From assembly GCA_028688145.1 (NCBI GenBank), contig JAQTYU010000008.1, forward strand, positions 62,001 through 126,000: a DNA stretch of 64,000 bases, read 5' to 3'. The notes below the pieces were generated by a model, which made no database searches, was not told where the DNA came from, and saw nothing but the letters and a program-made list of their open reading frames with translations. The stretch is from Thiotrichaceae bacterium. GTDB lineage: Bacteria > Pseudomonadota > Gammaproteobacteria > Beggiatoales > Beggiatoaceae. Position 1 is the stretch's first letter. Each line of letters begins with the position of its first letter. The translations under genes and the position numbers were made by a program. Below are positions 1 to 64,000 of the stretch, piece by piece.

Positions 1-1
1 A

Positions 2-1252
2 CTGTCGCGTGCTAAACAAGAATTAGAACGCTTGAAAGCTGAGGCAGATCAGGACAAGCGTGCCAGTGATGAGAAATTACAGCAAGAATTAGCCAAGCTT
101 ATCGAGCGCAAAGAACATGAACAACGCCGTTTGAAGCAAGAAATGGAAGGCTTGCTACAACAAACCCAACAAGAAGCCGAATTATTGAAAGTGCAGCGTG
201 ACAGTGCGCGCGCCATGATGGAGCAGCAAGAAAAGGCAAGTCGCGAACGCTTGTTGTCTGCCTATAAACATCAAACGGGTGGACACAAGGGGCTGTTTAT
301 TGGGGTGGGGGTTGGTGTTGTTATTGCTGCCGCTTTGGGGGGAGTTTTACTATTCACCCCGTGGTTGGATAATATTGTTGGTATTAAAAAGGTAACCCAA
401 GGTTCGCCTCAAGTCGCGGTAAATCATGTGCCTGAAAATCATACACAGGCTAATCCTGAACCCGCAGCACGCCCTGTCGTTGAAGAAAAACCCACCTTAC
501 AACCCAGCGCAATGAAAGCCTTAGGGGTTTATCGCGATAAATTAACACGCGGCGGGGCAGCTCCCACGATGGTGAAATTACCTGCGGGGGATTTCTTGAT
601 GGGGGTTCGCGGTTCTATGCCGTATCAAGAAGAGCGTCCGCAATATCAGGTTCATTTGGAAGGTTTTTCGATTGGGAAAACCGAAATCACCTTTGATGAA
701 TATGATATTTTTGCAGGGGATACGGGTCGTCCTTTGCCTGAAGATAAGGGCTGGGGACGGGGGATGCGCCCTGTGATTAATATTTCTTGGGATGATGCCA
801 ATGATTACACCAAATGGCTGACCGAACAAACGGGACATCAATACCGCCTCCCCAGTGAACGGGAATGGGAATATGCTGCCGTCGCGGGCAATTTTGACTC
901 GTCTTATTATTGGGGCAATGCGATTGGGCAGAATAATGCCAATTGCGCTTTGTGTGGCAGTCAGTTTGATGCACAAAGCACCGCGCCTGTGGCAAGTTTT
1001 GCCCCGAATAGTTTTGGCTTACATGATATGATCGGCAACGTTTTAGAATGGACGAATAGCTGTTTCCGTCCTAACTATCAAGGTGCGCCGAGTTCTGGGC
1101 AAAATTGGGAAGGCGGCGACTGCTCGCGGCGCATGGTGCGGAGTAGTTCTTATAGAACGTATGAAAACGCATTGCGCGTGACTAAACGTAATAGTTATAA
1201 CCCAAAAACTCGCATGGATGTTTTAGGTTTTAGAGTGGTGCGGGTCGATTAG
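2..1252 (+). CDS. FGE-sulfatase (SUMF1-like) domain membrane protein, 5' partial
   Basis: The frame is open from base 2, so the gene begins before the window. The visible N-terminal part is a Lys/Glu/Gln-rich coiled coil of about 80 residues. A single hydrophobic segment follows (near bases 285-365), then a Pro/Ala-rich linker. The C-terminal half is a formylglycine-generating-enzyme/SUMF1-type domain, shown by LPAGDFLMG, YRLPSEREWEYAA, a GLHDMIGNVLEWTNS motif and a final LGFRVV. In bacteria this fold is often a non-catalytic C-type-lectin-like module of signalling or envelope proteins. The coiled coil plus membrane anchor suggests an envelope protein with its lectin-like domain outside the cytoplasm. 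Real enzymatic activity is not supported by the sequence. Confidence 0.85.
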   Translation: MSRAKQELERLKAEADQDKRASDEKLQQELAKLIERKEHEQRRLKQEMEGLLQQTQQEAELLKVQRDSARAMMEQQEKASRERLLSAYKHQTGGHKGLFIGVGVGVVIAAALGGVLLFTPWLDNIVGIKKVTQGSPQVAVNHVPENHTQANPEPAARPVVEEKPTLQPSAMKALGVYRDKLTRGGAAPTMVKLPAGDFLMGVRGSMPYQEERPQYQVHLEGFSIGKTEITFDEYDIFAGDTGRPLPEDKGWGRGMRPVINISWDDANDYTKWLTEQTGHQYRLPSEREWEYAAVAGNFDSSYYWGNAIGQNNANCALCGSQFDAQSTAPVASFAPNSFGLHDMIGNVLEWTNSCFRPNYQGAPSSGQNWEGGDCSRRMVRSSSYRTYENALRVTKRNSYNPKTRMDVLGFRVVRVD

Positions 1253-1263
1253 GAAAAAAATTT

Positions 1264-1560
1264 ATGGGATTGAATAATCAACAAATTCGGCATTTACGCG
1301 GGCTTGCCCATCACTTGAAACCTGTGCTGATGGTGGGTGACAAGGGCATGAGTGAAAACCTGTTGGCTGAATTGGATCGGGTTTTAGAAGATCACGAATT
1401 GATCAAAGTGAGCATTGCAGGGGCAGAACGTGAAGATCGTCGCGCTTTGACGGCTGAATTGTGTGAGCACAGCGGGGCTGAAGTGGTGCAAATCATTGGG
1501 CGCATCAGTGTGTTATATCGTGCTGCAAAGAAACCTGTGTTAATGTTGCCCAAAGCGTAA
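1264..1560 (+). CDS. yhbY: YhbY family ribosome-assembly RNA-binding protein
   Basis: This 98-residue protein has the length and features of the CRS1-YhbY (CRM) domain family. It starts with LNNQQIRHLRGLAHHLKPV and carries the GDKGMSENLL segment, which fits the conserved GxxG-type RNA-binding loop of the family. E. coli YhbY associates with pre-50S ribosomal particles. The gene lies 11 bases after the preceding gene and is followed by a strong bidirectional terminator. In many gammaproteobacteria yhbY sits next to ftsH/rlmE, but that neighbourhood is not present here. Confidence 0.93.
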   Translation: MGLNNQQIRHLRGLAHHLKPVLMVGDKGMSENLLAELDRVLEDHELIKVSIAGAEREDRRALTAELCEHSGAEVVQIIGRISVLYRAAKKPVLMLPKA

Positions 1561-1613
1561 CTGATTAAAAATAAAAGTGGTTTTTTTAACACATCACGAT
1601 TGTTTATAAAAAA

Positions 1614-1645
1614 GTCCCGTCAGTAATGCTGGCGGGACTTTTTTT
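1614..1645. terminator. bidirectional rho-independent terminator
   Basis: The arms GTCCCGTCAG and CTGGCGGGAC pair around a 5-base loop, with an A run before and a T run after. It lies between the convergent yhbY (+) and secreted repeat protein (-) genes and should serve both. Confidence 0.9.
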
Positions 1646-1674
1646 ATTATGTTTACACAGGTGTAGTTACGCGT

Positions 1675-3519
1675 TTATTTGCTACGCCGAATGATCCGCG
1701 CGAGGTCTAAATCAAACAAAAAGCCTTGGGGTTTTTGTTGTAAATAAACTTCGTATTTTTCTGTGCCTACATCAACTACTGGCAAATGTAGTTCTCCCGA
1801 AGTGGGGTTGTAGCTGGCGTGTAAATTTTCAATCACGATGCCACAGCCCGCAGGATCGGCTTTACATTGGTCAATACCTGCTTGAGTCGAACCGTCGGTG
1901 TTTTGTGAATATAAAATACCGCAACTGGCAGGGTCTGCTTTGCATTTATCAATACCCGCTTGGGTTGAACCATCGGTATTTTGATTCACGACAATGCCAC
2001 AGCTTTTGGGATCAGCTTTACATTGTGCAATGCCTGCCTGCGTTGAGCCGTCTGTGTTTACACTGACGACAATGCCACAACTTGCAGGATTGGCTTTGCA
2101 TTGGTCTATGCCGATTTGGGTTGAGCCATCGATATTATTATTGGTGACAATCCCGCAGCTCGAAGGGCTGGCTTTACATTGATCAATCCCTGCTTGGGTT
2201 GAACCGTCGGTGTTTTGCGTCATCACAATTCCACAACTGGCAGGGTCTGATTTGCATTTATCAATGCCTGTTTGCGTTGCGCCGTCGGTATTTTGAGCGA
2301 CGACAATGCCACACACACTGGGATCAGTTTTACATTTGGCAATGCCTGCACTGATGCCGTCGTTATAAGTAAGTGTTGCTGTCGTGCTGGGTGTTGTCGT
2401 TGTCGGGGTTGTGGTCGCCGTTGTATTGGTGGGCGGCGTGGTTACTTGGGGTGCAGTCGTTGTGCCTGCGCTGGGGAAAGTTTTTGCAAGGTCTGCGGGA
2501 ATATTGTCGCCTGCTTGAACGGTTACGGTATTACTGAGCGTTCCTAAAGTCACTTTATAAGAACCTGGGAATACTTCTGCAAAAGCATTAGGTACTTTAT
2601 AAAACAGGAAATTTCCCAACATATCGGTAATGGTGTGTGAGCGTGAAGCATCTCCTAAGTTAGGTATTTTCATTGCGCCCGTGTACAAGAAACTTTCTTG
2701 TGCCGCACTGACAGTAACTTTTTGGGATGTTCCGTTCACACGCAATGTGTAAGTACCTGGAAAAATTTCTACTTCTCGATTTGTTAAATAATTTTTGGAT
2801 AAATTTACTTGATTATTAGAATCATAAATGTAAACAGCGTCTAATCCAGCCCCAAAAACGGTATATGAACCTGAAATCAGAATAGTTTTTTTACCTGCTT
2901 GTACGCTGGTATCCTGCTTAGAGCTATTTAAATAGACAGAATAAGTACCTGCAAATAATTCTACATCTCGACCTGTTGATTGATTTGCAACAGGATATCC
3001 CTGCGAATTTTTACCGAAAGTATCATAAACAGTATATGCGTCCCATCCCGCCCCTGTTACAGTCAGTAATCCCGCCGTCAAAGTAGTCGTTTGTCCTGCA
3101 ACAACAGTAATCGGTGTGGAATCGAAGTAATTCAAACGAACCACATAAGTTCCTGGAAAAACTTCAATGCTCCTATTTGTATAATTAGAACTTAAAGAGG
3201 TTCTGGCAAATTCATCATAGACGTAAAATCTATCTTGCCCCGTTCCTGAAACCGTAATTAATCCCGTATTCACCACCGTTTTTTGACCCGTTTGGATGGT
3301 TATATTTTGTACAGAGCCGTTATATTTGAGCTGATAAGTAGCAGGCGCAAGCAGCACTTCTTTATTCACAGTACCCGAGCCTTTATAGTCGCGCCCGAAA
3401 CTGTCATAAATCGTGTAATTGTCTTGCGTTGTCCCCGAGACCAAAAGCGTTTCCGCCCATGCCGTCGGCAACAGTAAGAACACACCTACAAATAATGATA
3501 AAAACCTAAATTTTTGCAT
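1675..3519 (-). CDS. large secreted protein with five beta repeats and seven Cys-containing 26-residue repeats
   Basis: I do not recognise a named family. A signal peptide ending in AWA is followed by five repeats of about 64 residues (roughly 22-345). Each contains patterns such as YTIYDSFG and FPGTYxLRVNG, which resemble carboxypeptidase-regulatory or PEGA-like beta sandwiches. A Thr/Pro-rich linker (about 346-381) leads to seven tandem 26-residue repeats (about 383-565) of the type TDGSTQAGIDQCKADPxSCGI. Each of these has two cysteines, so disulfides or metal binding are possible. The C-terminal 45 residues look like beta strands. The protein is likely exported to the periplasm or surface. 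The gene is monocistronic with its own terminator, and its function is unknown. Confidence 0.8.
   Translation of the reverse strand: MQKFRFLSLFVGVFLLLPTAWAETLLVSGTTQDNYTIYDSFGRDYKGSGTVNKEVLLAPATYQLKYNGSVQNITIQTGQKTVVNTGLITVSGTGQDRFYVYDEFARTSLSSNYTNRSIEVFPGTYVVRLNYFDSTPITVVAGQTTTLTAGLLTVTGAGWDAYTVYDTFGKNSQGYPVANQSTGRDVELFAGTYSVYLNSSKQDTSVQAGKKTILISGSYTVFGAGLDAVYIYDSNNQVNLSKNYLTNREVEIFPGTYTLRVNGTSQKVTVSAAQESFLYTGAMKIPNLGDASRSHTITDMLGNFLFYKVPNAFAEVFPGSYKVTLGTLSNTVTVQAGDNIPADLAKTFPSAGTTTAPQVTTPPTNTTATTTPTTTTPSTTATLTYNDGISAGIAKCKTDPSVCGIVVAQNTDGATQTGIDKCKSDPASCGIVMTQNTDGSTQAGIDQCKASPSSCGIVTNNNIDGSTQIGIDQCKANPASCGIVVSVNTDGSTQAGIAQCKADPKSCGIVVNQNTDGSTQAGIDKCKADPASCGILYSQNTDGSTQAGIDQCKADPAGCGIVIENLHASYNPTSGELHLPVVDVGTEKYEVYLQQKPQGFLFDLDLARIIRRSK
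1821..2371 (-). repeat. seven tandem 78-bp in-gene repeats
   Basis: Seven consecutive copies of a 78-bp unit encode the 26-residue Cys repeats of the secreted protein. The units differ by scattered substitutions, so the array is diverged rather than freshly expanded. Boundaries are approximate. Confidence 0.8.
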
Positions 3520-3726
3520 AAGCCTCTCCTAGAAAAAACCAAATTCATAGAAGATCGTAAAGGTTTTTTAGCTGACTAAGCAAGCGGAGAATTTCGTGTG
3601 GGTTTAAGTGGGAATTACGCTGATTAGATAAATTTAGTCAGCCTATCATTTTCCTGTGGATACGGGCGATAATAGCGGGAGTAACCAACTCTTATTGCTT
3701 ATCCCCCACAGACTTACTATCCAACT

Positions 3727-4644
3727 ATGTATAACATCTATAGTACATTAACTCCTATTTTCCTGATTATTATTCTAGGTTATAGTCTCAAAAACTATTG
3801 TTTTTCCGATAATAACTTTTGGAAAGCCCTCGAAAATATCACTTATTTTGTCCTACTCCCCATTCTCATGGTCGATGGACTTGTCAAAACTCCTCTCGAA
3901 AACTTCCAAGTCTCATCGCTTGCGATGGCAACTTTGGGCGGAGTTTTTATCATCAGCTTATTACTGGTTGCCTTAAAACCACTGTTAAAAACCGTTTCAG
4001 GTGCAGAGTTTTCCTCAATCTTTCAAGGTAGTATTCGCTTTAACAGCTACATCTGCATGGCAGTGGCACACGCCTTAAATCCTAAAAATGGCGTAGCACT
4101 TGCAGCATTAATCATGGCAGTAATCATTCCTATCGTGAATGTGATCTCAGTCATTGTGCTTGAACATTATGCCGCGCACACGCCAACCCGTTGGCAAAAT
4201 ATTGTTAAAGCTTTGCTAAAAAATCCCTTAGTTATCAGTTGTGCCCTTGGGTTTGCCTTAAGCAAAGCACATGTTTCGTTCCCTGTTGAAATTCATGAAA
4301 CGTTTAAAATATTGGGGGGCGCGGCTTTACCCTTAGGTTTATTAGCAATGGGAGCAGGTTTACAGCTCAGCACGGTTCGGAACACCGCAGGCAGTTTATT
4401 ACTCACCAGCTTTTTAAAGTTGGGTCTCATGCCGATTTTGACTTGGGTAATTTGTCGTTATCTCGGGGTTTCCCCAGAAATGCAACAAGTAGTGATACTG
4501 TACAGCGCATTGCCAACCGCAAGCACTTCCTATATTTTGGCGCGGCAAATGGGTGGAGATTATGTGCTGATGGCAAACATCATTACCTTAGAAACTATCA
4601 TTTGTGCGTTTACGTTACCGTGGGTTTTAATCAATCTCACTTAA
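3727..4644 (+). CDS. AEC family transporter (auxin efflux carrier-like permease)
   Basis: The 305-residue protein is hydrophobic throughout, with about ten membrane segments. Its pattern matches the AEC family, including malonate/malate permeases such as MdcF and YfdV. It starts with a TPIFLIIILGY segment. The middle has a charged loop (HTPTRWQNIVKALLKNP), and the C-terminal half repeats the fold, ending in an LPTASTSYILARQMGGD region typical of the family. It probably moves an organic anion across the inner membrane, but substrate and direction cannot be read from sequence. There is no clear ribosome binding site before the ATG, and no operon partner. Confidence 0.85.
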   Translation: MYNIYSTLTPIFLIIILGYSLKNYCFSDNNFWKALENITYFVLLPILMVDGLVKTPLENFQVSSLAMATLGGVFIISLLLVALKPLLKTVSGAEFSSIFQGSIRFNSYICMAVAHALNPKNGVALAALIMAVIIPIVNVISVIVLEHYAAHTPTRWQNIVKALLKNPLVISCALGFALSKAHVSFPVEIHETFKILGGAALPLGLLAMGAGLQLSTVRNTAGSLLLTSFLKLGLMPILTWVICRYLGVSPEMQQVVILYSALPTASTSYILARQMGGDYVLMANIITLETIICAFTLPWVLINLT

Positions 4645-4687
4645 TTTTAACTAAATCCCTCAATCCCTATAGGGCTAACGATTAAAA

Positions 4688-4800
4688 CAAACCCCTAAAT
4701 CCCCTAAAGAGGACTTAAAACCGCTGTAATCTTTATCTTTAGCCCCCTTTAGGGGGTTGGGGGCTTCAGTTAAAAACTGAGGGCACAGTTAAAAAAACTG
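4688..4800. repeat. C/G-run palindromic intergenic repeat, copy A
   Basis: The element has the form ACCCCTAAATCCCCTAAAG ... TTTAGCCCCCTTTAGGGGG followed by TTGGGGGCTTC. Copies of the same unit lie near 12631, 24249, 39655 and 48977. The two halves are inverted relative to each other, so transcripts can fold into a long hairpin. It occupies much of the 4645-4969 gap, and nothing else is evident there apart from an AT-rich stretch before the next gene. Confidence 0.75.
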
Positions 4801-4969
4801 GTGTCACTTATTCTTTTTTATTATAATAATATACTTAAAAGTAATAAAAACCGCGCAGTTTGTTCATGAACTGAAAAATGAGAATGGAAGAGCCTTTCGT
4901 GAACATCTATCCCTGTTTCAAATGGGTATAGATTGAAATTATGCCTACAATATGGAGTCGTGGCTTTAC

Positions 4970-5746
4970 ATGAGTAAATTTATAACTGAGCGCGTGCTTA
5001 GCGTGCATCACTGGAATGACACCTTATTTAGCTTTCGGACAACCCGCGATCAAGGTTTACGTTTTCGCAACGGTCAATTTTTAATGATAGGGCTTGAAGT
5101 AGATGGTCGTCCTTTGGTGCGAGCCTACAGCATAGCCAGCGCAAATTACGAAGAACATCTTGAATTTTTCAGCATCAAAGTGCCCAACGGCCCACTCACC
5201 TCACGCCTACAACATTTACAAGTGGGCGATGATTTATTAGTGAGCCGTAAACCCACAGGCACTTTAGTCTTAGATGATTTGTCAGCCGCGCGGAATTTGT
5301 ACTTATTCGGCACAGGCACAGGACTCGCACCGTTTATGAGTCTGATTCGCGATCCTGAAGTGTATGAACGTTTTGAAAAAGTGGTGCTGTTTCACGGCGT
5401 GCGCTATCTCAGCGAATTAGCTTACAGCGATTTCATCAGTCGTGAATTACCCGAAGATGAGTTTTTAGGCGAATACGTGCGCAATCAATTGATTTATTAT
5501 CCCAGTGTCACCCGCGAGCCTTTCCGCAACCAAGGACGTTTAACGGATTTAGTCAATTCTGGAAAATTATTTACCGATATTGGTTTGCCCGCACTGAACC
5601 CAACTCATGACCGCGCCATGATTTGCGGCAGCCCTCACATGTTGGCAGACACCAGCAAAATGTTAGATGCACGCGGTTTCACTATTTCTCCTGGTATTGG
5701 CGAACCGGGTGATTATGTAATTGAACGGGCTTTTGTAGAACGTTAG
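4970..5746 (+). CDS. fpr: ferredoxin--NADP(+) reductase
   Basis: This 258-residue FAD enzyme passes electrons between NADPH and ferredoxin or flavodoxin. The protein closely matches the short bacterial FPR type of Azotobacter and Pseudomonas. It begins MSKFITERVLSVHHWNDTLF and has the FAD motif RAYSIAS. The NADP-site segment is GTGTGLAPFMSLIRDPEVYE and the tail is YVIERAFVER. An in-frame ATG lies 18 bases upstream at 4952, but the family N-terminus and the GGAGT box favour the start at 4970. The gene stands alone, flanked by repeat-rich gaps. In related bacteria it serves oxidative-stress defence and iron-sulfur metabolism. Confidence 0.95.
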   Translation: MSKFITERVLSVHHWNDTLFSFRTTRDQGLRFRNGQFLMIGLEVDGRPLVRAYSIASANYEEHLEFFSIKVPNGPLTSRLQHLQVGDDLLVSRKPTGTLVLDDLSAARNLYLFGTGTGLAPFMSLIRDPEVYERFEKVVLFHGVRYLSELAYSDFISRELPEDEFLGEYVRNQLIYYPSVTREPFRNQGRLTDLVNSGKLFTDIGLPALNPTHDRAMICGSPHMLADTSKMLDARGFTISPGIGEPGDYVIERAFVER

Positions 5747-5850
5747 TTTTGCGAAATAGCCAACAATCGCGCCCCTATTAATTAATTTAACATAGGGGTT
5801 GCGAGCGCAACCAAATTGAGAAAGGGGAATTTTAAAACGGGGGCGAAATA

Positions 5851-5875
5851 GAAATTCGGCAATCCTTTGCCGAAT
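5851..5875. other. small inverted repeat downstream of fpr
   Basis: ATTCGGCAA and TTTGCCGAAT flank a short loop. No T run follows, so this is an uncertain terminator or mRNA-end structure in the gap between fpr and the convergent small gene. Confidence 0.4.
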
Positions 5876-5972
5876 AAAGGAAGATAATGAAGGGGTTAGA
5901 CTTCATTATCAACAAGGTAACGGTACGAGGTTTAATGAGTCAAGTCCGTATGACTCATAGGGCAAAAACTGC

Positions 5973-6146
5973 TTACTTTGTTGCGGGCTTCGCAGCGGGC
6001 TTTTCTACTTTCGCATCAGCTTTGGCTTTATGTGCTTTCTTTGCTTTTGCGGGTTTTTCAGTTTTAGGAGCGGCTTCAGCAGCAAATGCAGGTGCAACAT
6101 TGCCAGCTAAGAAAGCTGCCATAACTAAAGTACTTAATAATTTCAT
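5973..6146 (-). CDS. small exported Lys/Ala-rich protein (57 aa)
   Basis: This short gene encodes a signal peptide (MKLLSTLVMAAFLAGNVAPA, then FAA) followed by about 35 residues made almost entirely of Lys, Ala, Pro and Glu, for example KAKKAHKAKADAKVEKPAAK. A strong ribosome binding site (AGGAGG, at 6153-6158 on the complement) precedes the ATG. The mature peptide is highly basic and resembles histone-H1-like or alanine/lysine-rich envelope peptides. The next gene upstream on this strand also encodes a small exported Lys-rich protein, suggesting related roles. No function is recognised. An overlapping plus-strand frame exists but lacks these features. Confidence 0.75.
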   Translation of the reverse strand: MKLLSTLVMAAFLAGNVAPAFAAEAAPKTEKPAKAKKAHKAKADAKVEKPAAKPATK

Positions 6147-6246
6147 TTGAAACCTCCTGAGATAACTACAAAATAGTGGCTAACACTTATCAATCCTGAT
6201 TATTGTGAACTACAGCGTCCTTGCTATAGTTTTCAGACGTTAGAGA

Positions 6247-6615
6247 TTATTTCTTTTCGTCTTTCTTTGGCTCGTCTTTCATGCCATGTTCATCTTTCTT
6301 GTGGTCGCCCATTTTGTGGTCGCCTTTCTTGCCATCTTTATGGTCACCCATCTTGTGGTCTTTATGGTCGCCCATCTTGCCATCTTTATGGTCACCCATC
6401 TTGTGGTCTTTATGGTCGCCCATTTTGCCGTCTTTGTGGTCGCCCATTTTGTGATCCTTATGCTCTTTGTGTTCAGTAGGAGCAGCGTCAGTCTTAACAG
6501 GAGCAGGTGCTACAGCGGGTTCAGGAGCGGCGACTGGTTTAACATCTTCAGCTGCAACAACACCGATGCTGCTACCTAAAACGAGTGCGACTGCTAACGT
6601 GGTTAAGGATTTCAT
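6247..6615 (-). CDS. exported His/Lys/Asp-rich repeat protein, possible metal binder
   Basis: The 122-residue protein has a signal peptide (cleavage near VVAAE), an Ala/Pro linker, then a block built from HKMGDHKDGKMGDHKD units with about 13 histidines. The tail is Lys/Glu/Asp-rich. A GGAG box sits nine bases before the ATG. Histidine and acidic repeats of this kind often bind divalent metals, but that is inference. The periodic DNA makes it prone to copy-number change. It precedes the small Lys/Ala-rich gene on the same strand, with a 100-base gap. Confidence 0.8.
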   Translation of the reverse strand: MKSLTTLAVALVLGSSIGVVAAEDVKPVAAPEPAVAPAPVKTDAAPTEHKEHKDHKMGDHKDGKMGDHKDHKMGDHKDGKMGDHKDHKMGDHKDGKKGDHKMGDHKKDEHGMKDEPKKDEKK

Positions 6616-6867
6616 GTAAAAATCTCCAGAAGGATGTTGTTAGAGAATTGCTTTATTGCTATATCTATAAGCAATGCTTGTGCCATATAAAAATTAACCA
6701 ATATAATCATGTAGTTAATTTAATTTAATCCGTTATTGCATTGCGATTTTTCTGTTTTTTGTCTCTAATAAGAGACAAGCTTCTTGCCGTAAAAATTCAA
6801 CTCTATAATTTTAATAGCAATTATGCTGTCTTTTAAAAGAGACAAGCCCCGCACAGAAAATCTTAAA

Positions 6868-8691
6868 TCACACCAAATCAAACCCCTCATACAGATGTTC
6901 AATTTCTGCGGCATATTTCTGCACGATTAAATTGCGCCGAATTTTCAGAGTAGGCGTGAGCAGACCATTTTCCACCGTCCACGCTTCTTGCAGAATCAGC
7001 ACCCGCCGAATTTGCGCATAACCTGGGAAAATTTTCATCCGTGCACTGATACGCGCTAACACGGCTTTATTCACAGCTTTGCTTTTCAAAGCTTCCGCAT
7101 CTTCGGGACTCACTTGCAATTCCGTGGCAAGACTTTGCCAAACTTCGGGGTTTAACACCACCAAAGCACTCAAATAAGCTTTGCCTTCACCCACAATCAG
7201 CACTTGTGTGAATAAATCATCTTCACTTACAGCAGCTTCCATGTCCGTTGGTGGAACTTTTTCGCCATTTCCCATGACGATAATGTCTTTAATCCGTCCC
7301 GTAATTTTGATATGCCCTTGCGGATTAATTTTGACAAGATCACCCGTATGTAACCAGCCGTCCGCATCAATTAATTGTGCTGTGGCTTCAGGATTTTTCC
7401 AATAGCCCATTGTGACACAGGGGCTTTTCGTGAGTAATTCCCCATCGGACGAAAGTTTGACTTGCACAGAAGGCAGCGGTAAACCCACGCCATCAGGAAC
7501 ATTGTCTTCAGGGCGATTTACACAAATCACAGGGCTGGTTTCGGTCAAGCCATAGCCTTGCAATAAATTTAAACCCAAGCCAATGAACAGTTTCGCCACG
7601 CTGGGCGACAAGGCTGCCCCACCACAAATCGCCATGCGCAAACGTCCTCCCAATTTTTCTAAAATCGGTTCGGAAATTTTACGGCGCAATAAAGGCAACC
7701 ACAGAAAACCCATTTCCCAAGAGCCGCGCCCTTGTTGATAGAGAAAATAGCGGTAGCCCAACTCAACCGTATATTTAAATACCTTTTGTGCAAAGGGCGA
7801 TTTCTTTTGTAATTGGTGCTGAATCTTGCCGTAAACTTGTTCATAAATACGCGGCACGGAAATCATCATCGTGGGGCGCACCGTGGTTAAATCTGAGCCT
7901 AATTGTTGCACCGAGCGCGCATAGGCAACGCTCGCCCCCACTGTCATTGGTAAATAATAACCATCGGTGCGCTCCAATGTGTGCGACAAGGGCAAGAAAG
8001 ACAAGAAAATATCTTGGTGTGAAAAATCGGCAGAGCTGGCGGCGGCGTGGGCATTCGTCAAGAAATTACGGTGGCTCAACATCACCCCTTTGGGGCGACC
8101 CGTCGTGCCCGAGGTATAAACAATGCTCGCCAAACTTTCAATATCCACGCTACTGGTGAGCAAAGGATATTCACCTTCAGCAGGCAACCAGTCGGCAATA
8201 CTGATTAAACGCGGGTCTTGTAATTCGGGAGGTAAATCGTGCAGGCTTTCCAGCGTTAAAATGCGTTGCAATTGGGGCAATTCTTGACACACAGAATGCA
8301 AACGTTTCCACTGCAATAGGTTTTCTAAAAATAGGATTTTTGCTTCCGATTCTTCGATAATATACGCGACATTTGCAGGGCGATCATCGGTATACAACGG
8401 AACGGTGATTAAACCCAAACCGAGGGCTGCTTGGTCAAACATTACCCATTGTGGGCAGTTACGCAGAATAATCGCAATTTTTGTGGACTCTGCTAAGTTT
8501 TCACCCTGTAATGCCGCCTGCCAATGGGCAACTTGTTTTGCTATTTCTGACCATGTCATAGTTTGCCACAGTTGCGTAGTTTTGTTGAAACTATGATAGG
8601 CAATGACTTCGGGACTACGTTGCACACGCTCATGAAATAAGCCGCTGAGATTATTGGCTTGTTGTAAACTGATTAAATCAGGGTTAGACAT
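6868..8691 (-). CDS. long-chain acyl-CoA synthetase (AMP-forming)
   Basis: This 607-residue adenylate-forming enzyme activates fatty acids with ATP and CoA. Motifs in order are YTSGTTGRPKGVMLSH (P-loop-like A3), YGLTETSP (A5), GWLHTGDL (A7) and GRIKDIIVMGNGEKVPP (A8/A10 region). The length and the extended C-terminal part match FadD15/FACS-type long-chain synthetases rather than the E. coli FadD type. A clear AAGGAG ribosome site precedes the ATG. It stands alone; the acyl-CoA dehydrogenase and MaoC genes 4-5 kb away may use related substrates. Confidence 0.93.
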   Translation of the reverse strand: MSNPDLISLQQANNLSGLFHERVQRSPEVIAYHSFNKTTQLWQTMTWSEIAKQVAHWQAALQGENLAESTKIAIILRNCPQWVMFDQAALGLGLITVPLYTDDRPANVAYIIEESEAKILFLENLLQWKRLHSVCQELPQLQRILTLESLHDLPPELQDPRLISIADWLPAEGEYPLLTSSVDIESLASIVYTSGTTGRPKGVMLSHRNFLTNAHAAASSADFSHQDIFLSFLPLSHTLERTDGYYLPMTVGASVAYARSVQQLGSDLTTVRPTMMISVPRIYEQVYGKIQHQLQKKSPFAQKVFKYTVELGYRYFLYQQGRGSWEMGFLWLPLLRRKISEPILEKLGGRLRMAICGGAALSPSVAKLFIGLGLNLLQGYGLTETSPVICVNRPEDNVPDGVGLPLPSVQVKLSSDGELLTKSPCVTMGYWKNPEATAQLIDADGWLHTGDLVKINPQGHIKITGRIKDIIVMGNGEKVPPTDMEAAVSEDDLFTQVLIVGEGKAYLSALVVLNPEVWQSLATELQVSPEDAEALKSKAVNKAVLARISARMKIFPGYAQIRRVLILQEAWTVENGLLTPTLKIRRNLIVQKYAAEIEHLYEGFDLV

Positions 8692-8976
8692 GATAGGCGA
8701 CTCCTTGATAATTTTTCGGGGGATTTTATGGTTTTCAGTAGTATTTACCCTAAGCAGGATTTACGCAAGGTTTCTTATTATACAAGCAGTTAAAAATTAA
8801 CCTATTGTAAACAATTGACGTTTCCCCAAGAATGGCTTTTAGTGGACAAGTTTTATGTTATCGATTATAGTTTTAGCAGTTTTTTAACTGTTATCTGAAT
8901 TTGTTTGCGGCTAAAGCAAAAAATACAGGTATTTTGTATAACATCAATAATGATAGTGTATGGTATGGTTTCACCA

Positions 8977-10143
8977 ATGAAGAACTGGCAGATTTCTCCC
9001 CTCAAGCTTTGTGCAGTGATTGGCGCAGGACTGTTACTCAGTGCCTGTAGCACCTTACAATCAGACCAGCCTGAGATTATTCCTGATAATGAATTGAGTA
9101 CTGACTCAACAAGTGCCACCTATCCTGTCCCCAGCAGTTATGATGGCAGTTTAGAAAGCACCAGCCCAACCACCACAGAGACCCCTGGCAATTATTATGT
9201 GGTGCAACGCGGTGATACGATTTACGCAGTTGCAACGCGTTATGGGCGTAATTATAAAGACATCGCAAGTTGGAATCGGCTCAAAGCCCCTTACACTTTG
9301 AAGCAAGGACAACGTTTACTGATTGCCTCGCCCAATACTGATAGTTATGCCAATACGCGAACCCCAGTCACACCCACGGGTACTAATTATTCCAGCGTGA
9401 ATAATAATACTCAAGCAGGCGGTTATCACACCGCACAAGCGGGCGACACGGTGTATAACATTGCACGCCGCTATCAATTATCCCCCCAGAACTTAATTGC
9501 AATTAATGCCTTGGCTCCGCCTTACCATTTATCAATAGGTCAGGTGATACGTTTGGGCAGTAATGTGCCGATGGCAGCGAATAATACGTACACGCTCGCC
9601 CCTGTGGCAAGCACAAATAGTGTCAAGCCACAATCAGCGATGAATGGCAAACAGCATGTGGTTCGTGCAGGCGAAACCTTGTACAGTATCTCACACCGTT
9701 ATGGTTACACCCCTAATGAGGTGGCAGCATGGAATCGTTTGCCAGCCCCTTATACGATTGGCGTTGGACAAGTGTTGTTAATTGCTCAGCCTTATGCAGC
9801 AAACACCAAGACCACGAAAAAAGTTACACCTAAAGCCGCTAAAAAATCACGAGTGCAGACTAAATCTAGCAAACATGTGAGCCAAGTTGTGCCTGAACCT
9901 GTGACTGAACCCACGCCTGCAAAAACGGTAACGCCTGCGACTAAAACCGCCAGTCGGGGCATGATTACCCCCTCAGGTTCGGGTCGTGCGGTGGCGAGTT
10001 TTCACACCGTGCAAACAGGGGAAACCTTGGACAGTATTGCCGCCTCTTATCATATTACTACCCATGATTTGGCAATCTGGAATGGCATAGGTAAACCTTA
10101 TACTGTGCTGCCTGGTAAGAAATTACTGATTGTTCCGCCTTAA
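8977..10143 (+). CDS. lipoprotein with four LysM domains
   Basis: The start at 8977 gives a typical lipoprotein signal (MKNWQISPLKLCAVIGAG, then LLLSAC). An in-frame start at 8905 would add an atypical extension. Four LysM peptidoglycan-binding domains lie near residues 72-117, 149-193, 226-270 and 342-387, each with the GDT/GET(I/L)YxI and W/INxLxxPYxLxxGQ pattern. Between domains 3 and 4 is a Lys/Thr/Pro linker. There is no catalytic domain. It lies just upstream of an NlpD-like gene and probably tethers to or organises peptidoglycan from the outer membrane. It occupies the place where surE/pcm are found in enterobacteria. Confidence 0.88.
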   Translation: MKNWQISPLKLCAVIGAGLLLSACSTLQSDQPEIIPDNELSTDSTSATYPVPSSYDGSLESTSPTTTETPGNYYVVQRGDTIYAVATRYGRNYKDIASWNRLKAPYTLKQGQRLLIASPNTDSYANTRTPVTPTGTNYSSVNNNTQAGGYHTAQAGDTVYNIARRYQLSPQNLIAINALAPPYHLSIGQVIRLGSNVPMAANNTYTLAPVASTNSVKPQSAMNGKQHVVRAGETLYSISHRYGYTPNEVAAWNRLPAPYTIGVGQVLLIAQPYAANTKTTKKVTPKAAKKSRVQTKSSKHVSQVVPEPVTEPTPAKTVTPATKTASRGMITPSGSGRAVASFHTVQTGETLDSIAASYHITTHDLAIWNGIGKPYTVLPGKKLLIVPP

Positions 10144-10163
10144 ACTGCGATTAACTTTGGGGT

Positions 10164-10940
10164 TTGAATCATTGCTCTTTCAAACCCCTCTCTTTCAAAT
10201 CTCCTCAGGTTGAGCCGTGCTCTGTGTTAGCCTTTCCCCGTATCTTCGCGCTACTTTTTAGTGCATTAACTGTTTCCAGCCTGACAGGCTGTGCGGGGTT
10301 TGCTAATACCTCCCCCAGTGCGATCAGTGTTTATACCGTGCAACGCGGTGACACGCTGTCTTTAATCGCTCAACGCTTTGGTACAACTTTTGCTGAACTA
10401 GTCAAACTCAATAAGCTAACTTCTCCTTATAGCATTCATACAGGACAAGTATTGCGTGTGCCGTTTCCGCCCCCAGATATTGAAATTAAACCTTTAAGCG
10501 ACACGCGCAAACGGACGAGTAAAAAGACTACACCTCGGGTGGCTGTCAGCAGTCCTTTGTCAAAACTCGAAAAGAATGCTTGTGCACCACCCGTGCCTTT
10601 GCATTATCCAACGCAGGGCGGAAGCAGTACCCGTGGGACTGGGGGCGTGAATATTTTTGGACAGGCTGGGCAAGCCATCTATGCCATTGCCGCAGGACAA
10701 GTTGCTTATAGCGGTAAGGGGGTAAAAGGTTATCCTAATCTCGTGATTATCAAACATAATGATCAGTTTATGAGTATTTACGCACACAATACAAATCTAC
10801 AAGTGCATCAAGGAACTTGGGTGCAAGCAGGGCAACATCTTGCCGACATGGGGATGAATGCCAAACGTCAGGGAATGTTACGCTTTGAATTAAATTGTCG
10901 TGGTAAAAGAGTTGATCCTATGCTTTTCTTCCCCCATTAA
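10164..10940 (+). CDS. nlpD: NlpD-like LysM/M23 lipoprotein (probable amidase activator)
   Basis: A lipoprotein signal with lipobox LTGC is followed by one LysM domain ([17 protein letters not shown]) and a C-terminal LytM/M23 domain. The M23 metal ligands are largely missing: the segment around [10 protein letters not shown] lacks the His-x3-Asp ligand and the HxH is replaced by RFELNCRG. This matches NlpD/EnvC proteins, which activate cell-wall amidases instead of cutting peptidoglycan. The TTG at 10164 or the GTG at 10224 may be the true start. The 3' end overlaps the region just before rpoS, as in the conserved nlpD-rpoS pair, where promoters inside nlpD drive rpoS. Confidence 0.9.
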
Positions 10941-10974
10941 TACAGTAAAACTACAGATTGAAGCAGAGGTTGGT

Positions 10975-11940
10975 ATGGATGATGACCCAATTGCCGCAGA
11001 AGAAGATACCGAAGTCGTCCTTCTGGAAGAAGATGACCCCGAAAACTTTGTAACCAGTTTCGTGGAAGAAGCTGCTGAAGTTGCGCCCGCGCCAAGCTTC
11101 AGTGAGGGTGATAAAGATGCCACACGTCTTTATCTGAATGAAATTGGCTTTTCTGCTTTATTGACGGCGGCGGAAGAAGTCACCTTGGCGCGTCTTTCCC
11201 TCAAAGGGGATATGGCAGCGCGCAAACACATGATTGAGGCGAATTTACGGCTGGTGGTGAAAATTGCACGCCGTTATATGAACCGAGGTTTAGCTTTGTT
11301 AGACCTGATTGAAGAGGGTAATTTAGGTTTAATTCGTGCCGTGGAAAAATTTGATCCTGAACGCGGTTTTCGCTTTTCCACCTATGCAACTTGGTGGATT
11401 AAACAAACCATCGACCGCGCTTTGATGAACCAAACCCGCACGATTCGTTTGCCGATTCATGTAGTGAAGGAAATCAATATTTATCTGCGGGCAGCGCGAC
11501 ATTTATCGCAAACGCTGGATCGTGAACCCACGCCTGAAGACGTTGCCACAATGTTGGATCGTCCGATTGAAGAAGTGAAAAAAATGCTCGGTTTAAACGA
11601 GCGCGTCACTTCAGTGGATACGCCTCGCGCCAATGACTCCGAAAAATCCTTGCTCGACACCATTCCCGATGAGCAAAATCCTGATCCTTCCGTGTTATTA
11701 CAAGATGCGGATGTATTACGCCATATTGAACTCTGGCTTTCCCAACTCAATGATAAACAACGGGTTGTGGTGGAGCGACGGTTTGGTTTGGATGGTGGGG
11801 AAATTGCGACTTTGGAAGAAGTGGGCGCAGAAATTGGCATTACGCGGGAACGAGTGCGCCAGATTCAAATCGAGGCATTACGCCGCTTGCGGGAAATTTT
11901 GGAACGCGAAGGTTTTTCAGGAGACGCATTATTTCAGTAA
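10975..11940 (+). CDS. rpoS: RNA polymerase sigma factor RpoS
   Basis: This 321-residue sigma-70 family factor directs the stationary-phase and general stress response. It carries an acidic N-terminus and the region 1.2 signature [11 protein letters not shown]. Region 2 includes [27 protein letters not shown] and [16 protein letters not shown] (split here for length). Region 4 includes the helix-turn-helix [20 protein letters not shown]. The ATG at 10975 follows a GAGG box; the frame extends upstream to 10900 but without family similarity. The position directly after nlpD is conserved in gammaproteobacteria and supports RpoS over RpoD. Confidence 0.95.
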
Positions 11941-12017
11941 TGGGTACAATGAATTTTACTGAGGTATTTAAGGGACAATAGTCCCTTATTTTTTGCCTGC
12001 GGTTTTGGAAAATATTT

Positions 12018-12136
12018 GTCTGAATCAGGATTTACAGGATTAAAGGATTTTCAGAATTAAAGGAATATAAATCTATGAAACTACGAATTTTTTAATCCTG
12101 CCTAATTCGGATAATCCTGTTAATCCTGATTCAGAC
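12018..12136. repeat. GATT/AATCCTG palindromic repeat, copy 1
   Basis: GTCTGAATCAGGATTTACAG at one end is the near-perfect inverse of the other end (TTAATCCTGATTCAGAC). Internal AGGATT/AATCCT units repeat. A second copy lies at 27118-27203. The right end overlaps the stop codon of the MaoC gene (12131-12133), so the last residues of that protein are encoded by the repeat. Confidence 0.8.
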
Positions 12137-12598
12137 AACGTCACGCCGTTTCACCCATAAAGACGGCAGCATACTTGCCACCACTTCATGATTTTGATTG
12201 AAAGTCTGCCAGCGAATTTTCACCACGCCCCATTGTGGTTTGGAGTTCGATGGAATCACGTCCAAAATTTCCCCGCGCACATAAATACTATCATCGGGGC
12301 GCACAGGTTTGGGCCAGCGCACTTCATCAACACCTAAGCCAACAACCCCATTGATAATATTCAAACCTGATTGCACAATCAGCCGCATACTCACGCCGTT
12401 GGTGTGCCAGCCGCTTGCCGCCAAGCCATTAAACAAACTGTCTTTTGCGGTTTCTTGGTCAAGGTGAAAATGCTGTGGGTCAAAATGCGTGGCAAAACTA
12501 ATAATGTCTTCTTTAGTCATCACCACGCTGGCGGTTTCAAAATAATCGCCGATGTGAAAATCTTCGAGATATAAAGGAACTGCATTGCTGAGTTTCAT
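12131..12598 (-). CDS. MaoC family dehydratase
   Basis: The 155-residue protein is a hot-dog fold MaoC-like hydratase. It has the family's EDFHIGDYFETASVVMTKED opening, the FDPQHFHLD hydratase-2 motif with the catalytic Asp and His, and ASGWHTNGVSMRL. Such enzymes hydrate 2-enoyl-CoA esters. The start at 12598 has an AGGAG box; the longer frame to 12679 reads through the C/G-run palindromic repeat and is unlikely. It follows isovaleryl-CoA dehydrogenase on the same strand, separated by that repeat, so a role in branched-chain acyl-CoA breakdown is plausible. Confidence 0.88.
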   Translation of the reverse strand: MKLSNAVPLYLEDFHIGDYFETASVVMTKEDIISFATHFDPQHFHLDQETAKDSLFNGLAASGWHTNGVSMRLIVQSGLNIINGVVGLGVDEVRWPKPVRPDDSIYVRGEILDVIPSNSKPQWGVVKIRWQTFNQNHEVVASMLPSLWVKRRDVV

Positions 12599-12630
12599 CG
12601 GAATGACTCCTGTAAACTGCGGAACTCTAA

Positions 12631-12735
12631 AACAAGCCCCTAAATCCCCTAAAGGGGACTTAAAGACAAAATTTTTCATGTTTAGCCCCCTTTAGGGGGT
12701 TGGGGGCTTCTTTAAAGAAAATTTAGGGGCGCAGT
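12631..12735. repeat. C/G-run palindromic intergenic repeat, copy B
   Basis: AAGCCCCTAAATCCCCTAAA, then GGGGACTT, about 20 bases, then TTTAGCCCCCTTTAGGGGG and TTGGGGGCTTC. It has the same architecture as copy A and sits between the dehydrogenase and MaoC genes. Confidence 0.8.
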
Positions 12736-12744
12736 TAAAATTAA

Positions 12745-13908
12745 CTACTTGGTTTCGTTAAACAATTCGCGCCCAATTAACATGCGACGAATTTCGGAAG
12801 TGCCCGCCCCGATTTCATACAGTTTAGCATCGCGCAACAAACGCCCCGTCGGATATTCGTTAATGTAGCCATTGCCGCCCAAGCATTGAATCGCTTCCAA
12901 GCTCATCCACGTTGCCTTTTCAGCGGCGTATAAAATCGCCCCGGCGGCATCTTTACGGGTGGTTTCGCCACGGTCACAGGCTTTCGCCACGGTGTAAACA
13001 TAGGCGCGGCAACAGTTTAACGTGGTATACATGTCAGCTAGTTTGCCCTGCATTAATTGGAATTCGCCAATCGATTGCCCAAATTGGGTGCGCTCGTGTA
13101 AATAGGGCACAACCACATCCATGCACGCCTGCATAATCCCCAAAGGACCGCCCGCCAACACCACGCGCTCATAATCCAAGCCACTCATCAACACGCGCAC
13201 ACCCTTGCCGACTTCATTCAACACGTTTTCTTCGGGCACTTCGCAATCTTGAAACACCAGTTCACAAGTATTTGAACCGCGCATTCCCAATTTATCTAAT
13301 TTTTGGGCGGTGGAAAAACCTTTAAAGCCCTTTTCGATAATAAAGGCGGTGATGCCTTTTGAACCTGCTTGCACGTCGGTTTTCGCGTAAACCACCAAAG
13401 TATCGGCATCAGGCCCATTGGTAATCCACATTTTATTACCGTTTAAAATATAACGGTCGCCTTTTTTGTCCGCGCGTAATTTCATGCTGACCACGTCCGA
13501 ACCTGCATTGGGTTCGCTCATTGCCAACGCGCCGACGTGTTCGCCACTGACCAGTTTTGGTAAATATTTTTGTTTTTGGGCGGTGGTGCCGTTGCGGTGA
13601 ATTTGATTGACGCATAAATTGGAATGCGCGCCATAACTCAAGGCGACGGAGGCGGAAGCGCGACTGATTTCTTCAACCGCGATGACGTGCTCTAAATAGC
13701 CCATTGCTGAGCCGCCGTATTCTTCCGTCACGGTAATCCCCAATAAACCCATGTCGCCAAATTTGCGCCATAAATCCATTGGAAATTCATTGAGTTTGTC
13801 CACTTCAGCCGCCCGAGGCCCGATTTCTTTCGCAGCAAAATCGGTAACGCTGGCGCGTAACATGTCGGCGGTTTCGCCCAAGTCGAAATTAAGCATAGGA
13901 ATATGCAT
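12745..13908 (-). CDS. ivd: isovaleryl-CoA dehydrogenase
   Basis: This 387-residue FAD enzyme of leucine breakdown oxidises isovaleryl-CoA to 3-methylcrotonyl-CoA. It has the acyl-CoA dehydrogenase signatures [18 protein letters not shown] and [20 protein letters not shown]. The catalytic Glu is in the [14 protein letters not shown] segment, which is characteristic of the isovaleryl subgroup. An AAAGGAA box precedes the start. No other leucine-degradation genes (methylcrotonyl-CoA carboxylase, HMG-CoA lyase) lie nearby. A possible LiuR-type operator is found about 100 bases upstream. Confidence 0.93.
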
Positions 13909-13965
13909 GATTATTTAAGTTCCTTTGGTGGGTAATATTTTTTTTAGAATTGGAAATACTATTTT

Positions 13966-13995
13966 AGCCTCCCCCTTTGAAAAAGGGGGAGCAAA
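13966..13995. repeat. short C/G palindrome
   Basis: GCCTCCCCCTTTG and CAAAGGGGGAG-like arms (CCCCCTTT / AAAGGGGG) pair around a short A-rich loop. A related palindrome lies near 47721 after hisD. Confidence 0.6.
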
Positions 13996-14007
13996 GCCTA
14001 AAATTAT

Positions 14008-14025
14008 TTGACGTTTACGTAAGCG
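14008..14025. promoter_or_regulatory. possible LiuR (MerR-type) operator upstream of ivd
   Basis: TTGACGTTTACGTAAGCG is a partly palindromic ACGTTTACGT/TTTACGTAA site about 100 bases before the ivd start. LiuR regulators of branched-chain amino-acid breakdown recognise ACGT-containing MerR-type palindromes of this general form. This is inference from resemblance and position; no regulator gene is in the window. Confidence 0.35.
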
Positions 14026-14103
14026 TTATTATTCTAGCATAATCTTAAGTGCGGATTGCAAGCACGATTTAGGAGAATTTTACGGCGGGGGATAAGGATT
14101 CAA

Positions 14104-14135
14104 GACCTGCTAGGTTTTTAAAACCTAGCAGGTTT
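14104..14135. terminator. palindrome AAACCTGCTAGG type, possible terminator
   Basis: GACCTGCTAGGTTTTTAAAACCTAGCAGGTTT is a near-perfect inverted repeat just beyond the 3' end of the minus-strand hybrid kinase gene. It may terminate that operon or be a small dispersed repeat. Confidence 0.5.
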
Positions 14136-14168
14136 CATGCGCGATTCAATCCGTATAATGCGGTGAAG

Positions 14169-15737
14169 TTAGATAGTTTTATCTATCAATAACTTATGAA
14201 TAGTTTGTAACAATAAACGCGGTTCGACAGGTTTGGACAAATAAGCATTACAACCGATTTGCCGTGCAAATTGTTTGTCTTCTTCCAAGTTTGAAGCAGA
14301 CAAAGCAATAATCGGCTTATTATAATTTTTAGCACGTAATTGTTTAACTAAATCATAACCATTTAACACAGGCATTAACATATCTGTGACTACAATATCA
14401 GGCTGTTTTTCGTCGATAAGTTGTAGAGCTTCTTCACCATTATAGGCACTGATGACTTCATAGCCTGATTCTGACAGACAAATCTCAAAAAGCTTGTGTA
14501 AAAACAGCGCATCTTCAACTAATAAGACTTTACTACCTTTACTACTCTCAAGAGTTTGCTTGTCATGATCGCTGTTACGATCGGGCACAATTTCGGGGCG
14601 GGTTGCATAAATCGACGGGGCTTGAATGCTTGCGAAAAATTGTGAACCTTTCCCCAATTTAGACAGCACCCGCAACATCCCCCCCATCATTTTGATGAGG
14701 TGATAACTGATTGCCAAGCCTAAACCTGCCCCTGGTGTCCCTTGATTTTTGGTTTCGCGATGAAAGGCTTGGAAAATTTTCTGCTGACCTTCTTCAGAAA
14801 TCCCCAATCCCGTATCGGTGACGGACAAATTAAGCTGGTCTGCGTGCCAATGCAGCGCGAGCGTGACCGTACCTTTTTCCGTGAATTTCAAGGCATTAGT
14901 CACTAAATTGATGAGGATTTGCCGCAAGCGCAATTCATCAATCATGACTTGTACAGGAAGATTTTCCGCCTTAACTTCTAAAGTTAAGCCTTTTTCATTG
15001 GCGTGTGGCAGAAATAAGGCTTTTAAATCTTTGAGTAATTTCTTTAAATCACAGGCACGCGGGGCTAAAACCACTTGCCCCATTTCAATTTTGGATTGGT
15101 CTAAAATATTATCAATCAGGCTGAGCAAATGCTGAGTGCTGCTTTGAATAGTGTTCAGATAATCACTGGTATGTTCATCATTTTTATGCTCGGAATCATC
15201 CAGCAAACGGGTATAGCCTGCGATAGATGCCAGTGGTGTGCGCAACTCGTGCGACAAATCTGCAATGAAGCGGGTTTTCAATTGGCTGCTGTCTTCGAGC
15301 TGTTGCTTTTCTGCAATCAACATCTGACGTGCATGTTCAAGCTCTTGAATCAGTTGGCTTTGTCGATACGTGAGTAAACTTAATTCGTTGGCTTGTTGCT
15401 GAATTTTTTGCTGACGATCATGTTCGGTAGAGGCATCAAAGAATAAAACCCAAGTGCCGCCACGAAAGGGAAGTAAATGCACATGCGCACTGCGTCCTGC
15501 GCCCGTGCTGACAAATTCTAAAATTTCAGTGTGATCAATCGGCAATAAGCCTTCTAAAAAACTGACTTGCTCTGATGCGGGTTTTCCTGTGGCAAGCGCG
15601 CCTAAACCATAATGGTTAGGATAGCCACCCCATGAAACCAGAATGCCGTTTCTATCGACATGCAGATAGGTAAGCACCATTTCTGCCATCCATAAGGAAC
15701 GCACATATTTTGCAATGCTGATGGGAATTAAAATCAT
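14169..15737 (-). CDS. hybrid sensor histidine kinase with C-terminal receiver
   Basis: The 522-residue cytoplasmic protein has an N-terminal region of about 110 residues that looks PAS-like. A coiled coil follows, then a HisKA domain with the H-box HELRTPLASIAGYTRL (His near residue 164). The HATPase has N-box LINLVTNALKF and G-box DTGLGISEEG (about 245-370). The C-terminal receiver (about 402-517) has the phospho-acceptor Asp in VVTDMLMPV and a KP motif near the end. There is no membrane segment. It lies 33 bases downstream of a Ras-like GTPase gene on the same strand, so the two are very probably co-transcribed and functionally linked. The receiver has no output domain. Confidence 0.92.
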   Translation of the reverse strand: MILIPISIAKYVRSLWMAEMVLTYLHVDRNGILVSWGGYPNHYGLGALATGKPASEQVSFLEGLLPIDHTEILEFVSTGAGRSAHVHLLPFRGGTWVLFFDASTEHDRQQKIQQQANELSLLTYRQSQLIQELEHARQMLIAEKQQLEDSSQLKTRFIADLSHELRTPLASIAGYTRLLDDSEHKNDEHTSDYLNTIQSSTQHLLSLIDNILDQSKIEMGQVVLAPRACDLKKLLKDLKALFLPHANEKGLTLEVKAENLPVQVMIDELRLRQILINLVTNALKFTEKGTVTLALHWHADQLNLSVTDTGLGISEEGQQKIFQAFHRETKNQGTPGAGLGLAISYHLIKMMGGMLRVLSKLGKGSQFFASIQAPSIYATRPEIVPDRNSDHDKQTLESSKGSKVLLVEDALFLHKLFEICLSESGYEVISAYNGEEALQLIDEKQPDIVVTDMLMPVLNGYDLVKQLRAKNYNKPIIALSASNLEEDKQFARQIGCNAYLSKPVEPRLLLQTIHKLLIDKTI

Positions 15738-15770
15738 GATACGGTTTTTCCGTGCAAAATCTTCAAAATG

Positions 15771-16271
15771 TTAGAGCAATTGCCACGCTAACCAAGTGAA
15801 TGCTTCTTCAACACCCATGCCTGTTTGTGCACTACTTTCAATCAATTTCCACCCCTGTTCTACTTGGGGCGCGACTAAATCGGGGCTAACTTCCCATTGT
15901 TCACGCAAATCCGCTTTATTTAATAAGCAGGCAAAGGGTTTATTACCTGTTTGTGCGGTGACGGCTGCTTGTAATTGAATTGCCGATTGCCAAGTGGGTT
16001 TCCGTGTGCCATCAACCACGAGAATATAACCTGCCGCTCCTCGTAAATAGGAAGTGGTGGTGGTGGTTAAGGCATCATTCCCTGCAATGTCCCATAAAAT
16101 CAGTTTGACTTCTTGCTCTTCAGATAACTTGATGAGTTTAGTATCAATTTTAACGCCAACGGTGGTGAGATATTTTTCTGAAAAGCTCTGACGCACAAAA
16201 CGCCCCACCAAACTGGTTTTACCCACGGCGAAATCACCAATCATACAAATCTTTTTTTGTAAGGTTACCAC
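15771..16271 (-). CDS. Ras/Rab-like small GTPase
   Basis: This 166-residue stand-alone GTPase has all five G motifs: GDFAVGKTSL (G1/P-loop), a Thr in the switch I region (LTTVGVKI), WDIAGND (G3), LNKADL (G4) and ESSAQTG (G5). The arrangement is that of eukaryotic-like Rab/Ras domains, not of Era, Obg or MglA. There is no C-terminal lipidation Cys. Bacterial Ras-like GTPases are known from genomes with complex signalling, often near regulators. Here it opens an operon with a hybrid histidine kinase. No GAP or GEF candidate is visible nearby. The 16272-16501 stretch upstream is AT-rich and has no gene I can see. Confidence 0.9.
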   Translation of the reverse strand: MVTLQKKICMIGDFAVGKTSLVGRFVRQSFSEKYLTTVGVKIDTKLIKLSEEQEVKLILWDIAGNDALTTTTTSYLRGAAGYILVVDGTRKPTWQSAIQLQAAVTAQTGNKPFACLLNKADLREQWEVSPDLVAPQVEQGWKLIESSAQTGMGVEEAFTWLAWQLL

Positions 16272-16501
16272 TTAATCTAAGCCTCTTACGGTGGTAAAAC
16301 TCAAACAAACTTTGCTAAATTCCCGCAAAAGTTGCTTTGATTCTGTCCATTAAGTTGATGGTTACTAATAATTATACAAGTTTTAGCTGCCTAGAAAATG
16401 TTCTTTTACACATTTAACAACAGAATGTACAGTTTAGTTTGTGATCATGACAACTAGAGAACGCGTTATTTTTATCATTAAGCATTTATCAGGAAATTTG
16501 G

Positions 16502-16756
16502 TGTAGAATTTTGCAGCCGTAGGGTGGAATAGCGTAGCGTATTCCACCAAGAAACGTGATAACTCTAGGTATGACGCAGTTAAATCGATAAGACCCTGAT
16601 TGTACGGTAGAAGCCTGTAAAATCCTCGCCGCTAGAGCGACGAGGTAGTCATTCCAACGCTGGAGCGTTGGAACGAGACAAGTATCACGCTTCATGGTGG
16701 AATACGCTACGCTATTCCACCCTACTGCAAAGATTTCTTATCCCGAACTCAGGTTA
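16502..16756. mobile_element. MITE-like repeat (family 1), copy 1, left end missing
   Basis: Contains GTAGGGTGGAATAGCGTAGC ... and the inverse GCTACGCTATTCCACCCTAC, with an inner CTCGTCGCT palindrome, and ends TTATCCCGAACTCAGGTTA. Copies 2 and 3 (27238-27518 and 40517-40760) carry the matching inverted terminus AACCTGAGTTCGGGATAAG at the other end. Here that end is absent. There is no coding capacity, so it would need a transposase in trans. Confidence 0.8.
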
Positions 16757-16841
16757 TCTATGCCCAATGTTAAATAAGTCCTACTAAAAACTAAACGCAT
16801 TATTAAAGCACGTCATTTCACAACACTCCAAAGGATAGATA

Positions 16842-18116
16842 ATGAAATTAGAAACTTTAGCAATTCACGGTGGATATTCTCCCGACCCCACGACTAAAGC
16901 AGTCGCAGTGCCGATTTATCAAACCACTTCCTATGCTTTTGACAACACCCAGCACGGCGCGGATTTATTCGATCTGAAAGTGGCGGGTAATATTTACACG
17001 CGGATTATGAATCCCACCACTGATGTTTTAGAAAAACGGGTGGCGGAGATGGAAGGCGGAATCGCAGGTTTAGCCTTGGCTTCGGGTATGGCAGCAACGA
17101 CTTATGCCATTATGACGATTGCGGAAACAGGCGACAATATTATTACCACCAGTACCCTTTATGGTGGCACATATAATTTATTCGCACACACTTTGCCGCA
17201 ATATGGAATTGATGCGCGATTTGCCGATTACCGTGACCCCGACAGTTTCGCCAAATTAATTGACGGCAAAACCAAGGCGATTTTCTGTGAATCAATCGGC
17301 AATCCTTTAGGAAATGTGGTGGATTTTGGCGCATTGGCGGCGGTGGCTCATGCGCATGGAATTCCCTTGATTGTGGATAATACTGTGCCTACGCCGTATT
17401 TGTGTCGCCCGATTGAACACGGCGCAGATATTGTGGTGCATTCCTTGACCAAATACATGGGCGGGCATGGCAACAGCATCGGCGGGATTATTGTCGATTC
17501 GGGGAAATTTCCTTGGGCAGAACATAAAGATCGTTTCCGCCGTTTGAATGAACCCGATGTGTCTTATCACGGTGTGGTGTATACCGAAAGTTTTGGCGCG
17601 GCGGCGTATATTGCGCGGGCGCGGGTTGTGCCTTTACGGAATATGGGTGCGGCAATTTCACCGTTTAATTCATTTTTATTGCTGCAAGGGATTGAAACTT
17701 TAGCGGTACGTATGGATAGATTGTGTGATAACGCGGTCGCGGTGGCGAAATATTTACAGCAACATCCGCAAGTTTCGTGGGTGCAATATGCAGGTTTGGC
17801 AGACAATCCAAGCAAGGCTTTAGTCGATAAATATATGGGCGGGCGGGCTTCGAGTATTCTGAGTTTTGGGATTAAGGGCGGGGCAGTTGCGGGCGGTAAA
17901 TTCATTGACGCACTGCAATTAATCACGCGCTTGGTCAATATTGGCGATGCGAAGTCTTTAGCTTGTCATCCCGCAACGACGACACATCGTCAATTGTCGC
18001 CCAGCGAATTGGAAAAAGCGGGCGTTCCAGAAGATATGGTGCGTTTGTCGATTGGCTTAGAGCATGTGGATGATATTTTAGCGGATGTCACGCAAGCTTT
18101 AGCGGCTGCAGTTTAA
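16842..18116 (+). CDS. metY: O-acetylhomoserine aminocarboxypropyltransferase (sulfhydrylase)
   Basis: This 424-residue PLP enzyme of the Cys/Met-metabolism family makes homocysteine from O-acetylhomoserine and sulfide. The start MKLETLAIHGGYSPDPTTKA, the PYQTTSYAF-like segment, and the PLP lysine in HSLTKYMGGHGNSIGG are typical. The length (about 425) distinguishes MetY from MetB/MetC (about 380). A LVNIGDAKSLACHPATTTHR segment closes the family signature. The AAGGATAG box precedes the ATG. No riboswitch is visible in the short leader, which directly follows the MITE-like copy 1. Direct sulfhydrylation fits a sulfur-metabolising bacterium. Confidence 0.93.
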   Translation: MKLETLAIHGGYSPDPTTKAVAVPIYQTTSYAFDNTQHGADLFDLKVAGNIYTRIMNPTTDVLEKRVAEMEGGIAGLALASGMAATTYAIMTIAETGDNIITTSTLYGGTYNLFAHTLPQYGIDARFADYRDPDSFAKLIDGKTKAIFCESIGNPLGNVVDFGALAAVAHAHGIPLIVDNTVPTPYLCRPIEHGADIVVHSLTKYMGGHGNSIGGIIVDSGKFPWAEHKDRFRRLNEPDVSYHGVVYTESFGAAAYIARARVVPLRNMGAAISPFNSFLLLQGIETLAVRMDRLCDNAVAVAKYLQQHPQVSWVQYAGLADNPSKALVDKYMGGRASSILSFGIKGGAVAGGKFIDALQLITRLVNIGDAKSLACHPATTTHRQLSPSELEKAGVPEDMVRLSIGLEHVDDILADVTQALAAAV

Positions 18117-18176
18117 AGTTTTTCTGGTGGGTAGCTCGTGTGATGCGGGCTACTCTCTGCATAAAAGAACCAAATT

Positions 18177-18293
18177 ATGAATCTAATTCTGTCGGTATTA
18201 AAATATCTTTTTATCGGTTTTTTAATGACTATTGGATTATTCTTGTTTTTGTTTATATTTAGGAGTTACGCAGTTGAATCGCTAACTATTTGA
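18177..18293 (+). pseudogene. 5' fragment of a membrane-anchored gene split by a 117-bp element
   Basis: The ATG at 18177 begins MNLILSVLKYLFIGFLMTIG and a hydrophobic run. At 18260 the reading frame enters the palindromic element and stops at 18291-18293. Removing the element (18260-18376) and one copy of the 5-base duplication ATATT joins this frame exactly to the downstream frame. The restored protein has an uninterrupted hydrophobic N-terminus running into SIPITPNQVAYVL. The intact ancestor was therefore probably a protein of about 300 residues with an N-terminal membrane anchor. Confidence 0.75.
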
Positions 18294-18376
18294 TTTTACT
18301 AAAAACATGATTGTGCAGCGCACAATGCTAACTCATTGTAAATAAAAGAATTCATGTTTCAACTGCGTAACTCCTA
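18260..18376. mobile_element. 117-bp palindromic element (MITE-like) with 5-bp target duplication
   Basis: Perfect 19-bp terminal inverted repeats, TAGGAGTTACGCAGTTGAA and its complement, bound a 117-bp non-coding element. The bases ATATT occur on both sides (18255-18259 and 18377-18381), as expected for a target-site duplication. It has no coding capacity. It splits a gene, and its excision would restore the frame. Confidence 0.85.
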
Positions 18377-18400
18377 ATATTATTTTTTCTATTAATATTA

Positions 18401-19195
18401 GTGTCTATTCCCATTACCCCAAATCAAGTTGCATACGTATTAGTTAATGATATGAAGGATGGAGGTGTAGCGGTTAGTCCAGCAGAATTTTATGGGAATA
18501 TAATCTTAGAACCATTAAGAGCAAACTCAAATGATTTTAATAAATTAAACCGTATTAATTCCGTACGGCTTGCTGAAGTATTAGTTTCTTCTCCAAGCCC
18601 TGAAAAGTTTAGATTAGCCATTGAATTATTTAATAGAAATGAGAATATTTATGCAAAATTAGTTGGTTCAATTGGATTAATCGCTAATGGATATGATGTA
18701 GGAGAAATAAATGAACAATCTCTCATTGTTCAAGCTGCGATGGGCGAATTAAAATTTATTAAAAAAGATTATGAAAGTTATCAATTAAGAAAAGATAGAT
18801 ATAGTGTGTTGGGAATAATTGGGCTGTCAAAAACAAAAAATAGAAAAGTACTGTCTTATTTATTTAAGATTCTTGATGTTATACCTGAAGATTATGTGAG
18901 GCACAGTCAGGCTTGCAAGGCACTGGAAGAGTTGAGTTATATTGAGGCTGTTCCCATTTTAGAGCAGAAAATGCTTGATGTAAAATTTGACTATATTTTA
19001 CATGCGTTTAGGGCATTGTTACGTCTTGATAAAGATAAAGCGATTAAATCAGCCATCACTAGAATAGCTATTGATACCTCTAACAAACAGCAGATAAACA
19101 AGTTAATTTCAGCATTAGAAAAAGCCACAGGAGAGCGTTTTGGTGCTGATACGAAAGCGTGGCTAAACTGGTTAGGGGAGCAACCAATAAATTAA
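18401..19195 (+). CDS. C-terminal remainder of the split gene, helical repeat (HEAT-like) protein
   Basis: The frame is open from about 18371 and continues for 265 residues with normal composition. The first in-frame start after the element is a GTG at 18401 with no good ribosome site, so expression is doubtful. The protein is mostly helical. Paired amphipathic helices such as AVPILEQKMLDVKFDYILHA suggest HEAT/TPR-like repeats, with a C-terminal GERFGADTKAWLNWL segment reminiscent of HEAT-repeat proteins of unknown function. It is AT-richer than its neighbours. The parent protein would have been membrane anchored with this domain outside. A terminator follows at 19263. Confidence 0.6.
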   Translation: MSIPITPNQVAYVLVNDMKDGGVAVSPAEFYGNIILEPLRANSNDFNKLNRINSVRLAEVLVSSPSPEKFRLAIELFNRNENIYAKLVGSIGLIANGYDVGEINEQSLIVQAAMGELKFIKKDYESYQLRKDRYSVLGIIGLSKTKNRKVLSYLFKILDVIPEDYVRHSQACKALEELSYIEAVPILEQKMLDVKFDYILHAFRALLRLDKDKAIKSAITRIAIDTSNKQQINKLISALEKATGERFGADTKAWLNWLGEQPIN

Positions 19196-19262
19196 TACGT
19201 TTTAAAATAGGGGAACTCCATACTTATAAAAATTAATTTTATCAAGGGATTGGGAAAAAATT

Positions 19263-19302
19263 AAAAAAACCTTCCAAACTTATAAAAACTGGAAGGTTTT
19301 TT
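19263..19302. terminator. bidirectional rho-independent terminator
   Basis: An A run plus CCTTCCA pairs with TGGAAGG plus a T run around a short loop. It separates the convergent split gene (+) and cytochrome b561 (-). Confidence 0.88.
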
Positions 19303-19320
19303 ACGTACAGATTTAAGGAG

Positions 19321-19851
19321 TTAAGGTAGCATACGTTGCATAATGCCATTTTTTGCAATCATGTGTTTAATTGCAGCAGCAAGGTGAATTGCAATTAACA
19401 CCGCAAAAATAATCCCGGCAACATCATGGGTCTCATTAAAAAAGGCACGCAAATTATCATCTTTCGCGCCCCATGCGGGCAATAATATGCCAAAAAATGA
19501 CACTTTGTAACCGCCATAAATCGAAGCCAAATAACCACTGACAGGCTGAATAATCATTAAGGCATATAAGCCGAAGTGTAAAATTCCTGCCACAGTTTTT
19601 GTCCATGCAGGCAAGCTTTCGGGCAAGGCGGGCGGCGTGTGCGTTAAACGCCAGAAAATACGAATAAGAATTAAACCGAAGACCAGTAAGCCCACAGATT
19701 TATGCAATAAAATAATGGCAGTGCGTGCATCACCTTTGGGTAAACTGCCTGAATACCAACCCGTTGCGAGCAGTCCAATAATAAACAGTGCAATGAGCCA
19801 ATGTAAGGCAATTGCAACCAAAGTATAACGTTGTGTTGTTGAATTGGGCAT
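19321..19851 (-). CDS. cytochrome b561 family protein
   Basis: The 176-residue membrane protein has four hydrophobic segments with the haem-ligand histidines expected for the bacterial b561 (YodB/CybB) family: ALHWLIAL near the N-terminus, LLHKSVGLLV, and the HDVAGIIFAVLIAIHLAAA pair near the C-terminus. It carries electrons from quinol in the inner membrane. The start at 19851 follows a GAGGA box; the frame extends to 19914 with no family similarity. It is monocistronic, between two terminator or gap regions. Confidence 0.9.
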   Translation of the reverse strand: MPNSTTQRYTLVAIALHWLIALFIIGLLATGWYSGSLPKGDARTAIILLHKSVGLLVFGLILIRIFWRLTHTPPALPESLPAWTKTVAGILHFGLYALMIIQPVSGYLASIYGGYKVSFFGILLPAWGAKDDNLRAFFNETHDVAGIIFAVLIAIHLAAAIKHMIAKNGIMQRMLP

Positions 19852-19958
19852 TATCTGTCCTCTGTTAAACGAATTAAACCTAAATATACTAAACAAATCA
19901 AAAATATTGTCCAAGACTGAATTATTTGAAAAACTCAGTCTTGAACATTTAACACCGC

Positions 19959-22900
19959 TTAGGGATTATTAATTGAACCTGTAATCACAAAGCTCACATC
20001 CCCATTCCCACCGGGCGACTGCTCTTTAAATGGTGACACTAATTTCACCGTAATTGCAGCAGGCGCGGCATTGGGATAAGTCGGATTTCCCGCCGTATTC
20101 ATTGTGGGAGGGTTGCTTGATAAGGTAAATTGTACTTTCGTGTTGCTCGAACTGCTATCTGGGAACACGAAATCAACCACGCCGCCAAGCACGCCATTAG
20201 TAGTGGTCACTTTATAAGATGAGCCTGCTACCAAGGGATTGCCAAATTTATCGCCCACATTTTCAATCGTAAACACCTGCGTTCCTGTATTTGACAATGA
20301 AAAACTGCTAGGAGATACGCTGATTGGTGCAGTATCTGCCGAGAATAAAACGCGGGCACTCGTCCACACGGCGGTATTTTCTTGGAAAACGCCATCAGGG
20401 CCATCAAAGCGATGGTTCTGATTCACGTCTACATAAAACTCGCCCGAGTCATACGTGCCATTGTCATTGGCATCGATATAAGGTTCACTGAGATCGCCCT
20501 TATTGGTAATCAGCTCGCCCATGTCCCATTGCCCATTCGCATTGGCATCGATATAACCTTTATCGGTGAAACGATCCGCGCCTGCGTCAAATTTCCCATT
20601 GCCATTAATATCTTGGTAGCTTTCGCTGCCTGTGGTAAAGGCAATGATGGTGCTCAAACCCGCATTCCCGCACAAAGTCGTGGCAGTTGTAGAACTTATC
20701 GCAGTGTAGGGCGAATTACAGGCAAAACCTGAAGTGCGTAAACTGCCCAAACCGCCTAAATTAGGCGTTGTAGGGTTGGCACTCTGTAAAACTGCCGTCG
20801 CCTGCCCTAAATTGGTGGTCGCGGTAAACGTCCCGCCGCCCAAGCTTTTCCCAATAATCCCGCCTTCAGTAATGAAGCTCACCGTCGTTGCATCAGGAAC
20901 AACGTTGCCATAACGATCCGCCACAAACGCGGTCAAATTATCTTGCAAGCCTAAACGCACGCCGCCTGCAATATTGCGATATTCCACCGCCAAAGAAAGA
21001 TGATCAGCATCGGGCAAGCCGCCAGCAATCGTGACCCGCGCCACGGTGCTGATTTTGTCTAAACTGGCGATTACGTCCACACTGCCCGCCACGGTGCCGC
21101 TACGCAAGGTCACGCTGGCAATGCCGTTGCTGGTTTTGGTTTTGAGTGAGGAATCGACATTTCCCGTGCTGATGCTTTCACCGCCATTCAAACGGCTGCC
21201 TAAACTGAAAGTGACTTCTTTGCCATCCGCGACAGGATTGCCGACGCTGTCTTTCACCAAAAATTGCAAAGTTGCATTTTGAGTCACGCCGCTGCCAATA
21301 ATCCCAATCACTTTGGGATCAATGCTTTTCACTTCAATCGTGCCCACGCTGTCGCTGCGTTGAATATTCAGGGACGTGGTTGCTGTTAAAGTGAAACGAT
21401 TGTTACTCGTTGGAGTGGTTGCCGTGTTCTGAACCACTTCACTCACATTGACAGTTGCGGTAATTGTCACCAAGCCCGTGACTGCCCCCGCATTAAAAGT
21501 CACTTCAGCTTTGCCATTTTTGGTAAAACCATAAGGGACAATACTGCCAATATTGCTGGCAAAACTAACCTGCGTACCATCACGCACAGGCTGATTTTTC
21601 TTATCCAACACAGTCGCCGTAATTGTGGCTGTACCATTAATTGACAAACTGGCATCTGCGGCAATACTGCTTGATAAAGTCATAGTTTCGGGCACGCCTG
21701 TGAATAAATAATCGACGCTAACCGTAACCCCTGCCAATCCTCCCGCTTTCACTTCAAAGTTGGTTTTTTCAGCGGTGCTATTTTTAGCTTTGAAAACTGC
21801 ATACCCATGATCGTCGGTGACGACACGGAAATTATCTAATAAAGCCGTGCCATTTTTTACCCGTGCATCCACCGCAACCCCACTGATTCCCGCGCCCGTC
21901 ACATCGGTTAAACTGGCGGTCAAGGAAACAGGGGTAATGCCATCAGCAACCGCATTGAGCGTACTGGGAAATAAGGCTAACTGCGCCCCAAAATACAAGG
22001 GAATTTTTTGCGTAGCCGTGTCGGCTTGCACAATGATGGTCGCATTTTCGCCCACGTTACTGCTGGCGGTAACGCTGATTCGCCCTTGCGCATCGGTTGT
22101 GCCAGAATTGGGAGTAACAACCACGGTGCTGGTGCGTCCTGAAATTGCGCTCGGGGTAAAAGTGATTTTTTGCCCTGATACAGGTAAACCATTTTTATCG
22201 GTCACTGTCGCGGTCAAAGTCGCCGTTTGATTTAATCCAAACACATTACCGCTGCTGTCCACATTCAGGAAACGATTTTCCCCAAATTGGGCATAAAAAT
22301 TCACCGTCGCCTGCGCGCTTAAATCACCGATACTGGCTTTAATCAAGCCTTGTCCACCCGCTTTGGCAATGTCATTGATTAACACGTTGACGCTGCCATC
22401 CGCGCCCGTTTTTGCAACAGTAGGCGATAAAGCGAAGGCATTGGCATTAGCAAAACCGAATTGAATCTCTTGCCCCGCCAAAGGTGTATTATTCGCATCT
22501 TTTAACAAAGCCGTCAGCGTGCTGCTGCCAATCGCTAAATTATTAGTCGGTAATAATTGTAAACTTGCGCCAAAATACAAAGTGACCGTTTGGCTGCTTG
22601 AACCGCTGTTCACTGTGAGCGTGACATTTTCCGCTTTGGCATTGCTCACGTTAAAACTGGCTTTGCCGCTGTCATCGGTGGTGCTGGGCGCGTTGGCTAA
22701 TTGCGCACTGCCCGTGACACTCACTTGTAAGGGTGCACGTCCTGCTAAAGCGACATCGCTGCCTTTGTCGCTCAGCACCGCCACATCGACTTTAACCGCT
22801 TTGTTCAGTGCAATAATCGTTTGTGCTGTGGTGACATTTAAGCCGCCCGCCACGGAATCGAAAGTCAATGCCAACACATTACTACTGATATTATTAGAAA

Positions 22901-23306
22901 TTGCGGTCACGGTCACCGATTCGGGCACAGGATCACGCACGGTGGTGCTAAACACCCCATTGTTATCCGTATTCCCCAATGTGTTGGTAAATTGCACATT
23001 GTCCGAATTGCTGACCAAGCCCACAGGTACATTCACCAAAGGCAAACCCGCAGTATCGCGGGCAGTTACGGTTAATATGGTAGTGGGAGCTGACAATGAG
23101 GAACGTTGAATGCTTGCGGTCAAACTCAAGCGGCTCAATGCGCTGGCGGTGGTGTTACGATTGGTTAAATCGGTGGTGCTGCTATTACTGGCTGTCCCAT
23201 CGCCACCACCGCCCCCAAAACAGGCGGTTAAAAACAGAATTAAGCTACAGACCAGTAAAGCTTTATAATGAGAAATAAGTTTGAAAGGTGGGTGGTATAA
23301 GCGCAT
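19959..23306 (-). CDS. giant Ig-like (Big-1 type) lipoprotein with Asp-rich calcium-like motifs
   Basis: The 1115-residue protein begins with a lipoprotein signal (lipobox LTAC followed by a Gly-rich stretch). Most of it is a series of about eight Big-1/invasin-like domains recognisable by LTATVTDKNGLPVSGQKITF and similar segments (D...G.PV.G..V.F). Near residues 888-972 are four DxNxNGxxD-type motifs (DINGNGKFD, DANANGQWD, DANDNGTYD, DVNQNHRFD), typical of calcium-binding EF-hand-like/dockerin loops. It is probably a surface or periplasmic adhesin. Its start codon abuts the bamE stop (TAAATG), so it is translated from the bamE transcript, which is unusual company for an adhesin. Confidence 0.85.
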   Translation of the reverse strand: MRLYHPPFKLISHYKALLVCSLILFLTACFGGGGGDGTASNSSTTDLTNRNTTASALSRLSLTASIQRSSLSAPTTILTVTARDTAGLPLVNVPVGLVSNSDNVQFTNTLGNTDNNGVFSTTVRDPVPESVTVTAISNNISSNVLALTFDSVAGGLNVTTAQTIIALNKAVKVDVAVLSDKGSDVALAGRAPLQVSVTGSAQLANAPSTTDDSGKASFNVSNAKAENVTLTVNSGSSSQTVTLYFGASLQLLPTNNLAIGSSTLTALLKDANNTPLAGQEIQFGFANANAFALSPTVAKTGADGSVNVLINDIAKAGGQGLIKASIGDLSAQATVNFYAQFGENRFLNVDSSGNVFGLNQTATLTATVTDKNGLPVSGQKITFTPSAISGRTSTVVVTPNSGTTDAQGRISVTASSNVGENATIIVQADTATQKIPLYFGAQLALFPSTLNAVADGITPVSLTASLTDVTGAGISGVAVDARVKNGTALLDNFRVVTDDHGYAVFKAKNSTAEKTNFEVKAGGLAGVTVSVDYLFTGVPETMTLSSSIAADASLSINGTATITATVLDKKNQPVRDGTQVSFASNIGSIVPYGFTKNGKAEVTFNAGAVTGLVTITATVNVSEVVQNTATTPTSNNRFTLTATTSLNIQRSDSVGTIEVKSIDPKVIGIIGSGVTQNATLQFLVKDSVGNPVADGKEVTFSLGSRLNGGESISTGNVDSSLKTKTSNGIASVTLRSGTVAGSVDVIASLDKISTVARVTIAGGLPDADHLSLAVEYRNIAGGVRLGLQDNLTAFVADRYGNVVPDATTVSFITEGGIIGKSLGGGTFTATTNLGQATAVLQSANPTTPNLGGLGSLRTSGFACNSPYTAISSTTATTLCGNAGLSTIIAFTTGSESYQDINGNGKFDAGADRFTDKGYIDANANGQWDMGELITNKGDLSEPYIDANDNGTYDSGEFYVDVNQNHRFDGPDGVFQENTAVWTSARVLFSADTAPISVSPSSFSLSNTGTQVFTIENVGDKFGNPLVAGSSYKVTTTNGVLGGVVDFVFPDSSSSNTKVQFTLSSNPPTMNTAGNPTYPNAAPAAITVKLVSPFKEQSPGGNGDVSFVITGSINNP

Positions 23307-23681
23307 TTATAAAATCGGCTCTTCTGGAAGCACAGGTTTCGCGCTGGGTGTCGTGGTTGGGGCGATTTTGGGCGCAATGTCGCCACCAATACGCGCTAAA
23401 TTACCCTTGTTAAAAAATAAGGAAATGCGACGTTGTTCACGTTCGCCACCGCCCGCTTGAAAATTATAGACATAATCCCAACGCTGTTGATGAAACACAT
23501 CCACTATAATCGGTGTGCCCATAATAAAACGAACCTTTGACATGGGCATCCCCACCGCCAATTGGTCTAACATTTCTTGCGTTACTACATTGCCCTGTTG
23601 GACATCAATTTTATAAATTGCGCAACTTGTCAGCAAAAAACTTGCACTGCACATTATAATAATGAGAAGCTTTTGCATCAC
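23307..23681 (-). CDS. bamE: outer membrane assembly lipoprotein BamE
   Basis: This is the small lipoprotein of the BAM complex, which inserts beta-barrel proteins into the outer membrane. The 124-residue protein has a lipobox (LLTSC) and the SmpA/OmlA domain, with [18 protein letters not shown] and [20 protein letters not shown] as the conserved parts. An RWDYVYNF segment follows. It is divergent from fur, an arrangement conserved in gammaproteobacteria. It is followed without a gap by the giant Ig-like lipoprotein gene. Confidence 0.94.
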
Positions 23682-23778
23682 TAACTCACTCTACTTTAAT
23701 TTTGAATAAACTTTCATAATAACCCACTGTTGTGAAAAACACACCCCTAATGCTTACTGATGTATGGAGTCACCGCGC

Positions 23779-24195
23779 ATGGAATCTCAAGACTTGAAAA
23801 AAGCAGGACTCAAAGCCACGTTGCCGAGAGTGCGCGTGTTGCAATTGTTGGAAAATAGCGAGCAACGGCACATGAGTGCTGAAGATGTTTATAAATTTTT
23901 GCTCGATTCTGGCGAAGATGTTGGACTGGCAACGGTATATCGTGTATTAACCCAATTTGAAGCCGCAGGTTTGGTTTCGCGTCACCACTTTGAAGGTGGC
24001 TTATCGGTTTTTGAATTGAATGAAGGGCGGCATCATGACCATGTGGTGTGCGTGAAATGCGGTAAAATTGAAGAATTTACCGACGATATTATTGAAGAAC
24101 GCCAACGCAATATTGCAAAACTTAAAGGTTTTGACATGACCGATCACTGTCTTTACATTTATGGCATTTGTCACGGCTGTCAAAAGCCGCGCTGA
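23779..24195 (+). CDS. fur: ferric uptake regulator Fur
   Basis: The 138-residue repressor uses Fe(II) as corepressor to control iron genes. Visible are the winged helix (LPRVRVLQLLENSEQRHMSA ... VGLATVYRVLTQFEAAGLV), the HHDHVVCVKCGKIEEF metal site and a C-terminal CHGCQ. The start at 23779 follows a GGAGT box; an in-frame ATG at 23764 lacks one. It is divergent from bamE. Confidence 0.96.
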   Translation: MESQDLKKAGLKATLPRVRVLQLLENSEQRHMSAEDVYKFLLDSGEDVGLATVYRVLTQFEAAGLVSRHHFEGGLSVFELNEGRHHDHVVCVKCGKIEEFTDDIIEERQRNIAKLKGFDMTDHCLYIYGICHGCQKPR

Positions 24196-24248
24196 TTTTC
24201 GATATAATCTATTGAAATTAAAATTATTTCAGGTGTTATAAGTTTAAC

Positions 24249-24345
24249 TTAAACTGCGCCCCCAACCCCCTAAAGGGGGCTTTTAAACATCAAATAATTG
24301 TTTATGTTTAGCCCCCTTCAGGGGGTTGGGGGCTTCCGTTAGACT
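24249..24345. repeat. C/G-run palindromic intergenic repeat, copy C
   Basis: GCCCCCAACCCCCTAAAGGG, then GGCTTTTAAAC, a short spacer, GTTTAGCCCCCTTCAGGGGG and TTGGGGGC. This is the most symmetrical copy: the halves form one long imperfect palindrome between fur and rfbC. Confidence 0.85.
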
Positions 24346-24390
24346 TTGACCTCGAATCCACTAACCACTTAAATTCCGAAGATATACACA

Positions 24391-24927
24391 ATGAAAGTTA
24401 TTCCCACCACAATTCCTGATGTTTTAATTATTGAACCCAAAGTTTTTGGCGACGCGCGCGGCTTTTTCTTTGAAACCTTTAACGTGAAACGTTACGCTGA
24501 AATGGGCATTCCGCACACTTTTGTACAAGACAATCATTCACGTTCTGCCAAAGGCGTATTGCGTGGCTTGCATTTTCAAAAGCAATTTCCCCAAGGAAAA
24601 TTAGTGTATGTCACCCACGGCGAAGTTTTAGACGTTGCCGTCGATATTCGCCTGAATTCCCCTACTTTTGGCAAACACGTCAGCATTATTTTAAACACCG
24701 AAAATCATCGACAATTTTACGTGCCCGCAGGCTTTGCACATGGTTTCTGTGTACTTTCGGAATATGCGGATTTTCATTACAAGTGCACCGAATATTATCA
24801 TCCTGAAGATGAAGGCAGTCTGCGTTGGGATGATCCCGATTTAGGCATCGAATGGGGTTTAGAAAATCCCACACTGTCTGGCAAAGATGCGATTGCGCCG
24901 CTGTTGCGTGATTTGAACATCGCTTAA
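24391..24927 (+). CDS. rfbC: dTDP-4-dehydrorhamnose 3,5-epimerase
   Basis: Third enzyme of dTDP-L-rhamnose synthesis, in the cytoplasm. The 178-residue cupin has PKVFGDARGFFFETFN at the N-terminus, VQDNHSRSAKGVLRGLHFQ with the catalytic His, and FYVPAGFAHGFCVLSE. It is followed after 12 bases by rfbD. The rfbA and rfbB genes that normally accompany them are not in the window. Confidence 0.95.
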   Translation: MKVIPTTIPDVLIIEPKVFGDARGFFFETFNVKRYAEMGIPHTFVQDNHSRSAKGVLRGLHFQKQFPQGKLVYVTHGEVLDVAVDIRLNSPTFGKHVSIILNTENHRQFYVPAGFAHGFCVLSEYADFHYKCTEYYHPEDEGSLRWDDPDLGIEWGLENPTLSGKDAIAPLLRDLNIA

Positions 24928-24939
24928 GGACGAATTAAC

Positions 24940-25818
24940 ATGGCAAATATCATCGTACTCGCCCCACAAGGGCAAGTCGGCTGGGAATTAACTCGTTGCG
25001 CACAAACACTGGGCAACGTAATTACCCTTGGGCGTGAGCAACTCGATTTAAGCAATCCTGAGCAAATTCGGCGCGTGGTTTCCGAATTACAACCGCGTGT
25101 GATTTTAAACGGCGCAGCTTATACCGCCGTGGATAAAGCCGAGCAAGAACCTGAACTTGCCCATCAAATCAATGCTAAAGCGGTTGAAGTCTTGGCAGAA
25201 GTCGCCAAACAACAACAAGCTTTATTAGTCCATTATTCAACCGATTACGTTTTTGATGGCTCACAGCCCACGCCGTATCGTGAACAAGATGCGGTTGCGC
25301 CGCTTGGGGTTTATGGCGCGAGCAAATTAGCAGGCGAACAAGCCATTGCCAGCGTAGGCTGCGATTATTTCATTTTCCGCACCGCGTGGGTTTATGGAAT
25401 GCGCGGCAAAAATTTCTTATTAACCATGCAACGCTTAGCCAGAGAACGCGATGAATTGCGTGTGGTTGCTGACCAGTGGGGCGCACCGACGTGGAGCCGT
25501 TCGATTGCGGAAGCCACTGCGCAAATCGTGGCACAAGTGCTGTCGCCCACAAATCCAATCGATGCTCGCGCCTTATCTGGCATTTATCACCTGACTTGTG
25601 CAGGACAAACCAATTGGTGCGAGTTCGCCCGCGCAATTATTGCCGCCTCACCGAAGCAACCCGTAGTTCATGCAATTCGTTCCGAAGAATATCCCACCCC
25701 CGCCAAACGTCCACAATATTCGGTTTTAGACAATCAAAAATTGCGTGAAACCTTTGGGATTCAATTGCCTGCTTGGGAACAGGCTCTTAACTTGTGCCTG
25801 CACTCCAATGAAGCCTAA
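24940..25818 (+). CDS. rfbD: dTDP-4-dehydrorhamnose reductase
   Basis: Final enzyme of dTDP-L-rhamnose synthesis, an NAD(P)H-dependent SDR-type reductase of 292 residues. The nucleotide loop is APQGQVGWEL, the catalytic YxxxK is YGASKLAG, and STDYVFDG and TAWVYG are family signatures. Its last 11 bases overlap the GspK start. Confidence 0.95.
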   Translation: MANIIVLAPQGQVGWELTRCAQTLGNVITLGREQLDLSNPEQIRRVVSELQPRVILNGAAYTAVDKAEQEPELAHQINAKAVEVLAEVAKQQQALLVHYSTDYVFDGSQPTPYREQDAVAPLGVYGASKLAGEQAIASVGCDYFIFRTAWVYGMRGKNFLLTMQRLARERDELRVVADQWGAPTWSRSIAEATAQIVAQVLSPTNPIDARALSGIYHLTCAGQTNWCEFARAIIAASPKQPVVHAIRSEEYPTPAKRPQYSVLDNQKLRETFGIQLPAWEQALNLCLHSNEA

Positions 25819-27112
25819 AGCCGCGCAACGGGGGGTGATTTTAATCATCGTGCTATGGTTCATCACCATACTCACGGTAATTGCTGCCACCCTCGCCAGT
25901 GAAGTTCGCCTCTCTGCCAAAGCGGTGTTTCATAACCGCAATGATTTGCAGCATTGGGGCGAAACCTTGAGCGCGTTGAATCGGGCAGAAATGGAATTAT
26001 TGCTGTCTAAAATGCCCGAACCTGTCAACAATCCCGTGCCGCTCGAAAAGCGCAAAAATCCCGCCTATCGTTTCAATGGGCAAGAATTAACGCTGGCTTA
26101 TGCCGCGCCCGATAGCACCATTTCCACCCGTATTTATGATGAAGCGGGAAAAATTAACTTGTTGTATTTAACCAAGATTCAAATGCAGCAATTGCTGGAA
26201 AAGCGCATGGGGAAAGACAAAGAGCGTTTAGAAGCTTTGGATGATGCCTGGCAAGATTGGATTGATACCGACGATACCAAGCGGCTCAATGGCGCGGAGA
26301 AAGAGTATTACGAAAAACTTGATCCGCCCTATGAACCACGCAACGAAAAAATCCAAACTATCGGCGAGTTGCTGATGATTAAAGGTTTTAAAGAAGCGTT
26401 TAAAGGGGTGGAATTGGACACCGTTTTTACTATTTACGGCTCGACGGCGGGGGTAAATCCCAATCTTGCCACCCGTGAAGTGTTGTTGATGCTGCCCGGC
26501 ATGACCGATGAAATTGCCAATACTATTCTGACCCAACGCCGCGAAAAGGAATTTCGCACGGTGCAGGATTTTAATGATTTTATGCAGCCTGAGCAGTTGG
26601 CAGAATTTGCGCCGTGGGTGCATTTTGCCGCGAGTAATTTTTTCACCATCGCGCTTTATCCTAAAGACGAAGAGGAGCTGAAAGCCCTTGAAGAGAAAAA
26701 GAATTCAGGCGATAAAACTTCCACGGTGGAAAAAAAGCCTGAGCCTGAATTAGATAAAGATGGCAAACCTAAAGAAGAAAAAATACAGCTCAAAAATCGA
26801 CAAGCTTATATGGTGACGGTGCAAATCGCGGGTTCAAATCAAGCTCCGAAAGTCTTAATGACTAATCCTTATGGGACTTTGCCCGACATGCGCCATGAAA
26901 CCATGCCGATTATTGAAACTAAGAATACGATTCGGAGTTCTTCGGGCAGTTCCTTGCCTTCAACTTCAGGATCAAGTAGTTCAACAAGTGGTTTTGGAGC
27001 ATCTCCATCCTCCAGTTCGAGTGGCAGTAGCAGTAGCACTGGAACGAGTCCCTTTGGCAGCTCTGGCGGTACGCCTGCTTCGGGTGGAAATCCGTTTACG
27101 GGTGGAAAGTAA
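25808..27112 (+). CDS. gspK: type II secretion minor pseudopilin GspK
   Basis: GspK caps the tip of the type II secretion pseudopilus. The 434-residue protein has a prepilin-type N-terminus with KAAQRG before VILIIVLWF and, as is usual for GspK, no Glu at position 5. The large globular domain contains YDEAGKINLL, a WQDWIDTDDTKRLNGAE segment and VNPNLATREVLLMLPGMTDE, matching the family. The C-terminal 60 residues are a Ser/Gly-rich low-complexity tail that is unusual for GspK. The start at 25808 gives an 11-base overlap with rfbD; upstream in-frame starts lie within rfbD. The other gsp genes are not in the window. Confidence 0.9.
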   Translation: MKPKAAQRGVILIIVLWFITILTVIAATLASEVRLSAKAVFHNRNDLQHWGETLSALNRAEMELLLSKMPEPVNNPVPLEKRKNPAYRFNGQELTLAYAAPDSTISTRIYDEAGKINLLYLTKIQMQQLLEKRMGKDKERLEALDDAWQDWIDTDDTKRLNGAEKEYYEKLDPPYEPRNEKIQTIGELLMIKGFKEAFKGVELDTVFTIYGSTAGVNPNLATREVLLMLPGMTDEIANTILTQRREKEFRTVQDFNDFMQPEQLAEFAPWVHFAASNFFTIALYPKDEEELKALEEKKNSGDKTSTVEKKPEPELDKDGKPKEEKIQLKNRQAYMVTVQIAGSNQAPKVLMTNPYGTLPDMRHETMPIIETKNTIRSSSGSSLPSTSGSSSSTSGFGASPSSSSSGSSSSTGTSPFGSSGGTPASGGNPFTGGK

Positions 27113-27117
27113 CGAGA

Positions 27118-27203
27118 TTGTCAGAATCAGGATTTGCAGGATTATGAGAAAGGTTTTTTAATTCTGAAAATTCTTTAATCCTGTGAATCCAGATTCTGAC
27201 AAA
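27118..27203. repeat. GATT/AATCCTG palindromic repeat, copy 2
   Basis: TTGTCAGAATCAGGATTTGC at the left is inverted at the right (CAGATTCTGACAA), with AGGATT/AATCCTG between. It is related to 12018-12136 and follows gspK by five bases, where it may act as a transcript-end structure. Confidence 0.75.
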
Positions 27204-27237
27204 CTGGATTGACTAAACTTTCAGCTATTTTGTAAAT

Positions 27238-27518
27238 TAACCTGAGTTCGGGATAAGGAAGAGTAGAAAATTTAGCAGTCGTAGGGTGGAATAGCGTAGC
27301 GTATTCCACCAAGAAAGGTGATAACTCTAGGTATGACGCTGTTAAATCGATAAGACCCTCATTGTACGGTAGAAGCCTGTAAAATCCTCGCCGCTGGAGC
27401 GACGAGGTAGTCATTCCAACGCTGGAGCGTTGGAACGAGACAAGTATCACGCTTCAGGGTGGAATACGCTACGCTATTCCACCCTACTACAAAGATTTCT
27501 TATCCCGAACTCAGGTTA
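27238..27518. mobile_element. MITE-like repeat (family 1), copy 2, complete
   Basis: Terminal inverted repeats TAACCTGAGTTCGGGATAAG and CTTATCCCGAACTCAGGTTA bound about 281 bp. The body holds the GTAGGGTGGAATAGCGTAGC inverted pair and a CTCGCCGCT/AGCGACGAG palindrome, nearly identical to copy 1. It is non-coding. It sits just before the receiver-kinase gene's 3' end. Confidence 0.85.
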
Positions 27519-27538
27519 CATTAAGGTTCAGACAGATT

Positions 27539-28912
27539 TCAACTTAAGCTATTGATGGCGGGCAAAGTCACGACAAAAATCGCACCTTGTCCTTCTTCAT
27601 GACGGTAAAACACATTACCTTGCAAAGCTTGTAATAACTTTTTCACAATGAATAAACCCAAACCTGTGGAATGTTCACCCGCCGTGGGACGATTACTGAG
27701 ACGGGTAAATTTACCAAATAATTTGGCTTGTTCTTCAGGCAAAATACCCCGCCCTTCATCTCGAATTTCACAGTGAATTTGTGTCGAATTTTTGAAGATG
27801 TTCACATAGACTTTTTTGTCAAATGGGGAATATTTAATCGCATTTGAGATTAAATTATCGAAAATTTGTCGAATCATATTTCTATCAGTGTACGCACTAT
27901 AATCCACAGGCTCAGTTTGCAAGACTAAGACAATGTTTTTCGCCAAGGCAGGCTCTGTATAATATTTTAATAAATCCTGTAATATATCCAGCAAATTAAC
28001 CGCACTTAATTGGGTTTTGAGATTTCCCGATTCAATCTGATTCACATCCAATAAATTCGTGATTAACCCCAGCATTTGCTCTGCACTACTTTGAATCATT
28101 TTTGCAAATTCAATTAATTCCTCTTGACTGTAATCTTCAAAAGAACAGGCAATTTCATCGGATAAACCTAAAATTCCGACCAAAGGATTTTTCAAATCAT
28201 GCACGGTAATTCCTAAAAACTCATTCTTTTCCTGATTTAATAAAACTAAGTGTTCATTTAATAAATTTAATTCTTGATTTTTAAGACGTAATGCAGCCGT
28301 TCTTTCTTGAACTTTTTGCTCTAAACCTTGGCGCAAAGCTTCAAGACTCATAATATCAGCATAGGCGCGTAAACTTGCGGTGGTCACCGTAATCAGCTTT
28401 TGACGACTTAATTCTGTTTTATTCGCATAATCGTTAATTTCATATTCAATAATTACTTTTTCTTCAGGCGCGTAACCAGGTTGTCCCGTACGCAGCACGA
28501 TCCGCACTTGCGAATTTTTCAATTGCTCGCGCACATAACGCACTAATTCTAAACCCGCATCATGGGTTTCCATCACCACATCTAAAAACACCAAGGCAAT
28601 ATTGTCGTGCTGTTGCAAAATTGCTTTTGCTTGTTCAGCAGAATAGGCATTCAGCAATTCAAGCGGTTTATTTTTATATTGATAATTCCCTAAAACCAGC
28701 GCAGTAATGGTGTGAATATCTTCTTCATCATCAACAATCAGTGTTTTCCAAGTTTCCCCACGAGATTTAACGTTAGACTCAGAAACCTCATTGGAAAACA
28801 AATCAGTATCTTTCAACGTGCTTGAATTAAAAAATAGTGAATCCTCTTGAGCACTTGTTTCAGAGGGTTTGAAATCGGCAAATAAATCGTCGTTTTGAGA
28901 GAATATGCTCAT
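27539..28912 (-). CDS. receiver domain-histidine kinase
   Basis: The 457-residue protein starts with a low-complexity Ser/Asp-rich N-terminus. A receiver domain follows (about 50-177: IVDDEEDIHTITALVLG, phospho-Asp in VFLDVVMETHDAG, and KT in the YANKTEL segment). Then come a coiled coil and a HisKA domain with H-box VHDLKNPLVGILGL (near 238). The C-terminal HATPase (about 324-455) has NLISNAIKYSP, DEGRGILPEEQ and TGLGLFIVKKLLQAL. There is no membrane segment. It follows the giant Ser/Thr/histidine kinase gene on the same strand with a 97-base gap, so it may receive phosphate from it. A related C-terminal remnant lies at 37109-37205. Confidence 0.9.
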   Translation of the reverse strand: MSIFSQNDDLFADFKPSETSAQEDSLFFNSSTLKDTDLFSNEVSESNVKSRGETWKTLIVDDEEDIHTITALVLGNYQYKNKPLELLNAYSAEQAKAILQQHDNIALVFLDVVMETHDAGLELVRYVREQLKNSQVRIVLRTGQPGYAPEEKVIIEYEINDYANKTELSRQKLITVTTASLRAYADIMSLEALRQGLEQKVQERTAALRLKNQELNLLNEHLVLLNQEKNEFLGITVHDLKNPLVGILGLSDEIACSFEDYSQEELIEFAKMIQSSAEQMLGLITNLLDVNQIESGNLKTQLSAVNLLDILQDLLKYYTEPALAKNIVLVLQTEPVDYSAYTDRNMIRQIFDNLISNAIKYSPFDKKVYVNIFKNSTQIHCEIRDEGRGILPEEQAKLFGKFTRLSNRPTAGEHSTGLGLFIVKKLLQALQGNVFYRHEEGQGAIFVVTLPAINSLS

Positions 28913-29009
28913 ATTAAAGCTCGAATATTTTGCGAAATAACAAGAGCTGCTCCAGCATTGGGCAGAAATTTTGAGGGCATTTTTTAGAGGATAACAGCAT
29001 TGTATACAC

Positions 29010-32000
29010 TCAATTTATTGGCATATTTTTGGGAATATGCAGGATAAATTTAACACCTTTTCCGTACTCACTTTCACAGCGAATTGTACCATTTAAGTGA
29101 TGTGTCACCAAATTATACACAATGTGCAATCCTAAGCCTGTGCCGCCTTCTTGTCGATTGGTCGTGAAAAAAGGCTCAAAGATTTTATCGATAATATTTG
29201 CGGCAATTCCTACCCCGTCATCTTGATAATCAAGCCGTAACTGTGTTGTTTCTTCAGTCACTTGGATAATAATATGTCCTTGTGAACGCCCTTGAAAACC
29301 ATGAATCATCGAATTTATCACTAAATTGGTGATAATTTGCGAAAATGCCCCCGGATACGTCATCAAGCTGATTTGTTTATCACACTCAATTTGTACTTGA
29401 TAGCCCGTATTTTTTAATTTTGGTTTGAGGCTGATTAAAATTTCATTGAGATAATCATACAACACAATACTGCGTTGTTGCTCGCTGGCTTGGTCAACCG
29501 CCACTTGTTTAAAACTTTGAGTCAATTGTGCCGCACGGGTGAGATTTTTTAAAATCAAGCCACTGGTTTGATGGGTTGCATTTAAATATTGTTCCAAATC
29601 TGCACGCCCCATTTTGCCGCTTTTATACAAATTGGCAAATTCAATCGTTAAGCTGTCTAATTGGGTGGCAGCGGTCACACCAATCCCCACAGGGGTATTA
29701 ATTTCATGCGCCACCCCTGCGACTAGATTACCCAAAGCAGACATTTTTTCAGCCTCAATCAATTGTTGCTGCGTGTTGCGTAATTGCTGCAAGGTATTTT
29801 CGAGCACAGTATTTTGGGCTTGAATTTCAGCACTGTAGCGCAGCGCGACATTTTTCGCCTCTTGTTCTTGCACCAAACATATCCGATTTTCTTCTGCTTG
29901 TTTACGCTCGCTAATATCTTGAAAGGCGGTCATGGCGTAAATAATCTGTCCTTTTTCATCATAAATGGGACAACCCCATGATTCTATAGGGATAATACCG
30001 CCTACTTTATTAACTTCGATGTCATCGACACTGCTTTGCTCACCTTGCAAAGCACGTAAAATCGGTAAACGTTCACTGGGATAGGTTTGTTCTGTGCCCG
30101 CCAAACATAAGCGATAAGTCGCACATAATTGGTTTGTGGGCGTGCCTTTGACGACACCTTGCCCCAATAATTCCGTGGCACGTCGATTGGTGAAATAAGG
30201 TAAACCTTGCTTGTCTAAAATTCCTATGCCAACGGGTAAAGCATCTAAAAATTGGGTTAAAGTACGCTCGCTTTCTTTCACTTCTGCATATAACTGGGCA
30301 TTTTGAATAGAAATGGCAATTTGTGAAGAGAGAATATTTAACACTTCTAAACGTGCAGGGGTAAAACTATTTTCTGCTAAATTATTTTCCAAATATAACA
30401 AACCCACCAAACGCGCTTGGTGACGAATCGGAGTACACAGTATCGATTTGGGATGCTGCGCCAATACATACGGGTCACGGGTGAAATTGCCTTCGAGACT
30501 GGCATTATTCAACACCACACTTTCTTGCGTACGTGCCACATAATGAATCAAAGTATTCGCCAATTGTTCAGGCTCAATTGCACGATGGGTCTGCACGATT
30601 TCAACCTGAGTATTATTAAGCTGTCCTGCGGCTTTGATGAACCATTGTCCTTGCTGCGGCAATAAGAAAAAGCCTTTTTCTGCCCCCGCATTTTCCAACA
30701 CGAAACGCATCATTTTTTCTAATAAATAACTCAGTTCAATTTCGCCCGATAAGGCTTGTGAAGCTTTAACAATACTGAGCAGGTCTAAAGCCTTGCTTGT
30801 GCCGATACGGCTTTTAGTGGAGGGTAGATGAGTCGTTGTGGTGTTAGATGAGGTGGTTGTGGTGTAAAAATGACGGTTTTCGGTTTGCATCGCAAACGCA
30901 CCGCCATATTTTTCATCTAAATCACGCACTTTATTATGTGCACCCCATTTCAAATACAGATAAGAAGCTTCGGTAAAATATTTTTTCGCAGTACGTATTC
31001 TGCCCTGTTTGCTATAAAACCGTGCCGCCACTTCACTGATAACCGCTAAATTTTGAATGAATTCATCACTGGGTAAACAGTCAATCGCTTGTTCATACAA
31101 GTTACTAGCCTCCCAATACTGTTGCTGAATGCGTGCAAGTTCCGCTGCTAATAACAAAGCCTTATGCTGATAATTCTCGGGCGAGTTTTGCGCCCAAACT
31201 TGCATTTTTCGTAAGGAATTTTCTAAAAATACTTGATATTCCAGTTTGTTGCTATCCTCAGCACTTTCATACAGCGCGGCAACCGTTAAAGCTGCGTAAA
31301 AATAATATTCGGTAATAATCGCCAAGCTCAGCGCATCGAACATGAACTGAATTTCTTGAGCGGCATGCATAAAACTTAAACCGACTTCATGGCGTTCATA
31401 CAGGTAAGAAAATTGGATTTGCACCGTGTAAAAATGCACTAAACCAAAGAAATAGCCTTGTTGTTTTAAACTTTCTAAGGCAATTTGCGCATTGAACCCA
31501 TTATTATTGAGACTGTTGGGCTCGTATTCTGCACTGTGTAAATTCAAAATCAGGTGATGAATGGGTTTGATAACCTCCAGCATTCCTTGATTTTTAGTGC
31601 GCTGTAAAAAATTAAGATAAGGTCTGTTATCTTCTAAAAGCTTTGCTAATGGCTCACCACGAAAGAAACTTTGTGCAATACATTGATAAGCAGCAAAGCC
31701 TGTGTAAACCATATCTCCTGAAGCTAAGCCGATGGTATACGCTTTTTTCAAATAAGGTAAATTACTTAATAAGGACTGTTTCCAGAAATGAATAAAACCA
31801 CTATAAATGTGGTAAACCTTGGCTTGAATCTCGCTACTTTTAAACTGTTCGCTGAGTTTTATCCCTAATTGCCCAAATTCATAGCCTAATTGGTAATTAT
31901 TCAAAATCTGTCCGAACAACATGCCATAAATCGCATAAGCATAAGCCGAGTTTTTATCGTGTCCGTGGTGTAAGGAAATTTGCACCATATTTAGCGTCAC

Positions 32001-34775
32001 CCACTGCACCAAGCTTGGATTGGTATTGAGTGCGGGCGAGAATAAACTGATTAATAAACGCAGGGTTAATTGTTGTTCCGCATCGGTGAGCAGGTTTGCG
32101 TCAAGTAAATGTTCAATACTGCGTCCCTGTAAATACTGCTGCACGGCTTGTGATTGGATTTGAACCGCCTGTTGCAGGGCTGCATCTTCCAAAGGAATCG
32201 GTAAATGTTGCAGGGCAAGCGCGTCACGCCCCAGCGTCACGGCTTCAGCAAAGCGTCCTTGCGTGGTGTATAACTCAATCCAACGAATGTAAATTTCTAC
32301 TTTTTCGCGCTCGGTGCGGGCATGAAATAAATAAGCGGCAAGCAAAGTTTCAGCTTGTTCGACATGACTCGATAAAAATTCGCATTCTGACCATTCTTGA
32401 TAAAGCACAGCCATAAAGCAATAATCATTTTCCCAAGCATTTTTATGCAAATTTTTGGCAATGCTGATGAAATATTTCAGTGCAAATTCATAGGCATTTG
32501 CAGTTTTGGCAGTTTTAGCCGCACGGAAATTAAGCTGAATTAATTCTTGAATTTCTGCTTCCGTACTCAGCAATTCCGCGCCTAAATTCAATGCGTTGAC
32601 AATGTCGAAAATAACGGCATCTAGGTCTTGTGGAGGAGTATTGTTCAATAAGACCCGTGCAATTTTTAAATGAATCTGCGGTTTTTGCTCAAGTGGAATT
32701 AATGAATAAGCCGCTTGTTGAATTCTATCGTGTAAAAAGCGATAAACAATTTTTTCACATTGTTTATCCTCTAAAACAGCCTGATTAGTTGATTTATAAG
32801 CATCAGTTATTGGCAACACTAAACCTTGTTCCAAACTTTGCCACAATGCTTTGGCTGTGTTGCGGGCTGGGGCAGCATGAATTGCAGCTAACATTTTTAA
32901 ATTGAAGGTATTGCCTAAACAGGCGGCAATCATGAGTAATTCTTGAGTTTCAACAGCTAACTCTCGGATTGTACTCACCATTAATTCCACGACATTGCTG
33001 CTTAATGCCATGTTTGCCAATGTCTGATTGTCCCATTGCCAACACCCTTGCGTGGGATTGAAAGACAAATAAGATTTTTTATACAGGGCTTCTAGGCTTT
33101 CATTGACAAAAAATGGATTACCCGCCGTTTTTTCGAGCAACAATTGCGCTAAGGGTTGCGCAGTGGCGATGTCACAATGCAAACTGTCACGTAATAACGC
33201 GCTGATGTCGGCAAGATTTAATGGATTTAGGGTGATTTGATTCAGTGTCACCGCTTCTTTTCGTAGTTCATTAAGCATTAAACTCAGTGGGTGATTGTTG
33301 TCAACTTCATTGTCTCGATAAGCACTGATTAATAATAAATGGTGAGTTTCGGGATTACTCACTAAAGCGTGCATTAAATACAAGGTTTCGGAGTCAATCC
33401 ATTGTAAATCATCAAAAAATATCACTAGAGGATGTGTTTGTTGTGCAAAAACTTGAATAAAATTTTGCAATACCAAATTAAAACGATTTTTTGCTTCTAA
33501 GGCGGGTAAAACTTCGACTGCTGCTTGTTCCCCAATCAGTAAAGATAAGTAAGGTATCACATCAACCATTAATTGCGCATTTACGCCTAATACGCCTAAA
33601 ATCTTATCTTTCCATTGGTTAATGGCGTGCTCATCTTCGGATAATAATTGCTGGATTAAACCTTGTAATGCTTGGGTAATAGTCGCATAAGGTGTGCCAT
33701 TTTGTAGTTGGTCAAATTTACCTGAAATGAAATAACCTGAGGTAGCAACGATGGGTTTATGAATTTCATTAATTAACACCGATTTGCCGATACCTGCCTG
33801 CCCTACCACCAACATCAGTTCTGTCGCGCCTTGTGCCACGCGTTGAAAGGCTTGCATCAATGCTGAAACTTCTGTTTCTCTACCGTATAGTTTTTGAGAA
33901 ATATGTAATTTATCGGAAATATCATACTGAGCTAAGATAAACTCAGGAATTATTTGTGTGTTTTGTAATTGCGTCAGACAATATTGTAAATCTTGATGCA
34001 ATCCATAACTGCTTTGATAACGCCCTTCAGCAGTTTTTGCCATTAATTTTAAGATAATAGCTGAAAGCATCGGGGGAATTGCAGTATTCAGTTGATGTGG
34101 CAAAACAGGCTGTTTTGCAATGTGTTGGTGGATAAGTTCTAAACTGTCTTCAGCTTGAAAAGGCAATTTTCCTGTGAGCAATTGATAGAGCATAATACCC
34201 AGTGAATAGAAGTCAGAACGGTAATCTACGCTGCGATTCATGCGCCCTGTTTGCTCGGGTGATAAATACGCAAGTGTGCCTTCTAATTTTGAATTGTGTG
34301 CAATATCTGTTTTTTCTTGAGAAAGTCGGGTAGAAATCCCAAAATCTATAATTTTTATCTGATAATCATGGTTAAATAAAATATTGAAGGGGGTAATATC
34401 TTTATGAATTACATTTTTTTGGTGGATTTTTCCTAAAATATCATTAATCGTAATCGCAATTTCTAAGGCGGTACGGACAGATATTTTTCCAATCAAGTTG
34501 AATAAAGGCTGACCTTGATAATCTTCCATCACCAATATTAAGCTGTGGTTATATTTTTCCAAACTATAAACGCGAATAATACCTTCTATATTCAAGTAGT
34601 TATTGATTTCATATTCTTGTTTGAAGCGGGTTAAATCTTCAATACTTGGATATTCTGCTTTTAACAGCTTAACAACCACAGGCTTTTGGTCAGCAAGGCG
34701 TTTCCCTCGACTCACTAAAACGCGGTCATTTTGGTAGATAATTTCAGAGAGTTGGTAATTTGTAAGACTTATCAT
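29010..34775 (-). CDS. giant Ser/Thr kinase-AAA ATPase-GAF-PAS-histidine kinase fusion
   Basis: This 1921-residue signalling protein combines two kinase types. Residues about 1-270 are a eukaryotic-type Ser/Thr kinase with catalytic loop HKDITPFNILF and DFG. An AAA/STAND ATPase follows, with Walker A VVGQAGIGKSV near 325 and Walker B-like VIFFDDLQWID. A long helical TPR-like region extends to about 1330. Then come a GAF (about 1345-1495), a PAS (about 1505-1622, FLDALPVGIGILDKQG), an H-box GVAHEINTPVG near 1688 and a HATPase (about 1800-1921, DDGVGIAANI, GGTGLGLHIVYN). This order is known from multidomain kinases of cyanobacteria and large sulfur bacteria. No membrane segment is present. Confidence 0.92.
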   Translation of the reverse strand: MISLTNYQLSEIIYQNDRVLVSRGKRLADQKPVVVKLLKAEYPSIEDLTRFKQEYEINNYLNIEGIIRVYSLEKYNHSLILVMEDYQGQPLFNLIGKISVRTALEIAITINDILGKIHQKNVIHKDITPFNILFNHDYQIKIIDFGISTRLSQEKTDIAHNSKLEGTLAYLSPEQTGRMNRSVDYRSDFYSLGIMLYQLLTGKLPFQAEDSLELIHQHIAKQPVLPHQLNTAIPPMLSAIILKLMAKTAEGRYQSSYGLHQDLQYCLTQLQNTQIIPEFILAQYDISDKLHISQKLYGRETEVSALMQAFQRVAQGATELMLVVGQAGIGKSVLINEIHKPIVATSGYFISGKFDQLQNGTPYATITQALQGLIQQLLSEDEHAINQWKDKILGVLGVNAQLMVDVIPYLSLLIGEQAAVEVLPALEAKNRFNLVLQNFIQVFAQQTHPLVIFFDDLQWIDSETLYLMHALVSNPETHHLLLISAYRDNEVDNNHPLSLMLNELRKEAVTLNQITLNPLNLADISALLRDSLHCDIATAQPLAQLLLEKTAGNPFFVNESLEALYKKSYLSFNPTQGCWQWDNQTLANMALSSNVVELMVSTIRELAVETQELLMIAACLGNTFNLKMLAAIHAAPARNTAKALWQSLEQGLVLPITDAYKSTNQAVLEDKQCEKIVYRFLHDRIQQAAYSLIPLEQKPQIHLKIARVLLNNTPPQDLDAVIFDIVNALNLGAELLSTEAEIQELIQLNFRAAKTAKTANAYEFALKYFISIAKNLHKNAWENDYCFMAVLYQEWSECEFLSSHVEQAETLLAAYLFHARTEREKVEIYIRWIELYTTQGRFAEAVTLGRDALALQHLPIPLEDAALQQAVQIQSQAVQQYLQGRSIEHLLDANLLTDAEQQLTLRLLISLFSPALNTNPSLVQWVTLNMVQISLHHGHDKNSAYAYAIYGMLFGQILNNYQLGYEFGQLGIKLSEQFKSSEIQAKVYHIYSGFIHFWKQSLLSNLPYLKKAYTIGLASGDMVYTGFAAYQCIAQSFFRGEPLAKLLEDNRPYLNFLQRTKNQGMLEVIKPIHHLILNLHSAEYEPNSLNNNGFNAQIALESLKQQGYFFGLVHFYTVQIQFSYLYERHEVGLSFMHAAQEIQFMFDALSLAIITEYYFYAALTVAALYESAEDSNKLEYQVFLENSLRKMQVWAQNSPENYQHKALLLAAELARIQQQYWEASNLYEQAIDCLPSDEFIQNLAVISEVAARFYSKQGRIRTAKKYFTEASYLYLKWGAHNKVRDLDEKYGGAFAMQTENRHFYTTTTSSNTTTTHLPSTKSRIGTSKALDLLSIVKASQALSGEIELSYLLEKMMRFVLENAGAEKGFFLLPQQGQWFIKAAGQLNNTQVEIVQTHRAIEPEQLANTLIHYVARTQESVVLNNASLEGNFTRDPYVLAQHPKSILCTPIRHQARLVGLLYLENNLAENSFTPARLEVLNILSSQIAISIQNAQLYAEVKESERTLTQFLDALPVGIGILDKQGLPYFTNRRATELLGQGVVKGTPTNQLCATYRLCLAGTEQTYPSERLPILRALQGEQSSVDDIEVNKVGGIIPIESWGCPIYDEKGQIIYAMTAFQDISERKQAEENRICLVQEQEAKNVALRYSAEIQAQNTVLENTLQQLRNTQQQLIEAEKMSALGNLVAGVAHEINTPVGIGVTAATQLDSLTIEFANLYKSGKMGRADLEQYLNATHQTSGLILKNLTRAAQLTQSFKQVAVDQASEQQRSIVLYDYLNEILISLKPKLKNTGYQVQIECDKQISLMTYPGAFSQIITNLVINSMIHGFQGRSQGHIIIQVTEETTQLRLDYQDDGVGIAANIIDKIFEPFFTTNRQEGGTGLGLHIVYNLVTHHLNGTIRCESEYGKGVKFILHIPKNMPIN

Positions 34776-34807
34776 AAAACACCTAGAAAATTAACATTTT
34801 TTAAAAG

Positions 34808-34843
34808 TCGGTAGTGTTTAAACATCATGCAAAACACTACCGA
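34808..34843. terminator. hairpin terminator after the racemase gene
   Basis: TCGGTAGTGTTT pairs with AAACACTACCGA around a short loop. On the minus strand a T-rich stretch follows. It separates the racemase gene from the giant kinase gene. Confidence 0.65.
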
Positions 34844-34854
34844 GTAATATGGCA

Positions 34855-35583
34855 TTAGTAGGGATTACAAACACTAGGCGGGACGCAATACGTTAATTTG
34901 CTTTGATGCAAATTATTACGTATCAACAATTCTAAATAGCTGACTGCTGCAATATTTGGATCGACGATTGGAATATCAATACCATGCTTCGCCAGCAATT
35001 CATTTTGTACGTAGGCGGCGACATTCACAAAACCCGTACACCCTAAAATGATGGCTTCAGCTCCATCTTCATTAATTGCCCGTAAACTTTGTTCGTAAAC
35101 ACGGCGGCGGGCTTCATCCGTATTTGATAAATCCGTCACAGACATGTCGACACTACGAATCGAGGCAAAATTATCCGTAATCCCAAAGGCGCGAATATGC
35201 TCTTCTTGCAGTGCCATCACACTGCGTGAAACGGTCACGATGGAAAATTTTTGCGCCAGCATCATTGCAGTGAAGGCACTGGCTTGAAACCCGCCTAAAA
35301 CAGGAATTGTCGTGAGTTCTCTCAGTTGATCAACGCCGGTCATATCCATATCTGTAACGAAAATGCCTGCTATCTCGCCTGAATCAATAGCACGCATTGC
35401 TAAATCAATAACATACGGCGTATTCATTGCCATGTTGTAACGGCTTTCAATACAGGGACAACCTTGCTCTATGTTCTGGATAATTAAATCGAAGTCAGGA
35501 GCCATAAACGGCTTGACTGCATTGTAAATCGTTTCGTTAAATTGAGTATTGTTTACAGGAACAATAATTAAAATAGTGGGCAT
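34855..35583 (-). CDS. Asp/Glu (hydantoin) racemase family protein
   Basis: The 242-residue protein has the Asp/Glu/hydantoin racemase fold. It has PVNNTQFNETIYNAV at the N-terminus and ILGCTGFVNVAAYV with the C-terminal cysteine of the pair. GIFVTDMDMTGVDQLREL takes the place where the first catalytic region lies, and no clear Cys is seen there (the nearest is CPCIESRY earlier), so racemase activity is uncertain. An AGAGGA box precedes the ATG. It follows the DUF917 gene by 57 bases on the same strand. Hydantoin racemase and DUF917/oxoprolinase-like genes often pair, which supports a hydantoin- or cyclic-amide-related pathway. Confidence 0.8.
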   Translation of the reverse strand: MPTILIIVPVNNTQFNETIYNAVKPFMAPDFDLIIQNIEQGCPCIESRYNMAMNTPYVIDLAMRAIDSGEIAGIFVTDMDMTGVDQLRELTTIPVLGGFQASAFTAMMLAQKFSIVTVSRSVMALQEEHIRAFGITDNFASIRSVDMSVTDLSNTDEARRRVYEQSLRAINEDGAEAIILGCTGFVNVAAYVQNELLAKHGIDIPIVDPNIAAVSYLELLIRNNLHQSKLTYCVPPSVCNPY

Positions 35584-35640
35584 GTGATCCTCTTCAACAA
35601 GTTGGGGGTATTTGTACCAAAACCATCACACGATAAATTC

Positions 35641-36816
35641 TTACACCGAGGGGCTTAATTTCTCAATCGGTTCGTATACTCCGAAGTAGCCAAATTTTTT
35701 CCAAACTGCACCGAAAATATCTTCAAAATACGCGGTTCTCAACCACGGTGCACGCAAGCCAATAACGATAATCGGCTGCCCTTGAACAATATCCGCATTA
35801 CTCATGGGCAATGCACTGACAGGGTCAAAATAACAAATCAAATCGGGAGCCATTGCTAAGGGATGCGCTTTCAGATTCGACCACGCAATGATGTTTTCAT
35901 TCTGATTTAAAATCGAGACTTCCTCTTCGCCATTGCTGATGATAATCGTGCCAAAGTCAAAGCCACCCGTGGTATTTTGCTGAATTTCTTTTACCACGCC
36001 GCTGATCAGTTGGGTGGCATAACCATCGGTTTTTAAAAAATATTCAAACAAGGCTCTTACAGGATCACTGGTCGTTCTGAGTAATAAACCAATCTCCTTG
36101 GCTTTACTTAAGGTATAAGGAATGACGCTTGCTGACGCGGTGATTTCTTCCCCTGTCATGCTGAAACAGGCAAGGGCTGCCACGTCTTCAAACTCTGGAG
36201 TTTCTAGTAAAGCGCGAGACAAGTCATCTACCTTAGCAGGATCATTAATGCTAAATAACACCTCCGTCCCACCCTCTTTCACCAATTGGTCTGTAACTAA
36301 AGAACAAGGTGAAACAGGCATTCCTTGTGCGGCAAAGGTGGACATTGCCAAGCTTGGAAATGCACGACCACCTCCATCGGCATCCAATAAAAAAGTTTCT
36401 TGATGAGCGACTTGTTGATGTGCCACAACCAGCAGGGACATGAAATGGGCAACTGCGCCTGTTTCCACAGGAATGATATAGGAATAGCGAAAATTTGGAT
36501 CAGTCGCATTTTCAGGATTGGTGCTGGGGTAGTTTTTACGCTTCGCTTCTGTCAAGCGTAGAAAAGATAAAATCGGTGCGACCGTAAAATGATTTTGGCT
36601 TGCAATAAATTTTTCAGGTGCTCCCATCCCCGCAAGTACAACGCCATATTGATCAGCGCGTACTTCTGAAATATCCAAACAAGCAACACGATCTGTCATT
36701 TGTAAAATGGCTTTGATCATATCTTCCCCATTTTTACGAGCACCACCGCCCCCACTTGCAAGCAACATCGCCCCATTCAAAATATCATATAAATCTTGCT
36801 CATAAAAAAATTGCAT
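35641..36816 (-). CDS. DUF917 family protein
   Basis: The 391-residue protein matches DUF917, which is related to S-methyl-thiohydantoin desulfurase/hydantoinase-type proteins. It starts MQFFYEQDLYDILNGAMLLA followed by SGGGGARKNG, the family's Gly-rich N-terminal motif. LLDADGGGRAFPSLAMSTF is another conserved block. An AAAGGAAA box precedes the start. It opens a two-gene operon with the racemase-like protein. Substrate is unknown; the pairing suggests catabolism or modification of a hydantoin-like compound. Confidence 0.85.
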   Translation of the reverse strand: MQFFYEQDLYDILNGAMLLASGGGGARKNGEDMIKAILQMTDRVACLDISEVRADQYGVVLAGMGAPEKFIASQNHFTVAPILSFLRLTEAKRKNYPSTNPENATDPNFRYSYIIPVETGAVAHFMSLLVVAHQQVAHQETFLLDADGGGRAFPSLAMSTFAAQGMPVSPCSLVTDQLVKEGGTEVLFSINDPAKVDDLSRALLETPEFEDVAALACFSMTGEEITASASVIPYTLSKAKEIGLLLRTTSDPVRALFEYFLKTDGYATQLISGVVKEIQQNTTGGFDFGTIIISNGEEEVSILNQNENIIAWSNLKAHPLAMAPDLICYFDPVSALPMSNADIVQGQPIIVIGLRAPWLRTAYFEDIFGAVWKKFGYFGVYEPIEKLSPSV

Positions 36817-37108
36817 CGTTCATTTCCTTTGGTCGGTACAAAATGCTTATGAAGAAACGCGACTACACTACCAAATTTTTAGCATGGCTGACAATCGTTT
36901 TGATAATGCTAAAGAAGTAATGAGTTTAAGATAAGGTAAATATTTATTTAAGGAGGGATTGTGTGCATCACAGGAATATTAGGGACATGGCTACAATGTT
37001 TATGTAAAGCGTTTGTACGAGAAACAACACCTAGGGCTGTAACCTGTAAAAAAGTTATGTTTAGAATGCGATAGTTAATAATTGTGTAAGTTAAGGCTCA
37101 GATAACTT

Positions 37109-37205
37109 TCAACTTAAGCGGTTAATGCTGGGCAAAGTTATTATAAAGCTTGCGCCTTGCCCATCTTTAATAATGAATTTGTGTTGCAGTTTGCGGGAAA
37201 TTTTA
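37109..37205 (-). pseudogene. remnant of a histidine-kinase C-terminus
   Basis: On the minus strand the frame reads SRKLQHKFIIKDGQGASF, IITLPSINRLS and stop. This aligns with the last ~28 residues of the receiver-kinase at 27539 (EEGQGAIFVVTLPAINSLS). The similarity continues beyond the stop codon (AAGGCTCAGATAACTTTCAAC against AAGGTTCAGACAGATTTCAAC). No upstream kinase sequence remains; it runs into a GAATCAG-type repeat near 37207. The surrounding 36817-37272 gap otherwise shows no gene. Confidence 0.65.
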
Positions 37206-37206
37206 T

Positions 37207-37262
37207 TATCTGAATCAGAATTGATCATTGATACTAATCAGGATCGTTGTTTTCTTTAATTC
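37207..37262. repeat. degenerate GAATCAG-type repeat
   Basis: CTGAATCAGAATTGATC ... TCAGGATCG ... TTAATTCTGA resembles the ends of the palindromic repeats at 12018 and 27118 but is shorter and diverged. It marks the truncation point of the kinase remnant. Confidence 0.45.
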
Positions 37263-37272
37263 TGAACAGAAA

Positions 37273-37503
37273 CTAACGCGCTTTAAACGCTTTTTGATGA
37301 GCGACACAACAGAAGCTATTGCCATCTTCACGCAAAGCTTCTTGCTCGGGGAGATGTATGCCGCAATGAGCGCAGCGTACCGTTTGAAAAGTCGTCATCG
37401 GGGCTTGAGAAGATTTGTGTTTCCGCATAAAACGCTTAATCCGAAACCACAACATCCCCCCAACCACGACAATAAACACAAGCCACAACAGCCGACTAAA
37501 CAT
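37273..37503 (-). CDS. PP0621 family small membrane protein with zinc-ribbon-like motif
   Basis: The 76-residue protein has one N-terminal membrane segment (LLWLVFIVVVGGMLWF), a basic stretch, then CAHCG and a later CCVAHQ, a likely Cys/His metal site. This matches the short PP0621-type proteins found beside various housekeeping genes. It is two bases downstream of nusB on the same strand, so it is part of the rib-nus operon. Function unknown. Confidence 0.8.
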   Translation of the reverse strand: MFSRLLWLVFIVVVGGMLWFRIKRFMRKHKSSQAPMTTFQTVRCAHCGIHLPEQEALREDGNSFCCVAHQKAFKAR

Positions 37504-37505
37504 GA

Positions 37506-37979
37506 TTAAGGTGCTTTCGGCGAACTTTTTTGCAGGCTGTGCGCGAGCTTGTCTAAAATGCCGTTCACATATTTATGGCTTTTTTCAGCCCCAAATAATT
37601 TGGCAAGCTCCACACCTTCATTAATCACCACTCGCCACGGCACTTCGCGCGAACAATGCAATAATTCATAGCAACCCACCCATAAAATGGCGCGTTCAGT
37701 GGGGTCAAGCAGCTTGGGTTGTCGATCTAACCACGGCGTTAATGCGGTATCGAGTTGATCAATACATTTCGGAATGGCATACAACAAGGCATGAAAATAA
37801 TTTCTGTCCACGTTGCCCATGTCCATATCTTCTTCAACTTCTGCGAGAAATTGTGCTTCGATAGTTTGGACGGAATGCCCCGTGAGTTGCCATTGATACA
37901 AAGCTTGAACTAAACGTTGTCGCGCTAAACTGCGACCTTGGGTAGAAATTTTCGGGGTTGGATTTGGATTATTCATCAT
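37506..37979 (-). CDS. nusB: transcription antitermination factor NusB
   Basis: NusB binds boxA RNA with NusE (S10) in rRNA antitermination. The 157-residue protein has the start region [20 protein letters not shown], the central [15 protein letters not shown] and [19 protein letters not shown], and [21 protein letters not shown]. The start overlaps the ribH stop by four bases (ATGA), a conserved gammaproteobacterial arrangement. Confidence 0.95.
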
Positions 37980-38446
37980 AATAATTTGCGCAGCAAACTC
38001 ACCATTTCAATTGCGGTTGCAGCAGCTTCCGCGCCTTTGTTACCCGCTTTCGTGCCCGCACGTTCAATCGCTTGATCAATGCTGTCCGTGGTCAACACCC
38101 CAAAAGCAATCGGAATTTGTTGCGCCAAAGAAACGCTGGCAATGCCTTTAGTGCATTCACTGGCAACATATTCAAAATGCGGTGTGCCGCCTCGAATCAC
38201 TGCACCCAGCGCAATAATTGCGTCGTATTTACGGCTGCTGGCTAATTGTTGCACGGTCAGCGGTAATTCAAAAGCACCGGGCACACGCACAATGCTGATA
38301 TTGCTTTCACTCACGCCATGACGGCGCAAAGTGTCCAAAGCCCCAGACAATAAGCTTTCGACAATAAAGCTGTTAAAACGAGTCACGGCGATGACATAAC
38401 GCGCATCACACGCGGTAAAATCACCTTCCAGCGTAATATAATTCAT
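37976..38446 (-). CDS. ribH: 6,7-dimethyl-8-ribityllumazine synthase
   Basis: The 156-residue enzyme forms the penultimate riboflavin intermediate from 3,4-dihydroxybutanone phosphate and the pyrimidine substrate. Motifs are [34 protein letters not shown] and [20 protein letters not shown]. It overlaps nusB by four bases and follows ribBA after 11 bases, in operon order ribBA-ribH-nusB. Confidence 0.96.
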
Positions 38447-38457
38447 ATTTTCTGCCC

Positions 38458-39570
38458 TTATGGATTGACGTAATCAACCACTTCTAAACCAAATCCTGAA
38501 ATTGCGTGCATTTTTTTCGGCGCACTGAGCACGCGCATTTTACGAATGCCTAAATCTGCCAAAATCTGCGCCCCTAAACCATAAGTCCGTAAATCGGCAC
38601 TGACAGGATGCGCGGGTAATTCTTCGCCTTTGGATTGGCGTTCGCGGTATTTAATGCGTTCAATCAAGGCGAATGGGTCTTCGTTGGGATACAGCACCAC
38701 GACGACACCAGATTCTTCTTGGGCAATACGACGCATCGCTTCACGCAAAGGATAACCGCATTCATCATTTAACAAGGCAGGCAAATCACACAGTTTATTG
38801 CGAATATGCACCCGCACTAAACTGGCTTGATGCGGATCGACTTGCCCTTTGACCAAAGCAAAATGCAGCGCGTTATCAATACCATCTTGATAAGCAACCA
38901 ATTGGAACATGCCAAATTCGGTGGATAACTCGCATTGTGCCACCCGTTGTACAGTTTTTTCGTGTTCAATGCGGAAACGAATTAAATCGGCAATTGTGCC
39001 AATTTTTAAATTATGTTGTTTTGCAAATTGTTCCAAATCAGGACGGCGCGCCATCGTGCCATCTTCATTTAAAATTTCGACCAAAACTGAGGCTGCAGGT
39101 TCAAAGCCTGCTAAACGTGCTAAATCACAGCCCGCTTCGGTATGTCCTGCGCGTCGCAATACACCGCCAGGTTGCGCCATTAAGGGGAAAATATGCCCCG
39201 GTTGCACTAAATCTGAAGGTTTAGCGGTGCTTGAAACCGCCGTGCGGATAGTCAAAGCGCGGTCTGCGGCAGAAATACCCGTGGTGACACCTTTCGCGGC
39301 TTCAATTGAAACGGTGAAATTGGTGCCATAGGCGGCGTAATTATCACGCACCATTAAGGGCAGGCGTAATTGTTGGCAACGTTCTGGGGTTAAGGTGAGG
39401 CAAATCAAGCCGCGTGCATAACGCGCCATGAAATTGACATCTTCCGCACGCACTTGCGCGGCTGCCATAATAATATCGCCTTCGTTTTCGCGATCTTCAT
39501 CATCCATCAGGATAACCATTTTACCCTGACGCATGTCTGCGATGATTTCTTCTATGGTATTTAAGGACAT
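38458..39570 (-). CDS. ribBA: 3,4-dihydroxy-2-butanone-4-phosphate synthase with degenerate GTP-cyclohydrolase II domain
   Basis: The N-terminal half (residues 1-200) is a normal RibB domain with [28 protein letters not shown] and [13 protein letters not shown]. The C-terminal half resembles GTP cyclohydrolase II, but the zinc-ligand pattern C-x10-C-x-C is reduced to a [18 protein letters not shown] segment, and the RQEGRxIGL active-site stretch is missing. It probably makes only the RibB product, like the GCHII-like fusions known in pseudomonads. Riboflavin synthesis would then need a separate ribA elsewhere. I see no FMN riboswitch in the 39571-39700 leader. Confidence 0.9.
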
Positions 39571-39654
39571 AGTGGGGATAAGGTGATGAGGGGGTTAGCA
39601 CTAAAGGAGGGCTAGTATAGCATAATCAGGTGAGGAAAATGCCAACATTCCACT

Positions 39655-39690
39655 GTGCCCCCAACCCCCTAAAGCGGGCTAAAGACAAAC
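39655..39690. repeat. C/G-run repeat, half copy D
   Basis: GTGCCCCCAACCCCCTAAAG followed by CGGGCTAAAGAC corresponds to one arm of the element at 24249; the second arm is absent. Confidence 0.6.
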
Positions 39691-39719
39691 ACTTAATCTT
39701 TCAATCTTTGAAAGCAAGT

Positions 39720-39809
39720 GTAGGGTGTATAAGGCGTAGCCGCCATACACTTTGATGATGGCGACGTTTTAAATCGCAAGGTGTATGACGCGATGCTTAT
39801 ACACCCTAC
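39720..39809. repeat. 90-bp palindrome GTAGGGTGTATAAGG type
   Basis: GTAGGGTGTATAAGGCGTAG and the inverse GCTTATACACCCTAC bound a palindrome with inner CCATACAC/GTGTATG. It lies between ribBA and the GST gene and is a non-coding dispersed-repeat candidate, with a similar GTAGGGT-type palindrome at 48898. Confidence 0.7.
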
Positions 39810-39835
39810 GTTTCACTTAGGCTTCTTTAAAAAAC

Positions 39836-40486
39836 CTACGCTCCCGCGAAATAACTGCCCCCCGCTTTAAAATGGGAAAAATAACGCGCCTTAAATTCAG
39901 GAATTACTGAAGCTTGCACGCTGGGCATCGCTAATAAACGTGCTGACCATGCCGCCATTTTTGGCAAACTGCTTAAAGAGTTTTCTGGAGCAGCTTGATC
40001 CAAAAGTGCTAAGCGCATGAATAAAGGCGCGAAAGCCACATCCACCAAGCAAAATTCATAGCCATCAAAATGGGCGACTTCATTTAAATGCACTTCTAAC
40101 TTGGCTAATTCTTGCTGCAAAACTGCGCGTTGTTTGGTGTATTCTTCCGCTGTTTTTGCCAAACTGGCGGCATATTGCACGCCCAGCAGAAAAGAAGAAA
40201 ACTCCACATAAGCACGGTGTTTGGCGCGGGCTAAGGCAGAGTCGGGGTGTAAACTGGGGGGATAAGATTCATTCAGAAACTCACAAATCACTGCGGACTC
40301 AAATAAAACTTCGCCATTCCAACGCAATAAAGGCACTTTTCCCGTCGGCGAAATTTCCAAAAACCAAGCGGGTGGTTGTTGCAAGTCAATATATTGAATG
40401 GCAAAAGGAATCTGTTTTTCACGCAACATAATCACCGCCCGTTGCACAAAAGGGCATAGATCAAAACTAATCAGTTCAATTTCCAT
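39836..40486 (-). CDS. glutathione S-transferase family protein
   Basis: The 216-residue protein has a thioredoxin-like N-terminal domain with CPFVQR (the Cys-type active site seen in DHAR/Omega/CLIC-like GSTs), SPTGKVPLLRWNGEVLFESA, and the helical C-terminal domain with LVDVAFAPLFMRL. It probably reduces or conjugates glutathione adducts. It is monocistronic between a palindromic repeat and MITE-like copy 3. Confidence 0.88.
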   Translation of the reverse strand: MEIELISFDLCPFVQRAVIMLREKQIPFAIQYIDLQQPPAWFLEISPTGKVPLLRWNGEVLFESAVICEFLNESYPPSLHPDSALARAKHRAYVEFSSFLLGVQYAASLAKTAEEYTKQRAVLQQELAKLEVHLNEVAHFDGYEFCLVDVAFAPLFMRLALLDQAAPENSLSSLPKMAAWSARLLAMPSVQASVIPEFKARYFSHFKAGGSYFAGA

Positions 40487-40516
40487 GATACCTATCTCTT
40501 TGGTAGTCTAAAGTGA

Positions 40517-40760
40517 TAACGTCAGTTCGGGATAAGAAAGAGCTGAAAGTTTAATAAATATCGCTTGTTAAAGAAGTTTGTCTCGCTCCAGCGTTGGAAT
40601 GACTACCTCGTCGCTCCAGCGGCGAGGATTTTACAAGCCTCTACCGTACATCGATTCAACTGCGTCATGCCTAGAGTTATCACCTTTCTTGGTGGAATAC
40701 GCTACGCTATTCCACCCTACGACTAAATTTTCTACTCTTTCTTATCCCGAACTCAGGTTA
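40517..40760. mobile_element. MITE-like repeat (family 1), copy 3, inverted, with direct repeats at its ends
   Basis: CAGTTCGGGATAAG at the left and CTTATCCCGAACTCAGGTTA at the right bound the element. Its inner GTAGGGTGGAATAGC and CTCCAGCGTTGGAATGACTA blocks run opposite to copies 1 and 2, and one arm is shortened. TAAAGTGATA occurs on both sides (40509-40518 and 40759-40768), a likely target duplication. It fills most of the 40487-40855 gap. Confidence 0.85.
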
Positions 40761-40855
40761 AAGTGATAGTGTAGCTTTTTTCTGAGCGATTTGTTGGATA
40801 ATGCCTTGTACAATGGCGTGAGCGTTTAGAACTTATCTAATTGAAACTAAAGGCT

Positions 40856-42442
40856 TTAGCAAAGATAGCCGTTGGAAAGTACTTGCTTGCTTAGCCGTGG
40901 TTTTGAAGCTTCATGTTCTTCGAGTTCGTGAATCGCTAATTCCATATCGGCAATCAATTTGCTTAATTTATCCCGCGTCACCACTTGTTGCACCACAATC
41001 CGCAAAACCTGTACCCCCGCATCTGGCGCAATCACTTGTTCTGGCGAGAGTTTAGGCAAGACATAAGCAGGCACAACCCAACCATGTTGCCGTAATTGGT
41101 CTGACAAGTTGGTCAAATCCCAATTATTAGGCTTTATCGATTCATCTGCCCAAGTCAGCACGATGATGGGGAGATATTCAAATTCACTGATATTTTTCAA
41201 ATGCGTTGAAAGTAAAGCACTTTGGCTGAGCGCGTCCACAAAATACGCGGTATTGCTGAGGCAATTATTAATAATCTGTTGATAACCCACGCGCCCAAAA
41301 CTCAAAAAATTATAATATTGCATGAGAATCATGTTTGATCCTCTCGAGAAATTGACGGTGTAGTCAATAAAGCTGCCGCCCAGATAAGTAATGTTGTATA
41401 TCAAAGCGGGGTCAACCACATCCTTATCCCGAAAAATCACTGAACCCATGCCGGGGAAGGTCATACCAAACTTGTGGTTTGAGGTATTGATTGAGCGCAC
41501 GCGCTTGGTTTCATTAAATCGATAACGTATTTTTTCGCCATTGAGTGAAAACAAGGTGACAAATCCGCCCGATGCTGCATCGACGTGAATCGGAATATCA
41601 AGCTTAAGTGCCTGACTTGCAGGTTTACAACAGTAGCTTTCCAGTGCTTCATCAATACTCAAAGTGTCATCGCAGACACCCGCAAAAGTCGTTCCTATCA
41701 CTGTGCCGACACACATCACCAATTCACCAAGGGTTCTATCTCCTTGCGGGTGCAAATAGCGCAGCGATTCGCGGATAGTTTTTGCGTAAACTGAATTTTC
41801 GTCATCAATGCGCGTGTTTAGAATTTTCTGAACATCTTCCCCATTGATAGCGTAGGGAGCTTCATTCAGTTCTATATATAAAGCGGTCGCCCCATAATAA
41901 TTACAAAATTTATCCCAACACCCATGCACATGTGCACTCATCAATACCACAGGTCTATCCTGCGGGTCTGCTTTACCCTCAAACAGATTGTTTTGATTAT
42001 TCCGAGTCCAACGATATTTGTGCGCAATCAAGCCCAACATAATCGCCTCAGATGAACCAATGGTTGCCGTTCCATAAAAACCCGTAGCAGTGTCTGGATT
42101 TTCATCGCCAGGCGCAAACGTCGTTCCAAATTCTTTAGCCAGCATCCACGTACAGCGTTTTTCCGCAATATTGGAAGCGGGATATTCCGTGTGATCAATA
42201 AAGTTTTTCTTGATGTTTTCCATCACTAACTTTTCGCCCCACGGGTCGGTGTAGGCTTCATTGCAAAAACTGGCTAAATTTAATCCCGCATTGGCATCCA
42301 ACAATAATTCATTGGTGATTAATTCATAAACGGAATCCGAGGGCATGGGATTATGAGGGATTTCTGATTTTGGCGTGAGTTGTGTCGCCTCTACACGCGC
42401 ATAAACAGGCAGCAGGAAATCTAAATTTTTTTCAGTTGTCAT
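40856..42442 (-). CDS. gadB: glutamate decarboxylase (PLP)
   Basis: The 528-residue group II PLP decarboxylase converts glutamate to GABA. The PLP lysine is in TSNHKFGMTFPGMG. IHVDAASGGFV is the cofactor-binding block with the conserved Asp. GTATIGSSEAIMLGLIAHK is the substrate-domain segment of GadA/GadB. It is about 60 residues longer than E. coli GadB, partly at the N-terminus. No glutamate/GABA antiporter (gadC) is adjacent, so an acid-resistance role is not certain. The 42443-42957 upstream gap is AT-rich with no gene I can see. Confidence 0.92.
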   Translation of the reverse strand: MTTEKNLDFLLPVYARVEATQLTPKSEIPHNPMPSDSVYELITNELLLDANAGLNLASFCNEAYTDPWGEKLVMENIKKNFIDHTEYPASNIAEKRCTWMLAKEFGTTFAPGDENPDTATGFYGTATIGSSEAIMLGLIAHKYRWTRNNQNNLFEGKADPQDRPVVLMSAHVHGCWDKFCNYYGATALYIELNEAPYAINGEDVQKILNTRIDDENSVYAKTIRESLRYLHPQGDRTLGELVMCVGTVIGTTFAGVCDDTLSIDEALESYCCKPASQALKLDIPIHVDAASGGFVTLFSLNGEKIRYRFNETKRVRSINTSNHKFGMTFPGMGSVIFRDKDVVDPALIYNITYLGGSFIDYTVNFSRGSNMILMQYYNFLSFGRVGYQQIINNCLSNTAYFVDALSQSALLSTHLKNISEFEYLPIIVLTWADESIKPNNWDLTNLSDQLRQHGWVVPAYVLPKLSPEQVIAPDAGVQVLRIVVQQVVTRDKLSKLIADMELAIHELEEHEASKPRLSKQVLSNGYLC

Positions 42443-42957
42443 TTATTTTATATCCTTTAGTGGGAATTAAATTATTATTCTTAGCAAGATATGCCATATA
42501 ACTAATTATTTTTTTAGATAAATAATATCTTTATACACATTTTATAAATATAAAAAATATCTATGTATGGCGCAAGCTATCAAATCTTGACTGCGGATAA
42601 TTCGTACTACGATAAAATTTTTAACCAGGAAATTATTTTCCTAGTTTTTTAAAACTGTTCGGATTCTAACACAATTATTTTAAAGCTGTTTTTTATAATC
42701 GGCTCATGCTTGCTCGCAATGATGGCTATTGAGAATGCCGCTGTCTACTTTTGTGCTTGTATTAATAATTTTTTATTTTTTATAAATCACAACTCTAAAA
42801 CCTAGCTCTAGCCAGTGTTTATGAGCTTGTTGGAAAAATTATTTATTTTTCTTTAAGTTAAATAAAAATTTCCGCATTAAATGCCTTGCCTTTCTAAATT
42901 ATAAGGTTCATGATGAAGCTGTAGTTTCGATTTTAACAACAATATCTGGAGAAACGT

Positions 42958-43167
42958 ATGAATCACGACCAAAATAAAAAACCTGTAGATGCTGCTAAAC
43001 ATTCTGACGCTGCAAAGCATACTGAAGTTAAACACACCGATACTGTGAAGCACACCGAAGTTAAACACACCGAACCTGCAAAGCATACTGATGTAAAACA
43101 TATAGATGCAAAGCACACTGATGCGAAACATGCTGATGCAAAGCATACTGGTTCTGCAAAGTCTTAA
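42958..43167 (+). CDS. small KH-repeat protein (69 aa)
   Basis: A good GGAG box precedes the ATG. The protein lacks a signal peptide and is made of about ten KH dipeptides spaced by Thr, Asp, Glu, Val and Ala, for example AAKHTEVKHTDTVKHTEVKH. Its abundant His and Lys make metal or nucleic-acid binding plausible. Composition resembles the exported His/Lys-rich protein at 6247-6615, though without signal peptide. No family is recognised. A terminator follows at 43241-43295. Confidence 0.65.
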   Translation: MNHDQNKKPVDAAKHSDAAKHTEVKHTDTVKHTEVKHTEPAKHTDVKHIDAKHTDAKHADAKHTGSAKS

Positions 43168-43240
43168 GTTATTATACAAGCCATTGTATGATTGCTAGTA
43201 TAAAAAGTGTTTTGAGAGTTAAGATTTAACAACCCTTTAT

Positions 43241-43295
43241 CCGTTAAAGGAATTGCTCACTTGCCTTTGTTATTTAAGGACTTTAACGGCTTTTT
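43241..43295 (+). terminator. hairpin terminator after the KH-repeat gene
   Basis: CCGTTAAAG pairs with CTTTAACGG across a longer loop, followed by CTTTTTC. The remaining 43300-43640 stretch is AT-rich and shows no gene. Confidence 0.6.
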
Positions 43296-43644
43296 CGTGT
43301 TAATTGTTACACTTTATCGAATAACTGATTAAATATGATTTTTTAATAAGTTATTTTGTTTTATTTTAATAATGCTTATTATGTTGTTTGTTTTGGGGCA
43401 TATTAAATTATATTTAAATGTATTTTAGTGAAAAAATAATAAAATCTAGTCTTATTTCAAATTTATAGTATGGCAGAGCTAAGTCTGTATACTCTAAACG
43501 CGCTCTATCCAAACTCATCCATACTTTAGCCGCCTTCTTTCCTAAGCTTCTCACCGTCAAAAAACCATTAGTGAGGGTTTGTATTAGAATTACTAGGTGC
43601 GGCTTTTGAATCCCCAGCCTCCTTATTCAAGGGAGGTGTCTGTC

Positions 43645-44781
43645 TCAATCCAAAGTTTCCCGATAACGTAACATCCCAAGCAGAATTACCGCCAGCATAA
43701 ACACGGCAATCGGCAATAAATGTTGCGCACTTTCAGCCCAAGCATTTCCCTTTAGTAAAATTCCCCGAATTAAACGTAAAAAATGCGTCAGCGGTAACAC
43801 ATTGCCAATATGTTGCGCCCATGTCGGCATTCCGCGAAATGGAAACATGAAACCTGAAAGCAAAATCGACGGTAGAAAAAAGAAAAATGCCATCTGCATG
43901 GCTTGTAATTGGTTTTTTGCCACCGTAGAAAACATAATGCCCACCGAAAGATTGGCGGCAATAAACACAAAGCTCACGGCTAATAACAAAGGAATACTTC
44001 CCAAAATCGGCACATGAAAGATTTGTGCAGCCGCCAACAAAATCAGCGCGACTTGAATATAACCCACGAAAATATAAGGCACGATTTTCCCGAGCATCAC
44101 TTCTAAAGGACGTGCAGGTGTTGCTAGCAAACTTTCCATCGTGCCGCGTTCGCGTTCTCGGGTAATTGCCAAGGCGGTAATCATCACCATAGTCATGGTT
44201 AAAACCACGCCCATTAAACCCGGCACAATATTGTATTGGGTGATGCCCTCGGGGTTATAAGCGCGGTGTACACGCAGTTCGACAGCGGGAGCTTGGCTAA
44301 TTAAATAGCTTAAATTGCCGCGCAGTTCACGGTCTAATACGTTTTGCATGATTTGGGTGATTGCCCCGAGCGCGTTACTGGTGGCGGCGGGGTCAGTGGC
44401 ATCGGCTTCGAGTAACACAGCAGGATGTTCGCCGCGCACCAAATCACGGGCAAAGTTAGCAGGAATGCTCAAAGCGAATTGAATTTCTCCCGTGGCAAGC
44501 AGTTGCTTTATTTCTGCTTCGTTATCAACCAGATGGGTAAATTTAAAATAAGCACTGTTTTCTAAGGCATGAGTAATCGTGCGCGAATACACGCTGTGGT
44601 CAGCAATTAATAAGGCAGTCGGCAAGGCTTTGGGGTCAGAATTAATGGCGAAACCAAATAAAGTCAGTTGTAACAAAGGAATACCGATAATCATCCCGAA
44701 AGTTAAACGGTCGCGGCGCATTTGAATAAATTCTTTCACCACCACCGCCCACCAACGGTAAAGCGAGAAATTGAGTAGCAT
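43645..44781 (-). CDS. ABC-2 type transporter permease
   Basis: The 378-residue inner-membrane protein has one N-terminal membrane helix after VVVKEFIQMRRDRLTFGM, a large periplasmic domain of about 150 residues, and five C-terminal helices with the ABC-2 signature ITRERERGTMESLLATPARP. This is the YhhJ/YbhR type. No ATPase or membrane-fusion protein gene lies beside it in the window, so its partner genes must be upstream of a 427-base gap (44782-45208, no gene evident) or elsewhere. It may export drugs, lipids or polysaccharide. Confidence 0.9.
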   Translation of the reverse strand: MLLNFSLYRWWAVVVKEFIQMRRDRLTFGMIIGIPLLQLTLFGFAINSDPKALPTALLIADHSVYSRTITHALENSAYFKFTHLVDNEAEIKQLLATGEIQFALSIPANFARDLVRGEHPAVLLEADATDPAATSNALGAITQIMQNVLDRELRGNLSYLISQAPAVELRVHRAYNPEGITQYNIVPGLMGVVLTMTMVMITALAITRERERGTMESLLATPARPLEVMLGKIVPYIFVGYIQVALILLAAAQIFHVPILGSIPLLLAVSFVFIAANLSVGIMFSTVAKNQLQAMQMAFFFFLPSILLSGFMFPFRGMPTWAQHIGNVLPLTHFLRLIRGILLKGNAWAESAQHLLPIAVFMLAVILLGMLRYRETLD

Positions 44782-45208
44782 CGTAAGTTCCTAAGATTGA
44801 AATTAAAATTTAAAAGGCTGACCCGCAAGCATTCGTAGAATTAACCTACTACAATTAACGGAATAGTGCCATTTTCTTGAATTTTAGAAATTGAACAGGC
44901 AATCGCTTTTTCCATAAGTAGAAAACTGTGTCTACCTAATTTAAGCTTTAAAAAGCTATACCAAACTGTACTAACACTGTGCATAATAAGGCAGTTCCTG
45001 TTATCGTGAAGTACCACCACCAAATCCTGTTCACGAAAGCAACAATTCTGCGACTATTCAGGCGAGTGTTGTATAAAACGCCCCTATTTAAATGCTTAAG
45101 CGCAATGCCGACCGTTTAAAATAATTCATTTATTAAAGACTGTTCACATCAATAATTATAATCAATGCGCGGTGTGGCACAGTAAAACAGAGAGAAAAGG
45201 AAATAATT

Positions 45209-46120
45209 TTGTCTATTCAAAAGTCGAATGCCAAAATCGGAGTGTACGTTGATGTCGCCAATATTAATCGGAACGGCGGCTATGGAATGCACTATGATGT
45301 ATTACGCGAATTTGCCTGCCGTGACGGCGCAGAAGCAATTAGGCTCAATGCCTATGTCAGCTTTGACATCGAACGCGCCCGTGAAGATTTAGCCTATCGC
45401 AAAGGCATCAACGGCTATTTTTCAGTATTGCGAGAATACGGCTTTAAAGTCATTCAAAAGAATGTGAAATGGTATGAAGACGACAAGGGTAATCGCTATG
45501 GCAAAGCGAATGCTGATTTAGATATGGCAGTCGATGCTTTATTGCAATCTCAAAATTTAGAACGGGTGTTATTAGTCACAGGCGATGGCGACTTTGTGCA
45601 AGTGGTACGCGCTTTACAAAATTTTGGTTGTCGTGTCGAAATTATTGCCTTTGAAAATATTTCTTCTGAACTCAAGCGCGAAGCCGATATGTTCTTATCG
45701 GGTTATTTAATTCCCAGTTTATTGCCTGTCAAACGTGAATATGCAGGCGTTTGGGGTGAAGTCGGCTCAATTGTGCGTGGTTATTGCTCGCATTATTATG
45801 AAGATCGCGGCTTTGGTTTTATGCGTTACATGGATAAAATCGCGCCCGGTTTATGGATTACCGACTCCCGCAATGATGATTCTCCTTACAGTTCCGCATT
45901 TTTCCACAGCTCCAACCTGCCCGAAGAAGTCAACACTGGTAATTTACCCAGCCGCGACTTTATTTTCGAGTTTAGATTAGAAGAATCCAAAACCAATAAT
46001 AAAGACCCTGTCGCCACCAATATTCGCTTGGTGGGAATGCCCGAACGTGGGGAACGTTCACCCAGTAACTCTCCCGCCCCTCCCAGCCCAACCTCCCTAC
46101 TGTATAGTAACAACGGTTAA
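45209..46120 (+). CDS. NYN-domain (PIN-like) protein fused to a cold-shock-like domain
   Basis: The 303-residue protein uses a TTG start with an AAAAGGAAA box. Residues about 8-170 are a LabA/DUF88-type NYN domain: VYVDVANI, the DLDMAVDAL helix and VTGDGDFVQVVRAL supply the acidic metal site of this nuclease fold. Residues about 180-285 resemble a cold-shock domain, with YEDRGFGFMRY in the RNP1 place and SAFFHSSNLPEE in the RNP2 place, followed by ATNIRLVG. The final 20 residues are Pro/Ser-rich. It probably cuts or binds RNA. The CSD reading is my inference from motifs; the NYN domain is firm. Confidence 0.85.
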   Translation: MSIQKSNAKIGVYVDVANINRNGGYGMHYDVLREFACRDGAEAIRLNAYVSFDIERAREDLAYRKGINGYFSVLREYGFKVIQKNVKWYEDDKGNRYGKANADLDMAVDALLQSQNLERVLLVTGDGDFVQVVRALQNFGCRVEIIAFENISSELKREADMFLSGYLIPSLLPVKREYAGVWGEVGSIVRGYCSHYYEDRGFGFMRYMDKIAPGLWITDSRNDDSPYSSAFFHSSNLPEEVNTGNLPSRDFIFEFRLEESKTNNKDPVATNIRLVGMPERGERSPSNSPAPPSPTSLLYSNNG

Positions 46121-46339
46121 TTAACTTTTAATATGGGTAACAGTCTTTAAAAAACTGTTATCTATCCTGATATAAATTAGATAAAACCCCGCTGCCCTCT
46201 GATCAATCGAATAAGCCTGTACGTTGGCGAAAAACCAACGTATGGAGACTATCCAAAGGAGAAGCCTTGAGCGTTTATTCACCGCAACAAAAAGGCTATC
46301 CAAAATAACAATATTTTCACAACTGCGAGCGAACCTACT

Positions 46340-47680
46340 ATGAGCTTAATGATTCAACGTCTCACCACCACGCAAACTGATTTCTGGCAAAGATTAGAAC
46401 AATTGTTGGCGTGGCATTCGGTTGCTGATGAGCAAGTCATGCAAACCGTGCGTGAAATCCTGAACAATGTACGCACCCAAGGCGATGCTGCCGTTTTGGA
46501 ATACACTTGTCGTTTTGACCGCCGTCAGGTGCAAAATATTGAAGAATTAATGATTCCCGAACATCGCTTACAACAAGCCTTGATGAGCATTGATAAAAAT
46601 CAACGCACTGCTTTAGAAAAAGCGGCTGAGCGGATACGTGATTATCACCAACGCCAAAAACAAGATTCTTGGCAATATATGGAAGCCGATGGCACAGTCT
46701 TGGGGCAAAAAATCACCCCATTGGATCGTGTGGGTTTATACGTGCCAGGCGGCAAAGCAGCTTATCCTTCTTCCGTATTAATGAATGCTTTGCCTGCGAA
46801 AGTCGCGGGAGTTGAAGAAATTGTGATGGTCGTGCCCACGCCTGATAATGTGCTCAACGATTTAGTCTTAGCGGCAGCAGCGGTGGCAGGAGTCACGAAA
46901 GTCTTCACTGTCGGTGGCGCACAGGCGATTGCCGCGTTGGCGTATGGCACACAAAGCATTCCCAAAGTCGATAAAATCGTAGGTCCTGGCAATATTTACG
47001 TTGCCACCGCAAAAAGCATGGTCTTTGGCACGGTGGGAATAGACATGATTGCAGGTCCTTCGGAAATTTTGGTGGTCTGCGATGGTCAAACTGATCCTGA
47101 TTGGATTGCGATGGATTTATTTTCTCAGGCAGAACACGACGAACAAGCCCAATCGATTTTACTCAGCCCCGATGCCAATTTTTTAGACGCGGTACAACAA
47201 AGCATGGAACGCTTGATTGAACAAATGCCCCGTGCTGAAATTATCCGCACTTCGTTGCAAACACGCGGTGCGTTTATTCAAGTCAACGATTTAGCCGAAG
47301 CGGTGGACGTGGCGAACTTTATCGCGCCTGAACATTTGGAATTATCGGTTGCTGACCCCCAAGCTTTACTCGGAAAAATTCGCCATGCAGGCGCGATTTT
47401 TATGGGGCGTTATACCGCAGAAGCTTTGGGCGATTATTGTGCAGGCCCAAATCATGTTTTACCTACTTCACGCACCGCACGTTTTTCTTCACCTTTGGGC
47501 GTTTATGATTTCCAAAAGCGTTCTTCACTGATTTTCTGTTCCGAACAAGGGGCTAGCACTTTAGGTAAAATCGCTTCGACATTGGCACATGGTGAAGGTT
47601 TAACCGCCCATGCGCGTTCCGCCGAATATCGCATGGTGCAAAGTTTCTTAGAAGCTGGGGAAATCCCCCCTGTGGCATAG
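46340..47680 (+). CDS. hisD: histidinol dehydrogenase
   Basis: The 446-residue zinc enzyme oxidises L-histidinol to histidine. Signatures are [44 protein letters not shown]-like ([16 protein letters not shown]) and [20 protein letters not shown] with the zinc His. Other his genes are not adjacent in the window; in many gammaproteobacteria hisG lies upstream, but here only a 219-base gap without a gene precedes it. It ends just before a C/G palindrome near 47721. Confidence 0.95.
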
Positions 47681-47720
47681 TTAAATTTTTAAGAGTTTTG
47701 AGTTTCCGCGCTGTTGACCT

Positions 47721-47830
47721 TCCCCCCCTTGCAAAAGGGGGCAAGGGATTTAAAAATATTGATACTTTCCTTAGGCTCTTTCCTTGTTTATAACTTTTTC
47801 CACTTTGGGACTATTTGCCCTTTTAGGGGC
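47721..47830. repeat. degenerate C/G-run repeat after hisD
   Basis: CCCCCCTTGCAAAAGGGGGC forms a short palindrome, followed by diverged TTTGCCCTTTTAGGGGCTG text that resembles the dispersed C/G-run family. No gene is seen in 47681-48002. Confidence 0.5.
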
Positions 47831-48002
47831 TGAGAGTTTCCGTTAGGCTTTAAACTACACTGCGTAATTTCTGATACTAAATAAAATTTAGCAACACAGT
47901 CAGTTTAATCACTTGACAATCAGATGATTTAGCTAGAAGTTATGCCGTAACAAAAAAAGCTCTCTCGATTTAGTAAACCCGCTGTGTTTGAAAGGTATAA
48001 AA

Positions 48003-48359
48003 ATGGATATTATTTACGTGCGTGATTTACGCATCGACGCTGTGATTGGGATTTATGGCTGGGAACGACAAATTCGACAAGGCATTGTGCTCGATTTGGA
48101 AATGGCAACCGATATTCGTAAAGCCGCAGCCTCCGATGGGATTGAAGATACACTTAATTACAAAGCGGTTGCAAAACGCTTGATTGATTTTGTAGGACAC
48201 AGTGAATTTCAACTGGTGGAAACCTTGGCTGAAAAAATCACTGAAATTATCTTAAAGGAATTTCCCGTGACTTGGGTTCGATTACGTTTAAACAAACGCG
48301 GTGCGGTGCGCGGTGCACGGGATGTAGGCATCATTATCGAAAGAGGACAAGCATCTTAA
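48003..48359 (+). CDS. folB: dihydroneopterin aldolase
   Basis: The 118-residue folate enzyme splits dihydroneopterin to hydroxymethyl-dihydropterin and glycolaldehyde. It starts MDIIYVRDLRIDAVIGIYGW with the catalytic YGWE. DTLNYKAVAKRLIDFVG and VETLAEKITEIIL are family blocks, with catalytic Lys in RLRLNKRGAVRGARDVGI. An AAGG box precedes the ATG at 48003. It is followed by folK after one base. Confidence 0.94.
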   Translation: MDIIYVRDLRIDAVIGIYGWERQIRQGIVLDLEMATDIRKAAASDGIEDTLNYKAVAKRLIDFVGHSEFQLVETLAEKITEIILKEFPVTWVRLRLNKRGAVRGARDVGIIIERGQAS

Positions 48360-48360
48360 A

Positions 48361-48873
48361 ATGGCAATTATTTATCTCAGCGTGGGTAGCAACGTTGAGC
48401 CTGCACGTCACATCAAAGCAGGTTTACAAACCTTACAACAACATTACGGTGAATTGCAGTTATCTGCGGTTTATGAAAGTCCTGCAGTAGGTTTCGACGG
48501 AGATAATTTCTACAACTTGGTGCTCAGTTTTTACAGTGATGAAAAACCTTTGACGATTGCAGATAACTTGCGGCGCATTGAAGAACAACATGGGCGTGTA
48601 CGCGGCTCGCAACGCTTTGATAGTCGAACCATCGATTTAGATTTAATTTTGTACGATGACATGATTTTAAACAGCGCGAAGCTGAATTTGCCCCGCGATG
48701 AAATCTTAAAATATGCCTTTGTACTTGCGCCCTTGGCAGAGCTTGCGCCTGAATTAATACATCCCGTGACTGAAAAAACCTATCGGGAACTCTGGGAAAA
48801 TTTTGCAAAACCAGAGCAGTCGATTTGGAAAATTGCCGTCGATCTTGCGCCAAGTCCTGTTCCAAACCCTTAA
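48361..48873 (+). CDS. folK: 2-amino-4-hydroxy-6-hydroxymethyldihydropteridine diphosphokinase
   Basis: This enzyme transfers pyrophosphate from ATP to the pterin, one step after FolB. The 170-residue protein has YLSVGSNVEPARHIKAGLQTL, FYNLVLSFYSDE, and RFDSRTIDLDLILYDD with the metal-binding Asp pair, then LPRDEILKYAFVLAPLAELA. It forms an operon with folB. Confidence 0.95.
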   Translation: MAIIYLSVGSNVEPARHIKAGLQTLQQHYGELQLSAVYESPAVGFDGDNFYNLVLSFYSDEKPLTIADNLRRIEEQHGRVRGSQRFDSRTIDLDLILYDDMILNSAKLNLPRDEILKYAFVLAPLAELAPELIHPVTEKTYRELWENFAKPEQSIWKIAVDLAPSPVPNP

Positions 48874-48897
48874 GAGGGCTTAACAGCTTGTAGTTTA

Positions 48898-48963
48898 GTA
48901 GGGTAGGCATTGCCCACCGCGACGAGCTGAGCTATCAATTTTGGTGGGCAATGCCCACCCTAC
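48898..48963. repeat. 66-bp palindrome GTAGGGTAGGCATTGCCCACC type
   Basis: GTAGGGTAGGCATTGCCCACC is inverted as GGTGGGCAATGCCCACCCTAC around a short A/T-rich loop. It follows folK and may double as a transcript-end structure. Confidence 0.75.
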
Positions 48964-48976
48964 AATGCTTTAAACG

Positions 48977-49020
48977 CTTGTTTGTTGTTTAGCCCCCTTT
49001 TTAGGGGGTGGGGGCGCAAT
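48977..49020. repeat. C/G-run palindromic intergenic repeat, copy E
   Basis: GTTTAGCCCCCTTTTTAGGG followed by GGTGGGGGCGCAATC; same unit as the right arm of copies A-C, without the left arm. Confidence 0.6.
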
Positions 49021-49158
49021 CAAAACAAGCCCGCATTTACACAGAATCCCTAAACCCATTGATAACTAAAATATTATTATCTTTAATTTTTAAACGGCTA
49101 TTTAGATAATTTAAAGATACAGTGGCGTTTTATTAAAACTTTTAGCAGAGATTTTTTG

Positions 49159-49737
49159 ATGGCAGAACGTTTTAAAACACTGATGAGTCAATTATTAAGT
49201 CCCTTTGCCGCACTACAGTTTCGTTTGGAAAAATTGGGGCGAGTCTGGGCGTATACCCAATTGCGAGCGCTACTTAATACACCCGTCGATAGCAGTCTTG
49301 TCGTTTTAGGTTGTCCTGAAATTCAGGGCACGCGCCAAATCTCCCTCGGAAAAAGGTTATACTTGTACCGCGAATTGCACTGGGAAACCCAAGCACAAGG
49401 AAAAATTCTGATTGCTGATGATGTAGTGATGTCGCGGGGTGTGCACCTTGTGGCATTTTCAGAAATCAGCATTGGCGAGGGCACGATGATTGGTGAATAC
49501 AGCAGCATTCGTGATGCCAATCATCGAAAAGACTCAACTCAAGCCTTACGTGATGCAGGACATGACAGCACGCCTATTCACATTGGGAAACAAGTATGGA
49601 TTGGGCGTGGAGTCACCATTTTAGCTGGGGTCAACATTGGCGATTATGCAGTGATTGGCGCAAATGCCGTGGTTACTCATGATATTCCAGCCCATACCGT
49701 GGCAGTTGGCATCCCTGCACGCCCCCTTAAACGTTAG
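49159..49737 (+). CDS. left-handed beta-helix (hexapeptide) acyltransferase
   Basis: The 192-residue protein consists of hexapeptide repeats such as IGEGTMIGEYSSIRDANH and IGKQVWIGRGVTILAGVNIG, then IGANAVVTHDIPAHTVAVG, the signature of O-acetyltransferases of the LacA/WecB-type left-handed beta-helix class. It probably acetylates a polysaccharide or sugar-nucleotide precursor. It lies 17 bases before a HAD-UbiA fusion gene, suggesting a joint role in modifying envelope glycolipids. The acceptor is unknown. Confidence 0.88.
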   Translation: MAERFKTLMSQLLSPFAALQFRLEKLGRVWAYTQLRALLNTPVDSSLVVLGCPEIQGTRQISLGKRLYLYRELHWETQAQGKILIADDVVMSRGVHLVAFSEISIGEGTMIGEYSSIRDANHRKDSTQALRDAGHDSTPIHIGKQVWIGRGVTILAGVNIGDYAVIGANAVVTHDIPAHTVAVGIPARPLKR

Positions 49738-49754
49738 CTCACAGATTAATAAAA

Positions 49755-51194
49755 ATGAATGTAAATCAAGAACACACGCAAGTCCCTTTATGTGTCGATT
49801 TGGACGGCACACTGATTGCCAGCGATACCCTTTGGGAAAGTTTTTTAATTTTATTGCGCCAAAGTCCGTGGTGCATTTTTTTCGTGCCCTTCTGGTTATT
49901 GCAAGGGAAATCCTATTTTAAACAACAAATTACCGACCGAGTCAGTTTAGATATTAGTAGCCTGCCATTTCGGGAAGGGGTGCTGAGTTTTCTGCAACAG
50001 GAATACAGCAGAGGGCGGGTATTAATTCTTGCCACCGCCGCCAATGAAAAAATTGCTGATGCCGTAGCGCAACACCTCAAAATTTTTAGTGAAGTGCTTG
50101 CCAGCAGCGCACAACTGAATTTGAAAGGCAGCAATAAACGTGATGCCTTGATTGCTCGTTTTGGAGAGCATCAATTTGATTATATGGGCGATGCCATGGC
50201 AGATGTGCCGATTTTTAAAGCCGCCCGCCATGCGTATTTAGTCGCGCCCAGTGCAAAATTGAGTGCGTTAATTCCAACGCCATCAGAACGGGTGTTTATC
50301 GCACCACGCCCCACGGTAAAAACTTGGCTGAAAGCTTTACGCCCGCACCAATGGGTTAAAAATAGCTTGATTTTCGTGCCCTTGTTTTTAGCGCATCAAT
50401 TGTTGATCGGCGATAAACTCTGGGCGGCAGGTTTAGCCTTTATTGCGTTCAGCTTGGCAGCTTCAGCAGGTTATGTGCTGAATGATTTGTTAGATTTAAG
50501 TGCTGACCGCGCTCACAAGACTAAAAAAAATCGCCCCTTCGCCGCAGGTTTACTGCCTTTAGAATTTGGACTATTGTTATTTGTGGGTTTGGTTGTATTA
50601 AGCATGAGCATTGCGTTTTTAGGACTACACAGCCGTTTTGGTTGGGTATTGTTACTGTACTTAGTATTCACGCTGGTGTATTCTTTCTACTTGAAGCGTA
50701 AAGTAGTACTCGACGTTATTGTGCTTGCCGGTTTATATACCCACCGCATTATTGCAGGCGGCATTGCGGCACATGTAGAAATTTCCTCGTGGTTGCTCGC
50801 ATTTTCGATGTTTATCTTTATGAGCTTGGCGTTTTTAAAGCGTTACGTCGAATTGTTGCAGCTCACCGAACAAAAAGAAATTAAAAATCGTAACTATGTC
50901 ATTGATGATATCGATATGGTTGCCAGTGTGGGTCCTACCAGTGGCTATCTCGCCGTTTTAGTTTTCTCCTTATATATTCAAAGCGATGCGACCCGCGTGC
51001 TGTACAAGAGTCCTTCTCTGTTGTGGCTGATTTGTCCCGCTTTGCTGTATTGGATTACCCGTGTGTGGTTTTTAGCGCGGCGTGGTCAAATGGCTGATGA
51101 CCCTGTGCAATTTGCCCTGACTGATAGAGTGAGTTGGTGGACAATTCTATTAATTGTCACCCTCATGGCAATTGCTAACAGTTTTGTGTTATAA
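49755..51194 (+). CDS. HAD hydrolase-UbiA prenyltransferase fusion
   Basis: Residues about 10-180 are a HAD-type phosphatase with VDLDGTLIASDTLWESF (nucleophile and acid Asp), TAANEKIADAV and DYMGDAMADVPIF. Residues about 190-479 are a membrane prenyltransferase with about eight helices and the UbiA motif NDLLDLSADRAHKTKKNRPF. The combination matches DPPR synthase-like UbiA enzymes that make decaprenyl-phosphate ribose or related polyprenyl-sugar lipids, with the phosphatase removing a phosphate. It follows the acyltransferase gene. Acceptor and product are inferred from the family only. Confidence 0.9.
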   Translation: MNVNQEHTQVPLCVDLDGTLIASDTLWESFLILLRQSPWCIFFVPFWLLQGKSYFKQQITDRVSLDISSLPFREGVLSFLQQEYSRGRVLILATAANEKIADAVAQHLKIFSEVLASSAQLNLKGSNKRDALIARFGEHQFDYMGDAMADVPIFKAARHAYLVAPSAKLSALIPTPSERVFIAPRPTVKTWLKALRPHQWVKNSLIFVPLFLAHQLLIGDKLWAAGLAFIAFSLAASAGYVLNDLLDLSADRAHKTKKNRPFAAGLLPLEFGLLLFVGLVVLSMSIAFLGLHSRFGWVLLLYLVFTLVYSFYLKRKVVLDVIVLAGLYTHRIIAGGIAAHVEISSWLLAFSMFIFMSLAFLKRYVELLQLTEQKEIKNRNYVIDDIDMVASVGPTSGYLAVLVFSLYIQSDATRVLYKSPSLLWLICPALLYWITRVWFLARRGQMADDPVQFALTDRVSWWTILLIVTLMAIANSFVL

Positions 51195-51264
51195 CGTTTT
51201 TTGCAAGACCTTTTATCAAAGGTGCGAGGTTAAAGGGCAGTTTTACGGCTACCCTTTGTTGTCG

Positions 51265-51310
51265 AACCACAGCCACATCTAGGACTAGATGGGCTGTGGT
51301 TTTATTTTTT
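51265..51310 (+). terminator. rho-independent terminator after the HAD-UbiA gene
   Basis: AACCACAGCC pairs with GGCTGTGGTT around an inner ATCTAGGACTAGAT hairpin, followed by TTTATTTTTT. Confidence 0.88.
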
Positions 51311-51365
51311 CAATTCCTTTAAAATCCCCTTATTATATCTCCCTTATTACACTGGCAAATGCCCA

Positions 51366-52643
51366 ATGACCACCAAGTCATATTTCCGTATTTATTTCAA
51401 AGCGATGTTTTCAGCTTTTGCCGTGGTTTGGTTATTTTTTATTCTACAAGCCGCTTTTATTCTCAAAGATTTCAAACTTGAATTTATCATTGTGCCGAGT
51501 TTACTTGCCATTGTGATAGGATTTGCGATAGCCAAGATTGCAATTTTAAAACGCAACTTATTAGAACAACATGCGTTATTGAGAGCACTCACCGATTTTG
51601 GGCAAGAGTTTTTATATTTGCGGAATAAGAAAGGAGAGTATCAATATGTCTCGCCTTATTGCCAAGAATTAACGGGGTATTCCCCTGAAGAGTTTTATCA
51701 AAATTCGCAACAGATGGAGATGTTGATTCACAATGAAGATTTACCACTGTGGCATCAGCATGTTGAACATATGTTTCGCAGCACTGGGGAATCTGAATCC
51801 TTGGTGATTCGGATTGTCAGCAAATCGGGAACAGTTCGTTGGATTAATCATGTCTGTAGCAGTGTCTTTGATTATGAAGGACATTTTCAGGGCGTGCGTT
51901 CCAGCAATATTGATATTACTCAGCGAGAAGAATTAGAACAGATTAAAGATCAGTTTTTGAAACGCATGAGCCATGAGTTTCGCACCCCAATGAATGGCAT
52001 TTTGGGCTGTGCTGATTTAATCAATTCGGAAGTGCCCGATAATTCTGATTTGAAAAAATATATTGAAATTATTCAAAGCAGCAGTGAACGTTTAATGCAA
52101 ACTTTGGATAATATTTTAGAACTTACTCGCCTTGGCAACGCTCAATCCACCATTTACAGCACCAATAAACCGTTTGATCTGTTGGCGATGACTCAACGTT
52201 TAATTAATTTATATCAACTACGCGCCCGTATCGAAGGGAAAAAACTGCAGTTGAGTTGCACACATCGCCCTGAAACTATTGAGGTGTTGCTGCCCTCAGA
52301 GGTGATGGAGTGCATTCTAAAAAACTTGTTAGACAATGCGGTGAAATTCAGTTGTTCTGGACAAATCATGGTGAATTTACATTTAAATCATGACTCTATT
52401 GACCTTAGTGTGAAAGACCAAGGTATCGGCATTGATCCCGAGTTTTTACCTTTGATTTTTGAAGAATTTACACAAGGCAGCGAAGGCGATACCCGTCATT
52501 TTGATGGTACGGGCATTGGATTGAGCGTAGTTAAAAAATTATTAACCAGTATGCACGGCACAATTCAAGTGACCAGTGAACTCAAGCAAGGCACTACAGT
52601 GGCTTTGCAGCTTCCGTTCAATCCAAAAAATAGGCAGTGCTAA
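51366..52643 (+). CDS. PAS-domain membrane sensor histidine kinase
   Basis: Two hydrophobic segments near residues 10-30 and 37-57 anchor the protein. A PAS domain follows (about 85-188, ending SSNIDITQREELEQIKDQFL). The HisKA H-box is RMSHEFRTPMNGILG (His near 200). The HATPase (about 308-418) has NLLDNAVKFS, DQGIGIDPEF and GTGIGLSVVKKLLTSM. No response-regulator gene is adjacent, so the partner is unknown. The 51195-51365 leader contains the upstream terminator. Confidence 0.9.
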   Translation: MTTKSYFRIYFKAMFSAFAVVWLFFILQAAFILKDFKLEFIIVPSLLAIVIGFAIAKIAILKRNLLEQHALLRALTDFGQEFLYLRNKKGEYQYVSPYCQELTGYSPEEFYQNSQQMEMLIHNEDLPLWHQHVEHMFRSTGESESLVIRIVSKSGTVRWINHVCSSVFDYEGHFQGVRSSNIDITQREELEQIKDQFLKRMSHEFRTPMNGILGCADLINSEVPDNSDLKKYIEIIQSSSERLMQTLDNILELTRLGNAQSTIYSTNKPFDLLAMTQRLINLYQLRARIEGKKLQLSCTHRPETIEVLLPSEVMECILKNLLDNAVKFSCSGQIMVNLHLNHDSIDLSVKDQGIGIDPEFLPLIFEEFTQGSEGDTRHFDGTGIGLSVVKKLLTSMHGTIQVTSELKQGTTVALQLPFNPKNRQC

Positions 52644-52747
52644 ATCAGTCATGATTGCTCGCAATAGCTGATATAAATCATAATAATAACAAGGTATTGT
52701 AATTTTTTGACGAATCATTATTTAATTGAGCACTCCCAGATTAAATC

Positions 52748-53818
52748 TTAAATCACCCGCCGCATCATCCACAGCGCAACACCCGAAAATAACACAGGTG
52801 CAAATAACGCGCTTAGAATTGGGTTTAATTCATAAACCAAGCCGACGCTGCTCATGGTTTGGTTAAACATATAAAACCCAATCCCAATTAATGCCCCGAC
52901 TAAAATCCGTTGCCCAATACTCACCGTGCGCAACGAGCCAAAAATGAAGGGAATCGCAATGCACATCATCGCAATGCTGATCAGCGGATAAGTTAAACGT
53001 GTCCAAAATGCCAATTCATAAGGCAAAGTGCGCTGTTCACTGCCACTTAAATAATCAATATATTTAATTAAATCAAGGCTTGAAAGATTATACGGATTCA
53101 ATATCACGATTTTGACCAATTCGGGGCTGAGTTGTGCATTCCATGTGAGCGAGGCTAACTGCTCTTGACGCACCTTACTGTCTTCAAAGACAGTTTTCTG
53201 CACTTCTTTCAGTTGCCAATGTCCTTGTTGATATTCAGCAGTTTTAGCCAGCACTAAACTGTTTAATTTCTGATGTGTATCAAAACGATATAAACTCACA
53301 TCTCCAAATGTGCCATTGGGTAACATGCGCCGAATATTGATGAAGTTTTCCCCATCCCGCGCCCAGAATCCATACCAACTATTGAACACCATTTGTTCCG
53401 ATTCTGACTGTGCCAATGAGCGCAATTCAGTGGCAGCCTGCTCGGTATAAGGTGCGACAAATTCCCCAATCGCCATCACCACCAAAGTCAAACCCAAGCC
53501 CACCCGCAGCGTGGACAAAGTAATCCGCAACACTGAAACGCCCGCAGCCCGCATCACGGTTAATTCACTGTTGGTTGCCAAACTGCCCAGCCCGATTAAA
53601 CTGCCCAGCAGCACTGAAATTGGGAACACGTCATAAATATTATGCGGCACTTCTAACAGCACAAATTTGACCGCTTCCCAAATTCCATAGCGTTGTTTAC
53701 CAATTTCATTGACTTCATGAATAAAGGAAAAAAAGGTAAACAAGCCCACCAGCACCGCCAACACTAAGGCAATCCCGATTAACACTTCATGTCCGATATA
53801 TTTGTCCAGTTTACGCAT
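52748..53818 (-). CDS. lptG: LPS export ABC transporter permease LptG
   Basis: One of the two permease subunits that draw lipopolysaccharide from the inner membrane into the Lpt bridge. The 356-residue protein starts MRKLDKYIGHEVLIGIALVL and has VFPISVLLGSLIGLGSLATN and ELTVMRAAGVSVLRI as family blocks, six helices and a large periplasmic beta domain. The start at 53818 overlaps the lptF stop by eight bases, as usual. Confidence 0.95.
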   Translation of the reverse strand: MRKLDKYIGHEVLIGIALVLAVLVGLFTFFSFIHEVNEIGKQRYGIWEAVKFVLLEVPHNIYDVFPISVLLGSLIGLGSLATNSELTVMRAAGVSVLRITLSTLRVGLGLTLVVMAIGEFVAPYTEQAATELRSLAQSESEQMVFNSWYGFWARDGENFINIRRMLPNGTFGDVSLYRFDTHQKLNSLVLAKTAEYQQGHWQLKEVQKTVFEDSKVRQEQLASLTWNAQLSPELVKIVILNPYNLSSLDLIKYIDYLSGSEQRTLPYELAFWTRLTYPLISIAMMCIAIPFIFGSLRTVSIGQRILVGALIGIGFYMFNQTMSSVGLVYELNPILSALFAPVLFSGVALWMMRRVI

Positions 53819-54893
53819 GGCTGACCGCCCGTTGTCCAAAGATATACCGATTAAATTGTGGCATGAACCATAACACCAAAATAAAAATCAGCATGGCTAT
53901 ATGCACCCACCACACCCCAATCCACGGCGGCACATCTCCACGCGATAGCCATTTCTGCGCGATATTTAGCAAATTGTTATAAATCAGGCTGATTAAAATC
54001 CCGATGAAAATTTTTGAATATTGTCCTTGGCGCGGCGTAGTACGTGACAAAGGCACTGCTAAAGCTGCCAGCAGAATAACGGATAAAGGCAAGGATAAAC
54101 GCCATTGTAGTTCGGCTTGATGCACTAAATCATTGGAATTTAACAGCGCGGCTGTCGGCAAAGCATCGCGGCTGTCGGCTCGCACAAAGTCGGCGGGTTG
54201 AGGAATGGTGATGGTGTGTTCTGAAAATTTGGTACGGGTATAATTGAGTTGTGAAGGTTTATTTTCATAGCGATAGCCCTCTTCTAATACCATGACTAAT
54301 TCCCCTTGCTCAATTTTGCGGTAGGCGCGTTTTGCGGAAAATACCACCTGCTTTTCAGGCAGCCAAGTTTGTGCAAACAAGGTCTGCATTTTCCCTGACG
54401 CGGGTTCGATATCTTCCACATAAAAAATCCCTTGCCCTTGATTGAACTCTTTAAAACGCCCTGCCGCAATCCCAAATATATCAGCGCGGGTGTTGAGTTG
54501 CGCTTGTAATTGGCTGCGCTGTGATTGCGCCCACGGTGCAATAAACAGCGATAATGCGCCAATTCCCAACGCCATCACGATGCCTAAATACACAATACTT
54601 TTCAGTGGCACAGGAATTCCGCAGGCTGCCATCACCGTAATTTCATTGTCTTTGTACAAGCGTCCGAGGGCCAGTAAAATCGACAAGAAGAAGGCTAGCG
54701 GTAAAATCAGCATTAAATCGCTCAATAGTTTTAATACCAGTAACCGCAACACAAAATCCGCAGGTATTTTTCCCGAGGCAGCTTGTACTAAATACAACAT
54801 AAAGCGATTACTGATATAGATCAGGATGAGTAAGGCACTCAGTCCTAGAAAGGTATAAACAATTTCTCTGATAACATAGCGATTAATAATCAA
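53811..54893 (-). CDS. lptF: LPS export ABC transporter permease LptF
   Basis: Partner permease of LptG. The 360-residue protein has six helices and family blocks LMLILPLAFFLSILLALGRL, EITVMAACGIPV and LSLPLSVILLAALAVPLSR. The start codon is TTG, with a GAAGGAAG ribosome site. It is divergent from pepA across a 644-base gap, an arrangement conserved in gammaproteobacteria, where the LPS-export and aminopeptidase genes are neighbours. Confidence 0.95.
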   Translation of the reverse strand: MIINRYVIREIVYTFLGLSALLILIYISNRFMLYLVQAASGKIPADFVLRLLVLKLLSDLMLILPLAFFLSILLALGRLYKDNEITVMAACGIPVPLKSIVYLGIVMALGIGALSLFIAPWAQSQRSQLQAQLNTRADIFGIAAGRFKEFNQGQGIFYVEDIEPASGKMQTLFAQTWLPEKQVVFSAKRAYRKIEQGELVMVLEEGYRYENKPSQLNYTRTKFSEHTITIPQPADFVRADSRDALPTAALLNSNDLVHQAELQWRLSLPLSVILLAALAVPLSRTTPRQGQYSKIFIGILISLIYNNLLNIAQKWLSRGDVPPWIGVWWVHIAMLIFILVLWFMPQFNRYIFGQRAVSHA

Positions 54894-55351
54894 AAATAGC
54901 TTCCTTCTTGAGGATGGCGTAATCGCCCCTATGAACGTGGTTTACAGCGCACGATAAACCTAGATAGCCTAGATTGGAGCGAAATACCCACAAATTGGGG
55001 AATTTAAGCATAGAATAATGCATAATCCACAGTTTTATCGCCCTTGTTGGCTTTTTTCTGAATTAGCCAATACACAACAAATAATGGATAGTAGCGTGCA
55101 TAAATAAATGTGTCTAGCGGTAAGCCTTGCTTCAAATCTGGGTCAAGCAGTGCTAAGATACAAGCCATGATTTTTTTAGAGATAGCTATCCCAAAAAAAT
55201 CAGATATTATTCGATTTATTGAATACAAGCTGCTTTTTTACATAGCAAAATAATCTAGCACAGAAAATAATGTTACACCTTAGGTAATTTACATATTTCT
55301 CAGTAATGTGTAATATTAATTAATAGGATAAAATTGTAGCGTTATCACTCT

Positions 55352-55492
55352 TCAAAAAATGCACCCTTTAAGCACAATTCTCGCTTTATCTTGTGCATTA
55401 CGCGCTGCTGGCAAAATTTCTTTATAAAACCCTGCTTCCAGACTTTCTACAATTTTTCTGCGTAACTCACGCATAACTAGAAAACGTCGCAT
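55352..55492 (-). CDS. possible 46-residue small ORF upstream of pepA
   Basis: An unannotated frame reads MRRFLVMRELRRKIVESLEA and continues to GFYKEILPAARNAQDKARIV, LKGCIF and stop. It is Arg/Lys-rich with an amphipathic helix. There is no clear Shine-Dalgarno at the proper distance. It may be a real small gene, a gene remnant or chance. The rest of the 54894-55537 gap shows no convincing gene. Confidence 0.3.
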   Translation of the reverse strand: MRRFLVMRELRRKIVESLEAGFYKEILPAARNAQDKARIVLKGCIF

Positions 55493-55537
55493 TCTTTAGC
55501 ATTTGCTGCGTAATAACTTTCAACCTTGGGAATTAAC

Positions 55538-57100
55538 ATGGAATTTAACATAAAAAGTGGGCATCCCGAAAAACAACGCACCGCTTGTGTTGTTGTCGGA
55601 GTCTATGAACCTCGTCGTCTTTCCGATGTTGCAAAGCGCATCGATGACGTAAGTGGCGGCTATCTCTCCTCCATTTTACGGCGTGGCGATTTAGAAGGGA
55701 AAATTGGGCAAACTTTATTATTGCACAATGTCCCTAATACACTTTCTGATCGTATTTTATTAGTCGGCTGTGGTCGTGAACGTGAACTGGGCGATACCCA
55801 ATATCGCAAAGTCATCACCGAAGCGATTCGCACCTTGCATGAAACAGGCTCGATGGAAGCAGTCTGTTATTTAACTGAACTCAATGTTCGCGGGCGCGAC
55901 ACCGCGTGGCGGATTCGTCATGCCGTTGAAGCCGCTCATGCTGCAATTTACAACTTTGATCAGCTTAAGAGCAAGAAAAATGTCACCCGCCGTCCCTTGC
56001 GTAAAATCGTGTTTAGCGTGTCTTCACGCCGCGAATTAGGGATTGCAGAACAAGCCAGCCGTGAAGCCCAAGCGATTGCTTCTGGGGTCAAGCTGGTCAA
56101 AGATTTGGGCAATTTACCCTCTAATATTTGTACGCCTTCTTATCTGGCAGAACGCGCTAAAAGCTTATGCAGCCTGTACGAAAAATTGACCTGCAAAGTG
56201 TTGAATGAAACCCAAATGGAAAAATTGGGCATGAACGCGATTTTGGCAGTTGCCAAAGGCAGCGAACAGCCTCCACGTTTAATTCTGCTTGAATACAAGG
56301 GCGGCAAGAAAAACGAAGACCCGATTGTGTTAGTGGGCAAAGGCGTGACTTTTGACACGGGCGGCATTTCTATCAAACCCGCGCTCGACATGGATCACAT
56401 GAAATATGACATGAGCGGGGCTGCCAGTGTGTTAGGCACGATTGCGGCTGCGGCTGAATTACAACTGCCTTTAAACGTGGTGGGGATTGTGCCCGCTGTG
56501 GAAAATATGCCTGATGGCAAAGCCACGCGCCCCGGCGACATCGTCACCACCATGTCTGGGCAAACCGTTGAAATTCTTAACACTGATGCAGAAGGGCGTT
56601 TAATTCTGTGCGACGCGCTGACCTATGCAGAACGTTACAAGCCTGATGTGGTCATCGATATTGCGACCTTAACAGGGGCAGTCGTGGTTGCGCTGGGTAG
56701 CCATGCACACGGCTTATTAAGTAATCACAATCCTTTAACCAATGACTTGTTAAATGCAGGGCGTTATAGTTGTGACCGCGCTTGGGAATTGCCGTTGTGG
56801 GATGATTATCAAGATCAACTCGACAGTCCCTTTGCCGACATGAGCAACATCGGGGGTAAAGAAGCAGGCACGATTACCGCCTCCTGTTTCCTGTCACGTT
56901 TCACCAAGAAAATGCAATGGGCGCATTTGGACATCGCAGGCACGGCTTGGATTTCTGTCCCGAAAAAAGAAAAAGGTTCGACGGGTCGCCCCGTGCCTTT
57001 ATTAACGCAGTATTTAATTGACCGCTGCGTGAAAGACGGAATGCCGATTGCCACGCTTGCCGCTGATGATGGCAGTGTTGACGAAGAAGACGGCGAATAA
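55538..57100 (+). CDS. pepA: leucyl aminopeptidase (M17)
   Basis: The 520-residue M17 metallopeptidase removes N-terminal Leu and other residues and in E. coli also binds DNA. Catalytic-metal motifs include [26 protein letters not shown] and the family signature [14 protein letters not shown]. The start at 55538 gives a normal N-terminus; the frame opens at 55526 with TTG. It is a few bases from holC, the usual gammaproteobacterial order. Confidence 0.95.
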
Positions 57101-57102
57101 TA

Positions 57103-57570
57103 GTGAACAGCCCCAGTCAAGAAGGTCATGGAACGCTGCCACAGGTCAATTTTTATCTGTTGCACACCCTTGCTCGCCAAGAGCGCGACCGTCTTGCCTG
57201 TCAGCTAGTCGATAAAGCAGTGCAGCAGGGATTGCGGATATTTATTTGTACCGAACTCCCTGCTCATGCTAAGTTTTTAGATGATTTATTGTGGACGTTT
57301 CGCCAAGACAGCTTTATTCCGCATGTGATTTATCCCGATCCCGAGCATTCGCAAGTGCCCGTGATTATTGGCAATAATCCCTTACCAGAATTGGGTTGTA
57401 GCGTTTTAATTAATCTTTGCGAAACTGTGCCGCACAATTTTCACAGCTTTCAACGTATTGTTGAAATTATTGATGATACTGAACCCGCCAAACAAGCAGG
57501 TAGACAACGTTTCCGTTTTTATCGGGAACACGGTATCGAACCTCTTCCCCCGCATGATATTCACCGTTAA
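57103..57570 (+). CDS. holC: DNA polymerase III subunit chi
   Basis: Chi links the clamp loader to SSB. The 155-residue protein has the family blocks VNFYLLHTLARQERDRLACQ, LDDLLWTFRQDSFIPHV and VPVIIGNNPLPELGCSVLI. It starts with a GTG two bases after the pepA stop. Confidence 0.93.
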   Translation: MNSPSQEGHGTLPQVNFYLLHTLARQERDRLACQLVDKAVQQGLRIFICTELPAHAKFLDDLLWTFRQDSFIPHVIYPDPEHSQVPVIIGNNPLPELGCSVLINLCETVPHNFHSFQRIVEIIDDTEPAKQAGRQRFRFYREHGIEPLPPHDIHR

Positions 57571-57582
57571 GCGAGCCAGCCC

Positions 57583-57810
57583 ATGAACAAAACGCCATCG
57601 CCTGAAAATATTCCCGTGTTAGAAGATGTGGTCAGTTTTGGACAAGAGCCGCCCGATGGCGCGGTGTTAAATGCTGCACAACTAGCCCATTTAGAACAAA
57701 TTATTCAAACCACCATCGCTAGCGCGATGCAGCAATCCACGCAAGAATTAACCAAACATCTTGAACGACGCTTACCTCAAATTTTAAAAGAACTGGCAAA
57801 CAAGGCTTGA
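57583..57810 (+). CDS. small conserved protein downstream of holC
   Basis: The 75-residue protein has an IPVLEDVV segment and a C-terminal amphipathic helix, a type found between holC and valS in many gammaproteobacteria. Function unknown. It follows holC by 12 bases. Here valS is not next; the PHA genes follow after 247 bases. Confidence 0.75.
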   Translation: MNKTPSPENIPVLEDVVSFGQEPPDGAVLNAAQLAHLEQIIQTTIASAMQQSTQELTKHLERRLPQILKELANKA

Positions 57811-57899
57811 ATTCCTATATTGCGCTGCAATAACATACTAACTATTTAAAAAATAAATGAATGCCGTATTGAATGCTTAGCTTATAGCTTATGGCTTCA

Positions 57900-57908
57900 T
57901 GCACTGCA
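57900..57908. promoter_or_regulatory. TGCACTGCA site, possible PhaR operator upstream of phaA
   Basis: The same nine bases form the core of the 17-bp palindrome over the phasin promoter (60931-60947). PhaR proteins recognise TGC-rich sequences of the CTGCNNNGCAG type. It lies about 150 bases before the phaA start; no closer promoter element is clear. Confidence 0.45.
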
Positions 57909-58057
57909 AAAAATTGAGCTGAACCCCTGATAAAATGGCTTAGAATCACGATTCTGCCCTTATACTTTTAAACATTAGTCGTTATACTATGTGTCGATGC
58001 TTGTCAATGATGAGCCGCTTATTCACCACATTATTAACCCGATTTAGAGGATAACCC

Positions 58058-59236
58058 GTGGAAAACGTTGTGATTGTAGCGGCAGGTCGTACCCCTGTCG
58101 GAAATTTCAATGGTACGCTTGCTGATCTTCCTGCTAACACCTTAGGGGCAAAAGTCATTGCAGGTTTGTTGCAACGCGCAGGCTTAAACCCTGATCAAGT
58201 TGACGAAGTCATTTTAGGACAAGTATTAACCGCAGGTTCTGGACAAAATCCAGCCCGCCAAACCGTGATTGAAGCTGGTTTACCCATCAGCGTTCCTGCC
58301 ATGACGATTAATAAAGTCTGTGGTAGCGGTTTAAAAGCGGTGCACTTAGCCGCACAAGCTATCCGTTGCGGTGATGCCGATGTCATCATTGCAGGCGGTC
58401 AAGAAAATATGAGTGCTTCTCCTCATGTATTACCTAAATCACGCCAAGGGGTGAAATTGGGTGAATGGGGCTTAGTAGACACCATGATGTGTGATGGTTT
58501 AAGCGACGCTTTCAAAAAATACCCAATGGGGATTACCGCTGAAAACATCGCAGAACAATTCGGAATTGATCGCGCAGAACAAGACGCTTTCTCCGCCAGC
58601 TCGCAACAAAAAGCTGAAGCCGCTCAAAAAGCAGGCTACTTTGACAAAGAAATTATTCCCGTCGAAATTCCGCAACGCAAGGGCGATCCCCTGGTGTTCA
58701 AAGCTGACGAATTCCCCCGTCATGGCACCACTGCCGAATCTTTAGGCAAATTACGTCCCGCTTTCAAAAAAGATGGCACCGTCACCGCAGGCAATGCTTC
58801 AGGTATTAATGACGGCGCGGCCGCTGTGATCGTGATGAGTGAAAGCAAAGCCAAAGCTTTAGGTTTACCCATTCTTGCCCGCATTGTGGCTTATGCCAGT
58901 GCTGGGGTTGACCCCGCGATTATGGGCACAGGTCCAATTCCTGCCACCCAAAAATGCTTGGAAAAAGCAGGCTGGACGGTGGCTGATTTAGATTTAATCG
59001 AAGCCAACGAAGCGTTTGCCGCACAAGCAATTTCTGTGAACCGTGGCTTAGGTTGGGATTTATCTAAAGTGAATGTGAACGGTGGCGCAATTGCTATCGG
59101 TCACCCAATTGGGGCATCAGGCGCACGCGTGCTGGTTTCCTTGATTCATGAAATGATTCGCCGCGATGTACATAAAGGTTTAGCCACTTTATGTATCGGG
59201 GGTGGTCAAGGCGTTGCATTAGCTATCGAACGCTAA
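58058..59236 (+). CDS. phaA: acetyl-CoA C-acetyltransferase (beta-ketothiolase)
   Basis: The 392-residue thiolase condenses two acetyl-CoA to acetoacetyl-CoA, the first step of polyhydroxybutyrate synthesis. It has the active Cys in [26 protein letters not shown] and [16 protein letters not shown], and the C-terminal [11 protein letters not shown]. The start is GTG after AGAGGATAACCC. It is followed by a terminator and then phaR. Confidence 0.95.
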
Positions 59237-59246
59237 GCAATCTTTC

Positions 59247-59277
59247 TTTCGCCCCGTAAAATTTTTATGGGGCGAAA
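59247..59277 (+). terminator. rho-independent terminator after phaA
   Basis: TTTCGCCCC pairs with GGGGCGAAA around an A/T-rich loop. The T run is weak on the plus strand, so termination may be partial. Confidence 0.65.
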
Positions 59278-59297
59278 ACTTACCCGTTGGTCAATCA

Positions 59298-59795
59298 ATG
59301 AACCCTGATAAGCCCGTATTGAGTTGTAGTATGAATGAAGAACCCCGCGTTATTAAAAAATATCCCAATCGTCGCTTGTATGATACTGCGATTAGCACCT
59401 ATATCACCTTAGATGATGTGCGTACTTTAGTGATGGATCATGTGATTTTCCGCATTCAAGATGCGAAAACCGGCGATGATATTACCCGCAGTATTTTGTT
59501 ACAAATCATTCTCGAACAAGAAGAAGAAGGCGAGCCTATCTTCAGCAGCGAAGTTCTCGCACAACTCATTCGTTTTTATGGCAATACCTTGCAAGGCATT
59601 TTAACTAACTATTTTGAACGTAGTTTAGGTTTTTTCGCCAAGCAACAAGATGATGCCAAAGAAAAAATGTACAATCCCTTGAGCTTTATGACGGATATTG
59701 CTGAACAGAATTTAAATCTTTGGAAGGATATGCAGGATAATTTTTTCCGCAGCGCCCTTTCTAAAGAGTCTCATAAAAATGCGGACGATAAATAA
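59298..59795 (+). CDS. phaR: polyhydroxyalkanoate synthesis repressor PhaR
   Basis: PhaR represses phasin and its own gene until PHA granules form and sequester it. The protein has the PhaR N-terminal domain (VIKKYPNRRLYDTAISTYIT, LDDVRTLVMD) and the accumulation-regulator domain with GEPIFSSEVLAQLIRFYGNT and a C-terminal charged tail. Starts at 59298 or at ATG 59331 (MNEEPRVIKK) are both possible; the family favours the later one. Confidence 0.92.
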   Translation: MNPDKPVLSCSMNEEPRVIKKYPNRRLYDTAISTYITLDDVRTLVMDHVIFRIQDAKTGDDITRSILLQIILEQEEEGEPIFSSEVLAQLIRFYGNTLQGILTNYFERSLGFFAKQQDDAKEKMYNPLSFMTDIAEQNLNLWKDMQDNFFRSALSKESHKNADDK

Positions 59796-59819
59796 ACTTT
59801 AAATCCCCAAGCTTTCAGT

Positions 59820-59868
59820 ATTAAACCTTACTTCGATGTGAATCTCCTTAGGGAGATTTAAGGTTTAA
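59820..59868. terminator. inverted repeat after phaR
   Basis: ATTAAACCTTA and TAAGGTTTAAT enclose AATCTCC/GGAGATT with a TTAG loop. It probably ends the phaR transcript. The rest of 59870-60095 is the phaB leader with no gene. Confidence 0.6.
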
Positions 59869-60095
59869 TGGTAGGAAAAGCTGCTCGCATTCATTTTTAA
59901 CGTGTATCCCAGATTAAATAATTAGCAGTTTGATATTATCAAGCTTTTGCATTCGCGCATTGTTCCTATAGAATAGAGCTGTTCTAACAACTTCAAAGTT
60001 TCGGTGTTCACACTGCGAACTTAGGAGTCTTTTGTCACACAGAGATGGTATATTCGCCATCGATTAATACTTTAAAGTAATCCTCGGAGGAAAGC

Positions 60096-60839
60096 ATGGC
60101 AACAGGTAAAATCGCATTAGTTACGGGTGGTATGGGCGGTATCGGCACTGAAATTTGCAAAGCTTTAGCAGACGCAGGTCATCGCGTTGTGACCACTTGG
60201 TTAAAAGGCGTTGACAATAGCGATGCTTGGTTAGCAGCACGTAAGGCAGAAGGCTATGATTTCGGCATCGTTGAAGGCAACGTCGGTGATTTCGAGTCTG
60301 CTGCTAAAATGGTTAAAGAAGTAGAAAGCACAGTAGGTCCTATCGATATTTTAGTAAACTGCGCGGGTATCACCAGAGACAGCACTTTACGTAAGATGAA
60401 ACCTGAACAATGGTCTGCTGTGATCAACACCAACTTAGACAGCGTGTTCAACGTCACTAAGAACGTGATTGATGGCATGATTGATCGTAGCTACGGTCGT
60501 ATCATCAACATCTCTTCTGTGAATGGTCAAAAAGGTCAACTCGGTCAAACCAACTACTCTGCTGCTAAAGCAGGGATGCACGGTTTCACCATGGCTTTAG
60601 CCCAAGAAGTTGCCCGTAAGAAAATTACCGTGAACACGGTTTCTCCAGGCTACATCAACACCAGCATGATGCAAGCAATTCCTGAAGACGTATTAAAAGG
60701 CATCGTGGCACAAATTCCAGTGGCGCGTTTAGGCGAACCTTCTGAAATTGCATGGGCTGTCACCTTCTTAGCTGATGAACGCTCTGGCTTCGTCACGGGT
60801 ACGAACCTGTCCATCAATGGCGGTTTACACATGGGGTAA
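60096..60839 (+). CDS. phaB: acetoacetyl-CoA reductase
   Basis: This SDR enzyme reduces acetoacetyl-CoA to (R)-3-hydroxybutyryl-CoA with NADPH. The 247-residue protein has ALVTGGMGGIGTEICKAL, the catalytic Ser-Tyr-Lys in NISSVNGQKGQLGQTNYSAA and K, and the C-terminal GTNLSINGGLHMG. A GGAGG box precedes the ATG. The synthase phaC is not in the window. Confidence 0.95.
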   Translation: MATGKIALVTGGMGGIGTEICKALADAGHRVVTTWLKGVDNSDAWLAARKAEGYDFGIVEGNVGDFESAAKMVKEVESTVGPIDILVNCAGITRDSTLRKMKPEQWSAVINTNLDSVFNVTKNVIDGMIDRSYGRIINISSVNGQKGQLGQTNYSAAKAGMHGFTMALAQEVARKKITVNTVSPGYINTSMMQAIPEDVLKGIVAQIPVARLGEPSEIAWAVTFLADERSGFVTGTNLSINGGLHMG

Positions 60840-60893
60840 TTTCCCCATAATTGCTTGCTATTTTTAAGCGGTACTCCGCTTGTCAAAAAACAC

Positions 60894-60922
60894 TTGACAA
60901 TAGCAGGATGTTTGGTTATTGT
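60894..60922 (+). promoter_or_regulatory. sigma-70 promoter of the phasin gene
   Basis: TTGACA, 17 bases, TATTGT. The -10 overlaps a direct copy of the half-site ATTGTGCA (60918-60925), and the next bases hold the palindrome at 60931-60947. Confidence 0.75.
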
Positions 60923-60930
60923 GCAGTCAT

Positions 60931-60947
60931 ATTGTGCACTGCACAAT
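60931..60947. promoter_or_regulatory. probable PhaR operator ATTGTGCACTGCACAAT
   Basis: A perfect 17-bp palindrome (arms ATTGTGCA, centre C) lies at the expected transcription start of the phasin gene, and an extra half-site overlaps the -10. It contains CTGC/GCAG-type TGC-rich sequence like known PhaR targets. The regulator is encoded about 1.1 kb upstream. Binding is inference. Confidence 0.65.
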
Positions 60948-61003
60948 AATTATCAAACTAATTACTTGAAGTAAACTTTAACCCTTCTGATTGGAGCACT
61001 ACC

Positions 61004-61369
61004 ATGCAAAATGATTTAATTCAACAATGGACTGAACTGAACAAAACCGCTATTGCCGCTATCAAGGAATTAGGCGACATTAACAGCCAAGCAATGAATA
61101 GTTTAGCAGAACGTCAAATTGAAATGATGAATCTCTACATGGAAGGTGGTTCTAAGCAATTAGAAGTGGCAAGCACTGCCCAGAATCCTCAAGATGTGGT
61201 TGCTGCGCAATCACGTTTATTCACCGAATTGAATGAAAAATTGATGGACAACGCCCGTCAAACCACCGAAGTATTGGCCGATGTGAAAGGCAAATTAGCT
61301 GCTTGGGTAGAAAAAGGCATGGAAACTGCTAAAGCTACCACGACTGCTGCTATCACGCCTAAGAAATAA
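61004..61369 (+). CDS. phaP: phasin family protein
   Basis: The 121-residue all-helical protein (AIAAIKELGDINSQAMNSLA, and ERQIEMMNLYMEG) coats polyhydroxyalkanoate granules. Length and composition match phasin_2-type proteins, including the Ala/Thr/Lys tail ending ITPKK. A GGAG box precedes the ATG. It is monocistronic behind its own PhaR-type promoter. Confidence 0.9.
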   Translation: MQNDLIQQWTELNKTAIAAIKELGDINSQAMNSLAERQIEMMNLYMEGGSKQLEVASTAQNPQDVVAAQSRLFTELNEKLMDNARQTTEVLADVKGKLAAWVEKGMETAKATTTAAITPKK

Positions 61370-61405
61370 GCGAGTTTTAGACGCATTTTCAGAAGGTATG
61401 CGCGG

Positions 61406-63583
61406 GTGAATTTAACCCCGATTCTAAGAAAACCGTATCTCTTGATGCGGTTTTTTTACGTCTGGCTGTTATTCAATTTAGGGTCAAATTGCGCCGCCCA
61501 AGAACTGTGGGTAGACAGCCTTCAAGGCAATAATCAAGCCACAGGTTTAAGTGCACAACAGCCATTACTCAGTATTCAAGCCGCCTTACAACGCGCCACC
61601 GCAGGCACGTTAATCCATGTGCAAGCAGGAACTTATCGCGAATCTGAATTAAAATTTCCACAAAATGGCAGACCCGAAGCCCCGATTATTCTGCGTGGTG
61701 AAGGCAAAGTTCAAATTTTAGGTTCAGAACGTATTGCCCACTGGCACGCGCTTGACGACACGCCAACTCCCAACTTCCCCGCTACGGCAAAAAAACAGAT
61801 ATTTTGGGCAGATTTGTCCGCATGGCAATTGCAAACCGCGCCGCGTTTTGTGCTGCAAACGGATACTCAAGGCAAAGTCATTTCCCGTTTCAAATTAGCG
61901 CGTGAACCTGATTGGCGCGTGGAAACTCCGTGGAAAGTGAGCGAATTTTGGTGGACAGCGCAAGGCGGCAGTGCGCCCGCAAATTGTGCACCGCAACAGA
62001 AAACCGCCTGTGACAAAGCAACCCGCTCTTTAAATCAGCTCAGTGATTCGGCAAATTTAACCCAATTGGGCGATTTGACAGGCGCGACTTTGGTCGCCTT
62101 GGACACCTTTCAAGGACATTATATTTTTCATCGCCCCATTATCGCCCACGAGCTTGCAGCGGGAAAAATCACGGTGGCGCGCAAAGCGTTTCACGACAAT
62201 GAAGCTTTTCGTGGTTTGGGCTGGGGCAGCCGTTATTATGTAGAAAATCACCCCGCTTTGCTCGATTCGCCGCAAGAATACTGGTTTGACGTGAACACGG
62301 GGCGTTTATATGTCTGGGCAACACCTGAACAATTGTCCAATTTAGAAATCAGTCGAGCAAAAAATGCGATAGACTTAAGTGGAAGTTCTTATATTTATTT
62401 AGAAAATTTAAGCATAGCTTTCTATAATCAGACTTTAATTAAGCAAAGTACGATTTCTCCGCACAAAAGTTTAGCCAATCATTTACAGCATTTGCATTTA
62501 AGTTATGCAAACCGCGCAATTTTATTGGAACATATACTACTAGCCAATGCACCCAAAGAAAGTGAAACTCGGGGTTTTAAACTCACTGATTCACAAATTG
62601 CGCACATGGACACGGACGGCTTTTATGCAGGCAGTTGGTGGGGAAAGGATGCAGCAATTGCAGAATTTACCCACGCGCCCATCACTGAAACTTTAATTTC
62701 TGGCAATACTTTTGAAGATTTAGCCTTTAACTCACAATTTGATAATGCGATCGGTTTGAGTTTTGGCTTTGCAGATAAGTTGAAATTTATCGGCAATCGT
62801 GTTGCCCACATCGCTCACAATGGCATCCAATTTTCTTGGGCGGTGCGACGCGCCGACGGGGCGCACACAGGCGAAATTCTGTTAAAAGATAATGAGATAG
62901 TCGATGCGTGCGAATTGGCTACCGACTGTGGCGGGGTCAAATTTTGGGGCACGCCGCCCGATAAACACGTTTTCCAAGAGGTGTTATTAATCGGCAATCG
63001 CATTCACCATCAACAAGGCTGGAGCAGTGTCGCCGCCCAGCGCGGACGTTGGACTACGCCAGAACACGCAGGTTTCGGTGGTTTTGGGTTATACTTAGAC
63101 TTTGCCACGGGCATTCACGCCTATCAAAACCATTTTTACGATAACAGTTGGGCGGGCATTTTAGCCGCACACACTTGGCGCGATGGCGCGTTAATTTTGG
63201 TGAATAATCGCTTTGAAAATTCGCAATTTGGCGTTGATATTTGGAATGATAGCAGCTTAAAAGCCGTCGCCCGCGATACCCAAATTTTAAACAATGCTTT
63301 TCTGCACAATAATTATTGTGCACTGCGTCATACGGCGACCGCACAAGATACTCGATTCATGCACGATTATAATAGCTACAGTGAAAATAAAGCCTTGTTA
63401 GCAACGACCACAAAAACTTTTTATAATTTAGAGCAAGTGCAAGCGACGGGGCAGGAACAGCATGGGCAAGTGTTAAAAAATCCTACTGACTTTGCAAAAA
63501 CATCCTGCGTGCTGCCTGAAAGTTTACGGGCTTTATTAAAATTATTTGCGCTGCCTGAAACTTGTGCGGCGCAGAGCGATTAA
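61406..63583 (+). CDS. secreted right-handed parallel beta-helix protein
   Basis: The 725-residue protein starts with GTG (an ATG at 61445 would also give a signal peptide, MRFFYVWLLFNLGSNCAAQ). After the signal comes a DUF1565/pectate-lyase-like module: VDSLQGNNQATGLSAQQPLL, SIQAALQRATAGTLIHVQAG. The bulk consists of repeated strands such as LISGNTFEDLAFNSQF and ILVNNRFENSQFGVDIW, typical of polysaccharide lyases or tailspike-like helices. No specific substrate can be named. It follows the phasin gene after 36 bases but is probably not PHA-related. Confidence 0.8.
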   Translation: MNLTPILRKPYLLMRFFYVWLLFNLGSNCAAQELWVDSLQGNNQATGLSAQQPLLSIQAALQRATAGTLIHVQAGTYRESELKFPQNGRPEAPIILRGEGKVQILGSERIAHWHALDDTPTPNFPATAKKQIFWADLSAWQLQTAPRFVLQTDTQGKVISRFKLAREPDWRVETPWKVSEFWWTAQGGSAPANCAPQQKTACDKATRSLNQLSDSANLTQLGDLTGATLVALDTFQGHYIFHRPIIAHELAAGKITVARKAFHDNEAFRGLGWGSRYYVENHPALLDSPQEYWFDVNTGRLYVWATPEQLSNLEISRAKNAIDLSGSSYIYLENLSIAFYNQTLIKQSTISPHKSLANHLQHLHLSYANRAILLEHILLANAPKESETRGFKLTDSQIAHMDTDGFYAGSWWGKDAAIAEFTHAPITETLISGNTFEDLAFNSQFDNAIGLSFGFADKLKFIGNRVAHIAHNGIQFSWAVRRADGAHTGEILLKDNEIVDACELATDCGGVKFWGTPPDKHVFQEVLLIGNRIHHQQGWSSVAAQRGRWTTPEHAGFGGFGLYLDFATGIHAYQNHFYDNSWAGILAAHTWRDGALILVNNRFENSQFGVDIWNDSSLKAVARDTQILNNAFLHNNYCALRHTATAQDTRFMHDYNSYSENKALLATTTKTFYNLEQVQATGQEQHGQVLKNPTDFAKTSCVLPESLRALLKLFALPETCAAQSD

Positions 63584-63586
63584 ATC

Positions 63587-64000
63587 GTGTGGCATTCTCC
63601 GCATTTGTCGGCACAATTACCGCCTCTGTGGCGCGATTGGTTGCTAGAAACGGGTTCTTTAACCCAACGGCTACGCGCTTTGTCGCCTGAATTTTCCGTG
63701 CGGGTATTGCAACAAACTTGGCGGGCTGCTTTTTATGATGAACAACAATTTTTAAATTTTCCCGCGCCACCAACCCGTATCCGACAAGTACATTTATGTT
63801 GTGAACAAATTCCTGTGGTGTTTGCACGCACGGTAATGCCGCGCCGCAGTTTATGCGGTTCACGCGGGCAGGCTTTACAACATTTGGGGGCGCAACCTTT
63901 GGGCGAAATTTTATTTGCACAGCCGCGCCGCCCGCGTGCACAATTACAAGTCACGGCATTATTTGCCGCGCATCCGCTGTACCGTCTTGCAAGCCGCCAT
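63587..64000 (+). CDS. ubiC: chorismate--pyruvate lyase UbiC, 3' partial
   Basis: The frame starts with GTG four bases after the beta-helix stop and runs off the window. It reads WRDWLLETGSLTQRLRALS, then VHLCCEQIPVVFARTVMP, LCGSRGQALQHLGAQPLGEI and LFAQPRRPRAQLQV. These match UbiC, which makes 4-hydroxybenzoate, the first committed step of ubiquinone synthesis. In many gammaproteobacteria ubiA follows. Confidence 0.85.
   Translation, partial: MWHSPHLSAQLPPLWRDWLLETGSLTQRLRALSPEFSVRVLQQTWRAAFYDEQQFLNFPAPPTRIRQVHLCCEQIPVVFARTVMPRRSLCGSRGQALQHLGAQPLGEILFAQPRRPRAQLQVTALFAAHPLYRLASRH

Follow-up and report, generated by a model that had tools for sequence, protein, structure and literature searches.

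The 117-bp palindromic element that splits an open reading frame (ORF) in the window (the whole stretch of DNA analysed, 64,000 nucleotides) is, by its anatomy, a miniature inverted-repeat transposable element (MITE). We consider it highly probable that a non-autonomous MITE of about 117 bp, moved in trans by an IS701-family transposase whose insertion sequence (IS) has the same 17-bp ends, inactivated an orphan gene when it inserted. The ends, the duplications, the copy number and the frame break were all read from the sequence (Table 1), as were the parent IS and the family of its transposase.

The course of events can be proposed as follows. The transposase of the IS701-family IS would bind the ends of the element, which would be inserted through a 5-bp staggered cut, and gap repair by the host would duplicate 5 bp of the target (here ATATT). 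Having landed 83 bases downstream of the start of an orphan gene of low GC content, the element would have shifted the frame and inactivated the gene. More tentatively, an IHF site in the interior may bend the short DNA so that its ends meet, or may affect transcription of neighbouring sequences.

Table 1. Features of the element and of the ORF that it interrupts (positions refer to the window)
Feature	Position	Strand	Basis or remark
MITE, 117 bp	18260..18376	+	approximately 27 family copies in the genome
Left terminal inverted repeat, 19 bp, TAGGAGTTACGCAGTTGAA	18260..18278	+	sequence; 17-bp match to IS ends
Right terminal inverted repeat, 19 bp	18358..18376	-	perfect reverse complement of TAGGAGTTACGCAGTTGAA
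Target-site duplication ATATT, left copy	18255..18259	.	direct sequence reading
Target-site duplication ATATT, right copy	18377..18381	.	direct sequence reading
Central palindrome ATTGTGCAGCGCACAAT (hairpin)	18310..18326	.	sequence
Predicted IHF site, perfect consensus WATCAANNNNTTR	18283..18295	-	best-conserved interior stretch of the family
Second IHF-like site, degenerate (2 mismatches), same orientation as the first	18329..18341	-	sequence
Host ORF, 5′ part, 27 codons and 2 bases	18177..18259	+	sequence
Host ORF, 3′ part	18382..19195	+	264 aa open from GTG 18401

The first-pass annotation had described a 117-bp segment whose 19-bp inverted ends are perfect and which is accompanied by a 5-bp ATATT duplication, all of which can be read directly in the sequence. 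All 19 bases of the terminal inverted repeats (TIRs) are paired, and the first 17 of them are those found at the ends of the autonomous IS701-family IS. As is typical of MITEs, the element is shorter than approximately 500 bp and lacks a transposase gene; it contains no ORF of 60 aa or longer. Its hairpin has a z score of -7.2. A selected RNA hairpin was considered as well, and it is unsupported because the consensus fold consists of the terminal repeats alone, with a covariation term of almost nil. An Rfam search with the element matched no family.

The strong evidence for a mobile element is its family and not the restoration of the reading frame. The same 3.6-Mb genome holds 27 full or near-full copies, and with no more than one mismatch allowed, 126 matches to the 14-bp core of the ends were counted, compared with 0 for the reversed control pattern. 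We were able to extract 55 elements with these ends from the genome, and an exact 5-bp duplication is present at 24 of them, while 0.73 would be expected from shuffled flanks (maximum 4). No similar peak is seen for duplications of 4, 6 or 7 bp, and the exact duplication is absent at about half of the TIR-bounded copies. Three copies at separate loci are mutually identical, with a duplication of 5 or 6 bp at each locus; two further copies are identical to one another. The search for other copies of the ends that had been proposed was thus productive, and the family copies with their 5-bp duplications strongly support the earlier claim that a non-coding, transposon-like insertion broke the gene. 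That this insertion was also recent, as had been suggested, is reasonable given the perfect ends and duplication and a downstream ORF that has remained open; against it stands the finding that the nearest copies, those of the three-copy identical group, share 96% identity with the copy in the window and are not identical to it.

Other elements with the same ends are 53–61, 121–131 and 185–186 bp long; their interiors are unrelated, and some contain a nested palindrome. The elements of 121–131 and 185–186 bp represent a second MITE class of this genome, with the nested palindrome GTAGGGTGTATAAGGCGTAGCCGCCATACACC. We also observed fragments of a different transposase (ending in ...NAWVERCKSLVKNFERSLENANTKLCFIRLIIKQLASL) inside or adjoining elements with these ends, for which no Pfam match was obtained.

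Several contigs of the genome stop approximately 126 bases into one repeated element that carries the ends of the MITE. Four left-end contigs are identical over this 126-bp stretch, as are four right-end contigs, and the flanking 5-mers pair them one-to-one (C4 with C8 by TGAAT, C5 with C19 by AAGCA, C10 with C20 by CATCC and C14 with C21 by TATCT). The repeats at the contig ends represent a single IS, present in four collapsed copies and making 5-bp duplications. A complete IS of 1043 bp is present in a different genus within the same taxonomic family (genome G011, locus L167). Its 17-bp ends are those of the MITE, and it has a 5-bp duplication (TAGGT) and a 331-aa transposase, which scores 385.7 bits against the IS701 model NF049921 (NCBIfam transpos_IS701_2; cut-off of 250 bits). 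The assembly of the genome of the window contains no intact transposase ORF; the collapsed IS copies are visible there by their ends alone, the assembled copies are broken, and internally deleted ones keep the same ends. Decayed fragments of this same IS701-type transposase are numerous genome-wide, some of them as TIR-bounded internal deletions of 363–733 bp. The interior of the MITE was not derived from that of the IS, as the match is confined to the ends. The ends common to the MITE and the IS701-family IS, as well as the 5-bp duplications seen in both, identify this IS as the parent of the MITE, which its transposase probably mobilises in trans.

In its present state, the 5′ frame of the host ORF enters the element and stops at 18291–18293, which yields a hydrophobic peptide of 38 aa. 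Removal of the element with one ATATT copy (117 + 5 bases) joins the two frames, as the first-pass annotation had pointed out, into a single ORF of 897 nt (298 aa) with an unbroken hydrophobic N-terminus. The frame is likewise restored by deletions of 117 + 2 or 117 + 8 bases, and for this reason its restoration alone is weak evidence. The GC content of the 3′ part is 33%, compared with 43% for the window, and the codon-position values of the 264-aa downstream ORF (0.42/0.29/0.24, that is 24% at the third position) are gene-like. This ORF gave a weak, below-threshold match to HEAT repeats and a poor single-sequence structure prediction (mean pLDDT of 43.6); a search of solved-structure sequences returned nothing significant. 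No homologue of the host gene was detected in 57 related genomes, the scanned GTDB contigs or plasmids, which is why the uninterrupted version, for which the relatives and the scanned GTDB collection were searched, was not found there.

The copy in the window is the sole 117-bp copy that lies inside a long ORF (298 aa) at the reconstructed empty site; the remaining ones are intergenic or touch short ORFs, so that the family is otherwise an intergenic one. Since the gene is a low-GC orphan and no other 117-bp copy splits a long ORF, tolerated inactivation is the simplest reading, that is, the host gene was dispensable, possibly acquired, and inactivated by the insertion. It is presumably non-functional now. 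As a gene interruption, this is an ordinary, routine event.

Other readings of the same locus fit less well. It is improbable that the split is harmless or even useful, with the 264-aa ORF being translated from the GTG at 18401 as a soluble protein that lacks the membrane segment. That ORF has indeed stayed open and has gene-like codon-position GC, but a recent insertion would have left it little time to decay. Moreover, no homologue shows a soluble form, and a promoter scan of the element revealed no excess over shuffled sequences, with the promoter-like sites lying on the strand opposite to the host ORF. The idea of the first-pass annotation that precise excision might occur, in a manner similar to phase variation, appears far less probable still. 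As a reversible switch, the element would have to be excised precisely and frequently, which would make the host gene phase-variable. Its precise loss with one duplication would restore the frame, and replication slippage can in principle remove a hairpin that has short direct repeats on either side; however, a duplication of 5 bp is short for efficient slippage. No invertase, recombinase, population variant or switch anatomy was found, nor was there an empty allele or a homologous gene in the 57 relatives and the scanned GTDB contigs, and the suggestion is thus left without support. As the other 117-bp copies are intergenic, no general role in gene switching is visible either.

There is hardly any chance that the element is a fortuitous palindrome or an assembly artefact instead of a mobile element. 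The assembly is a draft, and nothing else speaks in favour of this explanation, which is refuted by the family, with its 27 copies, its peak of 5-bp duplications and its members in other genera and phyla.

Within the inserted MITE, which remains our preferred reading, interior columns 24–36 (minus strand) fit the IHF consensus, WATCAANNNNTTR. In an alignment of 29 copies from the genome of the window and its relatives, the nine defined positions of this site have a mean conservation of 1.80 bits, compared with 0.88 for its four N positions and 1.12 for the remaining interior, and the IHF comb ranks first among 67 interior placements by both measures. The perfect consensus is present in 23 of the 27 same-size copies of this genome but in only 1 of the 20 short elements that share these ends and belong to other classes, and it arises in 2–3.5% of dinucleotide shuffles. 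A homologue of IHF-beta scores over its family cut-off in the genome of the window, the sole genome checked for IHF. IHF is predicted to bind the element and may have a role in synapsis.

The ends are distributed far beyond this genome. Among the matches listed from the GTDB contigs, the exact 19-bp end is present in Chloroflexota, Acidobacteriota, Myxococcota, Desulfobacterota, Armatimonadota and Planctomycetota, as well as in Cyanobacteria, Methanotrichales, cable bacteria, Chromatium, Magnetococcales and others. These listed matches include 86 TIR-bounded elements, 84 of which are 79–209 bp long; duplications of 5 bp were observed in 42 and of 6 bp in 13. In the IMG/VR collection, a single viral contig (IMGVR_UViG_3300009788_000061) holds the exact 17-bp end, and phages are therefore no obvious carrier.

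The class of 115–117 bp is present in Beggiatoaceae-like genomes, Chromatium, Magnetococcales and cable bacteria, and its listed members have a perfect IHF consensus in 14 out of 21 cases (0.30 expected). Also among the matches listed, the consensus is located at position 23–24 or its mirror in 10 of 12 elements of Desulfobulbaceae, in both of those from Chromatium okenii and in one from Magnetococcales. The latter carries two perfect sites, at 24 and 69, with the second being the equivalent of the degenerate site in the window. When the alignment was made non-redundant (<85% identity), the IHF comb (placements 24 and 25) was again the most conserved interior stretch. The listed elements with the same ends from Chloroflexota (0/24), Acidobacteriota (0/11) and other Desulfobacterota (0/14) do not have the consensus, a distribution in which GC content and the common descent of the 115–117-bp elements are confounding factors. 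As elements of other sizes evidently transpose without this site, IHF cannot be required by all elements with these ends.

It is possible, if rather doubtful, that the 115–117-bp elements are a single MITE family with members in several classes and phyla (Beggiatoaceae-like genomes, Chromatiaceae, Magnetococcia and the cable bacteria of the Desulfobulbaceae). The fixed length and the IHF site 24 bp away from one end would then be kept because DNA below its stiffness length has to be bent sharply by IHF before a single transposase complex can join the two ends, while the same-end elements in phyla without a visible site would use other interiors. If this is true, IHF would be a built-in cofactor of these miniature transposons. 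The wider family is in any case of more use than the gene interruption. It consists of abundant and broadly distributed TIR-bounded miniature elements that are tied to a parent of the IS701 type that makes 5-bp duplications, and its fixed-position consensus site, conserved across distant bacteria, gives a testable prediction of IHF dependence.

A text search of the literature for the end sequence, with figures, supplements and subscription journals outside its scope, found no description of it. Among known systems, the IS701 family (NF049921) is the closest by parentage: the parent transposase is well over the cut-off, and the parent shares its 17-bp ends and the 5-bp length of its duplications with the MITE, which differs from the IS in its lack of a transposase and in its unrelated interior. 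ISAba11 is a possible relative with a 5-bp duplication.

The Correia elements of Neisseria (NEMIS/CREE) are mainly intergenic, and their 155-bp form binds IHF in vitro (PMC2229807); the IHF site of Correia-type elements was shown experimentally (PMC2229807, PMC10969869). Similarly to them, the element studied here is a short, TIR-bounded, palindromic MITE with an internal IHF consensus, at which binding of IHF is in our case a prediction. A Correia element proper was ruled out, as there is no Rfam match and the ends, the length, the 5-bp duplication and the IS701-type parent all differ.

Multi-copy, mostly intergenic MITEs with one copy that breaks a gene or operon are also known from Chunjie and other gene-disrupting bacterial elements (reviewed in PMC10969869). 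Chunjie-1, at 235 bp, is set apart from the 117-bp element by its size. Closer in taxonomy are the MITEs of Thiomargarita nelsonii, likewise a member of Beggiatoaceae, in which a hupL MITE and a dsrA MITEtron were described, the former within a protein gene that it interrupts (PMC4853749). The hupL MITE is described as having 10-bp direct repeats and no identified parent (PMC4853749), unlike the element in the window, with its 5-bp duplications and identified IS701-family parent. Thus, the insertion is of a kind that is already known, and gene-breaking MITEs have been reported before in Beggiatoaceae.
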